A stretch of 64,000 bases of DNA, taken from Goleter apudmare HA4340-LM2. GTDB taxonomy: Bacteria > Cyanobacteriota > Cyanobacteriia > Cyanobacteriales > Nostocaceae. The first letter of the stretch is position 1; every line of letters begins with the position of its first letter. A program made the translations under genes and the position numbers. The notes under the pieces are model-generated. The model was not told where the DNA came from. It ran no database searches and saw only the letters and a list, made by a program, of their open reading frames with translations. The DNA lies in NCBI GenBank assembly GCA_019359495.1, contig JAHHHF010000085.1, positions 1 through 64,000 of the forward strand, in the 5' to 3' direction. Shown here piece by piece: positions 1 to 64,000 of this stretch.

Positions 1-27
1 TAAGCTAATTTACGTGTTAGCAAAGAA

Positions 28-1938
28 TCAATTTATTCTATTTATCTTTTTGCCAAATTTTGCATTTATATAAATGATTTTGAAATCCTTATTAGTTTTT
101 GTTAGGAAATAAGGTGCGTTTGCCCTGGTGGTATCACTTGGTGCAATTTGTTCAATGGGAATTAATGCTTCCATTACCAATTTCACAATCGGTGCAGCAA
201 CGGTAGAACCATAAGCATTTGCACCCTTTGGTTCATCCACCAATGCCAAAACCACATAACGAGGAGCTTCCGCAGGTAAAATGCTCACAAAGCTAGTAAT
301 TCTAGCGCCAGCTTTGTAGCCACCTGTGTCACTAGCTTTTTGGGCTGTACCGGTTTTACCTGCGATGCGATATCCCGGAATTTGTGCCCCCTTGCCAGTA
401 CCTCCACTAACAACAGATTCCATCATTTCTACTACGCGTTGAGTTGTCGCAGTGGAGAAAATTTGGCGCGGTGCGGGGCGAGTGGGTAAATGATGCATTT
501 GCCCTTTGCTATCAATCAATCCCCGGACGACATGAGGTGTAACTAGTTTACCGCCATTGGCTAAAGCACCATGCATTTGTACCAGTTGTAACGGTGTGAG
601 AGAAAAGCCTTGACCAAAAGAGGTAGTGGCTGGTTCAATTGGCGAAGAGATGAATTCTTCTTGACTTTTGAGCCGACTATTGACTTCAAAGGGTAAATCT
701 GTATCAGATGTTTGCCCAATTCCTAAGCGTTCTAGCCAGTTGTAATAGACATTAGGCCGCAATCGTTGGATCATTTGCACCATGCCAATATTGCTAGAAT
801 TTTGGAGAATTTGAGCGATACTGATGGGCCCATAACTATTTCTTTGAGCATTTCTGATGGTACGATCGCCTACTTGAATCACACCAGAGTCATTAAATAC
901 ATCATCTGGCCTAATGACGCCGTTTTCTAGAGCGATCGCTACATTCAATGGCTTAAAGGTTGAGCCAGGCTCGTAAAGATCGGCTACTGTCCAGTTTTTA
1001 AACAGTGCAATATCAGCTTTAGAATATTGATTAGGATTATAAGTAGGCTGGGAAACCAAAGCCAGTATGGAGCCATCCCAAGCATCCATCACAATTACTC
1101 CCCCACGTTGAGCACCAAACTTTTCCATTTGCTGCTTCAGCGCTGAACGAGCAGCTCTTTGCAGGCGATTATCAATAGTTAGCTGCAATCGCAGATCATC
1201 ACGATGCAAAAATCCTTCTGGAGCATTGTTAGGCATCAATGCCCCATTACCTGCTCGACTTAGCTTCACCGTTTGCCCAGAGCGCTCTAGCCACTTTTCT
1301 TGACTATATTCTATGCCAGCCTGACCACGACGGTCGAGATTCACATAACCCACCACATCGGCAACTAAATCATCCTGTGGGTAGAAACGGGAGTATTTTT
1401 GAATAAACTCGAAGCCATTTAAACGTAATGAAATGAACCTGTCTGCTATCTCCTCTGGTAAAGCCGTAGCTAGGGTGATACCGGTTTTTCTACTAGCAAA
1501 AGTCTTGACTAACTCACCAGCGTCTTTGTTTAACATGGGAGCTAGTAGCTTTGCGATCTCTTCATTTGACTTGTCAAACAACTTGGGATGAGCATAGACA
1601 GTATACACAGGACGGTCAATTGCCAATACACCATTGCTGCGGTCTAGCACTGGACGACGAGGCATAAAAGGGCGCATGTTGACCATTTGCTGGCTGCGTG
1701 CTCTGGCTTTTAACTTTGGCCCCCGCACAATTTGCAGTTGATACAAATTGAGCACCAACCCCAATCCTGCGATGATTAATATGCCCCAGGCAATAAATAA
1801 CCTAGCTCTCGTGTGAGATATTTGGTCTTGACTGTCAGCAGTTGTTGGTTTCTCTAGCAACCCTCGCCGAGAACCCTTCTCTCGCCTTGTGAATTCTGAA
1901 TGCCGAAAATTTTTAAATTTCTTTGATGACTTCTGCAT
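28..1938 (-). CDS. ftsI: Septal peptidoglycan transpeptidase (FtsI/PBP2-type penicillin-binding protein)
   Basis: Class B penicillin-binding protein that cross-links peptidoglycan at the division site. Counted from a GTG at 1944, there is a basic cytoplasmic tail, one transmembrane anchor (about residues 49-69), a PBP dimerisation region (about 85-245) and a transpeptidase domain. The catalytic triad motifs are all present: STFK at 328-331, SSN at 383-385 and KTGTA at 530-534. Length (about 636 residues) is normal for the family. The ATG at 1938 is preferred over the upstream GTG because AGGAAG sits at the right distance from it. The next gene upstream on the same strand encodes a small FtsL-like membrane protein, which supports a division role. 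Family is certain; FtsI rather than an elongation PBP2 is inferred from length and neighbour. Confidence 0.93.
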   Translation of the reverse strand: MQKSSKKFKNFRHSEFTRREKGSRRGLLEKPTTADSQDQISHTRARLFIAWGILIIAGLGLVLNLYQLQIVRGPKLKARARSQQMVNMRPFMPRRPVLDRSNGVLAIDRPVYTVYAHPKLFDKSNEEIAKLLAPMLNKDAGELVKTFASRKTGITLATALPEEIADRFISLRLNGFEFIQKYSRFYPQDDLVADVVGYVNLDRRGQAGIEYSQEKWLERSGQTVKLSRAGNGALMPNNAPEGFLHRDDLRLQLTIDNRLQRAARSALKQQMEKFGAQRGGVIVMDAWDGSILALVSQPTYNPNQYSKADIALFKNWTVADLYEPGSTFKPLNVAIALENGVIRPDDVFNDSGVIQVGDRTIRNAQRNSYGPISIAQILQNSSNIGMVQMIQRLRPNVYYNWLERLGIGQTSDTDLPFEVNSRLKSQEEFISSPIEPATTSFGQGFSLTPLQLVQMHGALANGGKLVTPHVVRGLIDSKGQMHHLPTRPAPRQIFSTATTQRVVEMMESVVSGGTGKGAQIPGYRIAGKTGTAQKASDTGGYKAGARITSFVSILPAEAPRYVVLALVDEPKGANAYGSTVAAPIVKLVMEALIPIEQIAPSDTTRANAPYFLTKTNKDFKIIYINAKFGKKINRIN

Positions 1939-1967
1939 TGCCACTTCCTGTGTCAGTTATCAGTTGT

Positions 1968-1999
1968 CAGTTATCAGTATCACTGTTAACTGATAACTG
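1968..1999. repeat. Inverted repeat between the FtsL-like gene and ftsI
   Basis: Arms CAGTTATCAGT (1968-1978) and ACTGATAACTG (1989-1999) are perfect complements around a 10-base loop. A further partial copy of the left arm lies just before it. It could modulate ftsI expression as an RNA hairpin, or be one of the short repeats common in cyanobacterial spacers. Confidence 0.5.
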
Positions 2000-2010
2000 C
2001 ATAGTTGACT

Positions 2011-2694
2011 TTAATATCCCAAAGACGGAGGGGTTTGTTCCTGCGGTTCAGAATTTGGCCTTGTACTAGGGAGCACCAAGTTAGGGTTTGGGTCTGCTGG
2101 AGGTAAGAAAATTGTCCTGGCAGGAGTTGGTGCATGCAGGCCGGCTGCGGATTTTTCAGCATCCTCAGCCATTTTGTTGGTGAGTGTGGCGTTGGTTGTC
2201 GTCAACTGTCTTTCCTGACGTTGCAAAGTTTGCAGCTTGCGGTAACTCTGACTCCACAGTTCTTGAGAATATACAGTCCAACCATAAACTACCAATGTTG
2301 TAGCCACCAACAAAAACGTCGCTACCGAAGAATAACGATGCAAAGTATAGAAACGTACTAACCACATCGGTACTGCTTCAGAATTAGGCATCATCGGGAG
2401 ATTGAGAAAGCCCAACTTTTCACTTTTCGTTTTGGCAACTGATGGTTGAGCCAACACTGGTACTGATGTGGATTTACTAGTCTCCTTTGTGGCAAAAACA
2501 GATAAATTTCTGGAATTTTTGGATGAGTGCCGTTGTATTTTTGAGGGTAGTGGTGATGGTTCCGTGGCAAGTGCGGAAGCTCTTTGGGTAGCTGACTTCA
2601 GACGCATTGAACGTCCTTTCCCCAAAGGTAAAGTAGAACCTCGCCGGAACCAAGTACCCATTACAGAAACAGCTGATTTGCGAGCAACAGCCAT
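2011..2694 (-). CDS. FtsL-like single-pass membrane protein
   Basis: A 227-residue protein with a long, basic, Ser/Thr-rich cytoplasmic tail (about residues 1-105), one transmembrane segment (about 117-137) and a short periplasmic stretch predicted as coiled coil (about 140-180, rich in Gln, Leu and Arg, including LQTLQRQERQL). It ends in a Pro/Asn-rich tail. This is the topology of the divisome proteins FtsL and FtsB, and ftsL lies directly upstream of ftsI in many bacteria. Here ftsI follows on the same strand after 72 bases. FtsL is too divergent to assign from sequence alone, so the role is inferred from topology and position. The ATG start has no strong ribosome-binding site. Confidence 0.75.
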   Translation of the reverse strand: MAVARKSAVSVMGTWFRRGSTLPLGKGRSMRLKSATQRASALATEPSPLPSKIQRHSSKNSRNLSVFATKETSKSTSVPVLAQPSVAKTKSEKLGFLNLPMMPNSEAVPMWLVRFYTLHRYSSVATFLLVATTLVVYGWTVYSQELWSQSYRKLQTLQRQERQLTTTNATLTNKMAEDAEKSAAGLHAPTPARTIFLPPADPNPNLVLPSTRPNSEPQEQTPPSLGY

Positions 2695-3305
2695 AAATTT
2701 TTGCGGATGTGAAAAACTATATCTTAGGTTAACTATTGGCTTTTTCTACCGTGAAGATTGCTTTTTGAGCAATCAGCACACATCGCACCCCAAATTTTTT
2801 TATAGTGCTCTGAAAGCTAGCTGCATTATATAAGCTTCTTTACAGAAGTCGAGTAATGGGTGGATACCAAGGCATGAAATAATTCTTTTCCTATTGCGCT
2901 TTTCCTACCTCTGGCACAAGGTATTTTTTGCGAGTGTCTAATCTTTACATCTCCTGGGTATTGTAATACTGGCAATCAGTCAGTGGCAAATGGACGGTTG
3001 AAACTTTTAGGCATGGCATCTCAAGAGTATGACAACAGGCAGCATTTAGAGGGAAGGGTCTGGTAACAATCATGATTTTTGATATGCTTACCAAAACTGC
3101 TCATCTAGCAGTTTGGAGATTAAGTCACTTTCTCTGTTAAAAGAAATACTTCTAATGGCTGCATGATATTCTATCACCGGAAAAAATACTCGTAAGCATT
3201 GTGTTTAAATCTGAAATTTCTCAACATTTAAAAAAAAGCAACAAATAAGGTATCGTATTCATCAGGTGAAATGTTGTTATCGCCACAATTGGTGAAAGAG
3301 GAGTT
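2695..3305. other. Intergenic region between divergent genes
   Basis: About 610 bases separating the FtsL-like gene (minus) from a small lipoprotein gene (plus). It is AT-rich towards 3180-3260 and should hold both promoters. I saw no tRNA, no convincing small ORF and no repeat element. Confidence 0.5.
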
Positions 3306-3476
3306 ATGAAAACAAGAATCTTTGGTTTAGCCCTAATTTTAAGTTTGGCCGCAGTTCTGGGAGCCTGCGAAGGCGGTGGTACACCTGGTGGGACTGACGC
3401 AACCACAAGCCCCGCAGCTACAGGTGAGCCAACCGATGCTGGTACCCCTGCTGCTACTCCCACCAGCACACCCTAG
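3306..3476 (+). CDS. Small secreted lipoprotein
   Basis: A 56-residue ORF. An ATG is preceded by a strong AGAGGAG ribosome-binding site. The product has a basic N-terminus (MKTR), a hydrophobic stretch and a lipobox LGAC with the lipidated Cys at residue 21. The remaining 35 residues are Gly, Thr, Ala and Pro only, with a few acids, so the mature protein is a short flexible lipid-anchored peptide. Small lipoproteins of this kind are common and mostly uncharacterised. The signal and ribosome-binding site make the gene credible; the function is unknown. It stands alone, followed by an imperfect hairpin. Confidence 0.72.
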   Translation: MKTRIFGLALILSLAAVLGACEGGGTPGGTDATTSPAATGEPTDAGTPAATPTSTP

Positions 3477-3781
3477 AAAGTAGTCACAATCACTTTCCAG
3501 CAGGTGATAATAGCGCTCTAAGCTAAATATCACTCCATCTGATGAGATAGGAGTAGGAGTACTAGTAACATCGTGTTGCTGGTTAAAACCCTAAATGCAG
3601 CTTAGATATAGCTAAACTAGCTCAAAGTTAAGTAGAAGACACTGGTGAAGACGGTCAGTACCGCCACCAAGTGTCTTTCTAGTTTTAACTAGTAGTCATG
3701 GCAAAAGTTTCATGAGGTTCGTACTCAGGATTCAAGTCCTGACTATGAACAGTTTTATCCAAAAAAATCAATGAATTAGAC

Positions 3782-3885
3782 TACTAGTCTGTCAAGATAA
3801 AAATGATGGACTTTAGCCCGCGTGAGCGTCTCGCTCACACTACCAAAAATCCCTCAAAACAAAATTGACAGACTGCTACTAGTAG
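3782..3885 (+). mobile_element. MITE-like element, family A (copy 1)
   Basis: Short non-coding element bounded by terminal inverted repeats AGTCTGTCAA (3786-3795) and TTGACAGACT (3865-3874), extended by TACTAG-like flanks. It contains the hairpin GTGAGCGTCTCGCTCAC. The same element lies in opposite orientation at 37181-37290, where the ends are better preserved. This copy lacks a second internal hairpin and has a 3-base insertion in its right end. There is no transposase, so it would be non-autonomous. Confidence 0.75.
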
Positions 3886-4149
3886 AGCACGGCGGAAATA
3901 GCGCCAAGTTGAGCCAGTGTGTTGGACGGGTTCCCAAGGCAGCCGCTTGCGGGGGTTCCCCCCGTTGTGCGGACTGCCGTCGGCTTAAAGCAACTGGCGT
4001 TGGCGGTGTCGGTTTCCGTCCCGCCAAACTTTGTAAGAGAGACAACCCATTCCAAATCAGCGAAATGCTTACGCTGTAGTCATTTTGAATTTTAAATTTT
4101 GCGAAAAGTTCTGTAGGCGGGTTTCCCAACCTAGGAACGCCACTTCCTA

Positions 4150-4215
4150 CAACGGGGGTTCCCCCCGAAGTTTGCCGGAAAGAACATCTCCCCGGCAACT
4201 TCTCTCCGCAACGGA
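4150..4215 (+). repeat. GC-rich dispersed repeat, copy 1
   Basis: The stretch starting CCCCCCGAAGTTTGCC and running through AAGAACATCTCCCCG to CAACTTCTCTCC reappears, reverse-complemented with a few substitutions, at about 54045-54105. It therefore belongs to a dispersed repeat family. It lies just upstream of the GST-family gene. Confidence 0.6.
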
Positions 4216-4287
4216 GTGGCTCAACTTTTAAAGACAAATTTTCAATTCCGCTCTGCGGTACTAGTGGCTTTGCTTAGAGGTACTCTT

Positions 4288-4956
4288 ATGTTATTACTAC
4301 AATTTAGTACATCTCACTACTGCCGCAAAGCCCGACTGGCTTTAGGGTATAAGAAAGTTAAATATGAGGTTGAGAATCTCACTCCTGGTTTGCACATCCT
4401 CAAGGTGAAACCTCTGACTGGTTTGACAACGGTGCCAGTTTTGTTACCACAAATTGCTGGAGAGCCAGAAGCGATCGCTGACTCAACACAAATTTTTAAA
4501 TACTTAGAAAACTACCAAAAAGAGCCAGCACTATTTTTACCTGACGATGAACAGCAAACAGAAGCGTGGATGCTAGAAGATTGGTTAGATGAAAGCATTG
4601 GTACAGCAACTCGGTTTGTATACTATCAGTATCGGGCTGGAGAAGGTAAACAAATTGACCCATCACTAGCTAGCCAAATAGTAATAGCAGTAGTGCGGCA
4701 GCAATATAAGATTAATCAAGCAAATGTACAATTAGCTACAAATAGACTAGCCACTGCTTTGGAAGTACTATCTATTCGTTGGCAAAAAACTGATTATTTG
4801 GTGAGCGATCGCTTGAGTGTCGCAGATATTGCTGCCGCCGCCTTGCTAAGTCCTCTAGCACTGATTCCACAGTATCGCCAGGGATACCCTTGGCTGTTTG
4901 AGCACATTGTCCAAGTCCACCAGCTATGTGGTGAAGCATTACCACCGGGACTATAG
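4288..4956 (+). CDS. Glutathione S-transferase family protein
   Basis: A 222-residue protein with a thioredoxin-like N-terminal domain: a single-Cys SHYCRKARLAL motif (Cys12), the cis-proline in TTVPVLL (Pro50) and the ADS glutathione-contact motif (Asp65-Ser66). The helical C-terminal domain carries the N-capping motif LSVADIAAAALL. These fit soluble GSTs that conjugate or transfer glutathione; the substrate cannot be read. The open frame continues upstream to 4216, but the ATG at 4288 follows AGAGG at 7-base spacing and the upstream extension is repeat DNA. A small secreted protein gene follows 49 bases downstream and may be co-transcribed. Confidence 0.88.
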   Translation: MLLLQFSTSHYCRKARLALGYKKVKYEVENLTPGLHILKVKPLTGLTTVPVLLPQIAGEPEAIADSTQIFKYLENYQKEPALFLPDDEQQTEAWMLEDWLDESIGTATRFVYYQYRAGEGKQIDPSLASQIVIAVVRQQYKINQANVQLATNRLATALEVLSIRWQKTDYLVSDRLSVADIAAAALLSPLALIPQYRQGYPWLFEHIVQVHQLCGEALPPGL

Positions 4957-5005
4957 AAATTCAAAATTCAAAACAATACAGAATTCAAAACCCCAAAGGG
5001 TAGCA

Positions 5006-5320
5006 ATGAAGCAAATAAAAATTTTTGTTTTGAGCCTCAGTATTGTCACTCTATTGGGTTTAGGTAACCATTTGGGGACAGCAGTCAACGCCTTACCACC
5101 GCCAGAGGAGATACCAGAAGAGATATTACGGACAGAGATCATCACAGAAGCGCGATCGCCCATTGATGGCAAACCTCTCACTGCTGCTGAATATGCCCAA
5201 CTGCAAGAGGAGCTACAAACTAGCCCGCCACCACAATTAAACTCCAACATCCGACAAACTGTTTACCTCATCCGGTTACGTAAAACCTTGCTGCAACTGT
5301 TTCCGTTCTTAAATTTTTGA
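5006..5320 (+). CDS. Small secreted protein of unknown function
   Basis: A 104-residue product from the ATG at 5006. The frame is open further upstream, but that part overlaps the GST gene and an AT-rich spacer. The N-terminus is a good Sec signal peptide (MKQIKIF, a hydrophobic core, then a predicted cut after VNA). The mature part begins with a Pro/Glu-rich LPPPEEIPEEI segment, has a helical middle (PLTAAEYAQLQEEL) and ends with a basic-hydrophobic tail. I do not recognise a family. It lies in the same direction as the GST gene. Confidence 0.68.
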   Translation: MKQIKIFVLSLSIVTLLGLGNHLGTAVNALPPPEEIPEEILRTEIITEARSPIDGKPLTAAEYAQLQEELQTSPPPQLNSNIRQTVYLIRLRKTLLQLFPFLNF

Positions 5321-5518
5321 CAATTTTGTCGTTTGTTATTTTCTTTGCCCAATGACGCCATTTGCTACAAGTCTGGCGACCGAAAGCAGGGCTGCCCCCA
5401 TGCTCCATTCTGATGTACGATAACGATGGCGCAAATTTGCAAATAAATGTAAAGAATATATATACACAGTTAGAAAAGTAAATTTAGTCAATCACGTTAT
5501 TTCACGTAGGTAGCTTCA

Positions 5519-7813
5519 ATGTCCATGACCACGATCGCCCCTGAACAGGTTAACCGCATCGTTTGGAATCAACATCAAGATCCCTTTGAAATACTGGGTT
5601 CTCATCTCATAGAACAGAATGGACAAAAAGTCTGGGCTGTACGAGCTTACCTACCAAATGCAAGTGCAGTTTGGGTAGTTATTCCTCAAGAACGAAAGGA
5701 ATACCCCATGCAAACGGTGCATCATCCCCATTTTTTTGAATGCACTATTGAAACAGCAGAACTGACAAATTACCAGTTACGGATTAAAGAAGGGGAACAT
5801 GAGCGCGTCACCTACGACCCTTATGCTTTCCGTTCTCCCCGTCTGACTGACTTTGACTTGCATTTGTTTGGAGAAGGTAATCATCACCGAATTTACGAAA
5901 AGTTGGGAGCGCACTCCACGGAAGTAGATGGTGTCAAGGGCGTTTATTTTGCTGTTTGGGCACCTAATGCCCGTAATGTCTCTATCTTAGGAGATTTTAA
6001 CCTTTGGGATGGACGCCAACACCAGATGCGTAAAGGCCCTACCGGAGTTTGGGAATTGTTTATTCCTGAAATCGGTGTGGGGGAGCATTACAAATATGAA
6101 ATCAAAAATTTTGCAGGCCACATTTACGAAAAATCTGATCCCTACGGTTTCCAGCAGGAACCCCGCCCCAAAACAGCATCAATTGTCACTAATTTAAACG
6201 CTTACAGTTGGAGTGACGAAGACTGGTTGGAAAAGCGGCGTCATAGCGACCCCCTCACCCAGCCTGTATCAGTTTATGAGGTGCATTTAGGCTCTTGGTT
6301 ACATGCCTCTAGTGCCGAGCCAGCCAAATTGCCCAATGGTGAAACCGAGACTGTAGTTACAGTTTCTGAACTGAATCCTGGGGCGAGGTTCCTCACCTAC
6401 CGGGAATTGGCAGATCGTCTGATTCCCTACGTCAAAGAATTGGGCTACACCCACTTGGAACTGTTGCCCATAGCAGAGCATCCTTTTGACGGATCTTGGG
6501 GTTATCAAGTCACTGGCTACTATGCCCCTACCTCCCGTTTTGGGACGCCAGAAGATTTCATGTATTTTGTTGACCAATGTCATCAAAATGATATCGGTGT
6601 CATCGTAGATTGGGTTCCTGGCCACTTCCCCAAAGATGGACATGGTTTAGCCTTTTTCGATGGTAGTCACCTCTACGAACACGCAGATCCTCGTAAAGGT
6701 GAACACAAAGAATGGGGTACTCTGGTATTTAACTATTCACGCCATGAGGTGCGTAATTTCTTAGTAGCCAATGCGCTGTTCTGGTTTGATAAGTACCACA
6801 TTGACGGTATTCGTGTTGATGCTGTAGCCTCAATGCTCTACAACGACTATTGCCGTAAAGAAGGGGAATGGCTGCCCAATCAGTACGGTGGTAGAGAAAA
6901 CCTAGAAGCCGCAGATTTCCTGCGTCAGGTAAATCACATCATTTTCAGCTATTTTCCTGGTGTGCTCTCAATAGCTGAAGAATCCACCTCCTGGCCAATG
7001 GTATCTTGGCCTACCTACACAGGTGGACTGGGCTTTAACTTGAAGTGGAATATGGGCTGGATGCATGACATGCTGGACTACTTCAGCATGGACCCTTGGT
7101 TCCGTCAGTTCCATCAAAACAATGTCACTTTTAGTATGTGGTACAACCACAGCGAGAATTTCATGCTCGCTTTGTCCCACGATGAAGTGGTGCATGGTAA
7201 GAGCAATATCATTGGCAAGATGCCGGGGGATAGATGGCAAAAGTTCGGTAATGTGCGTGCTTTGTTTACCTATATGTTTGCTCACCCAGGCAAGAAAACC
7301 ATGTTTATGAGCATGGAGTTTGGTCAATGGAGTGAGTGGAATGTCTGGGCTGATTTGGAGTGGCACTTATTCCAGTATGAACCGCACCAACAGTTAAAGC
7401 AGTTTTTCCAAGATTTGAACCGCCTTTACCGTTCCGAACCTGCTTTGTACACCCAAGATTTTGCTCAGGAAGGGTTTGAGTGGATTGATTGTAGCGACAA
7501 CCGCCATAGTGTGGTTTCTTTCATCCGCCGCGATAAAAATTCTGACGATTTTGCAGTTGTGGTTTGTAATTTCACACCGCAACCCCATTCTCATTATCGG
7601 ATAGGCGTACCACAAGAAGGTTTTTATACTGAGTTGTTTAATAGCGATGCGCGTCAATATGGCGGTAGCAATATGGGCAACTTAGGCGGTAAATGGACAG
7701 ATAATTGGTCATTGCACAACCGTCCTTATTCATTGGATTTGTGTTTACCACCTTTGGGAGTATTGATTCTCAAATTGGATAAGCAGAAGACAGCAGAGGT
7801 ATTGCAGTCTTAA
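5519..7813 (+). CDS. glgB: 1,4-alpha-glucan branching enzyme
   Basis: Glycogen branching enzyme (GH13): it cuts alpha-1,4 chains and re-attaches them by alpha-1,6 bonds. The 764 residues comprise an N-terminal domain (about 1-110), a CBM48 domain (about 125-225), the catalytic barrel and an all-beta C-terminal domain. The catalytic residues are visible: nucleophile Asp434 in GIRVDAVASMLY, acid/base Glu487 in IAEEST, and His554-Asp555 in LSHDEVVHG. Length and motifs match bacterial GlgB. It is monocistronic and converges on the ClC gene. ATG codons occur at 5519 and 5525; the first is used here. Confidence 0.97.
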   Translation: MSMTTIAPEQVNRIVWNQHQDPFEILGSHLIEQNGQKVWAVRAYLPNASAVWVVIPQERKEYPMQTVHHPHFFECTIETAELTNYQLRIKEGEHERVTYDPYAFRSPRLTDFDLHLFGEGNHHRIYEKLGAHSTEVDGVKGVYFAVWAPNARNVSILGDFNLWDGRQHQMRKGPTGVWELFIPEIGVGEHYKYEIKNFAGHIYEKSDPYGFQQEPRPKTASIVTNLNAYSWSDEDWLEKRRHSDPLTQPVSVYEVHLGSWLHASSAEPAKLPNGETETVVTVSELNPGARFLTYRELADRLIPYVKELGYTHLELLPIAEHPFDGSWGYQVTGYYAPTSRFGTPEDFMYFVDQCHQNDIGVIVDWVPGHFPKDGHGLAFFDGSHLYEHADPRKGEHKEWGTLVFNYSRHEVRNFLVANALFWFDKYHIDGIRVDAVASMLYNDYCRKEGEWLPNQYGGRENLEAADFLRQVNHIIFSYFPGVLSIAEESTSWPMVSWPTYTGGLGFNLKWNMGWMHDMLDYFSMDPWFRQFHQNNVTFSMWYNHSENFMLALSHDEVVHGKSNIIGKMPGDRWQKFGNVRALFTYMFAHPGKKTMFMSMEFGQWSEWNVWADLEWHLFQYEPHQQLKQFFQDLNRLYRSEPALYTQDFAQEGFEWIDCSDNRHSVVSFIRRDKNSDDFAVVVCNFTPQPHSHYRIGVPQEGFYTELFNSDARQYGGSNMGNLGGKWTDNWSLHNRPYSLDLCLPPLGVLILKLDKQKTAEVLQS

Positions 7814-7863
7814 ATTTAGAAAAGATTTGAGTCTGGTAGGGTGTGTTATTGACGTTAAGTCCT

Positions 7864-7892
7864 AACGCACCGTAAACCTTTGGTGGTGCGTT
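7864..7892. terminator. Hairpin between convergent glgB and ClC genes
   Basis: AACGCACC (7864-7871) pairs perfectly with GGTGCGTT (7885-7892) over a 13-base loop, about 50 bases after the glgB stop. There is no strong T-run on the plus side, so it may be a repeat serving as a terminator. Confidence 0.45.
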
Positions 7893-7951
7893 TCCCTGTG
7901 GGTCAAAAATTCAGTTTTTTTTGGACTCTTGAACCCCACTTTCCCCTTACC

Positions 7952-10606
7952 TCAACTAGTAATAGCACCCCGTACCAAAATCACAGTACTATCTACACCA
8001 GAGGCGATCGCTTCGGGAATATTACCTTGAATTGCCTGTTGTAATAATCCCTCACGGGAAGCACCCAAAACCACTACATCATAACCTTCGGTTTTCACTA
8101 GATTAATCACACCTTCGGCAACAGAATTAGCCTTAACGGGCAGCGCCACCACCGTACTAGATAACTTGCGACGGCGAATCAGGTGGCGGATGGCTTGTTC
8201 TAAAACCGTCATATCTGGCTCAAACTCAGATGGTTTAAATACCCTTGTGAGGCGAATTTGGGGGTCATTTCCCAAAGTCACCAAAGCTGGGAGCAATTTA
8301 ATTGCCAATCGAGCATTCGGCCCGCCAGCCATTGGTACTAGCCATCGGTTGAAGTGGAGAGATGGGAGAGGGAGAGGTGCAGAAGGGGTAAGGGGAGGAA
8401 AGAGGAGTGAGTGCTGGATATTGCCTAACTTCACTAACACAACTTCACAGGTGGCTTGGCGAATAATGGTATCGACAACATTGCCAAAAATTCGCCCAGG
8501 GGTAGAAGTGTTACCTTTCCAACCCATTAAAATTAGGTCTATGTGTCGTTCATTGATGGTTTCTAAAACGGCATCAGCGACATCATGGGCAACTCTAATT
8601 TGAGTATGGAGAGGAACTTGCCACTTTTTTGCTAAGACTTCGGCCTGTCGTAGCAAACGCCGACTTTTTGCCGTTCTGACTGGGGTTTCATCTGGGGCGC
8701 TGTTGCGAGATACTACAATCACCTGTACACATTCAATTTCATAATGGCGATCGCGGGCAATTGCTGTAGCCATTTGTAATAAAGTAGTGGCTGTTTCGGG
8801 ATTTGCTACCGTCACCAATAATCTACCTCTGCCGATGTTGGGCGATCGCGTTTGGTAAACTACATAAGAAGGTTCTGGACGTAGACCTGGGGTAGCATTT
8901 TCGCCATTCAGACGGTCTGCTTCGGCGCGAATAATATCTGCACGAGTAATAATTCCAATCAGTTTTCGTCCTTCAACTACTGGTAAGCGACTAATTTGAT
9001 AGCGATCGAGCAAATACAGTACATTACTGAGGTTATGAATGGGTGTGACTGTCAACGGACTTGCAGTCATAATTTCCCGCAAAGCCATGTCTTTGTCTAG
9101 GTTGCGTTCCCGCATTTTCAGTAAATCTGATTGCGTGACAATCCCCACTAGTTTGTGATCTTCGACTACTGGGAAGCCACGATGATGGGAACGAGAAAAT
9201 GCTTGCATGGCTTCATCAATAGTCATCTCTGCATCTAAACTTTCTACTCGCTGCTGCATGACATCTTTAGCAGTTAATTTCGTGAGGATTCCCTCTACAG
9301 AAACTTCTTGAGCTAAAGTGATGCCATTCAACGACAATAGTTTCTCATACAACGAACCAGGGACTACCTTCTCGGCTACTAAGTAAGATGTCACAGAGAC
9401 AATCATCAAAGGTAGCACCAGATTAAAATCTGTAGTCATCTCAAACACAATCACAATTGCCGTGATTGGGACTTTAGACACAGCGCTAAAAAATCCCCCC
9501 ATTCCCGCCAAAGCATAGGTAGCAGGGGAACTATCTGCCAAAATGTGACCCTCAGCAATACCGACCAAAGAACCTAGAGTAGAACCCAAAATTAAACTAG
9601 GAGCAAATAATCCTCCAGGTGCGCCGGAACCAAATGCGATCAAAGTGAGAATGAATTGCGCGACAAAAGCGATCGCTACTAAAGAAGGGTTAGCTTTACC
9701 AGTGATGATATACTCACGTAAGCCTGTATAATCACGGAAAGGAACAGGCAAGATCGCCACAAAAATACCAGAACATAAGCCAGCTAACGCTACCCGTAAT
9801 GGTAGACTGACGTGTAATCTGCGATAGATTTTGATACTGAAGACTAATCCCCAATTAAACAATGCACCCAGCAAACCCGCCAAGACACCCAAAATTAGGA
9901 AAAAGGGGATGTCTGGGATAGAGAACTGGCTAGCAGACTGCACTAATTTGAGATTTAGGTCTAGGCTACCACCACCCAATAACCGGGAGATCACCCCACC
10001 AATAAAGGACGCAATGATCGCAGTTCCCAAAGTCAGCCCTGATAAATCATGGAGTAATTCCTCCACAATAAACAACACACCAGCAATCGGGGCATTAAAC
10101 GCAGCTGCCAAACCCGCACCCGCACCAGCTGCAATCATTTGTCGGCGATGATCGGGGGAAGTCGGCACCCAGCGACTCAATCCGGCGGCTAAACCTGCGC
10201 CGACGTGGACTGTGGGGCCTTGGCGTCCCAGGGCAATACCAGCACCCAAGGTAATAATGGCGCTAATTAATTTTACAATTGCCACGCGCCAAGATAATTT
10301 CACTGGTACATTAGCCAGGGATGCTTTCACTTGCGGAATACCGCTACCCGCAGCTTCTGGGGCAAACCTCTGTACCAACCAACCTGCCAAAAACCCAAAG
10401 CTCGCACCCACCAAAGGCAGGATCAACCATGCGGGTAAAATTTGAGTACTTTGGACTCGCCAAGTCCCCAACCATCCCGATCCTACTTTCAGTAACACCG
10501 CCGAAAAAGCAGCAACCAGACCGATAACAGAAGCTTCTGCGATCGCTAGACCTCTTCTTGGCTGCCACAAACTGCGAAAGCGCTGAGTCAGAATCGGAAG
10601 CGACAT
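7952..10606 (-). CDS. ClC-family anion transporter with CBS and UspA domains
   Basis: An 884-residue fusion. Residues about 15-435 form a ClC chloride channel/antiporter core: anion-binding GSGIP (Ser88), GRQGPTVH (127-134), VEE with the internal proton glutamate (182-183), GGLFAP, and a Tyr in SLYEKLL matching the E. coli ion-coordinating tyrosine. Two CBS domains follow (about 450-570, nucleotide sensing), then two UspA-like domains (about 590-725 and 745-880; the first has the GNVVD-type ATP-binding segment). The gating glutamate of coupled exchangers (Glu148 in E. coli ClC) is Gln129 here, read from codon CAA. That suggests altered gating or loss of proton coupling. CBS-USP tails on ClC proteins are known in cyanobacteria. 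It is a single-gene unit. Confidence 0.93.
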   Translation of the reverse strand: MSLPILTQRFRSLWQPRRGLAIAEASVIGLVAAFSAVLLKVGSGWLGTWRVQSTQILPAWLILPLVGASFGFLAGWLVQRFAPEAAGSGIPQVKASLANVPVKLSWRVAIVKLISAIITLGAGIALGRQGPTVHVGAGLAAGLSRWVPTSPDHRRQMIAAGAGAGLAAAFNAPIAGVLFIVEELLHDLSGLTLGTAIIASFIGGVISRLLGGGSLDLNLKLVQSASQFSIPDIPFFLILGVLAGLLGALFNWGLVFSIKIYRRLHVSLPLRVALAGLCSGIFVAILPVPFRDYTGLREYIITGKANPSLVAIAFVAQFILTLIAFGSGAPGGLFAPSLILGSTLGSLVGIAEGHILADSSPATYALAGMGGFFSAVSKVPITAIVIVFEMTTDFNLVLPLMIVSVTSYLVAEKVVPGSLYEKLLSLNGITLAQEVSVEGILTKLTAKDVMQQRVESLDAEMTIDEAMQAFSRSHHRGFPVVEDHKLVGIVTQSDLLKMRERNLDKDMALREIMTASPLTVTPIHNLSNVLYLLDRYQISRLPVVEGRKLIGIITRADIIRAEADRLNGENATPGLRPEPSYVVYQTRSPNIGRGRLLVTVANPETATTLLQMATAIARDRHYEIECVQVIVVSRNSAPDETPVRTAKSRRLLRQAEVLAKKWQVPLHTQIRVAHDVADAVLETINERHIDLILMGWKGNTSTPGRIFGNVVDTIIRQATCEVVLVKLGNIQHSLLFPPLTPSAPLPLPSLHFNRWLVPMAGGPNARLAIKLLPALVTLGNDPQIRLTRVFKPSEFEPDMTVLEQAIRHLIRRRKLSSTVVALPVKANSVAEGVINLVKTEGYDVVVLGASREGLLQQAIQGNIPEAIASGVDSTVILVRGAITS

Positions 10607-10943
10607 AAAAATTTAAAATTCAAAATTCAAAAAAGCAAATCAAGCATTGGGTGAGATCACCCTGATCTTGTTCTTCTTTGCGGTTTTTACTGACAAATAC
10701 TGATACTTCATTTAATCACAAATTCCAAATCTCAAGCCACAAATATATTGATTTCGCTAATGTCTGGCATTGATTAGTGGTTCCACAGAAAAGTTGCATG
10801 TTTTATTAAGTTGACTCTTCTGGAGCGAGACGTTACGCGTAACTTACTTCCCCGGAGGGGTAAGACTTCGCTCAGGGTTAACGGTCTATAGTCCACAAAG
10901 TAAAGATGATTGTATAGCTGACATTTGCTCCATAAAGCTGCAC
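10607..10943. other. Intergenic region upstream of the ClC gene
   Basis: About 340 bases. It starts with AT-rich AAAATTCAAAATTC-type tandem motifs and contains a short hairpin-prone stretch around 10840-10865 (CTTCCCCGGAGGGG). It should hold the ClC promoter. No gene seen. Confidence 0.4.
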
Positions 10944-12257
10944 TTAATTATTTCTACTGGTAATGGATAGCCCTTCAACAATCAAAGAAGGAGTATAACA
11001 AGAACCATTCCAATCAGCATCACCACCCAGGGTGACTAACTGTTTGAGGGCTGAGTAAATATTGCCAGCAACCATCGTATCTTTAACACGCCCAATCACC
11101 TTGCCATTGTGTACACGATAGCCCAAATCAATGTTGATCGAAAAATCGCCAGAAATGCCGTTACCACCGCCCAGCATTTGATCCACAATCAGACCATGAT
11201 CCATTTGGTGAATCAAATCCTCTAGTGATGCCGAACTAGGTTTGACCAAGAAATTAAATACACCAGGTGTGGGATAACTACCCAAACTGGGGCGAAAACC
11301 ATTACCAGTACTGCTAATACCCAATTGACTGCCGGTAGTGCGATCGCAATAAAAATGCTCTAAAATCCCGTTTTGGATAAACACCAAACCAGTAGTAGGT
11401 GAGCCTTCATCATCAAAAGGGCAACTGTAAGGCCCAGCATCAGGATCTTGGTAAAGGGTGAGCCTAGGGTCAACCACTAGTTTACCCAGACGTTCCGCCC
11501 AAGGGGAAGCTTTCTCTAGGACACGTTTGCCATTTAAAGCCCCTTGTACAGTACCCCAAAGCATATCAGCTGCTTTTGATGTAAATAAAATCGGGACAGG
11601 GCCACTAGGGGGTAAGACGTTTTCTCTAGCCCAAAGTAACCGTTGTAATATCTGTTGAGCTAGTTTCTCAGGTTGCAATTCATCCCTTTGGGTTTGACCA
11701 TCAGAAACACTCAAAAAATCATCTCCCCGCACCCATTCAGCCGACATATAGCAGCTGAGAGTAGTATCGTTATAGTGGCAATCTAAACCCTGAGTATTGA
11801 CAAGTCTGGTGTTTTCGACATCACATTCCCAGTCACCACTACAGAGAACATCAGGATAAGCATCTTTAACGAGCGCGATCGCTTCTTTGCCCCAGTTGAC
11901 TAGCACCTCAATCGGCACACTTGACCCCAAGTCTGGGTAGGATGGCTGAAAGTTACTGACTAAATCCACCGCTTCTGGTTGATTTAGTTGACTCAAAGCC
12001 AAAGAGCGTTCGACCATTGCTGGCGGTTCCACAGCCCCGTAGGCTACCGTTAGTCCCGGACGCCCATTGCGCCACAACCGTAGTACAGTGCCTTCAGATT
12101 GGCTAGTTTCCAGTTGCTTGAGTCGATTGGCCTCAAAAAATACTGGTCGAGAGAGCGATCGTGACTGATACACCTCAGCTGCTTCTGCTCCAGATTTCAG
12201 GGCTAATTCCAACAGTTGTTCTGCTAGTGTATCTTCTGACAAATTTTCAGGAACCAT
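10944..12257 (-). CDS. TldD/PmbA-family protein (PmbA-like)
   Basis: A 437-residue member of the TldD/PmbA family. In other bacteria the TldD-PmbA (TldE) heterodimer is a protease that processes peptides such as microcin precursors and the CcdA antitoxin. In that pair TldD carries the zinc HExxxH motif and PmbA lacks it. This protein has no HExxxH and shows PmbA-type features: a conserved C-terminal half with DDEGSPTTG, GGGNGISGDFS and DTMVAGN. It is therefore the non-catalytic-type subunit, and a TldD partner should be elsewhere in the genome. Tab2 lies upstream on the same strand, 187 bases away. Confidence 0.88.
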   Translation of the reverse strand: MVPENLSEDTLAEQLLELALKSGAEAAEVYQSRSLSRPVFFEANRLKQLETSQSEGTVLRLWRNGRPGLTVAYGAVEPPAMVERSLALSQLNQPEAVDLVSNFQPSYPDLGSSVPIEVLVNWGKEAIALVKDAYPDVLCSGDWECDVENTRLVNTQGLDCHYNDTTLSCYMSAEWVRGDDFLSVSDGQTQRDELQPEKLAQQILQRLLWARENVLPPSGPVPILFTSKAADMLWGTVQGALNGKRVLEKASPWAERLGKLVVDPRLTLYQDPDAGPYSCPFDDEGSPTTGLVFIQNGILEHFYCDRTTGSQLGISSTGNGFRPSLGSYPTPGVFNFLVKPSSASLEDLIHQMDHGLIVDQMLGGGNGISGDFSINIDLGYRVHNGKVIGRVKDTMVAGNIYSALKQLVTLGGDADWNGSCYTPSLIVEGLSITSRNN

Positions 12258-12367
12258 GACCGTTGGTGAATTGTGGATTTTGGATCTTGAACCACAGATG
12301 GACGCAGATAATTATCCCAAATCATTGGCATGTATTCGCATGTATTCATGACGAGCTATTCAAATTA

Positions 12368-12408
12368 ATCAACAGACAAGAGTCATTTTCAGACCTTTGT
12401 CTGTTGAT
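12368..12408. repeat. Hairpin between Tab2 and PmbA-like genes
   Basis: ATCAACAGACAA (12368-12379) pairs perfectly with TTGTCTGTTGAT (12397-12408) around a 17-base loop. It lies downstream of the Tab2 stop on the minus strand and could stabilise or end that transcript. Confidence 0.45.
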
Positions 12409-12444
12409 CCCTCAGTTCTATTCCCAGACTAATTTACAAAGAAT

Positions 12445-13308
12445 TTATAGTAAATTGACCTCTTGCAACAACCAGAATCCAGCAAATGATTGTGCTTCAG
12501 GATTAGACTGTACACCAATAAAATGTACTCCATTCGCTTTTTGCTTGGCTGCTTCAAATCCTTCTGCTTCTGCTAAAGTTTGGGGATTTTTGATATTTGC
12601 CAAAATCCAACTTTCCGTTACACCAGTTTCTAACAGCAATCTGGCCCCAGCACTGGTATCAAATTTCAAATAAGCTAACTCTAAACCAGACATCCAACCT
12701 GCTATAGGCAAGGCCCTAGGAGAAAAAATCAAAACCCCCGGAATGCGGGTTTCTGATGAGATTTGAGCTAAATCTAGAGGAAAAGCCTCACCAAAGCCAA
12801 TCTCCCACTCTGGCATATCTGCAAAATCCCCAGATGCTAAAGTCACAAATGCCCACTGCTGTCCTTCTAAAGCATCTGGTAAACGTTGGGGTAGAGGTCT
12901 TTCCAAGCGGACAGAAGCATTAGTCCCCCCTTGATATCCTGGTTCTTGAGGATACACTTCTGCCATGCGTTGCTGTAGCCATTGATTCAGAACCAAGGTG
13001 CGACGACTAGGTTGAGCGGGAATACCCACATCTTGGCAAGCTTTAGTAATCATATTATTCATTTGGCGACGGAAAAAGCGGATTTTTATGGGTGCTTCTC
13101 CCGCTTTGGTAATTGCCTCTTGTAACGCTGTCCGTAACCAGCCGGAATTTACCTGTGTACTGGGACAATATTGAGCATAGCGAAATAGAGAATCTATTGG
13201 TGTGCTGATATCTAGAGGACTCTCGCAAACCAAGACTTCCCAAACTTTTTTCTGTTGTTCGTCCAAAAGCGGACGGGAGTAAAAATCGAGTTCCCAAATA
13301 CTGCCCAT
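12445..13308 (-). CDS. Tab2/Atab2-family RNA-binding protein
   Basis: A 287-residue protein of the Tab2/Atab2 (DUF1092) family found in cyanobacteria and plastid-bearing eukaryotes. In algae and plants it binds RNA and is needed for translation or accumulation of photosystem proteins (psaB in Chlamydomonas). The diagnostic N-terminus WELDFYSRP starts at Trp5; other conserved blocks are IPAQPSRRTLVLNQWL and the C-terminal GFWLLQE. Full length for the family. The ATG at 13308 is followed immediately by the conserved motif, which fixes the start. The cyanobacterial RNA target is inferred, not shown. Confidence 0.9.
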   Translation of the reverse strand: MGSIWELDFYSRPLLDEQQKKVWEVLVCESPLDISTPIDSLFRYAQYCPSTQVNSGWLRTALQEAITKAGEAPIKIRFFRRQMNNMITKACQDVGIPAQPSRRTLVLNQWLQQRMAEVYPQEPGYQGGTNASVRLERPLPQRLPDALEGQQWAFVTLASGDFADMPEWEIGFGEAFPLDLAQISSETRIPGVLIFSPRALPIAGWMSGLELAYLKFDTSAGARLLLETGVTESWILANIKNPQTLAEAEGFEAAKQKANGVHFIGVQSNPEAQSFAGFWLLQEVNLL

Positions 13309-13553
13309 GTTTTACGATGAAAATCTGGCGATTTCATATTTCTCTGATATTCTCATCATAAAAGGGTACGGGCAGTGTCAGACTAAATCCTCTGCCCTGA
13401 TTGAAAATTTGGCATTGAAGATTTGGCACTCCAGCAAGGTAACAAGCAATAGATATCTCCGAAAAATCCTGGTAAAGACGGGAAATTTGCCATCTTTGCC
13501 AGGTTTTAGACAGTGGGGAAATTTTGGCTTCCTGATGATTAATCCCAGCCAGT

Positions 13554-14462
13554 CTATAGTCCCTGCTGTTCTAACCAGGTGGCTAAATCTGTCACCGCAG
13601 AAAAATCCAGTAGCACCTCTGCCAAATCTTCCAACTGGGGAATAGATAATAGTTGCAGTCGTTCAGCGATCTGGGGAGTAATTGCACCAAAACGGCGGTT
13701 CAGCAAGCGGATAATCAACGCCAACTCGCCTTCCTTTTTACCTTCTTGTCTACCCTCTTGTCTACCTTCGCGGAGGATTTGTTGATAAGTGACAGATTCG
13801 CGCATAATATCTGTTGTGAGCAATTGGTTAATCAAAGGTTCATCAAATCGCAAACCAGCAAGGATAAAAGTACAGGCTGCGATGTTCTCTTGTTGTTGTA
13901 CGTCTTCAATTCTAGCGACTTGAGAGGCAACCTGTTCTAATAAGTTGTTGGGAGAACTACTAGATCCCAAAGTAGCTAAAGGCAACAGTGCGGGATGAGT
14001 TAGTAATGGTGCTGGATCTTGCTCCCACATGCGGATAACTCGATATCGATGGATGGTATTGGCACTAGAGTAAGTATCTACAAACACAGCATCCGAGTTA
14101 GTACGTTTGAGAAAAATCACCACTTGTTCAATATCTTTATCTGGGTATTCGGCTTGTAGTCTGACTGAGTATTGCAGCATCCGAAATGGTATGGGACGCC
14201 GATAGTCAGGTAAAGTTTGAAATTCTGCATGTAGGATTTGGTTGTCGATTTGCAGCAGAATCAAGGAATCAGCAGTAATCGGTTCGGCACTCAGTTCAGT
14301 TTTGAGGACTACAATATTATTGCTATATTTACTTAGGAGCCAGTTTACAAAGGGAGCAGGATAATTCTGGGCGAGATATTTGCAGGTGTTGTCGTATGCC
14401 AATGTCGGTGGAGTTTTAATGAAGTCAGGGATGTTGATTATTTTGCCATTTCTCGATCGCAC
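13554..14462 (-). CDS. Rpn-family putative nuclease with DUF4351 C-terminus
   Basis: A 302-residue protein of the PD-(D/E)xK Rpn/transposase-like family (recombination-promoting nuclease in E. coli), very abundant in filamentous cyanobacteria. The nuclease core shows LAYDNTCKYLA, Asp65 in ADSLILLQ, and Glu80 and Gln82 in HAEFQT. After a Gln/Glu/Gly-rich hinge (about 229-245) comes the DUF4351 C-terminal helical segment (about 246-300). The frame starts with GTG at 14462; no ATG lies nearby. A fragment of a related C-terminus survives at 34493-34650. It is a single gene with no clear partner. Confidence 0.82.
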   Translation of the reverse strand: MRSRNGKIINIPDFIKTPPTLAYDNTCKYLAQNYPAPFVNWLLSKYSNNIVVLKTELSAEPITADSLILLQIDNQILHAEFQTLPDYRRPIPFRMLQYSVRLQAEYPDKDIEQVVIFLKRTNSDAVFVDTYSSANTIHRYRVIRMWEQDPAPLLTHPALLPLATLGSSSSPNNLLEQVASQVARIEDVQQQENIAACTFILAGLRFDEPLINQLLTTDIMRESVTYQQILREGRQEGRQEGKKEGELALIIRLLNRRFGAITPQIAERLQLLSIPQLEDLAEVLLDFSAVTDLATWLEQQGL

Positions 14463-14673
14463 CGTGACATCACTGATGATTTCACACCCAAGAGCAAAAT
14501 TTCATAAAATAGCGATCGCCCACATACATATACTAGGCGTTGCTTCTAGAAACACCTCCCCTGCTCTTTGAGAGCATTGTGGTTGGTGAGTCAGGCGGTT
14601 TAGCGATCGCCAAACCGCAAAGATACTGAGAAACTATTGATCATGGACAATAACGGCTGATAGATGCCCAATT

Positions 14674-16695
14674 ATGATCTACTGCCTCAATCCCAATTGT
14701 GACCAGCCCCTCAACCCTGATGGTATAGATTTATGCCAAAGTTGCGGTGCAAAACTTATACCACTGCTACGCAATCGCTATCGGATTATTCAGCCATTAG
14801 GCGGCGGGGGATTCGGTAGAACTTTTTTAGCAGAGGATGAAGACAAACTCAAAGCGCGTTGTGTTGTTAAGCAGTTAGCGCCCCAAGTCCAAGGAACTGG
14901 TACTCTACATAAAGCGATCGCACTGTTTCACGAAGAAGCACAACGCCTGCAACAGTTAGGAGAACATCCCCAGATTCCCACTTTGTACGCCTACTTTGAA
15001 CAGGAACACTACTTGTATTTGGTGCAGCAGTTCATCCAAGGACAAAGTTTGCGACAGGAATTACAACAGCACGGAACTTTCAGTGAAGTCAAGATTTGGC
15101 AACTGTTGCAGGAAATATTACTTATTCTCAAATTTGTCCATGCAAATCAGGTAATTCACCGCGACATTAAGCCAGATAATATCATGCGTCGCTCTCCCCA
15201 AGACGCTATTTCTCCCTATCCAGCAGGACAGGGCGGAAATTTAGTACTGATTGATTTTGGAGTCGCCAAGCAAATCACCAACGCTTCAATTGAGCATACA
15301 GGTACGAGCATTGGTTCCCACGGTTATGCACCAATGGAACAAATGAAATATGGTTTTGCTTACCCAGCTAGTGACTTATTCAGTTTGGGTGTGACTTGCT
15401 TTTCTCTATTGACAGGAATTCAACCATCCCATCTGTACATGGAACAAGGTTATGGCTGGGTGACAAACTGGCAAGCAAATTTACCATTGCCAATATCGGC
15501 AAAATTAGTGCAGGTTTTAGATCAGCTGTTACAGAGAGAAGTCCAACATCGCTATCAATCAGCCGATGAAGTTTTGCAAGACTTGCAACCAACACCACAA
15601 TTACCTGCTGTTGTACCTCTAGTGACAGAAATTAGCCCCAAGCCATTAATTTCGCCCATAACTGTAATTCAGTCGCCAATCTCACTACCGAAAATCCAAC
15701 TACTTCATCAATTATTGATGGGGACGGTGCTCCTGTTTTTGGGGTTAGGAGGATACAAGTATTGGCAAAGTTTACCCCTTGACGGACACTCCGGCGAAGT
15801 TAATGCCCTAGCCTTTCTCCCCGCAACTCCACACTCTTCCTCTCAAAACCAAATTTCTGCGGGGCGAGGAAGAATCTTTGCTAGTGGTAGTGATGACAAT
15901 ACGATTAAAATCTGGGACTTGAATCAGCGCCAAAAAATCCGCACCCTCAAAGGGCATTCAGGCTGGGTTTATGATGTTGCTATTAGCCCCGATGGTCAAA
16001 CTGTGGTTAGTGGTAGTAATGACAAAACCATCAAAATCTGGGATCTGAACACGGGTGAAGAAGTCCGTACCCTGACAGGACACCGAGGCTTAATTAGTGC
16101 TGTAGCCATCAGCCCGGATAATCAAACATTAGTTAGTGTCAGTTATGACAAAACTATTAAAATTTGGCATCTGAACACAGGTAAAGTAATCCGCACCCTC
16201 AATAGTCATGCAGGAGAGATTTTAGCGGTTGCCATTAGTCCCGATGGTGAAAAAATTGTCAGTGGTAGTGCGGATAGAACTATTAAAATTTGGCATTTAA
16301 AAACAGGGAAGAAAATATTCACGCTTCCAGCTCATACACTTGATGTCAATGCCCTAGCTATTAGTCCCAATGGTCAGTTGTTGCTCAGTGGTAGTGATGA
16401 CAAAACTGTGAAATTATGGAACCTGAATACAGGCAAAGCAATTCGCACCTTTGAAGGACACTCAGCCGATGTGAATGCGATCGCTTTTAGTCCCAATGGC
16501 GAATATATCGCTAGCGGTAGTGATGACAGAACTGTGAAACTCTGGCGAATCCAAACAGGTGAAACCATCAACACCTTTACAGGACATTCAGCCGAGGTGT
16601 TTGCTGTCGCCTTCAGCCCTGATGGTAAAACTATAGTCAGTGGTAGTAAAGACCAAACTATTAAAATTTGGCAATTACCGAATTCAGGTAAATAA
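14674..16695 (+). CDS. Serine/threonine protein kinase with WD40 repeats
   Basis: A 673-residue signalling protein. The N-terminus is a small zinc ribbon (Cys4, Cys9, Cys21, Cys24). A eukaryotic-type kinase domain follows (about 36-305) with a Gly-rich loop GGGGFG (43-48), catalytic Lys66, HRDIKPDN (Asp164) and DFG (194-196), so it should be active. One transmembrane segment (about 343-362) leads to a C-terminal propeller of seven WD40 repeats (about 368-670) ending in typical IKIWxL motifs. The kinase is predicted cytoplasmic and the propeller across the membrane, unless the hydrophobic stretch stays in the cytosol. This architecture is typical of large cyanobacteria; its ligand is unknown. 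Transcribed alone. Confidence 0.93.
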   Translation: MIYCLNPNCDQPLNPDGIDLCQSCGAKLIPLLRNRYRIIQPLGGGGFGRTFLAEDEDKLKARCVVKQLAPQVQGTGTLHKAIALFHEEAQRLQQLGEHPQIPTLYAYFEQEHYLYLVQQFIQGQSLRQELQQHGTFSEVKIWQLLQEILLILKFVHANQVIHRDIKPDNIMRRSPQDAISPYPAGQGGNLVLIDFGVAKQITNASIEHTGTSIGSHGYAPMEQMKYGFAYPASDLFSLGVTCFSLLTGIQPSHLYMEQGYGWVTNWQANLPLPISAKLVQVLDQLLQREVQHRYQSADEVLQDLQPTPQLPAVVPLVTEISPKPLISPITVIQSPISLPKIQLLHQLLMGTVLLFLGLGGYKYWQSLPLDGHSGEVNALAFLPATPHSSSQNQISAGRGRIFASGSDDNTIKIWDLNQRQKIRTLKGHSGWVYDVAISPDGQTVVSGSNDKTIKIWDLNTGEEVRTLTGHRGLISAVAISPDNQTLVSVSYDKTIKIWHLNTGKVIRTLNSHAGEILAVAISPDGEKIVSGSADRTIKIWHLKTGKKIFTLPAHTLDVNALAISPNGQLLLSGSDDKTVKLWNLNTGKAIRTFEGHSADVNAIAFSPNGEYIASGSDDRTVKLWRIQTGETINTFTGHSAEVFAVAFSPDGKTIVSGSKDQTIKIWQLPNSGK

Positions 16696-16729
16696 TTAAA
16701 GGTTTGTATGGGTTGTATAGATCACCCTG

Positions 16730-16877
16730 TAGTGGCGTGTCTAATCTTAAATAGTGCATTAAAAGTAGGTTGGGTTGAACGTAGAGAAACCCAACAAAAT
16801 CCCGAAAATGTTGGGTTTCGCTTGCGCCTCAACCCAACCTACGCCTAATGCAACATTTTAGCCTAGACACGCCAGTA
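16730..16877. mobile_element. MITE-like element, family B
   Basis: A 148-base non-coding element. Ends TAGTGGCGTGTCTA (16730-16743) and TAGACACGCCAGTA (16864-16877) are inverted repeats with one mismatch. Inside, TAGGTTGGGTTGA and TCAACCCAACCTA form a second nested inverted repeat, a common cyanobacterial motif. The whole can fold into one long stem. No coding capacity. Confidence 0.7.
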
Positions 16878-17023
16878 GTTAGCGATACGGTAGCGATAGT
16901 AACCCGCATAATCTTCCTTGAGGTTTTGATGTTAGGGTGTGAACAAGGAGTTTGTTCTAGCTGCTGCAAACATCGAGCAATTTTCTTCGCTAAATGTGTA
17001 AACGATCACTACACCAACTAAAT

Positions 17024-17157
17024 TCAGCTAGCAGGTACGCTTGCATTAATTTCGTTCACAATCTCTTGAATAGTCGCAGATTCTAAAACTGAAAGTTCCC
17101 TGTCAGAACGCCACGCTACCTCTGGAGCCTGAAAGCTAACGATCAATTTGAGTGGCA
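17024..17157 (-). pseudogene. C-terminal gene remnant
   Basis: The minus-strand frame reads LPLKLIVSFQAPEVAWRSD, continues through RELSVLESATIQEIVNEINA and ends at a stop at 17024-17026. Codon use and composition look like a real protein end, but an in-frame stop lies just upstream and there is no start. It overlaps the last codons of the DUF6492 gene in another frame. It may be the surviving 3' end of a gene displaced by a rearrangement. The family is not recognised. Confidence 0.35.
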
Positions 17158-18059
17158 GCCTCTATCTGTCCACTGTAACATCTTGTTAGGTGGCACAAGA
17201 TATACATTGCTCTAGCAATACTCTTCCCGATCCAAACACGTAGTCTAGATGGTTCTTGCCAAGATTCAAAAGTTGCGAATGTGTAACCAAAGCGCATGAG
17301 CATGAAAATGGCATATTTGTCAGGCAGGGGACCAACAAACTTAGTACCATGACGTGTAGAGTTTACGCTTCTACACAAAAAGCTGTCCCTAAATTTGAGC
17401 GCAACAAAGTTTCCATAGGTTTCATATTCGCTAAATCCAGACCCCCCTAGATCCTTGTCATCTATAGAATTTAAAATATACTCGACCCATGAGGTATTAG
17501 GCGGGGTATTGGTTAACAGGATATCTATCAGGAGCTTCATGTATTCTTTTTTTACCATTAAATGTTCTGATATGAATGAAAAATTAACTTGTCTTTCGAT
17601 ACCTAGAATCCTTTCTATTAGATGGAAGTATGGCTTGCGATATTCTGTTTTAGGATTTATCAACACTCTCTTTTTGTCATCAAAGAAAGCTATTGACTTT
17701 AATAAAATAGTGTCGCTATCCCAGATAAGATAGTAATCTGCAATTTCTGGATGACTGCACACGCTCATTTTCAAGAATTGCTGAAAATACCAGCCAGCCC
17801 TTGTTCCTGATCCAATTCGTCGCTTAAAGTTCTCTTGCATAGACTCAATATCTATGCCATCTATTAGCTGATCCTCGTTCAACAAGTATATGCGAGAGTC
17901 TTTGCCTATCTTCTTTGCAATCTGCTCCAAAATCTGGGCTGACGATATCACAAATATTTTTCTAGCGTCAGAAAACAGCAGCAACGATCCAATCGATTTT
18001 ATGGCAATATCAATGTTTTTCTTGCCAACACACGTAACTACATCATAAATCAATGACAT
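17136..18059 (-). CDS. DUF6492 glycosyltransferase-like protein
   Basis: A 307-residue protein starting MSLIYDVVTCVGKKNI. The early strand-loop pattern and the acidic motif YYLIWDSDTILL (DSD at about residue 114) resemble the nucleotide-sugar/metal site of GT-A glycosyltransferases. Blocks RAGWYFQQFLKM and the glutamate-rich FSEYETYGNF fit the DUF6492 family found in polysaccharide loci. The donor and acceptor are unknown. No other polysaccharide genes adjoin it apart from the DegT aminotransferase 1.1 kb away. The C-terminus overlaps a gene remnant in another frame, so the extreme end may not be native. Confidence 0.75.
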   Translation of the reverse strand: MSLIYDVVTCVGKKNIDIAIKSIGSLLLFSDARKIFVISSAQILEQIAKKIGKDSRIYLLNEDQLIDGIDIESMQENFKRRIGSGTRAGWYFQQFLKMSVCSHPEIADYYLIWDSDTILLKSIAFFDDKKRVLINPKTEYRKPYFHLIERILGIERQVNFSFISEHLMVKKEYMKLLIDILLTNTPPNTSWVEYILNSIDDKDLGGSGFSEYETYGNFVALKFRDSFLCRSVNSTRHGTKFVGPLPDKYAIFMLMRFGYTFATFESWQEPSRLRVWIGKSIARAMYILCHLTRCYSGQIEAATQIDR

Positions 18060-18169
18060 TTATTAATCACATTCTAAGTATTTTATCTGAATTACCTATT
18101 CTGCATTTTCAGAATAAAACAGGAACATTGGGTGAATCTCATGAAAACTTAGAAATGTAATAGCCAAGA

Positions 18170-18206
18170 CAGGACTTACGCAACTGGCACAATGCGATAA
18201 GTCCTG
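18170..18206. repeat. Palindromic repeat upstream of ycf23
   Basis: CAGGACTTA (18170-18178) pairs with TAAGTCCTG (18198-18206), extended by CGC/GCG inside. This ACTTACGCAA-type hairpin is a frequent cyanobacterial spacer motif, and a longer relative lies at 63651-63770. It could act as a terminator-like structure between divergent genes. Confidence 0.5.
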
Positions 18207-18404
18207 GATTCAAATTGGAGTTTAATCGTAACTAATTAACCGGGCACACCATCATATCACGTCTGGTCTAAAAAAATCATAAACTTCTCGTAAATAGGGG
18301 TTAAACAATCTTCCCTTTTCCCGATATTGCGATAACTTTTCTTAACCGAACCCTATAGGTAGCGGTAGAATATACCTTACTTTCGTAGCTTCAAAAGACG
18401 AACT

Positions 18405-19151
18405 ATGACAATGCATTCTACGCTCCAACGTGCATTTACTAATCGCTGCGCCTTGAAGGTGATCAGTGGTTTACATAACTTTGACGCCTCCCGCACTGCT
18501 GCTGTTGTGAAAGCAGCTGATCTTGGCGGTGCTACTTTTGTGGATATTGCTGCTGATCCAGCTTTGGTGCAATTGGCGAAAACTTTGACAAATTTACCAA
18601 TTTGTGTATCAGCAGTAGAACCAGAAAAATTTGTTCAGGCTGTGGCAGCTGGTGCTGATTTAATTGAAATCGGGAATTTCGACTCTTTCTATGCCGAAGG
18701 ACGCCGCTTTGAGGCAGAGGAAGTATTGGCACTGACTCGCCAAACCCGCGCCCTGCTGCCAGAAATTACCTTATCTGTGACTGTGCCTCATATCCTGCAA
18801 CTAGATCAACAAGTCCAACTGGCAGAAGAATTAGTGAAAGCCGGAGCAGATATTATCCAAACCGAAGGCGGTACAAGTAGCCATCCTGCTCACCCCGGCA
18901 CTTTAGGCTTAATTGAAAAAGCTGCCCCCACCTTGGCAGCAGCCTTGGAGATTTCCCGCGCCGTCTCAGTCCCAGTATTGTGTGCTTCCGGCATTTCTAG
19001 CGTCACCGCACCCTTAGCGATCGCTTCTGGTGCAGCTGGTGTGGGTGTCGGTTCGGCTATCAACCAACTCAATAGCGAAGTTGCCATGATTGCTGCTGTG
19101 CGTAGTTTAGTTGAAGCCTTGGCAACAGATCATTATCGGGCGATCGCCTAA
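18405..19151 (+). CDS. ycf23: Ycf23/DUF561 family protein
   Basis: A 248-residue TIM-barrel-like protein of the DUF561 family, called Ycf23 where encoded in red-lineage plastids. Conserved features are the N-terminal LKVISGLHNFD, the strand VKAADLGGATFVDIAAD, LIEIGNFDSFY, IIQTEGGTS and a C-terminal phosphate-loop-like GVGVGSAI. The barrel resembles small-molecule or phosphate-binding enzymes, but no reaction is established. ATG codons lie at 18405 and 18411; the first is used. A strong hairpin follows the stop. Conservation across cyanobacteria and plastids suggests a housekeeping role. Confidence 0.92.
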   Translation: MTMHSTLQRAFTNRCALKVISGLHNFDASRTAAVVKAADLGGATFVDIAADPALVQLAKTLTNLPICVSAVEPEKFVQAVAAGADLIEIGNFDSFYAEGRRFEAEEVLALTRQTRALLPEITLSVTVPHILQLDQQVQLAEELVKAGADIIQTEGGTSSHPAHPGTLGLIEKAAPTLAAALEISRAVSVPVLCASGISSVTAPLAIASGAAGVGVGSAINQLNSEVAMIAAVRSLVEALATDHYRAIA

Positions 19152-19157
19152 TTGGAT

Positions 19158-19186
19158 GAAGAGACGTAGCATTGCTACGTCTCTTC
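19158..19186. terminator. Bidirectional terminator between ycf23 and the aminotransferase
   Basis: A perfect 13-bp stem (GAAGAGACGTAGC with GCTACGTCTCTTC) and a 3-base loop. It lies 6 bases after the ycf23 stop and 8 bases from the end of the convergent gene. The T-runs are short, but the position fits a shared terminator. Confidence 0.75.
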
Positions 19187-19193
19187 AAATGCC

Positions 19194-20342
19194 CTATACC
19201 AAAATATCCTTCAAGGCATAAATCACCTGGTCTTGTTGTTCGGTTGTCAATTCGGGAAACATGGGCAAGGATAAAACCTCATTACAGGCTTGCTCTGCTA
19301 CTGGCAATTGCCCTGGCTGATAACCCAGGTATTGATAAACTGGCTGTAAATGCAGAGGGTAGGGATAGTAAACCATCGAATTTACACCCCGTGCTTGCAA
19401 TTGACTCTGCACCGATTCCCGATGTTTAGCGCTAGCACCATTGCGTCCTTCACTTAAGACACGAATAGTGTATTGATTCCAAACACTCACACTACCAGCT
19501 AATTCTTGGGGGGCGATGATCCCAGCGACTTGAGAGAGAAACTGGTTATAGTATGCAGCGATCGCTTGTCGTTGTTGATTCCAAGTGTCGAGATAGCGCA
19601 GCTTAATTTGCAGAATCACTGCTTGGATGGCATCCAAACGGCTATTGATACCTATTTCTTCGTATTGATAGCGATTTCTCTGTCCGTGTTCTTTGAGTAT
19701 CCTTAATTTGGTAGCGATCGCGGGATCATTAGTTGTGATTGCGCCACCATCACCACAGCCACCCAGATTTTTTGTCGGGTAGAAACTAAAACAACCAATG
19801 TGTCCAATGCTACCTACTTTTGCCCCACCCCAACTAGCTCCTGTAGACTGAGCGCAATCTTCAATTACTGCTAAATTGTGAGATTGCGCGATCGCCATCA
19901 GTGCCGTCATATCGACCGATTGCCCAAATAGATGAACTGGGATAATAGCTCTGGTTTTGGGAGTAATTGCTGCTGCTATTTGCTGCAAATCCAGATTAAA
20001 TGTAGCGGCTTCGATATCAACGAAAACAGGCTTTGCACCTACAGCACTGATGACTTCAGCCGTAGCCACAAAGGTAAACGGTGTAGTAATTACTTCATCA
20101 CCTGCACCAATTTCCAGGGCCCGTAACGCCAGGAACAGGGCATCAGTACCCGAATTACAAGCTACACATTCGGCCACGCCATGATAGGCGGCAAACTGTT
20201 GTTCAAAGCCTGCAACCACGGAACCGCCAATATAACGGCCAGAAGCCAAAACCTCTAAGACAGCAGCACTCACCTCTGTTTCAATGGTAGTGTATTGCTG
20301 CTTGATATCAAAGGCAGGGATGGGATTTACGCTTTGGATCAT
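19194..20342 (-). CDS. DegT/DnrJ/EryC1/StrS-family aminotransferase
   Basis: A 382-residue PLP-dependent sugar aminotransferase fold. The PLP-lysine is Lys191 in FSFYPTKNLGG; GTD at 65-67 and Asp162 in EDCAQS complete the cofactor site. Such enzymes transfer an amino group to a keto-sugar nucleotide for surface polysaccharides or glycosides. Full length. No dedicated nucleotide-sugar genes adjoin it, so the sugar cannot be named. Monocistronic, convergent with ycf23. Confidence 0.92.
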   Translation of the reverse strand: MIQSVNPIPAFDIKQQYTTIETEVSAAVLEVLASGRYIGGSVVAGFEQQFAAYHGVAECVACNSGTDALFLALRALEIGAGDEVITTPFTFVATAEVISAVGAKPVFVDIEAATFNLDLQQIAAAITPKTRAIIPVHLFGQSVDMTALMAIAQSHNLAVIEDCAQSTGASWGGAKVGSIGHIGCFSFYPTKNLGGCGDGGAITTNDPAIATKLRILKEHGQRNRYQYEEIGINSRLDAIQAVILQIKLRYLDTWNQQRQAIAAYYNQFLSQVAGIIAPQELAGSVSVWNQYTIRVLSEGRNGASAKHRESVQSQLQARGVNSMVYYPYPLHLQPVYQYLGYQPGQLPVAEQACNEVLSLPMFPELTTEQQDQVIYALKDILV

Positions 20343-20604
20343 GAGTTCTCATTTTATCTGAAGATACAAAGGATGCACTTCGACGGTCAATTTTTGCTGA
20401 TTGAATTGTGGATCAAAAAGCTTGGTCAAGACAGTCGGACAGGATACACATCAGTAAAGAATTTTTACTGAAACTATTTTATGAGTCAGTCCAGGATTTG
20501 CAGACGAAAGAAGTCGCACATATCAACCAAGATCCCACACATCGAATCAAAGTTCCAAGTATTGGGAATGTCCTGATTAAAACAGCCTAGGAGGTAAAAA
20601 ATCA

Positions 20605-21381
20605 ATGCCAGAACTGATCAAGCTAGATTTAGCCGATTTGGCTATTGCTATGGGATTAATGGCGATCGCTATTGGTTTATCTGCATGGGAAAAGTTGGGG
20701 CTAGAGTTAAACTTAGCCCTTGCTACCGGAAGAACTATTTTACAACTACTGGTATTAGGATACGTTTTCGACTTCATCTTTGCTGTGAACAATCCTTGGT
20801 CAGTTTTGGCGATTTTAGCAGTCATGCTGACGATTATGGCGATTGTCGCACGAAACCGTATCAGCCAAAAAATTCCCCATGTCTTACCTTGGGTTTGGGG
20901 ATCAATTTTAGCCAGTACGGCTGTGACTGTGTTTTACGTCAACTTCCTAATTATTCAACCAGATAGATGGTATGAGCCAAGATATGTGATTCCCCTAGCT
21001 GGGATAGTTATCGGTAACGCCATGAACGCCGCAGCGATCGCCGGGGAGCGTCTGGTGAGTACAATTAATGCCTCTCCGTTGGAAATAGAAACCCGCTTGA
21101 GTTTAGGCGCGACTCCCCAACAAGCAGTTGAGCAATACCGTAAAGAAGCCATCAGAGCCGGATTAATTCCTACGCTGAATCAAATGATGATTATTGGGAT
21201 GGTGGCGCTACCCGGAATCACCGCCGGACAGTTACTAGGCGGAATCAACCCCCTAGATGCTGTATCCTATGAAATTTTAATCATGTTGATGGTTGCTGTG
21301 GCGAATTTGTTGACCACAGTTGTACTGACTAGGGGATTGTGTCGCCAGTTTTTTAACTCCGCCGCGCAGTTGGTCAGGTGA
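20605..21381 (+). CDS. FetB-like ABC transporter permease (UPF0014)
   Basis: A 258-residue membrane protein with about seven hydrophobic helices and the UPF0014/FetB signature: RTILQLLVLGY, VIPLAGIVIGNAMNA, LSLGATP, and MMIIGMVALPGITAGQLLGG. In E. coli FetB works with the ATPase FetA in iron homeostasis. No ATPase gene adjoins it, so the partner must be elsewhere. The start is well supported by AGGAGG 9 bases before the ATG. Substrate (iron or other) is inferred from the family only. Confidence 0.88.
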   Translation: MPELIKLDLADLAIAMGLMAIAIGLSAWEKLGLELNLALATGRTILQLLVLGYVFDFIFAVNNPWSVLAILAVMLTIMAIVARNRISQKIPHVLPWVWGSILASTAVTVFYVNFLIIQPDRWYEPRYVIPLAGIVIGNAMNAAAIAGERLVSTINASPLEIETRLSLGATPQQAVEQYRKEAIRAGLIPTLNQMMIIGMVALPGITAGQLLGGINPLDAVSYEILIMLMVAVANLLTTVVLTRGLCRQFFNSAAQLVR

Positions 21382-21592
21382 GAGATGCACAGGCGATCGC
21401 TCAATTACTTGTCTAGAGTAAGTTTCCCATATTTTTGACCACGACAAATACCACGCTTGACAATTTCTCCTTTTCCTTAACTTGTCACCAATGACTAGGA
21501 GTATAAAAGATGCCTTTGTACAACAGATGAAGAGGCTGATGCAGAAATGCAAAGGCGAGTCAACCAAAGGGTGGAGTAACTCTTTTGCCTAT

Positions 21593-23365
21593 CTACCTTT
21601 CCATTGTCCGCGTGTACACTGCCTTACCTTGGGAATTAAAAACCAACAAGGGTAAGTTGGCATTGTCACTAATAATTGCTAAGGCTTCTTGTAAGTTTTG
21701 CCAGTGATTATTAATGCTAATGGGATCATTGGGATTTTTGGGTGCGTCGGGTTCAAGCAAGCTAGTTTCTCTAACTTGGTCATACTCTGGGGTTAATTGG
21801 ACAGTAATGCCTCTACTTTCTACAGTGAAAGTGCAAATCTGAATTTGATTCGTACAAGTTTTCTTCAGATCAGCCTGGGTTCGTTGCACGCTACTGGTAA
21901 TTTGTAGTTTTTCTTGTGCTTGTTTGAGAGCAACAGAATAGGGTTCAATTAGGGATTGAGTCTGAGTGTAGTAAGAGCTATTACGAGAAACCTGTTTAGC
22001 TGCCTCTAAAGCTTGACCCCATCGCACCACGGCGACTGTCCATTGATTATTTTGTTCAGCTGCTTTGGCTTGGTTGGCTGTACCCACTGCTTGCTGGTAA
22101 GTTTTGGCAGCTAATTGTTCTTGGGTGGCTCGATCGCGCGCTGCTGCTAATTTGGGTTTGTATTCTGTTAACAATTCTTGGGCTTGTTGGTATCCTGAGC
22201 TACTCCGGGGAACGACATTTAAGGCATTAATTACCACCTGCCAAGTAGACTGCACTTTCTGCCATTCATTCAATGATTTAGCAGTAATTTCTTGCTGTGT
22301 GGCTACACTGGCTACAGCTTGTGCTGCATTCAGTTTTTTCAGCCATTTTTCTTCGGTCAGCAATTGTTTATTGATATTTATGAGTCTGGCACGATAATTC
22401 AGTAATCTAGGTTGCACAAAGCTATAAAGATCACTTTGAGAATTGATTGCTTCTAAAGGAGCGATCGCCTGTCGCCAGAGGTTTTGTCTTGCTTGTAATT
22501 CTTGTAAGCTTTTTGCAGGTGTTTGCATTTTTTGCACTGCTAAAGATGCTGCCTGCACTGCTTTAACCACATTATTAATTTTTACCGACTGTTCAGATAA
22601 ACTAGCTTTGAGTGCTTCTCCTTCTCGGTAACGAGGCGACCAACTGGGAATTTTGGTGAGAGATGAACTGGCTATTTCCAGTTGTTGTTGCACTAATATC
22701 AGTTCTTTTTCTGACTTGGCACGACGAATCTGTTGTCTGGAGTCTGTTCTGACTTGCTCGGCAGTTTGCATCTCTGGACACTCTGACATCACACAAGGAC
22801 GAGTCAGTAAGTAAGCACCACCGCCTGACAGTGCAATTCCCACCAAAGCTAGACCCATCAAAATGGGTTTTATGGGGCGTGATGACTTGGAAGTCAATAA
22901 ATCAGATCCACCAGCTAAAGGATCAAAAGCTGCTTCTGCTGCTAATTCTGGCTGCGAATCCGAGTCATCAATAGATGGATTACCGGAGATGGGCTGGTCT
23001 GGTGACGGAAAGGATATGGGGACATCATCAAAGCTACCAAAAGTGTCGCCTTCTCTTGCTGCTGTTTGATGCAAAGTCAGCGAACGTTGAGCATAAGGGC
23101 GTTTTTCTCCAGCCACCCTCAGAAAACACTGCACAGGCTGTTCCCAGTAGCTGGGCAATAACTGAAATGCTTCTTCGAGCAGTTGAAAAATAGTTTCAGT
23201 ATCAACTGTCACATAAGGTGAATGTTGAGTTAGGATCATTAACTCACCATTGTTGACAGCACATTTTACCTGGAAGCCTTCACCAGATGGTAATGCTGCC
23301 AGTAATTGTTCCTGCAAAGTTCTTGCTAAGAGCTGTAAGTCTTCCTGCTGGGCTGCTACTTTCAT
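21593..23365 (-). CDS. Large single-pass membrane protein with coiled-coil repeats, unknown function
   Basis: A 590-residue protein from the ATG at 23365; a GTG at 23452 would add 29 polar residues that look like spacer. The N-terminal domain (1-100) is soluble (QEDLQLLARTLQEQLLAAL). It is followed by an acidic low-complexity linker, a transmembrane helix (about 167-187) and a long helical periplasmic region (about 200-510) with repeated Gln/Ala-rich segments such as QQEITAKSLNEWQKVQSTW. A beta-rich C-terminal domain ends the protein (CTNQIQICTFTVESRG). I do not recognise a named family. The helical repeats suggest a scaffold or envelope role. It stands alone. Confidence 0.8.
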   Translation of the reverse strand: MKVAAQQEDLQLLARTLQEQLLAALPSGEGFQVKCAVNNGELMILTQHSPYVTVDTETIFQLLEEAFQLLPSYWEQPVQCFLRVAGEKRPYAQRSLTLHQTAAREGDTFGSFDDVPISFPSPDQPISGNPSIDDSDSQPELAAEAAFDPLAGGSDLLTSKSSRPIKPILMGLALVGIALSGGGAYLLTRPCVMSECPEMQTAEQVRTDSRQQIRRAKSEKELILVQQQLEIASSSLTKIPSWSPRYREGEALKASLSEQSVKINNVVKAVQAASLAVQKMQTPAKSLQELQARQNLWRQAIAPLEAINSQSDLYSFVQPRLLNYRARLININKQLLTEEKWLKKLNAAQAVASVATQQEITAKSLNEWQKVQSTWQVVINALNVVPRSSSGYQQAQELLTEYKPKLAAARDRATQEQLAAKTYQQAVGTANQAKAAEQNNQWTVAVVRWGQALEAAKQVSRNSSYYTQTQSLIEPYSVALKQAQEKLQITSSVQRTQADLKKTCTNQIQICTFTVESRGITVQLTPEYDQVRETSLLEPDAPKNPNDPISINNHWQNLQEALAIISDNANLPLLVFNSQGKAVYTRTMER

Positions 23366-24021
23366 AGAGCTTTCCCACCGTTCTTTTATATGATTTTGTT
23401 TATGTTTAGGAGTACGAAGCGAAGGATTTTCGTTTATGGAATCAAGATGCACAGTTTAACCAACCACAGCCTCATAAGTCAGGTAGAACAACTTTCTAAC
23501 ACAAATTCCTCAGTTTTACCAAGATTTATGAATGCTTTTTTATAGTTTTGATGTTCTTGATTTGTAAAGGGCTAGAAGCCACATTTGACAATCTTACTTA
23601 GAGTAGAAATTCTCTATTAAAAATGGGAATAATAAAAGTTTTGAGCGTTTTCACTAGTGTATATGTGAGCACAAAATGCATAAAGGATACAAATGCGTAT
23701 TAGAGAAGTTGCAGTATAGTAGTGACAAATTTGTCTTGTGACAAATGTAATAATAGTGTTTTGATGCTTGATTGACCAGAATGCTGGTAATACCACATAC
23801 TAAAGAAATCACTAGAAATATTGATCACATGTTGTAGAATTACCATCAGCAAGTTAGTACTGAAAATTTGTTTGCCTCATTTCCTGAATTCGATAAAATT
23901 GATCCGTGAAAAATAAATTTTTACAGCCGTCTAACGCCTGATTCCGCAATTAGGGTGCTGCGAAAGGTCAAAGATAGCACCAAAAAAAAGCTTTGAAAGT
24001 GTCAATACAAGGTGCGTGTCC
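23366..24021. other. AT-rich divergent promoter region
   Basis: About 650 bases between two divergent genes. At 23722-23746 the 9-mer GTGACAAAT occurs twice at a 16-base offset, and the first copy lies within the perfect palindrome GACAAATTTGTC (23724-23735). This is a candidate operator for the SucC-like gene. No small ORF or RNA gene was recognised. Confidence 0.45.
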
Positions 24022-25254
24022 ATGGATTTATTGGAGTACCAAGTTAAAGAATGGTTTGGGAAAATAGGCATTCCTGTACTGCCTTCCCAAAGAATTGACC
24101 ACCCCACAGACCTCAAACGTTTGAAAATTCACTACCCGATTGTACTGAAATCACAAGTACATGCAGCTGAGAGGGCTAAAGCTGGTGGTGTCAGAATCGT
24201 AGAAACCACAATCGATGCGATCGCTGCTGCACAGACTATCTTCAATTTGCCAATTTGGGGCGAATTGCCAGAAGTAGTCCTGGCAGAATCTAAGTACGAT
24301 GCCAAAAAAGAATTCTATCTCGCGGTAGTTCTAGATACTGCTGTCTGCCGTCCAGTACTTTTAGGTTGCAAGGAAGCTGATATTGATTGGGAATCGGCAG
24401 GGGAGAAAATGCATTATGTCGTGGTGGAACAGGAATTTTCTCCGTTCTACGCCCGAAGATTAGCTTTGAAAATGGGCTTACAGGGTGCGCTGATGCAGTC
24501 AATTAGTACTGTAGTCGAGAAGATGTACCGATTGTTTGTGCAGCAAGACTTAGACTTGGTGGAAATCAATCCCTTGGCTGTGGATGCTTCTGGCCAGGTG
24601 ATGGCCCTCAATGGCAAAGTCAGAGTCAATGAGCGGGCAATTGGTCGTCATCCAGAACTGACTCAAATGGTGGCTAAAATAGTCACTAATACCACTGGTA
24701 GTGAGATCAACGGTTATTTGGGTAATTGGGATGGCATAGAAATGCACGGCAAAATTGGTATCCTGGGCAATGGTACTGGTTCGGTGATGGCTACTCTCGA
24801 TTTAGTTGCCAATAGTGGTGGTAAGCCTGGTGTCTGTTTGAATCTACGCCATGCTTTTTTGACTGATAGCTCTCCGACTACTTTTTGCGATCGCCTCGAA
24901 AAAGGTTTGAAAATCCTGGCTGCGGACAAAAGTATTCAGGTAATACTGATTAACCTCTTGGGTAGCATTCCCCAAGCCACAGAGTTAGCTGAAGTCATCG
25001 CCCAATTTCTGCAACAAAACACCAATGAACCCAAACCACAGGCTGTCCGTTCTAACGGTAGCAAAAGCCGTCGAGAAGGTTCTTTACCCCGCTTAGTCGT
25101 CCGGCTTGCTGGTTCTGATTTTGATGCTGCTAAAGAATATTTAACAACACTCAAAATTCAGGGTGATGTGCTGACAGTGGTGGAAAACTTAGATGAAGCT
25201 GTCTCAGAAGCAGTCCGGTTTGCTAAGTCAACCGCTTACAAAAAAGTAAGCTGA
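24022..25254 (+). CDS. Succinyl-CoA synthetase beta-like protein (SucC-like, divergent)
   Basis: A 410-residue ATP-grasp/CoA-ligase protein resembling SucC, which with SucD interconverts succinyl-CoA and succinate with ATP. ATP-grasp features are present (YPIVLKSQV, KAGGVRI, and VEINPLAV with the conserved Glu). The C-terminal half is degraded relative to the family: the FLDVGGGA block reads CLNLRHAF and NIFGGIxRCD reads NLLGSIPQAT. A polar insert with basic runs (about 335-358) interrupts the last domain. ATG at 24022 is preferred to the GTG at 24016. A SucD-like gene follows after 467 bases and a terminator. Probably a paralogue with changed function. Confidence 0.85.
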   Translation: MDLLEYQVKEWFGKIGIPVLPSQRIDHPTDLKRLKIHYPIVLKSQVHAAERAKAGGVRIVETTIDAIAAAQTIFNLPIWGELPEVVLAESKYDAKKEFYLAVVLDTAVCRPVLLGCKEADIDWESAGEKMHYVVVEQEFSPFYARRLALKMGLQGALMQSISTVVEKMYRLFVQQDLDLVEINPLAVDASGQVMALNGKVRVNERAIGRHPELTQMVAKIVTNTTGSEINGYLGNWDGIEMHGKIGILGNGTGSVMATLDLVANSGGKPGVCLNLRHAFLTDSSPTTFCDRLEKGLKILAADKSIQVILINLLGSIPQATELAEVIAQFLQQNTNEPKPQAVRSNGSKSRREGSLPRLVVRLAGSDFDAAKEYLTTLKIQGDVLTVVENLDEAVSEAVRFAKSTAYKKVS

Positions 25255-25264
25255 GAACACCTAT

Positions 25265-25315
25265 CTTTAGCATCTTGAGGTTAAAGGCAAGATGCTAAAG
25301 TGTTAATTTTTTTGA
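25265..25315 (+). terminator. Rho-independent terminator after the SucC-like gene
   Basis: CTTTAGCATCTTG (25265-25277) pairs perfectly with CAAGATGCTAAAG (25288-25300), followed by a T-rich tail ending in seven T. It lies 10 bases past the stop. The SucC-like gene therefore ends its own transcript and the SucD-like gene needs its own promoter. Confidence 0.85.
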
Positions 25316-25721
25316 CATTTGTTTTGCTGAAGTTAAGTTGAGACTCAAGACTTAAGCAAGTTTTATCCAGAAGAGGTAAACAGCAGTTTGTCGTATCCCA
25401 TCAGCGATGAATCGCTGACTAAGAGCAACATCTGATGCCAGGTGAGTAAGTCCTAATACTGTTTTATCTAGCGATTATTTTCTTCTTTGTATTTTTTTGT
25501 GACCACAAAAATACGTATAACTTGCAGCCTGGACAACATTAATGGTTTATGGAAATAGATTATTTTGAGTAGAATATAAATTTCAGTAATCTACTGAGGC
25601 GCTCAACTGCAAAATTAGTTTTCTTGATTTAAGTAAAAATAGAATCATCCGACACTGTGCATGTGTCGCTTTTTTCCCAGTAGCTGCAAATGCTGGGACG
25701 GTAAAATTACCAGACTAATTT
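25316..25721. other. Spacer between the SucC-like and SucD-like genes
   Basis: About 400 AT-rich bases with a likely promoter for the SucD-like gene. No ORF or repeat element stands out. Such a long gap plus terminator is unusual for two subunits of one enzyme. Confidence 0.4.
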
Positions 25722-26603
25722 ATGAACTTAACGCCAGACAGCAAAGTTTTAATCCAGGGCTTCTGTGAATTCATCTCAGCAACTCACATCAGTCAAATGA
25801 AAGCTTATGGCACAAATTTGGTTGCTGGTGTCAATCCCGGATTTGGTGGACAGAAGCTGTATGGACTGCCAGTATTTGATCTGGTTGAAGAGGTAGTAGA
25901 AAAATTTGGGGCGATTGATACAACAATTATTTGTGTAAATCCTTACCAAGTGCTCGATGCAGCATTGGAAGCGATCGCCTCTCATATTCGCCAAATTATC
26001 ATCATCTCTGCTGGTGTACCACCTCTGGATATGGTGCAATTACTCCGGAAAGCTGAAACAGGTGAAACCCTGGTGGTAGGGCCCAATAGTCCAGGGATCA
26101 TTGTACCGGGGAAGATTCTTTTGGGTACTCACCCTAGTGAATTTTATACCCCTGGTGTGGTGGGCATTGTTAGTCGTAGCAGTACTCTCACCTATGAAGT
26201 AGCTTATGAATTGACAAAAGCTGGTTTGGGACAATCAATTAGTGTCAGTATCGGTAGCGATGGGATCGTTGGTTCCTCCTTTCTGCAATGGCTGCAAATT
26301 CTTGATGAGGATGAAACTACGCAGGCGATCGTCTTAGTAGGTCAACCCGGTGGCGATAGTGAAGAAACGGCGGCGCGCTACATTACTGAAGCCATTGATA
26401 AACCAGTCATCGCTTACATTGCAGGTAGACAAGCACCACCGGGAAAACATTGGCGTCAAACAGGAACTCTCGCCACAGTGATCGGACGCGATCCTAACTT
26501 TGGTACAGCACAAAATAAATTAACTGCTTTCCAAAAAGCGCAAGTTCCTGTAGCTGAACGCCCTTCTCAAATTCCCGAATTGTTGAGAAAGGTACTTAAT
26601 TGA
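25722..26603 (+). CDS. Succinyl-CoA synthetase alpha-like protein lacking the phosphohistidine (SucD-like)
   Basis: A 293-residue Rossmann/CoA-binding plus ligase protein clearly related to SucD (THISQMKAYGT, GPNSPGIIVPG, STLTYEVAYELT, GSDGIVGSSF, KPVIAYIAGRQAPPGK). The catalytic core is altered. At the position of the phosphorylated His246 in E. coli SucD this protein has Gln246 (GKHWRQTGTL where the family has GHAGAI). The helper Glu208 is Gln208 (GQPGG instead of GEIGG). Conserved Cys and Gly in NCPG and SGT are Ser. Histidine 243 is near but out of register. It therefore probably cannot run the normal phospho-enzyme reaction. Regulatory or scaffold roles, or a different ligase chemistry, are possible. 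Confidence 0.87.
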   Translation: MNLTPDSKVLIQGFCEFISATHISQMKAYGTNLVAGVNPGFGGQKLYGLPVFDLVEEVVEKFGAIDTTIICVNPYQVLDAALEAIASHIRQIIIISAGVPPLDMVQLLRKAETGETLVVGPNSPGIIVPGKILLGTHPSEFYTPGVVGIVSRSSTLTYEVAYELTKAGLGQSISVSIGSDGIVGSSFLQWLQILDEDETTQAIVLVGQPGGDSEETAARYITEAIDKPVIAYIAGRQAPPGKHWRQTGTLATVIGRDPNFGTAQNKLTAFQKAQVPVAERPSQIPELLRKVLN

Positions 26604-26651
26604 ATTATTCATGATTACCTCGTGATGTACAAGATCCTCGACTTCTTTAAT

Positions 26652-26682
26652 AACTCCCGGTTCGCTTATTTTTTAGGGAGTT
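26652..26682 (+). terminator. Hairpin after the SucD-like gene
   Basis: AACTCCC (26652-26658) pairs with GGGAGTT (26676-26682), with a T-rich loop. It lies about 50 bases beyond the stop. It is a weak terminator candidate because the T-run is inside the loop. Confidence 0.35.
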
Positions 26683-26689
26683 AGGAAAA

Positions 26690-26845
26690 ATGGGCAGTAA
26701 TAAGTACATCATTCCTCTTCAAATTCTTTCCAGGGTATTAAATCAGTCATCATCACCCAATGATTATCTGATAATAACTTGCCCTCGAACGGCAGTTCAA
26801 AGTTTTATGGTGGGATTGGAGTTGATTCTGATTTTCAGTACATAG
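26690..26845 (+). CDS. Possible 51-residue peptide
   Basis: An ATG preceded by TAGGAAAA opens a 51-codon frame (MGSNKYIIPLQILSRVLNQ, then a Ser-rich linker and a hydrophobic C-terminus). The ribosome-binding site is reasonable and the frame sits in an otherwise empty 600-base spacer. I do not recognise it. It could be chance or the remnant of a longer gene. Confidence 0.22.
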   Translation: MGSNKYIIPLQILSRVLNQSSSPNDYLIITCPRTAVQSFMVGLELILIFST

Positions 26846-27230
26846 TGATTTCAGATACACCGTGTCCAGACTGACCACTGTGATGCAAGGATTTTGGGCT
26901 ATTTTACCTTCTTTCCTTGCGCCTGAATATACTTATTTGCTTTGATAATCTAGAGATTGTCTCCTTTTCTTTCTTTTTCAGCAAGCCCTAAGTAAAAGAT
27001 CCTGGTATAGCTTTAGAGGTTATTAGCCGTCGCTGACCAGGAACGTTATTGAGAATTTGACTAGAAGGGGTTAGGGGATGAGGGCAAAATTCTCGGCATG
27101 AATCAATCCGTATGCCTAACTCATTCAAGTGCATAAGAGTAATAAGCGATACAGATAGGGTTGCAATAATCTGTCATAAATGATAATAGTTTGCAATAAC
27201 TTGAATCGTTGAATGTAGGCAGGTAGTGCT
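26846..27230. other. Spacer upstream of the AraC regulator
   Basis: Apart from the operator candidate at 27161-27199 I see no gene or repeat element here. The composition changes at its right edge, where the GC-rich AraC gene begins. Confidence 0.4.
27161..27199 (+). promoter_or_regulatory. Candidate operator in front of the AraC regulator
   Basis: The 9-mer TTGCAATAA occurs at 27161-27169 and 27191-27199, exactly 30 bases apart (about three helical turns). TGATAATA lies between, recalling half of a Fur box. Direct repeats at this spacing are typical of AraC-family binding, so autoregulation and iron control are plausible. Inference only. Confidence 0.35.
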
Positions 27231-28229
27231 ATGGTTTCCGTCTCGCCGCCAGTTTGGCAACGTTTCCCTAAGCCTGATCTGGAGGAATGGATTTACACCG
27301 ACCCCCTTGACCCTTTAGATGCCACCGAAATCACCTCGACCAAGATGGAACAGTCAGCAGTGCGGACGATATTGCTCCGGCAGGGATTGGAGTTGCAGGT
27401 TGTTGAGATGCCGTTCTCGCAGGAGTCTTCGAGGGGCATAGCGGAAGATGTAGACGATGGTGTAGAGTTTCATTTTCACATCCAGGGACAGCATGACGAT
27501 GAGCTGACCGAGGTGGGCGATCGCGAATTTTGTATCTGGGGCAGTGGTCTATTCCCGAAGCGCCGGAAGTATGCGCCGGAGCAGCAAGCCCTAGAGGTAT
27601 CGCTGTGGGTCGAGGGGGAGGTGTTGCGATCAATGTTGCTGAATGAGTCGGGGGAGTTGCCCAGGGAAGTGGCGCATTGGCTGCGGTCAGAGGATGAGTT
27701 GTGCTATGCGCGAGTGGGCAAGGTGACACCGGCGCTGGAGCGGGTGCTGTGGGAGATTGTGCGGTGTCCCTGGCAGGGAATGCAAAAGCGCCTGTTTTTG
27801 GAGAGCCGGGCGTTGGAGTTGTTGAGTTTGATGATGGGGTGGGAGCAGGCAATTCAGGGACACAAAGCGATACAAAAGCTGCCTGCGGGAACGCGGGAGC
27901 GGCTGCACTATGCGCGGGAGTTGCTGTTGCAAAATCTGCATGAGCCGTTGACTCTAGAGCAGTTGGCGCAGCGATCGCAGATTAGTGAGTGTACGTTGAA
28001 GCAGGGGTTTAAGCAGGAATTTGGCAGGACGGTGTTTGATTATTTGTTGGATTATCGATTGGAACAGGCGCGAGAAATGCTGGAGCGGGGCACGATGCAG
28101 GTCGCAGAGGTGATGGCCTCTGTGGGACTAAAAAACCGCAGCTATTTTGCAGCCGCGTTTCGGCAAAAGTTTGGGCAAAACCCCAAGCAATATCAGCAGC
28201 AGTTTTGGCATTTTCAGAAAAAAGACTAA
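27231..28229 (+). CDS. AraC-family transcriptional regulator (PchR-like)
   Basis: A 332-residue regulator. The N-terminal sensor half contains the HFHIQGQHDDEL segment typical of siderophore-responsive PchR-type proteins. The C-terminal AraC DNA-binding domain (about 233-328) has two helix-turn-helix units, LEQLAQRSQISECTLKQGF and VAEVMASVGLKNRSYFAAAF, ending FGQNPKQYQQQF. PchR-type regulators bind a ferric siderophore and activate uptake genes, which fits the TonB receptor directly downstream. The gene is noticeably more GC-rich than its neighbours, a possible sign of transfer. Start at ATG 27231. Confidence 0.92.
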   Translation: MVSVSPPVWQRFPKPDLEEWIYTDPLDPLDATEITSTKMEQSAVRTILLRQGLELQVVEMPFSQESSRGIAEDVDDGVEFHFHIQGQHDDELTEVGDREFCIWGSGLFPKRRKYAPEQQALEVSLWVEGEVLRSMLLNESGELPREVAHWLRSEDELCYARVGKVTPALERVLWEIVRCPWQGMQKRLFLESRALELLSLMMGWEQAIQGHKAIQKLPAGTRERLHYARELLLQNLHEPLTLEQLAQRSQISECTLKQGFKQEFGRTVFDYLLDYRLEQAREMLERGTMQVAEVMASVGLKNRSYFAAAFRQKFGQNPKQYQQQFWHFQKKD

Positions 28230-28334
28230 GGAGGGGTGAGGGCTGACAGCTAAAATCTAATGGGGTATCTCTACTTAGGAATTGGAGTACTAGGGGACTT
28301 GCTGAGAAATAAAGTCCCTCGCTGCGGGGTATGT

Positions 28335-28390
28335 GGGTTTCGACTCCGCTCAACCCACGGGCGATCGAGGGCTGAGCGGAGTCGAAGCCC
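28335..28390. repeat. Long inverted repeat
   Basis: 18-base arms (GGGTTTCGACTCCGCTCA at 28335-28352 and its complement at 28373-28390, one mismatch) around a 20-base loop containing CGATCG. The TTCGACTCCGCTCA core is a frequent cyanobacterial intergenic motif. It may terminate the araC transcript. Confidence 0.65.
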
Positions 28391-28414
28391 GGTACTTTAT
28401 AAGAATGCATTTCC

Positions 28415-28545
28415 CTAGTGAGTGTTTAGAGCTTTTTCGATTGACTGAAACTGAGAGAGCAACCAGGCGCTGACTTTGCCATGATTGGTTTGACGGCTGC
28501 GCCGAAACGCTGCTTCGAGCAACGCAATGTCTAGTTCTGGCAAAA
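28415..28545 (-). pseudogene. Possible C-terminal protein remnant
   Basis: One minus-strand frame reads LPELDIALLEAAFRRSRQ, continues through HGKVSAWLLSQFQSIEKAL and ends at a stop at 28415-28417. The amphipathic pattern looks protein-like, but there is no start and the frame closes just upstream. Family not recognised; chance cannot be excluded. Confidence 0.25.
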
Positions 28546-28782
28546 CGAAAGACTGGGTAGTTCGCAGGCAGCCAAGTGTCTGTTTGGAGTAGAGTTTGCA
28601 GCTGGCTCATTGCAGATGCAGAGAGTCTTTTACAGATAAGCCTACCACATCAAAAAATTTGGCTCCGGCTAGCGTTCAAAAAAATTGCCGTCTGACGTTC
28701 TTTTGGCTTTCCTGAGCCACCGCAAACCTGATATATCTTCTGAGACTAGTTCTCAAGAGCGTTGAATGGTGTGGAGGCGATG

Positions 28783-31347
28783 ATGAAATATTGGCAGTTG
28801 GCTGGATGGGCTGTAGTAGTTGCGATCGCTGGCGGTATGGGCATGAGGGATGGTGCGATCGCGCTGGAAATATCGCCCTCACTCCAACCTGCCCTTGATC
28901 AAGAGAAAGCAGCAATCCCACGTTTGAGCGAATTGCAGCAACCTGCCACAACGGTGAAAGAATGGATGGCGCAATTGGAAGCGGCAACGGTGCAGGTGAC
29001 AAATGTGCGAGTGGAACGCACTGACGCTGGACTCGATATCACCTTGGAAACTGCTGAAGGCAAACTCTTGCAGGTGGATGCCACACAGTTTCGCAGCGAG
29101 GGCAACAGCCTCGTTGCCGAGATTCCCAGTGCGGTGTTGGCATTGCCTCAAGGACAGGCATTTGTCGCAGAGAACCCAACCGCAGACATTGCCACGGTGC
29201 AAGTGGTACAGCAGGATGGCGATCGCATTCGGGTTAGTGTCACAGGCAACAATGCCCTACCTCAAACCGAGGTGACGCTGAGAACAGGCAACCTTGCCTA
29301 CAGCCTCAACCCAGAAGCGGACGAACCGGATGTGGAACTTGTGGTGACAGGAGAGCGAGATGGGTATCGCGTACCCAACACCAGTGTAGGCACCCGCACC
29401 GACACCCCCCTACGCGACATTCCCCAAACGATTCGAGTCATCCCCCAAGAAGTCCTGCGTGACCAAAACGTCACTCGCCTGGAAGAAGCCCTGAGAAACG
29501 TCCCTGGGGTAACTACAAACACCTCTTCACTCTACTGGGCTAACCTTTTCAACCTTCGAGGCTTTACAGCCGATCAAAGCAATTTTCTCAGAAACGGATT
29601 GAGAGACCCACTTGGAATATATGCAGGTGCAACCGACTTCTCTAATGTCGAAAGGGTCGAAGTGCTCTCAGGCCCAGCTTCCGTTCTTTACGGGAATGCT
29701 GCTCCAGGTGGAACCATTAACGTGGTGACGAAACAACCTCTGCAAGATCCTTTCTATGCTCTCGATGCCACCATTGGTAACTATGACTTTTATCGAGGTG
29801 GGTTTGATTTATCTGGACCACTCAATGACTCCAAAACGGTTCTCTATCGCCTAGATGCATCCTATTTAAATCGGGGCAGCTTCATTGAGTTTTATGAAAA
29901 CGAACAATTTACTGTTTCGCCAACCGTAAGTTTCGCAATTGGTCAACGCACGCTTCTAACGCTGGAAGGACAATATGCAGATTCAAGCTCTGTCCCTTAT
30001 TTTGGTATACCCGCCGTTGGCACCGTGCTCCCTAACCCAAATGGACCCATATCGCGTAATCGTTTGGCTACAGATCCTGATGCTCGTCTCGATTCAGTGT
30101 TCGGCAGGCTCGGATATCGATTAGAACATCAATTTAGTGACAACTGGTCGCTACAGAGTGCGTTTAAGGTAGGTTTATTTTCAGAAGAGGCTAATGAAAG
30201 ATACTTTATTCGTACAAGCCTTAATCCCGACAATCGAACTCTAGAAGGTGTAAACTCTACTTCTTCTGCCAATACTGAGACTTATGACTTAACAACAGAT
30301 TTAATTGGCGAATTTTCGACCGGATCAATCGATCACCAGTTAGTTTTTGGGTTATCTTTAAGTAGGTTAAGTCTTAGAGGCCAAGGCAGGTTTGGAAATG
30401 CTGAACCACTCGATTTGTTTGACCCAAATTATGGGCAGCGCGGTAGAAGTGAATCGATTTTTGTTCCTAGTCAGAATTTTCTTAATACAAGGGGTTCATT
30501 AGGCATTTACGTCCAGGATTTAGTGACGCTGACAGATAATTTGAAGTTGTTACTAGGTGGGCGATTTGATATCTTCGAGCAGACAGACCGAAATTTTTTA
30601 GATGGCACAGAACAAGACCTGTCAGGTGATGCCTTTAGTCCCCGTTTAGGTATTGTCTATCAGCCTATCGAGCCGATTTCACTCTATGCCAGCTACAGCA
30701 GGTCGTTCAGTCCAGCACTTGGCACTGCCTTTGATGGAAGCCAATTTCAGCCTGAACGGGGTACTCAGTATGAGATTGGAGTCAAGGCAGACTTAAGTGA
30801 GCGATTGTCTGCAACTCTAGCTTTTTACGACTTGACCCGCTCCAATGTTTTAACCGATGATACTAGACCTGGCGTCCCACCAGGCTTTTCAATTCAAACT
30901 GGAGAACAGCGCAGCCGGGGCGTTGAACTCACCGCTCAAGGGGAGATTTTGCCAGGATGGAACATTATTGCGGGGTATGCTTACACCGATGCGCGAATTA
31001 CCCAAGACAACACCCTGCCTGAAGGGAATCGCTTGAGAAACATTCCTGAAAATGCTATCAACCTATGGACAACCTATAAAATCCAATCAGGAGATTTGCA
31101 AGGCTTAGGGTTTGGGCTGGGGTTATTCTTTGCAGGAGAGCGGCAAGGCGATTTAGGCAACACGTTCCAACTTCCAAGCTACTGGCGAACAGATGCAGCC
31201 ATTTTCTACAATCGCGATCGGTTTCGCGCTGCCCTCAATTTTAGAAACCTATTTAACGTAGATTATTTTGACAGTGCTTCAAGTAGATTGCGAGTTTATC
31301 CTGGAGAGCCACTCACAGTTCAGGGTACGATTTCATGGGAGTTTTAA
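28783..31347 (+). CDS. TonB-dependent siderophore receptor with AMIN domain
   Basis: An outer-membrane receptor of about 854 residues that imports ferric siderophores using TonB energy. The N-terminus is a signal peptide (MKYWQLAGWAVVVAIAGG). An AMIN-type domain follows (roughly 60-160: VTNVRVERTDAGLDITLET and FVAENPTADIATVQVVQ), then a TonB-box-like ELVVTGER, the plug (DIPQTIRVIPQEVLRDQ, NVPGVT, VLYGNAAPGGTINVVTK) and a 22-strand barrel ending in Phe (TISWEF). The AMIN domain is a cyanobacterial trait of these receptors. ATG at 28783 is preferred because GGAGG lies 5 bases before it; the frame opens with a TTG. It overlaps the binding-protein gene by 13 bases. Confidence 0.95.
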   Translation: MKYWQLAGWAVVVAIAGGMGMRDGAIALEISPSLQPALDQEKAAIPRLSELQQPATTVKEWMAQLEAATVQVTNVRVERTDAGLDITLETAEGKLLQVDATQFRSEGNSLVAEIPSAVLALPQGQAFVAENPTADIATVQVVQQDGDRIRVSVTGNNALPQTEVTLRTGNLAYSLNPEADEPDVELVVTGERDGYRVPNTSVGTRTDTPLRDIPQTIRVIPQEVLRDQNVTRLEEALRNVPGVTTNTSSLYWANLFNLRGFTADQSNFLRNGLRDPLGIYAGATDFSNVERVEVLSGPASVLYGNAAPGGTINVVTKQPLQDPFYALDATIGNYDFYRGGFDLSGPLNDSKTVLYRLDASYLNRGSFIEFYENEQFTVSPTVSFAIGQRTLLTLEGQYADSSSVPYFGIPAVGTVLPNPNGPISRNRLATDPDARLDSVFGRLGYRLEHQFSDNWSLQSAFKVGLFSEEANERYFIRTSLNPDNRTLEGVNSTSSANTETYDLTTDLIGEFSTGSIDHQLVFGLSLSRLSLRGQGRFGNAEPLDLFDPNYGQRGRSESIFVPSQNFLNTRGSLGIYVQDLVTLTDNLKLLLGGRFDIFEQTDRNFLDGTEQDLSGDAFSPRLGIVYQPIEPISLYASYSRSFSPALGTAFDGSQFQPERGTQYEIGVKADLSERLSATLAFYDLTRSNVLTDDTRPGVPPGFSIQTGEQRSRGVELTAQGEILPGWNIIAGYAYTDARITQDNTLPEGNRLRNIPENAINLWTTYKIQSGDLQGLGFGLGLFFAGERQGDLGNTFQLPSYWRTDAAIFYNRDRFRAALNFRNLFNVDYFDSASSRLRVYPGEPLTVQGTISWEF

Positions 31348-32348
31348 GGAAAGCTGCCCCAGTGAAAATATTGCAAAGCCGGACTATTTACCTGCTTTTA
31401 CTGGGAATCTTAATTTTTTCAGTCGTTTCGGCTTGTGCTAGAAACGTTAATCACACTACCCAACATTCAGAGCAAGCAGCTTCAGAGTGCCGAGTTGTGC
31501 AGCATCTTGCAGGAGAAACTTGTGTTCCCAACAATCCCAAGCGGGTTGTCACCATTGCTTCTATGACTCTGGGTAATGCACTTATTCTTGGCATAAAGCC
31601 AGTTGCCAGCACCTCTGGTCAACCAGAAGATTTAAATTCAACTTATCTAAGCAATCAAAATTATTTAGGAAACAGAGTGTCCGGCGTAAAAAATATAGGC
31701 AAAACATATATGCCCAGCCTAGAAGCAATAAAGCTACTTAATCCTGACCTGATTTTAAGTTGGCAATATACACGCGATATTTATCCTTTGCTTTCTCAAA
31801 TTAGTCCTACTATCTTGGCTCCTTGGCAAGGTCCACCCTCTTGGAGAGAAAATTTTAACTTCATGGCTGAGGCGCTAGGAAAGCAAGAAGTTGCACAACA
31901 GGCCTGGAATCACTATTATCAGCGCGTCGAGAAACTAAAAATAGCACTAGGCGATCAATACCGAGACAAAAAAATCTCTATAACTGCTTTCAGTGGCGAA
32001 ATAACCGCTGCCCTTGTCAAAAACTCTTTTTCAGGTTCCATTCTGGAGGACGTTGGATTACACCGTCCGAAAGCGCAAGATATTGTCACAGATACTAGCG
32101 ATATTCAAAATATCTCAGAGGAAACACTCGAAGAAATAGATGGGGATATTTTATTTGTTTTAACTTATGACAGTAGAGACAAAAGTCAATTTGAGGCAAT
32201 GCAACAAAAGCCGCTCTGGAAGAAGCTCAAAGCTGTTCAGCAAGGTCGAGCTTATCCTGTCAATAGTAGTTTTTGGGGTGGGAACAACTTGCTTGCTGCT
32301 GATGCTGTGATAGATGATCTTTACAAGTATCTCGTTAATACACCCTAA
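31335..32348 (+). CDS. Ferric-siderophore substrate-binding lipoprotein (FecB/FhuD-like)
   Basis: A 337-residue periplasmic binding protein for ABC iron-siderophore import. A signal peptide ends in a lipobox VSAC, so the protein is lipid-anchored. The class III binding fold is visible: PKRVVTIASMTLGNALILG, IGKTYMPSLEAIKLLNPDLI and NSSFWGGNNLLAADAVIDDL. It starts inside the end of the receptor gene (ATG 31335), suggesting translational coupling. GTG 31362 (AAGGA upstream) is a good alternative giving MKILQSRTIY. No permease or ATPase genes follow; the next genes are unrelated Uma2 copies. Confidence 0.92.
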   Translation: MGVLRKAAPVKILQSRTIYLLLLGILIFSVVSACARNVNHTTQHSEQAASECRVVQHLAGETCVPNNPKRVVTIASMTLGNALILGIKPVASTSGQPEDLNSTYLSNQNYLGNRVSGVKNIGKTYMPSLEAIKLLNPDLILSWQYTRDIYPLLSQISPTILAPWQGPPSWRENFNFMAEALGKQEVAQQAWNHYYQRVEKLKIALGDQYRDKKISITAFSGEITAALVKNSFSGSILEDVGLHRPKAQDIVTDTSDIQNISEETLEEIDGDILFVLTYDSRDKSQFEAMQQKPLWKKLKAVQQGRAYPVNSSFWGGNNLLAADAVIDDLYKYLVNTP

Positions 32349-32599
32349 ACCTATGCCTAAACACACCCTCTTCGTCTGCTAATCCTGCCATCATTCTTCC
32401 GAAGAAAGACCCGAAGATCAACCCGCTGATGGTGTTCACATTCGTAAACCATCTCTGCAAGAGAATCATTGACTCAAACCCGTTCACTTTGCCGCCGCGC
32501 TCGTACTTCGCACACACTCCGCGATCGCCCAGATTTCCGCTTGTCAAACAGGTGAGCGATCGCGCTCTTGCAACGAAACGATCGCACTTCAGCTATCGT

Positions 32600-33370
32600 C
32601 TACTCTGGTAGCTGATTGGGGTCAATACCCTGCGATCGTAAATAGGCTTCCAACCGTTCCTTTGCCTGTCGCTCTTGTTGCTCTCGCTGCTCTGCTTGCT
32701 GCTCTCGCTGCTCTGCTTGCTCTTTTGCCTGTCGTTCTTGCTCTTCGGGCAGTGGAATCAATGCTCCATCTGCCGTAAACCAGCGTAATTGCCGTTCATG
32801 AATGCCTAACTCTAAACCCAATTGCTCACTGGGTAATCTGCCACTTGCGGTGGGAGCGATCGCACAATATGTTCCATCACTCAACCGAAATCCCGCAAAC
32901 TCCAGCGTCTGGGGATGGAACCAATAGTATTCTGGTAAGCGCCACACGTTCTGATATAGGTCTTTCTTCGTCGTGCGATCAACCTGTTGCGTCGAACTGG
33001 ATAGTAGCTCAATCACGACATGTGGATACTGACCGCCCTCTTCCCAAATTGTCCAGCTTTTGCGATCGCGCTTCTCGGCATCCATCACCACAAACACATC
33101 GGGTCCTCGGAAGTCGCGCTTCTTGGTTTGCTCGGCGCTGTAGTAGACGGTGAGGTTGCCGGAGATATAGAAATCATTGCGATCGCGCCACCAGTATTTG
33201 AGCAAGCGAATCAGTAGGTCGATTTGTTCGCGGTGTAAGTCGGTTTCCAAGGGCGGTTCATCGCTGTAGAGGTTGGTAGGAGGTGGGGTGTAGTCGTCAG
33301 GATAGTCCAACTCTGGGGTCAGTGTCTCAGGGGGTGGGGTTGTCGGGGGGGAAGCATCGAGTCGAACCAT
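32600..33370 (-). CDS. Uma2-family putative endonuclease (tandem copy 1)
   Basis: A 256-residue Uma2 (DUF820) protein. The PD-(D/E)xK-type core shows Asp in FRGPDVFVVMD and Glu in PHVVIELLSSST, then the conserved KKDLYQNVWRLPEYYWF segment. The C-terminus is a Gln/Glu/Arg coiled coil (about 208-245) built from repeated QERQAKE and EQREQQA units, ending RSQGIDPNQL. The family is hugely expanded in filamentous cyanobacteria and its function is unsettled. This copy is shorter by seven residues in the coiled coil than its neighbour. Confidence 0.9.
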   Translation of the reverse strand: MVRLDASPPTTPPPETLTPELDYPDDYTPPPTNLYSDEPPLETDLHREQIDLLIRLLKYWWRDRNDFYISGNLTVYYSAEQTKKRDFRGPDVFVVMDAEKRDRKSWTIWEEGGQYPHVVIELLSSSTQQVDRTTKKDLYQNVWRLPEYYWFHPQTLEFAGFRLSDGTYCAIAPTASGRLPSEQLGLELGIHERQLRWFTADGALIPLPEEQERQAKEQAEQREQQAEQREQQERQAKERLEAYLRSQGIDPNQLPE

Positions 33371-33532
33371 CTCTGAACAAGCTCCAATACGACTGTGCTT
33401 AGTTTAGCATTCCCGCACATCAGCCGACCGATGGCGATCGCACTTCGCACACACTCCGCGATCGCTCAGATTTCCACTTGGTAAACGAGCGATCGCGCTC
33501 TTGCATCGAAGCGATCGCACTTCAGCTATCGT

Positions 33533-34324
33533 CTACTCTGGTAGCTGATTGGGGTCAATACCCTGCGATCGTAAATAGGCTTCCAACCGTTCCTTTGCCT
33601 GTCGTTCTTGCTCCTTTGCCTGTCGCTCTTGTTGCTCTCGCTGCTCTGCTTGTTGCTCTCGCTGCTCTGCTTGCTCCTTTGCCTGTCGTTCTTGCTCTTC
33701 GGGCAGTGGAATCAATGCTCCATCTGCCGTAAACCAGCGTAATTGCCGTTCATGAATGCCTAACTCTAAACCCAATTGCTCACTGGGCAGTCTGCCACTT
33801 GCGGTGGGAGCGATCGCACAATATGTTCCATCACTCAACCGAAATCCCGCAAACTCCAGTGTCTGGGGATGGAACCAATAGTATTCTGGTAAGCGCCACA
33901 CGTTCTGATATAGGTCTTTCTTCGTCGTGCGATCAACCTGTTGCGTCGAACTGGATAGTAGCTCAATCACGACATGGGGATACTTGCCACCCTCTTCCCA
34001 AATCGTCCAACTCTGACGATCGCGCTTCTCGGTATCCATCACCACAAACACATCGGGTCCTCGGAAGTCTCGCTTCTTGGTTTGCTCGGCGCTGTAGTAG
34101 ACGGTGAGGTTGCCGGAGATATAGAAATCATTGCGATCGCGCCACCAGTATTTGAGCAAGCGAATCAGTAGGTCGATTTGTTCGCGGTGTAAGTCGGTTT
34201 CCAAGGGCGGTTCATCGCTGTAGAGGTTGGTAGGAGGTGGGGTGTAGTCGTCAGGATAGTCCAACTCTGGGGTCAGTGTCTCAGGGGGTGGGGTTGTCGG
34301 GGGGGAAGCATCGAGTCGAACCAT
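33533..34324 (-). CDS. Uma2-family putative endonuclease (tandem copy 2)
   Basis: A 263-residue near-identical paralogue of the gene just downstream. Differences seen are Ala/Thr, Lys/Gln and Gln/Lys swaps in the segment after FVVMD, plus one extra QERQAKE heptad in the C-terminal coiled coil. The nuclease-type residues (PD and IEL motifs) are intact in both. The ATG at 34324 and its upstream sequence are duplicated too, so both copies may be expressed in the same way. Confidence 0.9.
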   Translation of the reverse strand: MVRLDASPPTTPPPETLTPELDYPDDYTPPPTNLYSDEPPLETDLHREQIDLLIRLLKYWWRDRNDFYISGNLTVYYSAEQTKKRDFRGPDVFVVMDTEKRDRQSWTIWEEGGKYPHVVIELLSSSTQQVDRTTKKDLYQNVWRLPEYYWFHPQTLEFAGFRLSDGTYCAIAPTASGRLPSEQLGLELGIHERQLRWFTADGALIPLPEEQERQAKEQAEQREQQAEQREQQERQAKEQERQAKERLEAYLRSQGIDPNQLPE

Positions 34325-34492
34325 CTCTGAACAAGCTCCAATACGACTGTGCTTAGTTTAGCATTCCCGCACATCAGCCGACCGATGGCGATCGCGATTG
34401 CAAAGCATCTCTGCAAGAGCATCATTGACTCAAACACGTTCACTTTTCCACTGCGATTGTGCTTCGCACACACTCCGTGAACGCCCAGATTC

Positions 34493-34650
34493 TCACTTGG
34501 CAAACGGACGAGCGATCGCAAACCAGTCGCCTGTCCACTCTATTTTGCCAACCAAGCCTGCAAATCATCCAAACTCGTGAAATCTAGCACCGCCTCGCCC
34601 ATATCTTCTAGCAGTTCCAAAGACAGAGCTTCAACCCGCGTACCTAAGGG
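34493..34650 (-). pseudogene. DUF4351 C-terminal fragment
   Basis: The minus-strand frame reads GTRVEALSLELLEDMGEAV then LDFTSLDDLQAWLAK, matching the end of Rpn-family proteins such as the intact gene at 13554-14462 (LAEVLLDFSAVTDLATWLEQ). No nuclease domain or start remains. It is the relic of a deleted gene at the edge of the duplicated region. Confidence 0.7.
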
Positions 34651-34761
34651 TCAGCTATAGCCCTGTCAGGCATGGCTTCGCTAGCGCGTGCTGCATGAGA
34701 TGAGCCGCTCAGTATTGTGCTGTTTGGCGATCGCCATAGTGTCGTTATTGGTGCATAGGTG

Positions 34762-34946
34762 CTTAGCTCGACTTTATCCATTTTTACGAAGACCAAAACC
34801 CGACGCTCAAACCATTATGGGACAGTAGTTTTAGTTTTTGGACTTGAGTGCAAATCAGTGACATGGAAAAAGTATTTGCCAAAAAACCAGGATTTTTGCC
34901 GGATAAGGAAAGCCAAGTTCTTAATTTTGGATAAAGTCGAGCTAAG
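34762..34946. mobile_element. MITE-like element, family C
   Basis: Perfect 19-base terminal inverted repeats, CTTAGCTCGACTTTATCCA at 34762-34780 and its complement at 34928-34946, bound a 185-base AT-rich non-coding element. It lies inside the coding frame of an antitoxin gene and replaces its C-terminal part. There is no obvious target duplication. Confidence 0.78.
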
Positions 34947-35084
34947 ACAGTTTTCCGAGATTGTAAGGTTGCCAAATGTTCACGCAAGAGGCGTTTAATC
35001 AACTCAATACTGGTGGTTTTTTCTTTGGGAGAGAATCTCTATTAAATACTGTTCAGTCTCTTCATCTAGATTGATACTTAGCAT
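34947..35084 (-). pseudogene. Broken antitoxin-like gene (ribbon-helix-helix type)
   Basis: From an ATG at 35084, with AGGAG upstream, the frame reads MLSINLDEETEQYLIEILSQ. It then fails in a run of six A (around 35019-35026). Removing one A restores KTTSIELIKRLLREHLATLQ. The start (an N-terminal beta strand followed by helices) resembles small RHH/CopG-type antitoxins that precede PIN toxins. The rest is cut off by the MITE at 34946. The gene thus carries two disabling lesions and no toxin survives next to it. Confidence 0.65.
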
Positions 35085-35145
35085 ATAAGCTCCTGTAAGT
35101 TACTTAATTTCACCATTCCATTAGCAATGACTCATATTACTAACA

Positions 35146-36990
35146 CTACATGCTTTGCCGATATTCTGCTAATAATTGGGGAATGTAATCATAGCCATCC
35201 ACACCAATAATGGCAATGAGTTTAGGGCGATGTTGCTGCAATGCATTCTTAAAGGCTTCCTCACCAATTTGACCAAATAAAATGGCAAGTAATGCGGCTG
35301 GTTTGCGCCATTCTTGGGAAGCAATTTGATGGAACATATACATTCCTAAACAACCTGTATAAATCGCTCTAGCAAAGTTTGCTTGACTATAATTGACTTC
35401 GGCTAAATTCGCTAGGTTCAATCCTTGCAAATACAAATCACCAGAAAGCTGGGCGGCATTAAAACCCGCTTCTAAATTTTTGATGGCATCTGCTGGTTGG
35501 TTAATAACTTGATAAGCAATACCGATACTGCTTAAACACAAAGCTTTACTTTGAATATCACCTAATTGTTCTGATAATTTTAAACCTTGTTGCAGATAAT
35601 TAATTGCCATTTCATAGGTTTCTGGTTCTAGTTGTTCCAGCTTTTGGGCTTGCATAACTTCGCTGTAGCCTAGATTTACCAGTGCATTGGCTTCTCCTGT
35701 ACGATCGCCTGCTTGGCGACTCAGAATTAATCCTCGTTGACTGTAGTTAATTGCCTCAGCATAATTTTGCTCTTGGACGTAGGTACGGCTGAGGTGGTTG
35801 AGATTGGCAATTTCACAGGGGCGATCGCCTGCATTCCTGGCTATTTCTAGTGCTTGTTGGTGAAAGGTAATTGAGCGCTGGTATTGTCCCAAAGCACGCT
35901 GGGAAGAACCCAAAAGTGTCAAAATTCGGGCTTTTTCTTGCGTACCCTCTACTCGACTTAGTGGTTCATCTAAATAATCTAGGGCGTTGCGTAAATAGCT
36001 GCCAGAAAAAGAGGCGAAAATACCGCCATAAAGGGGAAAATAGGAACGTTGGGCAAAGGTTCGCAGAATTTGCAGCATGATTTGCGAACCACCGTCACCA
36101 TACACTGCTGCAATACTACCAAAACCACTTGCTAACTGACTCCAAATCACTGCAAATGTCAGGAAGGTAGAAATAGATAACTTTGATCCGGCTTGGACAT
36201 TGTAAGCTTGTTGGTCAAACCAACTCACTAAACCCCGTTGCAAGTACTGCAAAATCAATGCCAATTCCACCCAATCACCGAGGGTAATCCCACGCTGTTG
36301 TTCGGCAAATTCAATTGCAGATTGTTCCATCGCCAAAGTGCGAAGCAGTCCCTTGGCTAACTGGCTATCAATTTGTTTCGCCCAAGTTGCCCAAGGGCCA
36401 TTTTCTCCGGGTACACCACCAAATCCCAAGTCCCGGTTTTGCTCATACATCCAGCTCACCAAGTGGTCTTGTAGTCGCTGCCAAGAACTTAACCCACGGG
36501 TAATGCCAATTGATATTTGCTGTAAGCTAGCATCTGCTTGGGCAAACTGCTGTAAAGATTTTGATAACTGTTGGAGTTGTTGGGCATTAAGCGGATATTT
36601 CTGATTGGGGTCAGTAAAACGCAATAGTGTAGCCAGTCGCTGTTCAGCAGAAGCTGTCGTGATTTCTTTCACGGCTGAGACTATCACTTCTGTGGCTTTA
36701 TTATGCTCTTGCCACCTTTGCCATTGAGTCTGTATCGTCTTAATTGCCCTCAAGCTGCGGGTGGCTTTGGCTTTCTTGAGTTCATCGGGTTCGCTGTCTG
36801 CTTGAGTTTGGATAATGGTGAGGCGATCGCTTAAAGCTAGCTCAAACACCTCCCCAGTCCCAGGGGTCAAGTCTTTGAGTAATAGTTGATATACTTGCTC
36901 CACCGAGCTAATCTTCCCTTTGAGGGTAGATTGCACAATATCATCGATTAAAGCCAGGTAGCGATCGCGCAATGGCAGAGATTCTGACAC
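35146..36990 (-). CDS. Tetratricopeptide-repeat protein
   Basis: A 614-residue cytoplasmic protein. Residues 1-330 are helical, without a recognised domain; they include a hydrophobic stretch (STFLTFAVIWSQLASGFGSIAAVYG) that looks buried rather than membrane-spanning. From about 345 to 545 there are at least five TPR units of the NPHP3/kinesin-light-chain style (ARILTLLGSSQRALGQYQRSI, ANLNHLSRTYVQEQNYAEAI, ANALVNLGYSEVM, ALCLSSIGIAYQVINQPADAI, LNLANLAEVNYSQANFARAI). The last 60 residues hold a hydrophobic cap. A protein-protein scaffold is likely; partners unknown. Monocistronic. Confidence 0.85.
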   Translation of the reverse strand: MSESLPLRDRYLALIDDIVQSTLKGKISSVEQVYQLLLKDLTPGTGEVFELALSDRLTIIQTQADSEPDELKKAKATRSLRAIKTIQTQWQRWQEHNKATEVIVSAVKEITTASAEQRLATLLRFTDPNQKYPLNAQQLQQLSKSLQQFAQADASLQQISIGITRGLSSWQRLQDHLVSWMYEQNRDLGFGGVPGENGPWATWAKQIDSQLAKGLLRTLAMEQSAIEFAEQQRGITLGDWVELALILQYLQRGLVSWFDQQAYNVQAGSKLSISTFLTFAVIWSQLASGFGSIAAVYGDGGSQIMLQILRTFAQRSYFPLYGGIFASFSGSYLRNALDYLDEPLSRVEGTQEKARILTLLGSSQRALGQYQRSITFHQQALEIARNAGDRPCEIANLNHLSRTYVQEQNYAEAINYSQRGLILSRQAGDRTGEANALVNLGYSEVMQAQKLEQLEPETYEMAINYLQQGLKLSEQLGDIQSKALCLSSIGIAYQVINQPADAIKNLEAGFNAAQLSGDLYLQGLNLANLAEVNYSQANFARAIYTGCLGMYMFHQIASQEWRKPAALLAILFGQIGEEAFKNALQQHRPKLIAIIGVDGYDYIPQLLAEYRQSM

Positions 36991-37180
36991 TTTAAGCTAC
37001 TAAAGAACATCACGTTAATTCTAATTGTAGTCGTGTCTCATGGGGATGGGTTTTTACCCAAATTAGAAACTTTAATCCAATCTTGGCATTTGTCAAGCGC
37101 AGGTTGCGATTTTAAATTTTGACTGCAAGGATGTTTTGGCAGTAGGCGAAAGGTAGATGCTCTGATGACGCGGCAGAATC

Positions 37181-37290
37181 TAGTAGTCTGTCAATTTTGT
37201 TTTGAGGGATTTTTGGTAGTGTGAGCGTCTCGCTCACGCGGGCAAGATGCCCGCACTACAGTCCATCATTTTTATCTTGACAGACTACTA
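37181..37290 (-). mobile_element. MITE-like element, family A (copy 2)
   Basis: A 110-base element with perfect 14-base ends TAGTAGTCTGTCAA (37181-37194) and its complement (37277-37290). It holds two hairpins, GTGAGCGTCTCGCTCAC and GCGGGCAAGATGCCCGC. Reverse-complemented, it matches the copy at 3782-3885 over nearly its whole length. It lies 44 bases before a Uma2 gene, close to its promoter. Confidence 0.85.
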
Positions 37291-37333
37291 GGGGCAGCGA
37301 TGGTAAATTCAAATATATGTGGAGGTGGTAACT

Positions 37334-37948
37334 ATGACCCAATCACTACCCCAGTTAGTAACCTTTGATCAATTTATGGAGTGGTATCCTGCAAACGGGG
37401 TGCGATACGAACTACATAAAGGAGTAATTGTAGAAATGCCACCTCCAACAGGCGAACACGAAAATGTTGTGGGATTTTTGGCAGCACAGATAACTTTCCA
37501 ATTCTTGCAAATGGGACTACCGTTTCGCATCCCCAAAACTGCATTTGTCAAAATTAATAGCAATAACTCTACCTATTCTCCGGATATTTTGGTCTTAAAT
37601 CATGACAATCTCGTGAATGAACCTCTATGGAGTAAGCAATCAACTGTTATTCAAGCCGCATCTATCCCTATAGTCGTTGAAGTAGTCAGTACGAATTGGC
37701 GGGACGACTATTACGACAAGTTCAGGGACTATGAAGACATGGGGATTCCTGAGTATTGGATTGTGGACTATGCGGCGCTGGGTGGCAAAAGATTTACAGG
37801 TAATCCTAAACAACAAACTATGACAATTTGCCAATTAATTGATGGGGATTATCAAATTACTGAGTTTAGGGGAAACGATTTAATTGCATCGCCTTTATTC
37901 CCTCAACTCAACCTGACAGCACAACAAGTTTTTGATTCGGCTTTGTAA
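37334..37948 (+). CDS. Uma2-family putative endonuclease
   Basis: A 204-residue Uma2 (DUF820) protein of the standard short form. It has LVTFDQFMEWYPANGVRYELHKGVIVEM, the PD motif in TYSPDILVLN, a glutamate in IPIVVEVVSTNW, then DYYDKFRDYEDMGIPEYWIVDY. The ATG at 37334 follows GGAGG at 8-base spacing; an in-frame GTG at 37319 lies before the ribosome-binding site and is rejected. No coiled-coil tail. Putative nuclease, biological role unknown. Confidence 0.92.
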   Translation: MTQSLPQLVTFDQFMEWYPANGVRYELHKGVIVEMPPPTGEHENVVGFLAAQITFQFLQMGLPFRIPKTAFVKINSNNSTYSPDILVLNHDNLVNEPLWSKQSTVIQAASIPIVVEVVSTNWRDDYYDKFRDYEDMGIPEYWIVDYAALGGKRFTGNPKQQTMTICQLIDGDYQITEFRGNDLIASPLFPQLNLTAQQVFDSAL

Positions 37949-38198
37949 GCCACATTTGTTAGCAGGATTCCTCAGTACGAACATTTTTTGTGCTGTAAAG
38001 GGGTTCTCTAACTGATGTATCCTATATATCTGACTACAAATACTGTGTTAAACGCAGTGGCTGACAAAGGACAAATGACGATCGCCTCCAGTTAGCTTTA
38101 TAAGCGTCACTCTATCTACAGCAAAACAAATCTGATACTCATAACACATTTTGCGTTATGAGTAAATAAATGTGAAATAGCTAGGAGAGCGCTGCTAC

Positions 38199-39812
38199 AT
38201 GGCTCGCACCCCCACATTAAATTTTGATCGCGGTACATTAATTTTGCATCCACCGCCACGGGGCAAAGCTTGGATGGACTATGCTACATGGGACGATCGC
38301 GTGGAAAAGTTTCGGATTCCGGCGATCAGATACCGTTCTTTGGTGGAAGCACTGCAAGCGGAAGAGATTCAGTTTATTGACGAAGCAAAGAAATTTTATC
38401 CTGTAGATTTGATTCCTAGTTTGGAAATGACGCCTTATCCCCATCAGAGTGAGGCGTTAGCTGCTTGGAAATTGGCGGGAAGACAGGGGGTAGTGGTGCT
38501 ACCTACGGCGGCGGGAAAGACTTATTTGGCGCAAATGGCGATGCAAGCCACACCGCGCACGACGTTGATTGTTGTGCCCACTTTGGATTTGATGCACCAG
38601 TGGTACGCACATTTGGTGGCGGCGTTCCCTGATGCTGAGGTGGGGTTGCTGGGGGGTGGTTCCAAGGATAGAACGGCGATTTTAGTGGCGACTTATGATA
38701 GTGCGGCGATTCATGCGGAAAACTTGGGTAATCAATATGCTTTGCTGATTTTTGATGAATGTCACCACCTACCAACTGATTTTAGTCGGGTAATTGCCGA
38801 ATATGCGATCGCTCCCTATCGTCTTGGACTCTCAGCCACGCCAGAACGCACAGATGGGAAACACGCTGATTTAAATATCTTGATTGGTAGAGAAGTCTAT
38901 CGCAAACGCGCTGAGGATTTGGCGGGACAAGCACTAGCTGATCATGAAATTGTCCAAATCAAGGTGAAGTTATCACAACAGGAGCGGGAAAGATACAACG
39001 AGTTAATTCAACTCCGCAATGATTTTTTAAAGCAATCGCGGATTTCTTTGGGGAGTATCCAAGGTTGGCAAATATTTGTGCAAATGAGTGCGCGATCGCA
39101 AAATGGACGTAGAGCGATGTTAGCGCACCGGGAAGCGAAGGAAATTGCTTTGGGTACTGATGGGAAGTTGCGAATTTTGGCGAATTTGTTGGCGAAACAT
39201 TTCCCGGAAAGAATTTTAATTTTTACTGCTGATAATGCTACTGTTTATCGTATTTCTCTAGATTTATTGATTCCTTCGATTACTCATCAAACTCCGGTGA
39301 AGGAACGCCATGAGATATTAACTAAGTTTCGGGAAGGGGAATATAACACTTTAATTGCTTCTCATGTTTTGAATGAGGGGGTTGATGTGCCGGCAGCTTC
39401 TGTGGCGATTATTCTATCTGGTACTGGTTCGGCGCGGGAATATATTCAGCGTTTGGGGAGGGTTTTAAGGAAGGGGAATATAGAAAATAAGCAGGCGATT
39501 TTGTATGAGGTGGTGGCGGAGGATACGAGTGAGGAGGGGACTTCGGCGAGGCGTAGGGGTGTGGAGAGAGGAAACGAACCGCCAAGAAGCAAAGGACGCC
39601 AAGGAGGAGAAGACAAGAAGGGGAATTTGCATGTTGTCAAGCCGATTTATGGCGTTGAGCAGGAGAGGAGTTATAAGGCGGCTGAACAGTTAGAAATCAA
39701 TTATTCCACAGAAGGTTCTCAAGGGAAGAAAGCCAAGAAAAATGTTACCGACAGATTTGTTGATGCACCGCCACAACGGGGAGGAAATTATCCCCAAGAG
39801 GTTGAAGATTGA
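38199..39812 (+). CDS. XPB/Rad25-like DEAD/DEAH-box helicase
   Basis: A 537-residue superfamily 2 helicase of the XPB type. It has an N-terminal XPB-like region (about 1-75), motif I PTAAGKT (102-108), motif II DECH (186-189), motif III SATP (212-215), and a second RecA domain with motif V-like VLNEGVDVPAAS and motif VI QRLGRVLR (417-424). XPB opens DNA in nucleotide excision repair, and archaeal XPB pairs with the nuclease Bax1, encoded next here. Residues about 456-475 (RGNEPPRSKGRQGGEDKKG) look like a common cyanobacterial nucleotide repeat read in frame. The last 24 codons overlap the next gene by 71 bases in another frame. Confidence 0.92.
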   Translation: MARTPTLNFDRGTLILHPPPRGKAWMDYATWDDRVEKFRIPAIRYRSLVEALQAEEIQFIDEAKKFYPVDLIPSLEMTPYPHQSEALAAWKLAGRQGVVVLPTAAGKTYLAQMAMQATPRTTLIVVPTLDLMHQWYAHLVAAFPDAEVGLLGGGSKDRTAILVATYDSAAIHAENLGNQYALLIFDECHHLPTDFSRVIAEYAIAPYRLGLSATPERTDGKHADLNILIGREVYRKRAEDLAGQALADHEIVQIKVKLSQQERERYNELIQLRNDFLKQSRISLGSIQGWQIFVQMSARSQNGRRAMLAHREAKEIALGTDGKLRILANLLAKHFPERILIFTADNATVYRISLDLLIPSITHQTPVKERHEILTKFREGEYNTLIASHVLNEGVDVPAASVAIILSGTGSAREYIQRLGRVLRKGNIENKQAILYEVVAEDTSEEGTSARRRGVERGNEPPRSKGRQGGEDKKGNLHVVKPIYGVEQERSYKAAEQLEINYSTEGSQGKKAKKNVTDRFVDAPPQRGGNYPQEVED

Positions 39813-40956
39813 TGATAAACATTTGGGGTTGGCGGGTGAGTTAATTAGTTATTTTCAAGCAGCAGTGGGTAAGACTCAAGGGGTGCTTGAGCGTCAATTG
39901 ACGGATTTTGAGGGTGATACTACTGATTATCGGTTGAAGCGGGGGTTGGCTTATATTTTAAAAAGCAGTTTTTGCACTTTTGAGGTGGTGAGTCCTTTGG
40001 AACCACCAATGTTAAGAGAAAGGGTGTTTTCCTTATCTGCAAAATCTGTTCCGAGTAAAGAATCAACGCAGCTAACATTGAGCAAAGTTGCTGATGAATT
40101 AACTCATGAACTGGAGCGAGAAGTTTTACCCCAACAGGTTCATGATGGATTGTATGCTGATTTAGCTGAAAATAAGATTTTGACGGTTTTTGATGCACCG
40201 ACACCCCAGGATTTGTTAAATCGATATAACTTATCCCAAGTGCAAGGGGTGTTTTATAAAGCTAGTAAGTTAGTGTTAAATGCTCATCGCAATGTACCTG
40301 GAGAATATAAGCTGTTGTTTCGCTATCTGAAGCTGTTTCAATTGATGGCTTATATTGAGGGCGACGCTGACCACGGGTTTACAATTAGCATTGACGGGCC
40401 GACGAGTTTATTTAATCCTAGTACGCGCTACGGGTTGGCGATCGCTAAAATGATTCCCGCCTTACTCCACGTCACTAGATGGAGTCTCGCCGCCACTCTC
40501 AAAAACCGCGACACCTACACCAACACCTGGATCACTGGACGCTTTACCCTCAACTCTGAATGTGGTTTAGTCTCCCACTACTCACCGGGAAAACCCTACG
40601 ACAGTATGCTCGAAGCATCCTTCGCAGATAAATGGGATGCTTTAAAATCGGACTGGTTTTTAGAGCGAGAAGTCGATTTAATTCCCATTCCTGGTAGTGT
40701 CATGATTCCCGATTTTCGGTTAGTGCATCCTGATGGTAGGAGTTATTTGTTAGAAATAGTTGGTTATTGGCGTCCAGAATATTTACAAAAGAAGTTTTCT
40801 CAAGTGCGCCGTGCAGGATGCGACAACTTAATTCTGGCAATTTCTGAGCGATTGAATTTAGAAAAGGCGGGTGTGAAATTAAATGATGTCCCCGCCAAAA
40901 TCATTTGGTTCAAAGATAAACTATTGCCAAAAGCCGTGTTAGCAGTATTAGATTGA
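39742..40956 (+). CDS. Bax1-like nuclease (DUF790)
   Basis: A 404-residue DUF790 protein, the family of archaeal Bax1, a structure-specific endonuclease that binds XPB helicase and cuts repair bubbles. The conserved N-terminus MLPTDLLMHR fixes the start inside the end of the helicase gene. The PD-(D/E)xK-type site in the C-terminal domain is visible as Glu291 (SMLEASFADKW), Asp324 (MIPDFRLVHP) and Glu338-x-Val340 (YLLEIVGYW), so catalysis looks intact. The 71-base out-of-frame overlap with the helicase indicates translational coupling and a joint complex. Confidence 0.9.
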   Translation: MLPTDLLMHRHNGEEIIPKRLKIDDKHLGLAGELISYFQAAVGKTQGVLERQLTDFEGDTTDYRLKRGLAYILKSSFCTFEVVSPLEPPMLRERVFSLSAKSVPSKESTQLTLSKVADELTHELEREVLPQQVHDGLYADLAENKILTVFDAPTPQDLLNRYNLSQVQGVFYKASKLVLNAHRNVPGEYKLLFRYLKLFQLMAYIEGDADHGFTISIDGPTSLFNPSTRYGLAIAKMIPALLHVTRWSLAATLKNRDTYTNTWITGRFTLNSECGLVSHYSPGKPYDSMLEASFADKWDALKSDWFLEREVDLIPIPGSVMIPDFRLVHPDGRSYLLEIVGYWRPEYLQKKFSQVRRAGCDNLILAISERLNLEKAGVKLNDVPAKIIWFKDKLLPKAVLAVLD

Positions 40957-41054
40957 ACCTGCGTGAGCAAGACTATGATTATCTTATAGATAAGTAAGTT
41001 GACGGGACTAAACAGAACTATATTACGAAATAAAAATATGATTGAAATCCTTAC

Positions 41055-41082
41055 CAATGACAAATGACAAATGACAAATGAC
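41055..41082 (+). repeat. Heptameric STRR (ACAAATG tandem)
   Basis: Four consecutive or near-consecutive copies of a 7-base unit (ACAAATG/CCAATG variants). This is the short tandemly repeated repetitive sequence type known from heterocystous cyanobacteria. Confidence 0.7.
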
Positions 41083-41135
41083 GACCCTAACTAGTTAACT
41101 TTATTTACACCACCTACTTAAATGGTAATCAGATC

Positions 41136-41834
41136 ATGCTACAGTACGATCCGCTAGACTGCTTACCCTCCGCCGAGGATTTGCCCGACTCTGACGATAA
41201 CCCTGTGTATAATCAGCTACAACATTTAATTCCCGGTTTACTAGAAGCCATACTAGCTATGGCGTGGGCAGAGCGGATGGACTGGTTCTTTGGCGTTGAT
41301 ATGGGTATTTATTACGATCCCGATCAGCCGGCGATTGTACCAGATGGGTTTTTAAGTCTGGAAGTTGAACGAATTATTGATGAGAATCTGCGTTTAAGTT
41401 ACCTACTTTGGGAAGAACAGCGTGTACCAATTATGGCGCTAGAAGTAGTTTCTCAAAAACGGCGAGGGGAATACACCGCTAAGAAAGAGTTTTATACCCA
41501 GTTAGAAGTTTTATATTATGTGATTTATAATCCCCAGCGACGGAGAAAACCAGCTTTAGAAGTGTATCGCTTGGTAAATGGCAATTATCAATTGCAACGA
41601 GGAAATCCTGTTTGGCTTCCGGAGATTGGTTTAGGGATTGGCTGTGAACGCGGCACTTATTTGGGCATTACACGGGAGTGGCTTTACTGGTATACCGAGC
41701 AAGGTCAGCGTTTATTAACACCAGAAGAACGAATGGAACAATCACAACAAGAGGCTCAGCAAGCACAACAACGCGCCCAAATACTAGCAGAACGTCTCAG
41801 ATCGCTTGGTGTAAATCCAGATTCTTTGGTTTAG
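41136..41834 (+). CDS. Uma2-family putative endonuclease with coiled-coil tail
   Basis: A 232-residue Uma2-family protein of a longer subtype. The core has VPDGFLSLEV (the PD position), a glutamate in PIMALEVVSQKRRGEY, KKEFYTQLEVLYYVIYNP, then the conserved LGIGCERGTYLGITREWLYWY. The C-terminus is a Gln/Glu/Ala coiled coil (QQEAQQAQQRAQ) ending LRSLGVNPDSL, like the tails of the tandem pair at 32.6-34.3 kb. It lies directly upstream of the 21-bp tandem repeat array. Confidence 0.9.
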   Translation: MLQYDPLDCLPSAEDLPDSDDNPVYNQLQHLIPGLLEAILAMAWAERMDWFFGVDMGIYYDPDQPAIVPDGFLSLEVERIIDENLRLSYLLWEEQRVPIMALEVVSQKRRGEYTAKKEFYTQLEVLYYVIYNPQRRRKPALEVYRLVNGNYQLQRGNPVWLPEIGLGIGCERGTYLGITREWLYWYTEQGQRLLTPEERMEQSQQEAQQAQQRAQILAERLRSLGVNPDSLV

Positions 41835-41884
41835 CATCTGCTTCTGGCTAAATTATCGCAGATGCAACCCACGACAACCAAGTC

Positions 41885-42178
41885 ACGAGTTTAAAAAACT
41901 GATAAACGAGTATCAAAGACTCGTCCACGAGTATCAAAGACTCTCGCGCGAGTATTAAAGACTCGCTCACGAGTGTTAAAGGCTCTCACGCGAGTATCAA
42001 AGACTCGTTCACGAGCATCAAAGACTCGTTCACGAGCATCAAAGACTCATTCACGAGCATCAAAGACTCGCTCACGAGTATTAAAGACTCTCGCACGAGT
42101 ATTAAAGACTCATTCACGAGCATCAAAGACTCATTCACGAGTATCAAAGACTCGTCAACGGAGTTCAGAGACTCATGG
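41885..42178. repeat. Tandem array, fourteen 21-bp units
   Basis: Fourteen contiguous 21-base units in perfect register. The consensus is close to ACGAGTATCAAAGACTCGTTC; the first and last units are degenerate. Each unit carries the small inverted repeat CGAGT/ACTCG, so the transcript could form a row of hairpins. Unit length is a multiple of both 3 and 7, and one plus-strand frame stays open through most of the array with a 7-residue period. That frame lacks an ATG and ribosome-binding site, so I treat it as non-coding. Confidence 0.88.
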
Positions 42179-42262
42179 ATGAGTCAGCTTAACGCAAAAT
42201 AGGCGATCGCTCACACCACAATCAAGTTGAGTTAACGATAGATGCTTAGGGAACTTCCTCTT

Positions 42263-42437
42263 AGAGGATGTTTGAAAAGTTTTGGGCGAATATAATTCGC
42301 TACTACACAAACAAAGTCCGCCTGCGCGGACTAACACAAAATCAAGGTTTTCAACCCACGAAGGTGGGTTTTGCCCGTGTAGCCGCGACTTCCAGTCGCC
42401 AGGGCTAGTATTAATTTAGACTTTTCAAACATCCTCT
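42263..42437. mobile_element. MITE-like element, family D
   Basis: A 175-base element with perfect 18-base ends AGAGGATGTTTGAAAAGT (42263-42280) and its complement (42420-42437). Inside are hairpins, including GTCCGCCTGCGCGGAC and AACCCACGAAGGTGGGTT. The right end abuts the last codons of the GrpE-like gene, so the element probably supplies that operon's 3' end or terminator. Confidence 0.82.
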
Positions 42438-42443
42438 TAAATC

Positions 42444-42923
42444 TCACTCTAATTTAGACGTAATTACTTCCGTGGGACGCAAAATATTTTCTCCCAAATA
42501 AAAACCCTGACGAACAATTTTAGTAATAGTTTGGTCTTCTACATCATTTCTAATTTCCCGATCCACTACACGACACAAATGGAAATCTGGCTGTGTACTT
42601 GGTAATTCTATGGGTACAAGTTGACGTTTTCCTAATATGCTCAAAAACTTACGCTGAACTGCTCCTATATTTCTAGGTAAGCGTTGTAGGAATTCTGGAT
42701 TGGCTTCAGGATTGGTATGCAAGTAATCTAGTAAGGCTTCTAATGCATCAGCAACTTCTAATAGTTCCAGGAATAAATCTTCAATGTTAGCTATGGTTTG
42801 GGTTTGCTGTTCTCGCAAAGACTGCTGTAATTCTACATTTTCTTTTTGGAGTGTACCAAGTTTTTGTATTAGCAAGTCGCGTAATTCTTGGCTGAGATTA
42901 TAAGTTTGGGATGAGTTAGACAC
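42444..42923 (-). CDS. GrpE-like nucleotide exchange factor
   Basis: A 159-residue GrpE-family protein. Its first half is a long helix (QKLGTLQKENVELQQSLREQQ). The C-terminal half has the GrpE beta-wing pattern, TITKIVRQGFYLGENILRPTEVI in two overlapping blocks, matching the canonical end of GrpE. GrpE releases ADP from Hsp70. It is the last gene of the Hsp70 operon and overlaps the J-like gene by 8 bases. It is shorter and more divergent than a housekeeping GrpE, so it is likely dedicated to this Hsp70. Confidence 0.85.
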   Translation of the reverse strand: MSNSSQTYNLSQELRDLLIQKLGTLQKENVELQQSLREQQTQTIANIEDLFLELLEVADALEALLDYLHTNPEANPEFLQRLPRNIGAVQRKFLSILGKRQLVPIELPSTQPDFHLCRVVDREIRNDVEDQTITKIVRQGFYLGENILRPTEVITSKLE

Positions 42924-43530
42924 GGGAAATCTCTCTAGTTAACATTGGTAAGGTTTTGCTAACCCAAGCTTGTACTTGGGGATGGTGATGGTTGCTCAAA
43001 CGCTGACAAATAGCGATCGCTCTTTGTAACTGTCCACCCATCTGGTAAGCTCTGACTAGCCACATCTCGGCTTGAAGATAATTTTGGCTATTGCGGTCTG
43101 TACAGCTTTGGCAGTAATCTTCTAGATATTTGATGGCTTTCGGGTAACGTTGCTCTTGGCAAGCCGTGATGCCTTCAGTAAGCAGTTCTGATGTAGGTGT
43201 GGGTAAAGGCTCTTGCTCTAAACGTTCTTCTTTGGCTGCTTGGGCGATCGCTTGTTCTAATCCATCAAATTCTGGTAATAATACTAGGGTTGGTGCTGGC
43301 TGTTCTAAAGCTGATAAATCGCTATATTTGAATCTCTGAATAGTAGGCAAAATGGGGCGCAAATAGTCGGCTATAATCCGTTCTTCTGGTTTCATCAAGC
43401 TTTTTTGAGCTTTGGCAATCACATCCACAGGATATTGTTTACGCTTCATGGCTAAAGCCACAGATTTTGTAATTTCAGCTTTGGACGCTGCTGGAGTGAC
43501 ACCCAAAATATCGTAAGGATTATGTTCCAA
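42916..43530 (-). CDS. J-domain-like protein lacking HPD
   Basis: A 204-residue protein starting NPYDILGVTPAASKAEITKS, the beginning of a DnaJ J-domain. Where the HPD tripeptide that stimulates Hsp70 ATPase should be, it reads QYPVD (residues 32-36), so HPD is lost. A helical linker follows and then TPR-like helices (about 115-195: LTEGITACQEQRYPKAIKYL, EMWLVRAYQMGGQLQRAIAI). It may dock to the partner Hsp70 without triggering hydrolysis in the usual way. It lies 13 bases after the large repeat protein and overlaps the GrpE-like gene. Confidence 0.8.
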   Translation of the reverse strand: MEHNPYDILGVTPAASKAEITKSVALAMKRKQYPVDVIAKAQKSLMKPEERIIADYLRPILPTIQRFKYSDLSALEQPAPTLVLLPEFDGLEQAIAQAAKEERLEQEPLPTPTSELLTEGITACQEQRYPKAIKYLEDYCQSCTDRNSQNYLQAEMWLVRAYQMGGQLQRAIAICQRLSNHHHPQVQAWVSKTLPMLTREISRV

Positions 43531-43543
43531 TACACACCTCTAA

Positions 43544-46270
43544 TTAACGTAATTTGAGACTACGGAAAATTTCTTGAAATGCAGGTTCATAAGGACAAAG
43601 TTGGTAAGCCCAACGTCCTAATTTCTGAATTAGTTCATAAGATAAATCTCTGTTTTCAATACCTTTAATTAATATGAGAATAAAAAACTCAGCGACATAT
43701 TTCCGAATTGAATCATGTTGTGATTTTTTTGCTAAACTGACAGCTTCATCAAAGCGATCGCGCTTCATCAAATCATGAATATCTTTCAGTTCTTTACTAA
43801 ACTTGTAAATTTCCTGAACATTTTGGTCATCTGGGCAAAGTTCATAAGCCCAACGACCTAAATCATAAATAACTTCAAAGCCCAAATCTCGCTCTTTGAA
43901 ACCTTTGATTAATATGTCTATGCAGATGTCAGTGACAATTTGACGTATGCGTTGATGCGGAGATTTTTTAGCTCGTTTGACGGCTTCTTCAAACTGATCG
44001 TTCTTCAGCAATTTCTCAATCGCTTCCATTTCTTGCTGAAATTCAATCCTCTCACTTAAATCAAGCACAATAGGATTTTGTGCATCTATTCTCTTAATTT
44101 CTTGCAATTCTTTTAAAGCTTTTTCTAAGGAAATTTGTTTCTCTACTAATTGCTCTCGAATTTTTTCAGCTTTGTATTCAGCCAAATAACTTGCAGCAGA
44201 GTTGCTTCTTGAAAGTTCATACCAAGACTGAGCAAACTGCAAATGCTCGGTAAATTCTGAAATTACTTGGCGCTGCAATCCACAAAGTCTATCTATCTCC
44301 TGTTGCCAATTATCATTAGCTTTAATTTCTGACTTTGCTTGTTGAAATAAAATTATTGCCTCTCGCCATTTTTGTTGCTGTAGCTGATAGCAACCTTGAT
44401 GATAGGCAACAAATTTTTTAGCAAATTTTTCAATTTCAGAAGTAGGGTTACTAGCAGGTTGAATTTGTATTCCTCTTTGGCTGTCACCTTCCATAAAAGC
44501 AGCTACAGCTAATCCCCAAGGTGTATAAAGAGAATTTAGTATCTTTTGACTAACATTTATCCTATTTACTAAAACATTTTTCCACTGGTCAAGGTAGCGA
44601 CTGTAACAGCCTGGCGTTAAATATAGATCATTTACCATCATTCCTTGTTTTGCAGACTCACCCATCAATTTCAAGGTGACTGATTCTAAGCGGAAGAGAT
44701 CGCGTAAGTTTAAATAAACATTAATATTTGTATCTTTTAAACTATCTACTGCTGTTTCTAAGCGACGTTGTATTTCTAAAGATACTGATGCGTAATCAAC
44801 CTTTTTACCTAGCCAAGGCACATCTTGCAAAGTTGGATCATGGTTTAAATTCGCTAATGCTGTTGACATAACAATAATCGCATTAGATAGTTTTGACGTG
44901 TCGCTTTGAGCATAGTAATACGTTGCAACTGCTAAATTATGTAATGTGGTAATATTAGTCTGTGATTTCCATATTTTCTCGGACTGAGTAACAACATCTC
45001 TCCAGCTTGAACCTTCCCATATTCTTGCTTCTAAACGTGGCTGAATATGCTGATATAGATTCTCTTCGATTAATTGATCATCACTAAATGTTTGGATAAA
45101 TTCGGTACTTGCTGTTTTAGCTTCATCTAGTTTTTCAGCTTTTACTAACTGCTCGATTTTCTTTAGAGATAGTAAGCGTTGGCGTTGCGAAATACTTTTA
45201 AGAATCTCTCGTTGCTCAGTAATTGCTGTAGATGATAGGCTCTGCCATTCCCGATTAGCTAGTTGTAAATTCTCTTGTTGAGCGTAAGCAAATCCTCGCA
45301 GATAAGCCGCTTGTTCACTAGATAAACCTTCTAGATGAGATAGTGTTGTTTTCCAATCTTGATTCTTAATGGCGACAATTCCTAACCTGATCCGACAGTC
45401 TGTGATATCAGGTAACAGTGATTTAGCATTTTCATACAAAGATACAGATGTTTTGAAATCTCCGGCTTTTTCTGCTGCTAAACCTTGACGAAACAGATCT
45501 TTTCCTTTGACTGTGCGTTGTAGAAATTGTAATAAACCACGTCCATCGGCACGGTTAAAATTAGCAAGGGCATTTTCTAAAAGAGCGATCGCACTCCGTA
45601 ATTTTCCTTCACTTTGAGCTTGCTTTGCCCTTTGTAGAGCAGCATCGTAAATTTCTTCTTCTTTGACTTTGGCTTCAGCCGTAGATATTGCTTGTCTTAC
45701 AGCCTCCGTGGAATAGAGTTTTTCAGCTTCACAGTAAGCTGCGATCGCATTTTTAAAAAATTGCTGTTCTGTGTGGGACTCAGCCTGTGTCACCAATATT
45801 TGGAATTGTTGTCGCCGTTGCAACTCCTTTTGATATTGCTTGATTAGCTGCGATACCCGTTCATCGTGGATAATTTGGCTACAGCGTTCATAAAGAGCGA
45901 TCGCACTTGCGAGGGCTTGTGTTTGTAAAGGGTCGCCAGTATCCTGTTTGAGAACGGTTTTGGCGTTAGCAGCCAGTTTGTTGGCTGCTGCTACTTGTCT
46001 TTGCCAATGCGTTAATTGCTGTTTTAATTTGTCTAAAACATTACCCAAGAGTAATTGACAAATCCACCTTTCCCAGAAACCTGGTTTCTGTGACCAAACA
46101 GCAACGGCTTTTTCAGCAATCCTGACTGCTTCCCGCAGATGCTTATTTTGGGCTAATTGTGTTGATTTTTGGCTGGCTACTTTAGTCTGTGCTGCTTGCT
46201 CCCAAGCATCAATAATTCCTATACCCAGTAAAGTTTTACTGAAGGTGTTAAAACTGTCAAGGACGCTCAT
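43544..46270 (-). CDS. Large helical-repeat (TPR-like) protein of the Hsp70 operon
   Basis: A 908-residue, almost wholly helical protein. From the ATG at 46270 it starts MSVLDSFNTFSKTLLGIG. The start follows AGGAGAAAG and overlaps the previous stop as TAATG, which excludes the upstream in-frame codons. Degenerate TPR-like helix pairs run through most of the length (for example YDAALQRAKQAQSEGKLRSA, GLAAEKAGDFKTSVSLYENA). Two related units near the C-terminus share FEEAVKRAKKS/FDEAVSLAKKS and LGRWAYELCP/LGRWAYQLCP, an internal duplication of about 95 residues. Probably the client- or scaffold-binding part of the chaperone system. No named family recognised. Confidence 0.85.
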   Translation of the reverse strand: MSVLDSFNTFSKTLLGIGIIDAWEQAAQTKVASQKSTQLAQNKHLREAVRIAEKAVAVWSQKPGFWERWICQLLLGNVLDKLKQQLTHWQRQVAAANKLAANAKTVLKQDTGDPLQTQALASAIALYERCSQIIHDERVSQLIKQYQKELQRRQQFQILVTQAESHTEQQFFKNAIAAYCEAEKLYSTEAVRQAISTAEAKVKEEEIYDAALQRAKQAQSEGKLRSAIALLENALANFNRADGRGLLQFLQRTVKGKDLFRQGLAAEKAGDFKTSVSLYENAKSLLPDITDCRIRLGIVAIKNQDWKTTLSHLEGLSSEQAAYLRGFAYAQQENLQLANREWQSLSSTAITEQREILKSISQRQRLLSLKKIEQLVKAEKLDEAKTASTEFIQTFSDDQLIEENLYQHIQPRLEARIWEGSSWRDVVTQSEKIWKSQTNITTLHNLAVATYYYAQSDTSKLSNAIIVMSTALANLNHDPTLQDVPWLGKKVDYASVSLEIQRRLETAVDSLKDTNINVYLNLRDLFRLESVTLKLMGESAKQGMMVNDLYLTPGCYSRYLDQWKNVLVNRINVSQKILNSLYTPWGLAVAAFMEGDSQRGIQIQPASNPTSEIEKFAKKFVAYHQGCYQLQQQKWREAIILFQQAKSEIKANDNWQQEIDRLCGLQRQVISEFTEHLQFAQSWYELSRSNSAASYLAEYKAEKIREQLVEKQISLEKALKELQEIKRIDAQNPIVLDLSERIEFQQEMEAIEKLLKNDQFEEAVKRAKKSPHQRIRQIVTDICIDILIKGFKERDLGFEVIYDLGRWAYELCPDDQNVQEIYKFSKELKDIHDLMKRDRFDEAVSLAKKSQHDSIRKYVAEFFILILIKGIENRDLSYELIQKLGRWAYQLCPYEPAFQEIFRSLKLR

Positions 46271-46782
46271 TAAACTTTCTCCTTGCAGGTGGGAATTTTT
46301 AACACCTCCCCTATGTTTATGTAGTCTTCCCTTCCTTTGAGTTGGGGATTGCTCTTTACTATGACTTGCCAAGAGGTATCTTTACCACAAAATTTTTGGG
46401 CGATCGCACTCAAGTGATCGCCAGATTTGACAATATAGGTAGTCGGTTTTGGGGGTTGGTTGGGTGTAATCGGGATATTTGCCGGAGGTTTTGGGTTGCG
46501 TGGACTCAGTGCAACTGGATTTGGCGAAGAAACAGTTAATGTATTTAACTGCGGTTGCAAAAATATGAAACTGCCAATAGATCCCAAACTCATCCCGATG
46601 ATCAGTATGAACAAAGCAATACCTAATTGCCATCCAGTAAATTTAGCTTGCGGAACTGGAGTTTGAGCCTGTGGTAATTCCTGAAGCATCCGAATTAGGG
46701 AAAGGTCGGTATCACAGTTAGGGCAACTATTAGCCTCTATTTCTTGATACCCGCACACAGGACAATTGAGCTTAATATTCAT
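46270..46782 (-). CDS. Zinc-ribbon, transmembrane, LysM protein of the Hsp70 operon
   Basis: A 170-residue protein from the ATG at 46782, which overlaps the Hsp70 stop as ATGA. Domains in order: a zinc ribbon (Cys7, Cys10, Cys20, Cys23), one transmembrane helix (about 52-76), a Pro-rich linker (about 86-113) and a LysM domain (about 115-166: TYIVKSGDHLSAIAQKF, ending YINIGEVLKIPT). LysM usually binds peptidoglycan, which would put it in the periplasm with the zinc ribbon in the cytoplasm, so the protein could tether the chaperone to the envelope. Upstream in-frame codons to 46833 lie inside the Hsp70 gene and are rejected. Confidence 0.87.
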   Translation of the reverse strand: MNIKLNCPVCGYQEIEANSCPNCDTDLSLIRMLQELPQAQTPVPQAKFTGWQLGIALFILIIGMSLGSIGSFIFLQPQLNTLTVSSPNPVALSPRNPKPPANIPITPNQPPKPTTYIVKSGDHLSAIAQKFCGKDTSWQVIVKSNPQLKGREDYINIGEVLKIPTCKEKV

Positions 46783-48992
46783 CGCTTCAGTCCTGTGACA
46801 ATCATATTGCTGGGCAAGTCTTGATTGAGCCAATACTTCACATCTGGTTGCAGTTCACCCCACAAACGATCAGCTTCGTGTCCGTCACCTCTTTCGATAG
46901 CAGCAAGCATACGAGAGAGTTTGTCAGACATTGCATTTGCTTGAGTAGGCGCAATTGCGTGGGCTTGGCGGATTGCTAAAATACAAGCTTGAATTAGTTG
47001 TACTTCATCAGGTAGATTGCGGAGTTCTCGTTTTGTATCTTCGCTCCGAGACTGCATTCTAGAAATGTCATTGGTATTAATGGCATGTTGCAATTCTTGG
47101 CTGAGTTTTTGTAATCTTTCTTGTTGTGGTTGCGGAATAATAGAACTGCAAAGTTTAACCACGCGATCGCATTCATTAACCAGGGATTCCGCTTCTAGAC
47201 GTTCACTAGACATAGATACCTGAAATTTTTTGAGGTTAGCACTAGCGCGATCGCGTAAATCGCTGCGTTCTTCTCCCGTCTTGGTATCGATAATTTGATT
47301 AGTTAATTGCACAACTGGTACAGCTAACCCTAGCGCTTCTTCCACACCAATAGGAGTTAGACCTTGGTTATTGAGTTCTGCGATCGCTGTTTCTAATTCT
47401 GTATAAATTTTCTCGTCTGAACGTCCCCGTGAAAAAACATGACTAATACTCACCGCAGGATCGTTTTTCAACGTCGCCCGCATTTGTAAAGGGCTATTAT
47501 TTTCATCCAGTTCTAAATTCACTAGAATTTCTGTTCCGACGGGGTACTTTTGTCCTAAGCCTAACCACATCTCACCAATACTTTCATCATGTTTACCCCT
47601 ATCTAATTCTTGCCTAATTTCATCAGGGTTAAAAAACTGGAAGTGAATTAAGCGTTGTCCTTCCGCTACGGTTTTGAAGGTATGTGATGTTTTTACTGGT
47701 AAAATTTCACCTTGGCTAATAACTTTTTCCTGACCATCCACTAATTTAATAAAGTAATCGCGGGAGACTGTTGTTACTTTGTCTGTCAATCCAGCAGCCA
47801 CAATTGCTGCACCCTCTGCTACCGCATACATTGGGCGGGGATGCAGTACTACTTTACTAGCACCAAAAGCCGCTTTAACTTTGCTTTGGACCAAAGGAAT
47901 TTGAGAAGAACCGCCTACTAAAAGCACCATATCAACCATTTCTAAATGGTATTCAGCATAATTGAGTGCTTGGCGACAAATCTGAATGGAACGGTCTACC
48001 AAATCAGTAATCATTTCCTCAAACTGTTCGCGGGTAATTGTTACCTCAATAGGGATAGCAATTCCCAATTCATCTAGTAATTGAGTAGCAGGATCAATCC
48101 GCGCAACCGTAGCACTGCTTAACTCTACTTTCGCCCTTTCTACTGCTATTTTCAGTTCGGCGTTAAATCGCACCCGTTGATAGTAAGGCATTTTAGCAAT
48201 TAAATCGTCAATATCGGCAATTCTTTCTTGTTGGCCGACTTGCTCTTTGACAAACTTAATCATGCGAGAGTCAATATCATCCCCTCCTAGCCACAAGTCT
48301 CCGGCTTTTCCCTGTTCAATAAATGAAGTTCCGGCTGCTGTAATTAAGGAAGCATCAAATGTACCACCGCCAAAGTCGTACACTAAAATCGTTTTCACAT
48401 CATCACTATCAGGAGAAAAACCATAAGAAATGGCGGCGGCTGTAGGTTCTGCTAGCAGTTCTAAAGGATTGATTCCCGCTCTCTTGGCAGCCATGCGGGT
48501 AGCATGGCGCTGTTTATCATTGAAGTAGGCGGGGACGGTAATTACAGCTTGGTCGATCACTTCACTACTTTGACCAATTCCCTGACGATAAGCTTGGGCA
48601 TTATGCACTACTTTTTTGAGAATCTCAGCCGAAATATCCTCAGGCTCGTATTCTTTACCTCCCAGCCAAACCGCAATACTGTTGTCTGTTCCTTGACTCG
48701 GTTGGGTAATTTTATAGCCAACTTCCAACTTTTGTTTTTCCACTGCTGAGTCGCCAAACCCCCTACCCATCAAGCGTTTGATAGAAATAATGACGTTTTC
48801 AGGGTCAGCCCGTAGTTGGTTGTAAGCTTTATCTCCTACCAACAACTTACCTTGCTCGCAAGCAACAAGCGATCGCGTTAATTTCCTATCTGGGGGTGTA
48901 TTATCCTTAGCGGTTACTACCTCTACACCCGCTAACTTAAAAGCTGCTACGGAATTAGTTGTTCCCAAATCAATCCCAATTGCTTTACCCAT
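46779..48992 (-). CDS. Hsp70-family chaperone (DnaK-like, divergent C-terminus)
   Basis: A 737-residue Hsp70 and the first gene of a five-gene operon. The ATPase domain is intact: GIDLGTTNSV (6-15), AYFNDKQRHATRMAAKRAG, EPTAAAISYGF, YDFGGGTFD (205-213) and LVGGSSQIPLV. The substrate-binding beta domain (about 410-530) is divergent. The C-terminal region (about 540-737) is a long helical segment without the usual lid end. It is about 100 residues longer than typical DnaK, so it is a specialised paralogue. The stop codon overlaps the start of the LysM gene. The 264-base upstream spacer should hold the promoter. Confidence 0.93.
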   Translation of the reverse strand: MGKAIGIDLGTTNSVAAFKLAGVEVVTAKDNTPPDRKLTRSLVACEQGKLLVGDKAYNQLRADPENVIISIKRLMGRGFGDSAVEKQKLEVGYKITQPSQGTDNSIAVWLGGKEYEPEDISAEILKKVVHNAQAYRQGIGQSSEVIDQAVITVPAYFNDKQRHATRMAAKRAGINPLELLAEPTAAAISYGFSPDSDDVKTILVYDFGGGTFDASLITAAGTSFIEQGKAGDLWLGGDDIDSRMIKFVKEQVGQQERIADIDDLIAKMPYYQRVRFNAELKIAVERAKVELSSATVARIDPATQLLDELGIAIPIEVTITREQFEEMITDLVDRSIQICRQALNYAEYHLEMVDMVLLVGGSSQIPLVQSKVKAAFGASKVVLHPRPMYAVAEGAAIVAAGLTDKVTTVSRDYFIKLVDGQEKVISQGEILPVKTSHTFKTVAEGQRLIHFQFFNPDEIRQELDRGKHDESIGEMWLGLGQKYPVGTEILVNLELDENNSPLQMRATLKNDPAVSISHVFSRGRSDEKIYTELETAIAELNNQGLTPIGVEEALGLAVPVVQLTNQIIDTKTGEERSDLRDRASANLKKFQVSMSSERLEAESLVNECDRVVKLCSSIIPQPQQERLQKLSQELQHAINTNDISRMQSRSEDTKRELRNLPDEVQLIQACILAIRQAHAIAPTQANAMSDKLSRMLAAIERGDGHEADRLWGELQPDVKYWLNQDLPSNMIVTGLKR

Positions 48993-49256
48993 TGCTTGTT
49001 ATCAGATTTTTTTGTATAAATTATTGATTTATACCTAAGATGAATTACTGTAAAAACTTCTACCACATGAGAGTTTCATCAATTTACTTAGGGATTTATA
49101 ATATGAGCTTAAATAGAATATACTGAAAAAACCTCAGTATTTATTCTGATACTTAATTATTATAAAATTAGATTTGCAATTGGGAAGCAACAGAAAAAAC
49201 ATTTGTCATGGGCAGGTTGATAGAATACCCATAGACTAGCTGACGATTCACAAACA

Positions 49257-49433
49257 ATGTCAACAGTAAAAGTTGAAGTACAACTATCTGCGGAAGACTT
49301 GCTAAAGGCTATTGAGCAGTTAAGCCAGGTAGATTTAGAGCAATTTGTATCTCAGGTGCTCGCATTACAAGCACGGAGAAAGGCTGTTAATTTACCGCCA
49401 GTGGAAGCGGAGATATCTGACAATCCGGGTTAG
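49257..49433 (+). CDS. Small antitoxin-like protein, apparently truncated
   Basis: A 58-residue ORF: MSTVKVEVQLSAEDLLKAIE, then QLSQVDLEQFVSQVLALQAR and a short tail with a stop. The pattern of a beta strand followed by two amphipathic helices (EDLLKAIEQLSQxxLEQFVSQV) is common in small cyanobacterial proteins that continue well beyond this point, so this copy probably lost its C-terminal part. No toxin gene adjoins. The ribosome-binding site is weak. Confidence 0.55.
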   Translation: MSTVKVEVQLSAEDLLKAIEQLSQVDLEQFVSQVLALQARRKAVNLPPVEAEISDNPG

Positions 49434-49508
49434 TAAAAATGTAAGTAGTTGGATTTAGGAATGAATTCCAAAGTTTTGAGTTGTAATCGTGGCATATGGC
49501 ACATGATT

Positions 49509-49790
49509 TTAACTATGTTGTAAAAAATCAACCTTAGGTAATAAAGGATCAGTCACAATTCCAACACCGAGAAAACCCCAGCGTTTGAGTAAACTACTCA
49601 CCTGTGTACCAGGAATAAATTCCACAGAAAAGCGGTTTGCTACTTCTGCGGCGTGGGTGTTGAGATAGCTGAGGGCATCAAAGTTTTCCCGAAATAACAA
49701 CAGATAACCCGATGCTTCAGCGTTGGGACGAGCTGTCAAATAACGACCATCAGATTTTGAGCGCACTAAGTAATAGACTTCAGACAGCAT
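49509..49790 (-). CDS. Conserved hypothetical small protein
   Basis: A 93-residue soluble protein: MLSEVYYLVRSKSDGRYLTA, a central YLLLFRENFDALSYLNTHA helix, VEFIPGTQVSSLLKRWGFLG and a short tail. Mixed alpha/beta, no signal peptide or membrane segment. The compact composition looks like a real cyanobacterial protein. I cannot name a function. It lies 69 bases beyond the end of the ABC permease gene, on the same strand. Confidence 0.68.
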   Translation of the reverse strand: MLSEVYYLVRSKSDGRYLTARPNAEASGYLLLFRENFDALSYLNTHAAEVANRFSVEFIPGTQVSSLLKRWGFLGVGIVTDPLLPKVDFLQHS

Positions 49791-49858
49791 GTGATCCTAA
49801 TTCGTAATTCGTAATTCGTAAATTGATAAATAAATGACAAATAACCAATGACTAATGA

Positions 49859-50908
49859 CTAATTCAAATTCTCTAGGCGAATACGTGGATCAGCAGCCTT
49901 CAGCATTAAGTCAGCGATTAAATTACCGACAATCAACAACATAGCACCCATAACTAGGCTGGCCATTAATAAATATAAATCTTGGGCTTGTAGAGCTTGC
50001 AAGGTTAATCTCCCTAAGCCTGGCCAGTTAAAGAATTGTTCAGCAATGAAAGCGCCATTTAATAACCCAGCCAACTCAAAACCCAATAAAGTAATCAAGG
50101 GATTGATGGCGTTGCGGAGAGCATGAACGTAGATGACGCGCTTTTCTGGTAATCCTTTAGCGCGAGCCGTTTGGATGTAATCTTGGCGCAGAACATCCAA
50201 TAATTCGCCGCGAGTGATGCGTTGCAAGCCGGCAAAACTAGTTATTGATAAAGCGATTGTTGGTAAAATCATGTGCCAGGCGACATCTAAGAATTTGCCA
50301 AACCATGACAGTTCTGCATGGTTAATGCTAGTCATGCTTCCCACAGGAAATAGGGGTGAAGTTATTTGAGCAAAAACTAGCAGTGCTAAGGCGGTGATGA
50401 AGCTGGGAAAGCCTTGTCCGGTGTAGCTAATCACCTGTAAAACGCGGTCAGCCAACTTATTTTGCTGCACAGCAGCGACAATTCCTAGAGGAATAGCGAT
50501 CGCCCATGTCAGAATTAAAGAAGCGATCGCTAATAGCAAAGTCGCCTGTATCCGCTCCCATAACAAGGATGCTACCGAACGTTGGTAAACAAAACTTGTA
50601 CCAAAATCTCCCTTAGTGACAATTTGCCGCAGCCACAGCCAAAACTGCTCAAACCAAGATTTATCTAGACCAAACTGTTCCCTAATTTCCTTTAATCTGG
50701 CCGGAGAAATTTTTTGGTTTTGCGATTGCAGGGTATCTACATAATCACCTGGAGCCAGTTGAATAATGAAAAACGATAGTGCTGACGCCAAAAACAAAGT
50801 AAATAGCGCCTGCAATAGCCGCTTCACCACATAAACAAAAGTATCACTCGTGACTAGCCTGATCAGCCAGTCCCAAAATGTCTCCCAGGAAATTCGCGTA
50901 GATGTCAC
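49859..50908 (-). CDS. DppB/OppB-type peptide ABC transporter permease
   Basis: A 349-residue inner-membrane permease with six main helices. It starts with the family's N-terminal YVVKRLLQALFTLFLAS and FFIIQLAPGDYVD. It carries the EAA loop (ARAKGLPEKRVIYVHALRNA) that contacts the ATPase and the C-terminal FNWPGLGRLTLQALQAQD. Such permeases import di/oligopeptides or nickel. Partner permease, ATPases and binding protein are not in this window. The frame opens with TTG at 50929; GTG at 50908 has GGAG upstream and is preferred. Confidence 0.93.
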   Translation of the reverse strand: MTSTRISWETFWDWLIRLVTSDTFVYVVKRLLQALFTLFLASALSFFIIQLAPGDYVDTLQSQNQKISPARLKEIREQFGLDKSWFEQFWLWLRQIVTKGDFGTSFVYQRSVASLLWERIQATLLLAIASLILTWAIAIPLGIVAAVQQNKLADRVLQVISYTGQGFPSFITALALLVFAQITSPLFPVGSMTSINHAELSWFGKFLDVAWHMILPTIALSITSFAGLQRITRGELLDVLRQDYIQTARAKGLPEKRVIYVHALRNAINPLITLLGFELAGLLNGAFIAEQFFNWPGLGRLTLQALQAQDLYLLMASLVMGAMLLIVGNLIADLMLKAADPRIRLENLN

Positions 50909-50952
50909 GTGGCTTCGCTCCGAATTCAAAATTCAAAATTAATGACTCTTGA

Positions 50953-51471
50953 TTAATATTCAATCAGGGAAATAATTGGCACATCTGGCAGATGTTTACG
51001 CCCTTGTAAATCCCGTAGCTCGATGATAAACCCAAACCCCACTAGTTCGCAGCCAATTTTCTGCACCAGCTTTGCTGTAGCACTTGCTGTTCCACCAGTG
51101 GCAATTAAATCATCCACAATCAAAACTCTACTACCGGGATACAAGGCATCTTGATGAACTTCCAAGGAGTCTGTACCATATTCAAGTTCATACTCAATGG
51201 AGTGAACTGCTCCTGGCAATTTACCTTTTTTACGGGCGGGGATAAAACCAGCTCCTAACTTATAAGCTAAAGGAGAGCCAAAAATGAACCCCCGCGACTC
51301 CATCCCCACCACATAATCAGCCCTCAGTCCAGTCTCTACGCACTTTTGCGAAAAAAAGTCAATCGTGTAACGCAGTCCCTCTGGATCGCGTAGTAACGTC
51401 GTAATATCCCGAAATAAAATTCCGGGTTTGGGAAAATCTGGAATATTGCGAATTAGAGACTTTAAATCCAT
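50953..51471 (-). CDS. apt: Adenine phosphoribosyltransferase
   Basis: A 172-residue purine salvage enzyme making AMP from adenine and PRPP. The start [20 protein letters not shown] with FRDITTLL is diagnostic, as are [12 protein letters not shown] and the PRPP-binding [13 protein letters not shown] (116-128). Full length. It lies just upstream of the ABC permease gene on the same strand, about 45 bases away, so they may share a transcript. Confidence 0.97.
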
Positions 51472-51886
51472 AAAATTAGTCTTAGGGATTGGGCACTGGG
51501 TATCGGGTATCGGGTGTCAGGGATTTAGGTAGTTGGGAGAAATCTTTTCCATTTTCTATTGCCTATTTCCCAATCCCCAATTCCACATACCTGAAAAATC
51601 GTACACTATAATGTCATACGCTGGGGATCGGGCATCTGTCTCGCCATCCATTGACGATCATGAGAACTTAACCCAAGCTAAAGATAGAATTGCTACCAAA
51701 ATCAGGTGAATAGACTTATGTTTTGAGAACTTGAATTTCAGTATACGGAAACCTTTGAGTAGAACAAGTAAGTAATGTATATATCAGGCAGTACTATTAC
51801 TGCCACAAGTCTTATGTTCTTGTTTGGCTACCTATCTTAAATTAGTTTTACCTAGTCTGTTGGAAGCGCACAAGGTATTTTATAGA
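51472..51886. other. Divergent spacer between apt and the DUF3038 gene
   Basis: About 415 bases with short tandem motifs (GGGTATC repeated near 51500-51515). It should hold both promoters. The frame of the DUF3038 gene is open back to 51824 from a TTG, but that extension lacks a ribosome-binding site. Nothing else seen. Confidence 0.4.
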
Positions 51887-52513
51887 ATGAATGTCTCCGC
51901 AAGTTTAACGCCGTTCAACAGTCCATCTCCCCAATCACTGCCGATGATTCTGGATACTTTACCTGATCCGGCGGTAGAGGGACAGGGATGTCCCCGGAGA
52001 ACTCGGTTGCAAATTGATCTGATTTTACTGGCAATTGAAGCTTTAGAGCTGAATGGTTCTGAAGCAATTCTGGCTTTTGCTGAAGAATTAGACTTGAAAG
52101 GGATTATTAAAGACCGGGTGAATTTGTGGCGAATGCGTAGCTCTAACCCATTGCGACGAGCGCACATGCGCCGCCCTTTAAGTATTATGGAAGCAAAGGC
52201 TCTGGTGGTCATTGCTTGTTACATAGCACGGCGTTTAACGGTTGTCATCCGTCAGTTGCTCATGATCTATCAACAAATGCATGAAAAACAAATACCTCTG
52301 GAACAAAACTTACGGCTAGCTAATTATCTAGAAAGGTTTAGAACGCATTTTCGGAGTAGGATGAGTGCCCGACGTTCCGGTGTAGTGGCATTAAGTTCTG
52401 ATGAAAAATTAGATGAACTCGCTATAAATTTATTGGGACAATTATTATTCTGTACTGGCACGGCTGGAATGCAGCGGTTCTGGATTAGTCTTTTTGACGG
52501 TGAAGTAGAATGA
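51887..52513 (+). CDS. DUF3038 family protein
   Basis: A 208-residue cyanobacterial protein, helical and basic in the middle (NPLRRAHMRRPLSIMEAKAL). It has the blocks RTRLQIDLILLAIEALELNGSE (in two overlapping parts) and GTAGMQRFWISLFDGEV characteristic of DUF3038. The ATG at 51887 has AAGG upstream. Its stop overlaps the start of a DUF4335 gene as ATGA, and the two families are typically paired in cyanobacteria. No biochemical role is known to me. Confidence 0.82.
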   Translation: MNVSASLTPFNSPSPQSLPMILDTLPDPAVEGQGCPRRTRLQIDLILLAIEALELNGSEAILAFAEELDLKGIIKDRVNLWRMRSSNPLRRAHMRRPLSIMEAKALVVIACYIARRLTVVIRQLLMIYQQMHEKQIPLEQNLRLANYLERFRTHFRSRMSARRSGVVALSSDEKLDELAINLLGQLLFCTGTAGMQRFWISLFDGEVE

Positions 52514-53994
52514 ATATTCAACGTAAGTATAGTTTACCTAATTGTACGTTGCTGTTAGAAGGTTTAAGTGATGCCAGCAGGGCTGTACATTTTCAGGAAA
52601 TGCGCCCGGAATTGTCAATTTTGGTCAATGCAGAATGCTATTTAGCTGGCTCTGAGCAGCCCTTAATGGGTGGACGGGAATTCTTTGAAAGTTTAGTGAG
52701 GGCTGTGAGTGGATATGCCCAAGAATTTTTGAGTAATGTACCGAACCCACAAGCACACAACCAGGAATCAGAATTAGTGGAGTTGCAGAAAGTAGATAGC
52801 GATCGCCACAGACTGATTGTACATTCGGAGGTTGATGGGGAGGGCTTCAACGCTAACCCCAACTACACTAAACAGCCCGTCCAAATTGACTTAAACACTG
52901 TCCAGTTATTTGATTTAGTGGAAGCGGTAGATCAGTTTTTTGCTGACACCCAAACTTTACCAGAGTTGTCACTAGAATTACAACCCGTCACCAGACGCAG
53001 CAGTATTGCTAGTCCAGCTGTTCTCAGACAGGCAGTACCTGCTAGCATTGGCATCTCCAGTGTGGCAGTAGCAGCCCTAGCTTTTAGCTTAATTCCCGCC
53101 CCTGAATTGCGTCCACCAGAGCCAAAGCCACAGGAAGAATCTAGCTCTGCCACACCTAGTGCTAGCCCTGTTGCAACCCCGTCTCCAAATCCCACAGACA
53201 CGGCAACACCTATAGCCTCTGCAACTCCTACGCCAACGCCCACAGATACGGCAACACCTATAGCTGCTGCGACTCCCACGCCAACTGCACCAGCCACAAT
53301 CAAAGATTTAGAAGCACTGTTAAATACAGTTCCGGAAATCACCGATCCATCCCAACTGCGTGCTTTAAACCGCCAGCTTTATAACCAAATCAATCCGGCT
53401 TGGACTAATCGCTCAGAATTGAAAGAGGATTTAGTCTATCGTGTGGGTGTAGCAATAGATGGTGCGATTGTCGGTTACAAAGCTGTCAATCAAAAGGCAA
53501 ATGATGAAGTAGAAAAAACTCCTTTGCCCAACCTACTCTACAATCCAGCTAACCGTAGTTCCGTTACCAATGAACCAATTGCTCAATTTAGAGTAGTCTT
53601 CACTAGCAAAGGTGTACCACAAGTCAGCCCTTGGCGAGGATACGCCAGAACACCAGATGTAGTTGGGGCAAAAATTACTGATCCTAAAACCGTTAAGGAT
53701 TTAAACCAAAAGCTTTATAGTACAGTTCGCCAAAACTGGGGCGGTACACCCGGCTTTAACCGAGAATTGAAATATCGGGTAGCAGTCAACAAAGATGGTG
53801 CAATTTCTGACTATGAACCACTCACTCAACTTGCTGTTGACTATCAAAAACAAACACCTCTGCCCAACATGTTACAAGCTGTTTATGGCTCAAATATAGT
53901 TGCTCCCAACCCCAAAGAACCACTTGCTCATTTCCAAGTTGTGTTTAGTCCTAGTGGTAAGCTAGAAGTCGTTCCCTGGCAGGGATATCGTTAA
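52510..53994 (+). CDS. DUF4335 family protein
   Basis: A 494-residue protein translated in overlap with DUF3038. The N-terminal domain has YSLPNCTLLLEGLSD and RPELSILVNAECYL, the DUF4335 signature. A hydrophobic segment (about 176-196) could be a membrane anchor. A Pro/Thr/Ala-rich linker (about 198-260) follows, with TPTPTDTATPIA repeated. The C-terminal part consists of two related copies of about 120 residues (LNRQLYNQINPAW with LVYRVGVAIDGAI, and LNQKLYSTVRQNW with LKYRVAVNKDGAI), an internal duplication. Envelope function is likely but unknown. Confidence 0.82.
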   Translation: MNIQRKYSLPNCTLLLEGLSDASRAVHFQEMRPELSILVNAECYLAGSEQPLMGGREFFESLVRAVSGYAQEFLSNVPNPQAHNQESELVELQKVDSDRHRLIVHSEVDGEGFNANPNYTKQPVQIDLNTVQLFDLVEAVDQFFADTQTLPELSLELQPVTRRSSIASPAVLRQAVPASIGISSVAVAALAFSLIPAPELRPPEPKPQEESSSATPSASPVATPSPNPTDTATPIASATPTPTPTDTATPIAAATPTPTAPATIKDLEALLNTVPEITDPSQLRALNRQLYNQINPAWTNRSELKEDLVYRVGVAIDGAIVGYKAVNQKANDEVEKTPLPNLLYNPANRSSVTNEPIAQFRVVFTSKGVPQVSPWRGYARTPDVVGAKITDPKTVKDLNQKLYSTVRQNWGGTPGFNRELKYRVAVNKDGAISDYEPLTQLAVDYQKQTPLPNMLQAVYGSNIVAPNPKEPLAHFQVVFSPSGKLEVVPWQGYR

Positions 53995-54044
53995 ATTGGT
54001 CCATTGGGGAGCCAGTTGCGTGGTGTTAACGTAGCGGTAGCGAC

Positions 54045-54105
54045 GTAGGAGCGTTGGGGAGAGAAGTTGTCGGGGAGATGTTCTTTACGGCAAACTTCGG
54101 GGGGT
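54045..54105 (-). repeat. GC-rich dispersed repeat, copy 2
   Basis: Reverse complement of the repeat at about 4150-4215, with scattered changes (shared blocks AGAAGTTGTCGGGGAGATG and GCAAACTTCGGGGG). Part of a repeat-dense spacer that continues to 54253. Confidence 0.6.
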
Positions 54106-54192
54106 TCCCCGACTTGCAGCAACTGCCGTTAGCGTAGCGTAAAGCCTTCTCCTTCTCCTGCGGGAGACGCTAACGGGAACGGCATAGCTTCT

Positions 54193-54253
54193 CTACGAGA
54201 GGCTGCGCCAACGCTTAGAGCGATTCATCGAGCGTTGGCGCAGCCTCTCGTAG
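54193..54253. repeat. Long perfect inverted repeat
   Basis: Two perfect 23-base arms (54193-54215 and 54231-54253, core GAGGCTGCGCCAACG) around a 15-base loop. Being 39 bases past the end of the FHA-PBP gene, which is read from the other side, it can act as its terminator. The GCGTTGGCGCAGCC motif recurs in cyanobacterial spacers. Confidence 0.75.
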
Positions 54254-54291
54254 GGCTTCTCGTAAGAGTATAATCGCGTCTCTCTTGACAA

Positions 54292-56562
54292 TTACCGCGT
54301 AATCCTACCCATGTAATTTCCCCACAACTGAGCGGCTTGAGCGCTGCTACCAGAGGTGGGTGCATTATTATCATTGCCTAACCAAATACCAGTCACGAGT
54401 CGCCGACCGGGAATAAAGCCAATAAACCATAGATCAACGTTTTTATCAGTTGTACCGGTTTTACCAGCTTCTCCTAAACCAATAGCAGCACTGCGACCTG
54501 TACCCCTGGTAATTACCCCACGCATTAAACTGGTCATTTCTTCGGCTACTCCCGTGGGCAGTACACGCTTATTGGCATCTGGGTCTTGGTCAAAGGAGTA
54601 GATCACGCGACAAGTTCTAGTATCTTTGCGATCGCGGCAATCACTACTGTCTAAAATCCGAGTAATTGCATGGGGAGGATTCCACACACCACGATTGCCA
54701 ATAGCACCAAAAGCACCAGTCATTTCCAACACGTCAACTACACTTTGACCCAATACCAAGCCTGGAACTGGATCAAGGGATGACTTCACCCCCAAGCGCT
54801 GGGCTGTGGTTACTACTTTATCTAACCCCACATCTCTGGCTACTCTTAAGGCAATGGGGTTTTCTGACAGTGCTAGCCCTGTACTCATATCTAAACTGAT
54901 GCCACTACCAGAGCGACAGGGTCTATAGGTAAAACCTTGCCAAGGTAAAGCAGCACAAGAATAAGTCCTTGATGCCGAAATTCCTTGCTGCAAAGCCGCA
55001 GTGTAAGCAAAAATTTTAAAGGTAGAACCTGGTTGCCTTTTGGCTTGGACAGCGCGATTGAACTGACTTTTCCTGTAATCAGTACCGCCTACCATCGCCA
55101 GGATAGCACCACTACTAGAATCTAGAGTAACGATCGCCCCTTGAGAGAAACCAAAATTTGCCCCAGCGCTGTTAACAGAATTACGCAATGAGGCTTCTGC
55201 CTGTACTTGAATCTTGGGATCTAGTTGGGTTTCAATAATATAGTTGCCTTCTCTAGCCGCCCCTTCTCCTAAGATTGATTCGAGTTCTTGGAAAACATAA
55301 CTATAGAAATAGGGACTGATCGTATTGGCTTGCTGTTCGCAGACCTTGGGGATAACTTGGACTGTTGAGCGTCTGGCTCGGTTTGCTTCCTCTACTGAAA
55401 TTTTCCCCATATCCAGCATCCGCCTAATAACGCGATTGCGATATTCTGCTGCTTGCAATTTATTGGGCCCATCCCCACAAAAATCAAAAGCGTTGGGCCC
55501 AGGTAAAATCCCCACTAAAGTGGCCGCTTCCGCCAAACTTAATTCCTTGGCTGACTTCCCAAAGTAATACTGAGCTGCATCTTCAAAGCCGGAGGTATCA
55601 GCCCCCAAGAACACGCGATTTAAGTAAGTTAGCAAAATATCATTTTTGCTATAAAAGGTTTCTAGCTTCAGGGCCACAACAGCTTCCCGCAATTTTCGCC
55701 CCAGAGAATCCTGTCTGCCCACATAATCCCGGAACAAACTGCGAGCAACCTGTTGGGTCACAGTACTAGCTCCTTGCTGTACATCTCCACTACGACTATT
55801 AATCAATACGGCTCGCAAAATCCCCAGTGGGTCAACTCCAAAGTGCCAATAATAACGGCTATCTTCCGAGGCTATCACCGCAGCTGGCAAATAGGAGCCA
55901 AAATCTTCCAACTGTTTCAGGTCTACATGGGACGTAATGCGAGGCTCACGCAAAGGAGTTTGTCCATCACGGGCGTAAACAACTACTGGGGCACGAGTCG
56001 CGGTAGGTAGGGGTGTTACAGAAAACTTTAGCCATTCAGCACCAATCACTAATGCGACCAGGGCACTGACACCACCAACGCCATAGGCTCCCCATGTTGC
56101 AGCTTTGACATACCACTCTGGTGGATCAACATATTGCAACCGCACAGAAGCAGCCAGTTCTGGTGGACCGAGAGTCAGGATATCGCCGTGACGTAATTCT
56201 AGGGCAGAAACTCGCCGCTTGCCACGATAAATGCCATTGGTGGAGTTTTCATCTTTAATCACAAAAACAGGGGTGCGCTGTGCGGAATCCCGTGATAGTG
56301 ATAAGTGAATTTGGCTGACTACTGGGTTGCGGATGACTATATCACAAGATTTAGAACTACGACCTAATATATAGCGATCGCCCAACAAGGGATATATCTC
56401 TGCCTTATCCGCCCCCGCATCCTGTACCCAAAGTTCTGGTACTTTGGCGTTAGGTTTGAGTGCCAGTTTGGAAAAGTCAACCCTAGCTTGAATTGTATGT
56501 ACTGCTTGGGTCAGTTGACCAAGTAAAGTTTGTGGCTTTTGAGGGGGCTGGGGAGAACTCAT
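54292..56562 (-). CDS. Class A penicillin-binding protein with N-terminal FHA domain
   Basis: A 756-residue bifunctional peptidoglycan synthase. Residues about 60-140 form a cytoplasmic FHA domain (Gly67-Arg68, Ser83-x-x-His86, STNG 107-110), which binds phosphothreonine. A transmembrane helix follows (about 154-178), then the GT51 glycosyltransferase (SEDSRYYWHFGVD with Glu233; GASTVTQQVAR) and the transpeptidase with STFK (513-516), SEN (566-568) and KTGTT (701-705). All catalytic motifs are intact. The FHA fusion suggests control by Ser/Thr kinases such as the one at 14.7 kb, which is inference. It stands alone. Confidence 0.95.
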   Translation of the reverse strand: MSSPQPPQKPQTLLGQLTQAVHTIQARVDFSKLALKPNAKVPELWVQDAGADKAEIYPLLGDRYILGRSSKSCDIVIRNPVVSQIHLSLSRDSAQRTPVFVIKDENSTNGIYRGKRRVSALELRHGDILTLGPPELAASVRLQYVDPPEWYVKAATWGAYGVGGVSALVALVIGAEWLKFSVTPLPTATRAPVVVYARDGQTPLREPRITSHVDLKQLEDFGSYLPAAVIASEDSRYYWHFGVDPLGILRAVLINSRSGDVQQGASTVTQQVARSLFRDYVGRQDSLGRKLREAVVALKLETFYSKNDILLTYLNRVFLGADTSGFEDAAQYYFGKSAKELSLAEAATLVGILPGPNAFDFCGDGPNKLQAAEYRNRVIRRMLDMGKISVEEANRARRSTVQVIPKVCEQQANTISPYFYSYVFQELESILGEGAAREGNYIIETQLDPKIQVQAEASLRNSVNSAGANFGFSQGAIVTLDSSSGAILAMVGGTDYRKSQFNRAVQAKRQPGSTFKIFAYTAALQQGISASRTYSCAALPWQGFTYRPCRSGSGISLDMSTGLALSENPIALRVARDVGLDKVVTTAQRLGVKSSLDPVPGLVLGQSVVDVLEMTGAFGAIGNRGVWNPPHAITRILDSSDCRDRKDTRTCRVIYSFDQDPDANKRVLPTGVAEEMTSLMRGVITRGTGRSAAIGLGEAGKTGTTDKNVDLWFIGFIPGRRLVTGIWLGNDNNAPTSGSSAQAAQLWGNYMGRITR

Positions 56563-56996
56563 TGGCTATTCACATCACCGCTTTTAGTAAAAAATTCAGC
56601 GAATTACAATCTTGATGCTGATCTTTCATCATTTTACTCATAAGCTAAAAAAGAAATTAGCTGTACGGAATTATTTTCGACTCAATCTTACACTAAGACA
56701 ATATCTACTCGGATAATTTACGTTGTTCAGCTTGATCATTTATTTACATAGACAACATTCTTCTGTATGCTCTAAAACGCTTTTTTTTTCAAGCATTACT
56801 GGTTTTAATCTCAAAAACGAGCACATTCGCTTTTGTATTGGTCAAAACCATCAATTCCTTAACAAATTGTGTATATTTTGCGGCTTTTACATTTCCTCAT
56901 ATTTTGCAGTAAACCTATACATCCCCATTTAGGAAGATTTTATAAATTCTTTTGTCTGATTTAATGGGTCGAGTGTTCCGTTGAGGTTAATTCAGA
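56563..56996. other. AT-rich divergent spacer
   Basis: About 430 bases between the FHA-PBP and the secreted repeat protein. Promoters for both should lie here. An open frame at 56723-56932 starts at TTG, is Phe/Ile/Cys-rich and has no ribosome-binding site, so I do not call it. Confidence 0.4.
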
Positions 56997-57572
56997 ATGA
57001 AGGGAAAATCTCTGAGCTTGTTTGGTGCAGCCCTAGCTTTGGCACTTACAACCAATGTTGCTGTCGCTGAATCAAGTAAATCCCCTGTAGAAGAATCCAG
57101 TAGCTCATCCGCAAGTTCAACAACGGAAATCAGTCTGTCACCAGAAGCCTTTAAAATTCTGTGTGAGCGTTCTCCCCTCAATTCCCGTTGCCCAGGTGGC
57201 ACACCTGTCCCATCTGCTGCTCCTGGTAGCACTACAGTTCCAGAAAGCAAGTCTTTTGAAGGTGATAATTCTCCCAGCAACTTAACTCCAGCACCAGAAA
57301 CTGGTACACCCGAATCAGGTACTCCCAGCAACTTAACTCCAGCACCAGAAACTGGTACACCCGAATCAGGTACTCCCAGCAACTTAACTCCAGCACCAGG
57401 AACTGGTACACCCGAATCAGGTACTCCCAGCAACTTAACTCCAGCACCAGAAACTGGTACACCCGAATCAGGTACTCCCAACAACTTAACTCCAGCACCA
57501 GGAACTGGTACACCCGAATCAGGTACTCCCAGCAACTTAACTCCAGCACCAGAAACTGGTACAACTAATTAA
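56997..57572 (+). CDS. Secreted Pro/Thr-rich repeat protein
   Basis: A 191-residue exported protein. It has a signal peptide (MKGKSLSLFGAALALALTT, predicted cut after VAVA), a Ser-rich stretch, a short domain with a Cys pair (FKILCERSPLNSRCPGG), then five full and one partial copies of a 17-residue repeat NLTPAPETGTPESGTPS, with Glu/Gly alternating at one site. The DNA repeat unit is 51 bases and nearly identical between copies, so the number is likely to vary between strains. Probably a flexible surface or periplasmic spacer. No family recognised. Confidence 0.82.
   Translation: MKGKSLSLFGAALALALTTNVAVAESSKSPVEESSSSSASSTTEISLSPEAFKILCERSPLNSRCPGGTPVPSAAPGSTTVPESKSFEGDNSPSNLTPAPETGTPESGTPSNLTPAPETGTPESGTPSNLTPAPGTGTPESGTPSNLTPAPETGTPESGTPNNLTPAPGTGTPESGTPSNLTPAPETGTTN
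57275..57555 (+). repeat. 51-bp tandem repeat inside the secreted protein gene
   Basis: Five complete 51-base units and a partial sixth, differing by single bases (GAA/GGA at one codon, AGC/AAC at another). In frame, 17 codons per unit. The near-identity points to recent expansion by slippage or unequal crossover. Confidence 0.85.
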
Positions 57573-57731
57573 AAGCTTTTCCTAGTAAGGACTCTAGTTC
57601 TTCATTACTACGATATCAAAACTTTTAGATAGACCAAGAGTAGTATTGCTGGATGTGTGATGACAATCACTGCAACCAATTTCTCGATTCTTCACAAATT
57701 TTTAAGTAACTAAGGGTTGCAGGTATTAATA

Positions 57732-57754
57732 GCCTGGGGATAATCACCCCAGGC
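57732..57754. terminator. Hairpin between convergent genes
   Basis: GCCTGGGG (57732-57739) and CCCCAGGC (57747-57754) form a perfect stem with a 7-base loop. It lies between the 3' ends of the secreted repeat protein gene and lspA. No strong T-run; a likely transcript end or stabiliser. Confidence 0.55.
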
Positions 57755-57801
57755 TTCATAGTATTCAATGTCTTGAAAAAGCCACAAGCTATTATTGGGA
57801 T

Positions 57802-58278
57802 TTAGCGTGACCTACGATTGGAAGTTGGTGTTTTTTGCAAAGAAGCAATTAGCAGGCAAACAATACCAATACTGATAAATGAGTCTGCCATATTAAATAC
57901 AGCAAAATTAATTAGTCGAAAATCGAGGAAATCTACGACGTAACCTAGAATAAACCGATCAATGCCATTGCCCATAGCTCCACCTAAAATCAAGCCATAG
58001 CCCAGCTGATCCCAAAAACTTAAAACTGAACCAAATAATGCCAGCCCAATCAAGACTAAACTTACTCCCAAAGATAACCAGCGTAACCACTCTACTTTTC
58101 CACTTAACAGACTAAAAGCTGCACCAGTATTAGTCACATAAGTAAGATGAAATATATCAGGTAAAAGTGGTAGGGTCTGTCCCAACTTAAAATTTTGCAC
58201 GATCAAGTATTTTGTCAACTGGTCGATGAAAAAAGCTATAAAAGCAGTGATCCAGAAAAGGCGATTTTTTAAACGCAT
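57802..58278 (-). CDS. lspA: Lipoprotein signal peptidase (signal peptidase II)
   Basis: A 158-residue inner-membrane aspartyl protease that removes signal peptides of lipidated prolipoproteins. Four transmembrane helices are apparent. The conserved blocks are DQLTKYL, NTGAAFSLL, GNGIDRFILGYVVDFLDF (catalytic Asp) and FNMADSFISIG (second catalytic Asp). Full length with a basic C-terminal tail. bioY lies 55 bases upstream in the same direction, so a bioY-lspA transcript is plausible. Its substrates would include the lipoproteins in this window. Confidence 0.96.
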   Translation of the reverse strand: MRLKNRLFWITAFIAFFIDQLTKYLIVQNFKLGQTLPLLPDIFHLTYVTNTGAAFSLLSGKVEWLRWLSLGVSLVLIGLALFGSVLSFWDQLGYGLILGGAMGNGIDRFILGYVVDFLDFRLINFAVFNMADSFISIGIVCLLIASLQKTPTSNRRSR

Positions 58279-58333
58279 GAAACCAAGGGCTAAGGACTAG
58301 GGATGAGCAGAAAAATTTTCCATTTAAAATTAA

Positions 58334-58921
58334 TTAATAAAACATTAAGTGACGTAACACATAGGCTATTACCGTCACAGCACAGACAACAGCGACCTGT
58401 CCAGGTAACTTAGACCATGAGTAGCTCAAGATCGCTTGTATCAAGGTGAGATTTTCTGTACCTTGCCAGTGAAAAAAATAACTGAGAACTAAATACGCAA
58501 TACCGCAGAGGTGGACAGTTAACAAGCCACAAATGCAACTGAAGGCCAAGGTTTCTAGTCTAGGTCTAGCTTTAAAGGCTAGGAAACCACAAATCCAAGC
58601 ACCAGGAATAAAGCCTAGCAGATAACCAAAGTGAGATAGCTTGACATAACCAATACCGCCACCCTCAGAAAATACGGGTAGTAAAGTTAACCCCATTACT
58701 AAATAGGCAATTTGCGATAGCGCACCCGCGTTTTTGCCACCTAAACAACCTACCAGCAGCACAGCGCCAATTTGATAGCTGACACATAAAGAAAAAGTTT
58801 GAATTCCGTGCTTACTCCAATTCCAAGGTAAGGTGATACCGTAGGATTCTAGGAATGTGCCACCCATTGTAAGGAGTAAGCCAATCATGGACCATAATAA
58901 TTGATTGGAAGCGGCAAACAT
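58334..58921 (-). CDS. bioY: Biotin transporter BioY
   Basis: A 195-residue membrane protein with about six helices: the substrate-binding S component of ECF-type biotin transporters. Features are FSLCVSYQIGAVLLVGCLGG, ALSQIAYLVMGLTLLPVFSEGGG, the BioY motif GYLLGFIPGAWICG, and a conserved C-terminal LPGQVAVV. BioY can work alone or with an energising module, which is not encoded here. It lies directly upstream of lspA. Confidence 0.9.
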   Translation of the reverse strand: MFAASNQLLWSMIGLLLTMGGTFLESYGITLPWNWSKHGIQTFSLCVSYQIGAVLLVGCLGGKNAGALSQIAYLVMGLTLLPVFSEGGGIGYVKLSHFGYLLGFIPGAWICGFLAFKARPRLETLAFSCICGLLTVHLCGIAYLVLSYFFHWQGTENLTLIQAILSYSWSKLPGQVAVVCAVTVIAYVLRHLMFY

Positions 58922-59296
58922 TGATCAGACAAAGGGAACAAAGGCAGAAAGAAAAGCCTCAGCAACCAGTATAGGCCTTAATATTTAAATGAAGTAGCAT
59001 ATTTGATTTTGCCTGAGACGTTGCACCTCCTATCCCCAAGACTACCCTAATTCATCGGTACAGGTATATACTTAATTTTTCAGAAGATTAGTAAGAAATC
59101 ATACTATTTTTTGGATGATTTATATATTTTTTTATTGTTTAGACGATTGAACTTAAAGGGTTAAGCAAGTTTTATAAATTGTGTATTACATAGCAAATCA
59201 AGCATCAATTGCTACAAAAATACAATAGCTTAGTATAAAATTTTTCCAAAAGTATACTTAATCGAATTTTTAAAGTTCATCGTAAAAAAATAGATA
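58922..59296. other. AT-rich spacer between bioY and the Pho box
   Basis: Very AT-rich DNA separating divergent bioY and pstS. It should contain the bioY promoter. No ORF, repeat or RNA gene recognised. Confidence 0.4.
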
Positions 59297-59337
59297 TTTT
59301 TAACTTTGTTAACCTCTTGTTTACCTTGAGGCTCACC
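59297..59337 (+). promoter_or_regulatory. Pho box upstream of pstS
   Basis: Four 8-base units each separated by 3 bases: TTTTTAAC, GTTAACCT (59308-59315), GTTTACCT (59319-59326) and GGCTCACC (59330-59337). The middle two fit the cyanobacterial consensus (C/T)TTAACC(T/A) bound by the SphR/PhoB response regulator; the outer two are degenerate. A TATGTT/TAGAAT -10-like region follows at about 59347-59357. It predicts induction of the pst operon by phosphate limitation. Confidence 0.75.
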
Positions 59338-59391
59338 CTTTAGCGCTATGTTAGAATCGCTCACCTGGAAATTGACTAAAAATTGACAGCG

Positions 59392-60558
59392 ATGCTCTCA
59401 CTTCTAAGTGCAATAAAAAATAATCGCCTAACTGTCTCAGTATCAGTGTTAGCACTGGCAATTAGTCTAGCAGCTTGTGGCGGACAGCAAGCCGCAGATA
59501 ACACAGGCTCTAACGGTACTGCTACAGATACTGCTGCTTCGACCACAGGCAAATTGGATCTTGGTGGCAACGTCTCCCTGACAGGTGCTGGTGCCTCTTT
59601 CCCGGCACCACTATACGCCAGTTGGTTTACTGATTTGAACAAAAAATATCCTAACTTACAGGTTAACTATCAATCTGTAGGAAGTGGTGCTGGAGTTGAA
59701 CAGTTTATCCAAGGGACTGTAGACTTCGGTGCTAGTGATGTTGCGATGAAGGATGAAGAGATCCAGAAAGTAACAAGAGGTGTTCTATTACTACCAGTAA
59801 CTGCTGGTGGAATTGTACTGGCTTATAACCTACCAGATGTGCCAGAACTCAATCTACCAAGGGCCGTTTATACCGATATCGCACTCGGCAAGATCAAAAC
59901 TTGGAACGATCCCAAAATTGTGGCAGCAAATCCTGATGCCAAGCTTCCCAACCAACCAATTACATTTGTGTATCGTTCTGATGGTAGTGGTACGACTGGT
60001 GTATTTACAAAACACTTAGCCGCTATTAGTCCAGAATGGAAGAGCAAAATTGGTGAAGGGAAATCAGTTAACTGGCCTGTAGGCGTTGGTGGTAAAGGTA
60101 ACGAAGGTGTTACCGCCCAAATTAAACAAACTCAAGGTTCAATTGGTTACATTGAGTACGGTTACGCCAAGCAAAATAACATTAGCTTTGCCACTTTGGA
60201 AAATAAGTCAGGCAAATTCGTGAAATACAACGACGAGTCATCATCCAAGACTCTAGCTGCCATACAATTGCCAGAAAATCTCCGGGCTTTTGTGCCAGAT
60301 CCAGATGGGGAAGAATCCTATCCTATCGTGAGTTTTAGCTGGATTATGGCTTACAAGAGTTATCCTGATGTTCCTAAGGCTAAAGCAATGGAAGCTGCTA
60401 TTGAGTACGCCTTGACTGAAGGGCAGAAAATATCTGGAGAATTAGGCTATATTCCTCTACCTCAAGCCGTGGTTGAAAAAGTGGCGGCTGCTGCCGATCA
60501 AATTAGCCCCGACTATAAAATTTCTGTCAGTAGCAGTGGTAATAGCGCTAGTAAGTAA
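59392..60558 (+). CDS. pstS: Phosphate-binding lipoprotein PstS
   Basis: A 388-residue periplasmic phosphate receptor. The signal peptide ends in the lipobox SLAAC, so it is anchored as a lipoprotein. The phosphate-site motifs are typical: GAGASFPAPLYASWF, YQSVGSGAGVEQF, DFGASDVAM and RSDGSGTTGVFT. After the Cys comes an acidic Gly/Thr/Asn linker. The frame opens with TTG at 59383; ATG at 59392 gives a normal signal peptide and is chosen. First gene of pstSCAB, behind a Pho box, with 174 bases before pstC. Confidence 0.96.
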   Translation: MLSLLSAIKNNRLTVSVSVLALAISLAACGGQQAADNTGSNGTATDTAASTTGKLDLGGNVSLTGAGASFPAPLYASWFTDLNKKYPNLQVNYQSVGSGAGVEQFIQGTVDFGASDVAMKDEEIQKVTRGVLLLPVTAGGIVLAYNLPDVPELNLPRAVYTDIALGKIKTWNDPKIVAANPDAKLPNQPITFVYRSDGSGTTGVFTKHLAAISPEWKSKIGEGKSVNWPVGVGGKGNEGVTAQIKQTQGSIGYIEYGYAKQNNISFATLENKSGKFVKYNDESSSKTLAAIQLPENLRAFVPDPDGEESYPIVSFSWIMAYKSYPDVPKAKAMEAAIEYALTEGQKISGELGYIPLPQAVVEKVAAAADQISPDYKISVSSSGNSASK

Positions 60559-60732
60559 CGTTAAATACCTTTACAGCCTAGCTAGGATGACAAGGAAAAA
60601 TATCTTGATTGGCTGATCACAGCCTTGAAATCGAAATATTTATTTGATTCATCCAGAGGATCAAGCGACAACGTGACTAAACTGGTTCACTCCCACACTT
60701 TTCTTTGATCTATATCGTTACAGTCAGTAGTC

Positions 60733-61683
60733 ATGACTACAAACTTGCCACATCTGCCATCAGCAATCAAAAATCGCTCTGAAGTAGAGAAGTCGTTAGA
60801 CATTGGTTTTATTTCGCTGACTCGGATTTTTGCACTAGCGATCGCTGCTATCTTATTGTGGATTACTCTACAGGTTACTATCGGTGCTTGGCCGGCGATC
60901 CAAAAGTTTGGGCTGGGTTTTTTAGCCCAGACTACTTGGAACCCAGTGAATGATGACTATGGAGTACTGCCTCAAGTTTATGGCACTTTGATTAGTGCTT
61001 TTCTTGGTTTGTTAATCGCCATACCAATTGGCGTTGGTACTGCTATTTTGTTGAGCGAAGATTTTCTACCATCAAAAATCCGAGTAGTATTAGTATTTTT
61101 GGTAGAACTGCTGGCAGCCATTCCCAGCGTTGTCTATGGTGTTTGGGGCATTTTTGTTTTAGTGCCCATCTTAACAAACCTAGGCAGGTGGCTAAACAGT
61201 TCCTTAGGCTTTTTGCCTATTTTTAGCACCCCTCCCACAGGCCCTGGAATGTTGGCGGCGGGAGTCATTTTAGCAATTATGACTTTGCCCATCATCACGG
61301 CTATATCCCGTGATGCTTTGATTTCTGTACCCCCAAGTTTACGTCAAGCTTCCTTGGGATTAGGAGCAACACGCTGGGAAACTATTTTTCAAGTTCTGAT
61401 TCCAGCTGCCTTTTCTGGAATTGTGAGTGCTGTGATGTTAGCACTGGGTCGGGCAATGGGAGAAACAATGGCAGTGACTATGTTAATTGGCAACTCTAAC
61501 AACATTAGTCTGTCTCTGTTAGCACCAGCCAATACCATTTCTTCTCTACTAGCAAATCAATTTTCGGAAGCCAGTGGGTTGCAAGTTTCAGCTTTGATGT
61601 ACGCTGCACTGGTTCTATTTTTCTTGACACTTATAGTCAATGTTTTGGCAGAATTTATCGTTAACCGAGTCCAGCGAATTTAG
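60733..61683 (+). CDS. pstC: Phosphate ABC transporter permease PstC
   Basis: A 316-residue inner-membrane permease with about six helices. It has the family blocks GVLPQVYGTLISAFLGLLIA, LAAIPSVVYGVWGIFVLVP and the ATPase-contact segment LRQASLGLGATRWETIF, and GRAMGETMAVTMLIGN. With PstA it forms the phosphate channel fed by PstS. It lies 19 bases upstream of pstA in the pst operon. Confidence 0.96.
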   Translation: MTTNLPHLPSAIKNRSEVEKSLDIGFISLTRIFALAIAAILLWITLQVTIGAWPAIQKFGLGFLAQTTWNPVNDDYGVLPQVYGTLISAFLGLLIAIPIGVGTAILLSEDFLPSKIRVVLVFLVELLAAIPSVVYGVWGIFVLVPILTNLGRWLNSSLGFLPIFSTPPTGPGMLAAGVILAIMTLPIITAISRDALISVPPSLRQASLGLGATRWETIFQVLIPAAFSGIVSAVMLALGRAMGETMAVTMLIGNSNNISLSLLAPANTISSLLANQFSEASGLQVSALMYAALVLFFLTLIVNVLAEFIVNRVQRI

Positions 61684-61702
61684 CGTAATTGTGTTTTAAA
61701 TT

Positions 61703-62584
61703 ATGAGTTCTCGTTTTTCAGAAAGTAGCCTGGCTTACTCTCCCATGTCTAGGAGAACGCTGTTTAACACAGTGATGACATCTGTAGCGTTTATCTGCGG
61801 GGCATTAGCACTTTTGCCTTTATTGGCAGTACTTTCTTACGTTATCATCAAGGGCTTTAGCAGTCTCAATCTGAGTGTATTTATTGAATTACCACCTGCA
61901 CCACTGAGACCGGGAGGGGGTTTTGGTAATGCGATTTTGGGAACCTTACTGATGGTGGGGATTGCTGCTTTGATCAGCATCCCCTTCGGTGTTTTGGCGG
62001 CAATTTATTTAACAGAATTTAGCCCTAGTAATGTAGCTAAGTCTATTAGATTCGCAACTAACGTTCTCAGTGGAGTTCCCTCAATTATTGCTGGGGTATT
62101 TGCTTATGGGATTGTAGTTTTGGGCTTAACAAGGCTCAATTTAGGTTCTTACTCAGCTTTAGGTGGGGGTTTTGCTTTGGCGATTTTGATGTTGCCAATT
62201 ATTGTTCGTACTGCTGATGAGGCTTTGCAGTTAGTTTCGCAAGATCTGCGACAAGCATCTACAGGATTGGGTGCAACAAACTTTCAAACAGTCACACAAG
62301 TAGTTTTGCCCGCAGCTTTACCAGCCATTGCTACTGGATCAACCTTGGCGATCGCCCGCGCAGCTGGAGAAACAGCACCTTTACTATTTACATCTCTATT
62401 TTCTCCGTTTTGGCCTGATAGCTTGTTGAAACCTACAGCCTCCCTAGCTGTGTTGGTTTATAACTTTGCCATTACTCCGTTTGAAAACCTCCAGTCATTA
62501 GCTTGGGCAGCGTCACTAGTTTTGGTTGTGATGGTGTTGATCACCAGCATCATCGCTCGCTGGACGACTCGCCAAAAAGCCTAG
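61703..62584 (+). CDS. pstA: Phosphate ABC transporter permease PstA
   Basis: A 293-residue permease paralogous to PstC. Characteristic blocks are GGGFGNAILGTLLMVG, VLSGVPSIIAGVFAYG, the EAA-type loop LRQASTGLGATNFQTVTQVV and AIARAAGETAPLLFTSLF. It has six membrane helices and normal length. Between pstC and pstB in the same direction, so co-transcribed. Confidence 0.96.
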   Translation: MSSRFSESSLAYSPMSRRTLFNTVMTSVAFICGALALLPLLAVLSYVIIKGFSSLNLSVFIELPPAPLRPGGGFGNAILGTLLMVGIAALISIPFGVLAAIYLTEFSPSNVAKSIRFATNVLSGVPSIIAGVFAYGIVVLGLTRLNLGSYSALGGGFALAILMLPIIVRTADEALQLVSQDLRQASTGLGATNFQTVTQVVLPAALPAIATGSTLAIARAAGETAPLLFTSLFSPFWPDSLLKPTASLAVLVYNFAITPFENLQSLAWAASLVLVVMVLITSIIARWTTRQKA

Positions 62585-62641
62585 GGTCACAATATCACAA
62601 CGGCGCATTACACATTCCACAAACTGATACCATACTATATT

Positions 62642-63448
62642 ATGGCTACTAACATTGGCACAGTGAATAGCACGGAAACCGTTTTACGTGCAGAAAACCT
62701 CAACATCTACTACGGCAACTTCTTAGCTGTGCAGAATATCTGGCTAGATATCCCGAAAAATCGGGTGACAGCCTTTATCGGTCCTTCAGGTTGCGGTAAA
62801 AGTACCTTGTTAAGATGCTATAACCGTCTCAACGACCTGATTGAATCATTTCGGGCAGAAGGTAAAGTATTATACTATGATAGGAATCTGTATGCACCCG
62901 ACGTTGACCCTGTAGAAGTGCGTCGTCGGATTGGGATGGTATTCCAAAGACCAAACCCATTTCCCAAATCAATTTATGACAATATTGCTTATGGAGCCAA
63001 AATCAATGGCTACAAGGGTAATATGGATGAATTGGTAGAGCGGAGCTTGCGCCAAGCAGCTTTGTGGGATGAAGTCAAAGACAAACTCAGGCAAAGTGGC
63101 TCATCTTTATCTGGTGGACAACAACAGCGTTTATGTATTGCCAGAGCGATCGCAGTCCAACCAGAAATTATCCTCATGGATGAACCCTGTTCTGCCCTTG
63201 ACCCCATCTCCACCTTGCGGGTAGAAGAACTGATTCATGAACTCAAAGAGCAATACACCATTGTTATTGTTACTCATAACATGCAGCAAGCTGCACGGGT
63301 GTCTGATAAGACAGCCTTTTTTAACGTCAAAACCTCAGATAAAGGAAGTCGTACAGGTTTCTTGGTAGAGTACGATTCTACAGAAATAATTTTCAATAAT
63401 CCTCAGCAGCAGGATACTCGTGATTACGTTAGTGGTAGGTTTGGTTAA
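62642..63448 (+). CDS. pstB: Phosphate import ATPase PstB
   Basis: A 268-residue ABC ATPase energising PstCA. Walker [11 protein letters not shown]-loop [20 protein letters not shown] (the PNPFP segment is PstB-specific), signature LSGGQQQR, Walker [14 protein letters not shown] and switch VTHNM are all intact. The C-terminal [18 protein letters not shown] is typical of PstB. Last gene of the operon, followed by a terminator. No phoU follows in this window. Confidence 0.97.
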
Positions 63449-63491
63449 GTTATTGTTGTTGAAAATTTGCTGAGACTCACACATAATTTAT

Positions 63492-63525
63492 CCACTATAG
63501 AGTTTTTCTATGGTGGTTTTTTGTT
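63492..63525 (+). terminator. Rho-independent terminator of the pst operon
   Basis: CCACTATAGA (63492-63501) pairs with TCTATGGTGG (63507-63516, one G-U pair) and is followed by a run of six T. It lies about 45 bases after pstB. Confidence 0.82.
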
Positions 63526-63650
63526 GCGAAAAGAAGAACTATAGCTAATCAAGGAATAAGATGAAACAAAAAATTATAATTAGAAATTTATCCTCCAAAA
63601 CAAAAGTTTTGAAGGACTCAGTCTTGATTTTTTGGCGTTTCACTGAAACA

Positions 63651-63770
63651 GGAATTACGCAAGCAAAATTTGTCATTGCGACCGAAAGGTAGTGTAGGGA
63701 AGCAATCCCAGACTTAGAGGCGATTACCTCGCTACGCTCGTAATGACGTAATTCCGTGACTTTTGCGTAA
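63651..63770. repeat. Inverted-repeat element of the ACTTACGCAA type
   Basis: TTACGCAA (63655-63662) near one end and TTGCGTAA (63763-63770) at the other are inverted. GTCATT (63672-63677) and AATGAC pair inside, and CGCTACGCTCG-type motifs fill the centre. About 120 bases, non-coding. It resembles MITE-like spacer repeats; a shorter relative lies at 18170-18206. Confidence 0.55.
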
Positions 63771-63803
63771 GTCTTATGAAAATTATCATGTCCCATTTCC
63801 AGA

Positions 63804-64000
63804 CTACTGGGTAGTAGTTGCTGGTTCTATTGTCGGAATTTGAGTAGGAATTTGCTCGAACAACAACAGCGATCGCGCAGTTTTGAAGTATTTAGCCCAA
63901 CGCTGGGTATCTGGGCGAGTACGCCATTGTTGACGACTGACATCTAAAGCTAGAACTGGCGCGATCGCTCCATAACTTTGTACGGAAATGATAATCGAAA
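63804..64000 (-). CDS. C-terminal part of a gene running off the window
   Basis: A minus-strand frame open from the right edge to a stop at 63804-63806, encoding 64 residues: IISVQSYGAIAPVLALDVSR, then QQWRTRPDTQRWAKYFKTAR, LLLFEQIPT and a Pro/Thr-rich tail ending TTTQ. It contains two in-frame HIP1 motifs, as in real genes of this genome. The 5' end lies outside, so the family cannot be named. It converges on pstB. Confidence 0.6.
   Translation of the reverse strand, partial: SIIISVQSYGAIAPVLALDVSRQQWRTRPDTQRWAKYFKTARSLLLFEQIPTQIPTIEPATTTQ

Follow-up and report, generated by a model that had tools for sequence, protein, structure and literature searches.

Genes and Features of the Locus

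In the window analysed here, which is the whole 64,000-nucleotide stretch of contig JAHHHF010000085.1 of Goleter apudmare HA4340-LM2, five ORFs occupy positions 42444-48992 on the minus strand and encode an Hsp70, a protein with a zinc ribbon, one predicted transmembrane (TM) helix and a LysM domain, a TPR-type solenoid protein (Rep), a protein of predicted J fold, and a short GrpE (Table 1). The genes are closely joined by ATGA between Hsp70 and the LysM protein, by TAATG between the LysM protein and Rep, by 13 bases between Rep and the J-like gene, and by an 8-base overlap of the J-like and GrpE-like genes. All five ORFs and all four junctions are as described in an earlier sequence-only reading, which had taken them for coupled genes. 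Pfam matches lie above the cut-offs for HSP70, LysM and GrpE and below them for the zinc ribbon (15.7 bits), the J domain (16.5 bits) and the TPRs. Scans for promoters (11 sites versus 16.3 in shuffled sequences) and terminators (6 versus 6.2) gave no excess.

Table 1. Coordinates of the operon genes and of the features within their products (window positions).
Feature	Position	Strand	Basis or remark
Hsp70	46779..48992	-	737 aa; Pfam HSP70 324 bits
Glu178, standing where DnaK has Arg167 (which pairs with Asp of HPD)	48459..48461	-	family alignment
Shortened interdomain linker, residues 404-413, DnaK LLLDVT missing	47754..47783	-	alignment gap
Conserved Hsp70 C-terminal tail, residues 730-737	46782..46805	-	terminal motif in family
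Zinc-ribbon/single-TM/LysM protein	46270..46782	-	170 aa counted from ATG
Zinc ribbon CPVC-x9-CPNC	46714..46764	-	sequence
Predicted TM helix, residues 57-75	46558..46614	-	hydropathy 2.34
LysM domain	46291..46437	-	Pfam PF01476, 38.4 bits (cut-off 20.9)
Helical-repeat solenoid protein (Rep)	43544..46270	-	908 aa
TPR domain of Rep, residues 248-382	45125..45529	-	structure and profile matches
J-like protein (J fold without HPD)	42916..43530	-	204 aa, TTG start
Shortened helix II/III loop KRKQYPVD in place of HPD	43423..43446	-	sequence/alignment
GrpE-like protein, short	42444..42923	-	159 aa, GTG start; Pfam GrpE 60 bits (cut-off 25.8)

Conservation and Distribution of the Operon

Sixty-five named cyanobacterial loci, found via the Hsp70, were kept as relatives from 169 pattern matches, the other 104 not being relatives. 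All five genes are present in identical order and on the identical strand in 53 of these loci, and 8 of the remaining 12 stop at contig ends; a genome of another class also has all five genes, with the LysM gene in front. The sequence-only reading had made its claim of a conserved five-gene system depend in advance on the order being kept outside close relatives, and this is what was found. Because the order recurs so widely, although Rep diverges strongly (only 24-30% identical in the remotest of 20 loci compared), the linkage is more than chance, as that reading had also held. The operon has no shared sixth gene, since the commonest flanking family occurs in 11 loci at most (ORFs of at least 90 aa, E 1e-8). 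None of the titles and abstract starts found in the open-licence literature names the operon, and its description elsewhere is possible.

The spread is patchy, with strong J-like matches in at least 28 of 386 genomes, a count based on no more than 11 scored candidates per genome and leaving out 33 rows with E values of 1e-5 to 1e-3, among which G395 is a remnant. When four weak rows were re-checked in a set of 26 genomes, G245 was found to contain pieces of four operon genes, also a remnant, and G042, G097 and G207 gave none of the genes at E 1e-4. The Hsp70 tree mostly follows taxonomy, with a few Nostocales Hsp70s grouping with other orders. Transfer of the whole cassette was considered for L178, where Hsp70, LysM, J and GrpE find their best matches outside the Nostocales set and Rep finds its best match inside it. 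Distance correlations over 54 loci (Hsp70-Rep r 0.91, Hsp70-GrpE 0.89, Hsp70-LysM 0.59) were calculated without species-tree control and were therefore set aside as evidence.

The Hsp70 and Its Altered Switch

The Hsp70 retains the ATPase residues that were checked, the equivalents of DnaK K70, E171, T199 and D201 being present in 61 of 61 family members. It forms a clade of its own (SH-aLRT 100 in a quick tree with long branches) and stays far below the two NCBIfam DnaK equivalog thresholds (311.1 bits versus 648 and 304.2 versus 822.55).

Two papers describe the HPD motif, R167 and the interdomain linker as the core of Hsp70 switching (PMC7289447, PMC13012618). All three are changed in this family. 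The HPD tripeptide, in whose place the J-like protein has [YH]-P-x-D, is absent from all 55 J-like proteins; the R167 position is occupied by Glu in 59 of 61 Hsp70s and by Ile in 2; and all 61 have lost the linker core, with DnaK columns 390-395 gapped in the family alignment and also in the phmmer alignment to DnaK. Neither of the DnaK-type features, the VLLLD linker and R167, occurs in the 61 family Hsp70s, and the view of the sequence-only reading that Hsp70, J-protein and GrpE form one catalytic cycle is not supported in its standard form. Some allostery may remain, since other DnaK interdomain residues Y145, D148 and P419 are kept in 61 of 61 and N147 in 59, and the Asp found one position late in 39 of the 55 J-like proteins may serve a shifted HPD-like function. 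Loss of DnaK D481 was dropped as a distinctive change because Asn is found there also in all five DnaK-type proteins of the genome.

The Hsp70 ends in a conserved tail, [IV]-x-T-G-[LI]-x(1-3), which is terminal in 56 of 60 proteins (T 97%, G 97%) and differs in L103; it is a candidate dock for the TPR solenoid.

Partner Proteins and Envelope Modules

The J fold of the J-like protein is predicted by its model, which aligns with 2och over 58 residues (Z 8.5, rmsd 2.6); most of the matches listed were J domains, the best Foldseek E value being only 5.6e-3. The GrpE-like protein gave profile matches to the GrpE of 4ani (7.7e-10) and 1dkg (4.2e-8).

The AlphaFold2 model of Rep (mean pLDDT 88.1, pTM 0.48) is all helical save one short hairpin, and its predicted TPR domain superimposes on 2gw1 over 118 residues (Z 14.3, rmsd 1.3). 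In VIA-align this domain scored Z of about 12-14.6 to Tom71/Tom70, PP5 and HOP, with designed TPRs equally high and with values below about 13 being common among helical repeats. Profile matches were to an engineered TPR (4.1e-9) and MamA (3.8e-6). The model thus supports a scaffold-type TPR solenoid, the role that the sequence-only reading had suggested for the repeat protein.

The zinc ribbon is kept in 62 of 62 family members (58 by pattern, 4 by eye), each time together with a predicted TM helix, which is flanked by more K/R before than after (mean 2.0 versus 0.72 over 58 members). LysM accompanies them in 50 of 62 (45 by loose pattern, 5 by eye). Of the envelope anchoring proposed earlier, the membrane part is therefore supported, and the wall link through LysM proves usual and not universal. 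Other envelope modules occur on the partners: in 13 of 60 loci a TM is predicted at the N-terminus of the Rep ORF, 3 of these having TM-LysM-TM, and the J-like protein carries TM and SPOR-like repeats in 3 of 55 of the named set and also in L046 and L054. Of 6 proteins scanned for SPOR, just 2 reach or exceed the Pfam cut-off. These modules make attachment of the Hsp70 set to the cell membrane and wall probable.

Comparison with Known Hsp70 Systems

The operon resembles the canonical DnaK-DnaJ-GrpE system in its Hsp70 with intact ATPase residues, its J fold and its GrpE profile, and departs from it in the changed switch described above, in two extra partners and in the predicted membrane anchor.

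A further comparison lies in the same genome, where an unlinked set on contig C72 (L066) places TPR, J, GrpE, Hsp70 and zinc-ribbon genes on one strand in a 7.2-kb run. Common to this set and the operon are a TPR protein, a small J without HPD, a GrpE, an Hsp70 in which R167 is replaced, and a short zinc-ribbon protein. The joint change is milder there: R167 is replaced by Gln and the J protein is without HPD, whereas the linker of the Hsp70 is still present (ILVDV), and this protein reaches 539 bits as an Hsp70. The gene order also differs, with an unrelated ORF between GrpE and Hsp70, and the Pfam scan found no LysM in the five proteins of this set.

In TPR docking of the Tom70, HOP and CHIP kind, the Hsp70 or Hsp90 tails end in EEVD. 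In the operon, too, a TPR domain is encoded close to an Hsp70 whose C-terminal tail is conserved; this tail is, however, [IV]-x-T-G-[LI] and not EEVD, and docking is putative.

Another specialised cyanobacterial Hsp70 set linked to an envelope machine is DnaK1/DnaJ3/GrpE of Nostoc punctiforme, which is tied to type IV pili and in which dnaK1 sits between grpE and dnaJ11 (PMC9239167). In the genome studied here the grpE-dnaK-dnaJ arrangement is found on contig C39 (L003, by position only), outside the operon Hsp70 clade; L005, a candidate for the DnaK1 of PMC9239167, was rejected on this ground. No two-hybrid interaction with DnaK1 is reported for the J gene beside dnaK1 in N. punctiforme (PMC9239167), so that adjacency alone is no proof of pairing.

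Proposed Mechanism and Alternatives

The reading preferred here, with a probability of roughly 0.5, makes the operon a dedicated Hsp70 machine sitting on the inner side of the plasma membrane. Its anchor would be the zinc-ribbon/TM protein, usually reaching the wall by a periplasmic LysM; the TPR solenoid would be the scaffold, probably docking the conserved Hsp70 tail; and the GrpE-like protein would reset the nucleotide on Hsp70. In view of the changes to HPD, R167 and the linker core alike, the J-like protein is given a non-standard role, in which it would recruit or position Hsp70 without the standard triggering of hydrolysis, the latter being gated in another way, by client, scaffold or membrane partner. 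We infer this complex, its membrane sidedness and its gating, together with an envelope or membrane protein as the client, from the features described above.

A more specific proposal is tentative and rather doubtful: the replacement of HPD by [YH]-P-x-D and the R167 to Glu change with linker deletion would be one joint change of the switch, replaced by a private gate through tail docking on the membrane-held TPR solenoid, under the control of wall contact via LysM or SPOR-like modules, and cyanobacteria would have at least two such Hsp70 sets. If true, this would be a wall-reading, ATP-driven chaperone.

Among the alternatives, a motor for membrane assembly or export, pulling or assembling an envelope protein, is unlikely. 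In the mitochondrial PAM motor mtHsp70 works with Pam16, a J-like protein without HPD, the HPD-bearing Pam18, the Tim44 scaffold and Mge1, a GrpE. The operon offers a similar cast of membrane-tethered Hsp70, GrpE, a J-like protein without HPD and a membrane-linked scaffold, by analogy only; it contains, however, no HPD-bearing Pam18-like partner and no channel or client gene, and none of the neighbouring genes recurs widely.

Still less likely is a sensor of wall state, in which external LysM or SPOR-like modules would signal across the TM to Hsp70, and Hsp70 would switch an intracellular target, either a regulator or an enzyme of division or of the wall. The presence of two types of extracytoplasmic module on different proteins of the system agrees with it, but LysM is missing in 12 of 62 members, the SPOR-like parts occur in few proteins and in most cases fall short of the Pfam cut-off, and no regulator gene is widely common nearby.

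It is improbable that the operon is an ordinary extra DnaK/DnaJ/GrpE stress paralogue with the other two genes as passengers. The trio is recognisable by Pfam, some interdomain residues are kept, and more than one DnaK is frequent in cyanobacteria (18.9% of 180 genomes, PMC11019930); against this, the five genes stay together, the Hsp70 clade is distinct and the three switch elements are all missing. An anti-phage or other conflict system, to which the patchy spread and the few Nostocales Hsp70s grouping with other orders could point, is very improbable given the largely taxonomic Hsp70 tree, the lack of PADLOC matches for the five proteins at E 0.01 and the lack of a recognised defence-type effector.

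The operon matters in two respects. Its Hsp70, widespread among cyanobacteria, keeps the ATPase residues while all three switch elements are changed and the neighbouring J-like protein has changed alongside; this offers a natural experiment on alternative gating, for which the C72 set is a milder comparison within one genome. Also, chaperone and wall-binding modules are joined in one conserved operon, and therefore wall/chaperone coupling becomes testable in culturable cyanobacteria.

Other J-Type Proteins

The genome contains another J domain without HPD, of Ftn2/ARC6 type, in L197, where the ORF also encodes an ARC6-like IMS domain. Kinship of the operon J-like protein with this type is not favoured because its profile match is weaker (E 1.2e-5) than that to ordinary DnaJ (1.5e-7). 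In L106 and L117 the J-like protein is fused to a second copy of Hsp70.

Gene Organization and Coupling

The sequence-only reading had proposed a specialised, possibly envelope-anchored chaperone machine. Each of the five ORFs it described, and each of the four junctions between them, was confirmed in the sequence: an Hsp70, a zinc-ribbon/one-transmembrane/LysM protein, a 908-residue solenoid, a J-like protein, and a GrpE-like protein. In domain searches with the window proteins the Hsp70, LysM, and GrpE matches exceeded curated cut-offs, and the zinc ribbon, J domain, and TPRs scored under them. When open frames were counted irrespective of start codons in 54 loci (53 five-gene loci plus the window), the downstream frame was open back to the preceding stop at the Hsp70-LysM, LysM-solenoid, solenoid-J, and J-GrpE junctions in 48, 41, 17, and 46 loci, respectively. 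Just past the GrpE gene lies an 18-base perfect inverted repeat with arms 139 bases apart, which looks like a small MITE-type element; downstream of the operon a 21-base unit forms an array of 12.8 copies.

Coordinates of the operon and of the associated features
Feature	Location	Remark
Five-gene operon	window 42444-48992	minus strand
Apparent duplication in solenoid C-terminus	window 43547-44059
Inverted repeat	window 42263-42437
21-base array	window 41906-42174
Second set	L066:3702-10881	contig C72 of source genome; one strand, single run
Second tandem Hsp70 copy	L106:7075-9513
Second tandem Hsp70 copy	L117:6965-9133
Second tandem Hsp70 copy	L171:12446-12943	ends at contig end

The Hsp70 and the J-Like Protein

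The Hsp70s of 66 loci (window included) were reduced by length (L143, L150, L159, L161, and L185 excluded) to 61 family members of 690-800 residues, which were aligned with E. coli DnaK (L202) and the genome's five DnaK-type proteins. The ATPase residues are intact, K70, E171, T199, and D201 (E. coli DnaK numbering) being retained in 61/61, and so are Y145, D148, and P419, with N147 in 59/61. The switch residues are altered: the R167 position is occupied by Glu in 59 members and by Ile in the other 2 (R, R, R, R, and Q in the five DnaK-type proteins), and the linker columns 390-395 (LLLDVT) are gapped in all 61. According to two studies (PMC7289447, PMC13012618), R167, D35 of the HPD tripeptide, and linker residues L391/L392 are central to J-domain action. 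The family forms one clade separate from the other six Hsp70s (SH-aLRT 100, by a quick method with long branches flagged). The C-terminal tail [IV]-x-T-G-[LI]-x(1-3) is found in 56 of 60 proteins (truncated L187 excluded). Its Thr and Gly are conserved at 97%, whereas the seven positions preceding the last eight average 54%.

Residues 1-63 of the J-like model (pLDDT 78) resemble J domains in structure, and HPD is found in none of the 55 J-like proteins; its place, following basic helix II, is mostly taken by [YH]-P-x-D, with the Asp one position late in 39/55. In L106 and L117 the J-like protein is fused to a second tandem Hsp70 copy; this copy has degenerate nucleotide-site motifs in L106, including the phosphate-binding motif, and in L171. 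In L150 an Hsp70 missing most of its substrate domain is joined to the J-like protein, which looks like a deletion product.

Another contig of the source genome carries a second set, comprising a TPR protein (858-residue ORF), a 106-residue J protein, GrpE, an unrelated ORF, Hsp70, and a short zinc-ribbon/TPR protein whose ribbon was called by eye. Its J protein is without HPD, and its Hsp70 has Gln at the R167 place and retains the linker. Absence of HPD next to absence of R167 is thus seen in two cassettes, each with a TPR partner. Close relatives of this Hsp70 (65-71%) occur in 5 of 76 other genomes searched, with Gln in all three inspected (L207-L209); the order TPR-J-GrpE-Hsp70 is maintained in L207, L209, and L211, GrpE and Hsp70 are visible in L208 and L210 (L210 and L211 being short contigs), and the zinc-ribbon protein was found in none of the loci L207-L211.

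Probable Membrane Link and Solenoid

A zinc ribbon and one predicted transmembrane segment are present in all 62 LysM-type proteins, and LysM is absent in 12 (L145, L151-L154, L156, L169, L173, L178, and L180-L182). Basic residues are richer on the zinc-ribbon side of the segment (mean 2.0 versus 0.72, n=58), which favours a predicted location of LysM outside the membrane. In Pseudanabaena-type L050, L052, and L053 the solenoid ORF begins TM-LysM-TM, and an N-terminal transmembrane segment is predicted in 13/60 solenoid ORFs, read stop to stop, so that the true start may be later. In L046, L054, L157, L158, and L162 the J-like protein runs on via a transmembrane segment into SPOR-like repeats, scoring at or over the Pfam cut-off in the first two and below it in the others; repeats similar by eye in a neighbouring ORF of L177 gave no Pfam match.

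The AlphaFold2 model of the solenoid (13 input sequences, pLDDT 88) is helical nearly throughout, with residues 248-382 modelled as TPRs that match Tom71/Tom70, PP5, HOP, and designed TPRs roughly equally (Z about 12-14.6). Because helical repeats reach such Z easily, this predicted likeness is one of fold and not function. At its C-terminus the window solenoid seems to contain a duplicated stretch of about 85 residues, present as a single copy in several relatives.

We read the operon as a private membrane-held Hsp70 machine, in which the Hsp70 would be held at the membrane and its trigger rewired. Gene content, altered switch residues, and preserved ATPase residues are seen directly in the sequences, the folds and transmembrane segments are predictions, and a complex, a gate, a client, and the sidedness of LysM are inferred parts of this reading. 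Caution comes from Nostoc punctiforme, where one study (PMC9239167) found no two-hybrid interaction between DnaK1 and the adjacent dnaJ11 product.

Distribution and History

The solenoid was matched at E 0.001 or better in 26 of 291 genomes of the class and at E 1e-10 or better in 22 of these, the window's own included in both; among the four weak rows G245 holds a remnant, and in the other three genomes no operon genes were found on checking. A single gene order, Hsp70-LysM-solenoid-J-like-GrpE, is seen in all 20 regions L041-L060 taken from these genomes, with all five genes in 16 and contig ends interrupting the operon in L048, L054, L056, and L060; L061 (genome G284) has the last three genes up to a contig end. 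A J-like profile gave 28 strong (E below 1e-22) and 33 weak matches in 386 genomes of the phylum. In 17 of the 20 regions L103-L122 from this search all five genes are matched, but in L116 solely as fragments; L112 is without Hsp70 and LysM, L122 without solenoid and GrpE, and L115, at a contig end, without Hsp70.

The LysM gene precedes Hsp70 in L103, the order being standard in the remaining regions of this group. By eye, the L103 Hsp70 shares the Glu and the shortened linker; its tail differs. Its genome, of another class and 98% complete, has no PsbA/PsbD-type match, so the host is probably non-photosynthetic. Such a match is also missing from the genome of L186 (G014, a 98% complete Leptolyngbyaceae MAG of Cyanobacteriia), which may be an assembly gap.

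Genome contigs were also scanned with two Hsp70 motifs. Of the 169 pattern matches obtained, 65 code for relatives, each of the 65 under a cyanobacterial title; these loci overlap those of the genome surveys (L041-L060, L103-L122), and the counts are not additive. The same five genes in the same order and strand occur in 53/65; of the remaining 12 loci eight stop at a contig end (L156, L159, L166, L171, L172, L173, L179, and L187), and four do not (L149, L150, L169, and L185). The operon is likely, though not proven, to be confined to cyanobacteria, since the scan is blind to relatives without these motifs.

The history of the operon mostly follows taxonomy, and its patchy spread implies many losses; broken or partial copies stand in L062, L112, L116, and L122. 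The Hsp70s of L178, L173, L181, and L182 cluster outside the main Nostocales clade of the tree, which suggests some horizontal transfer.
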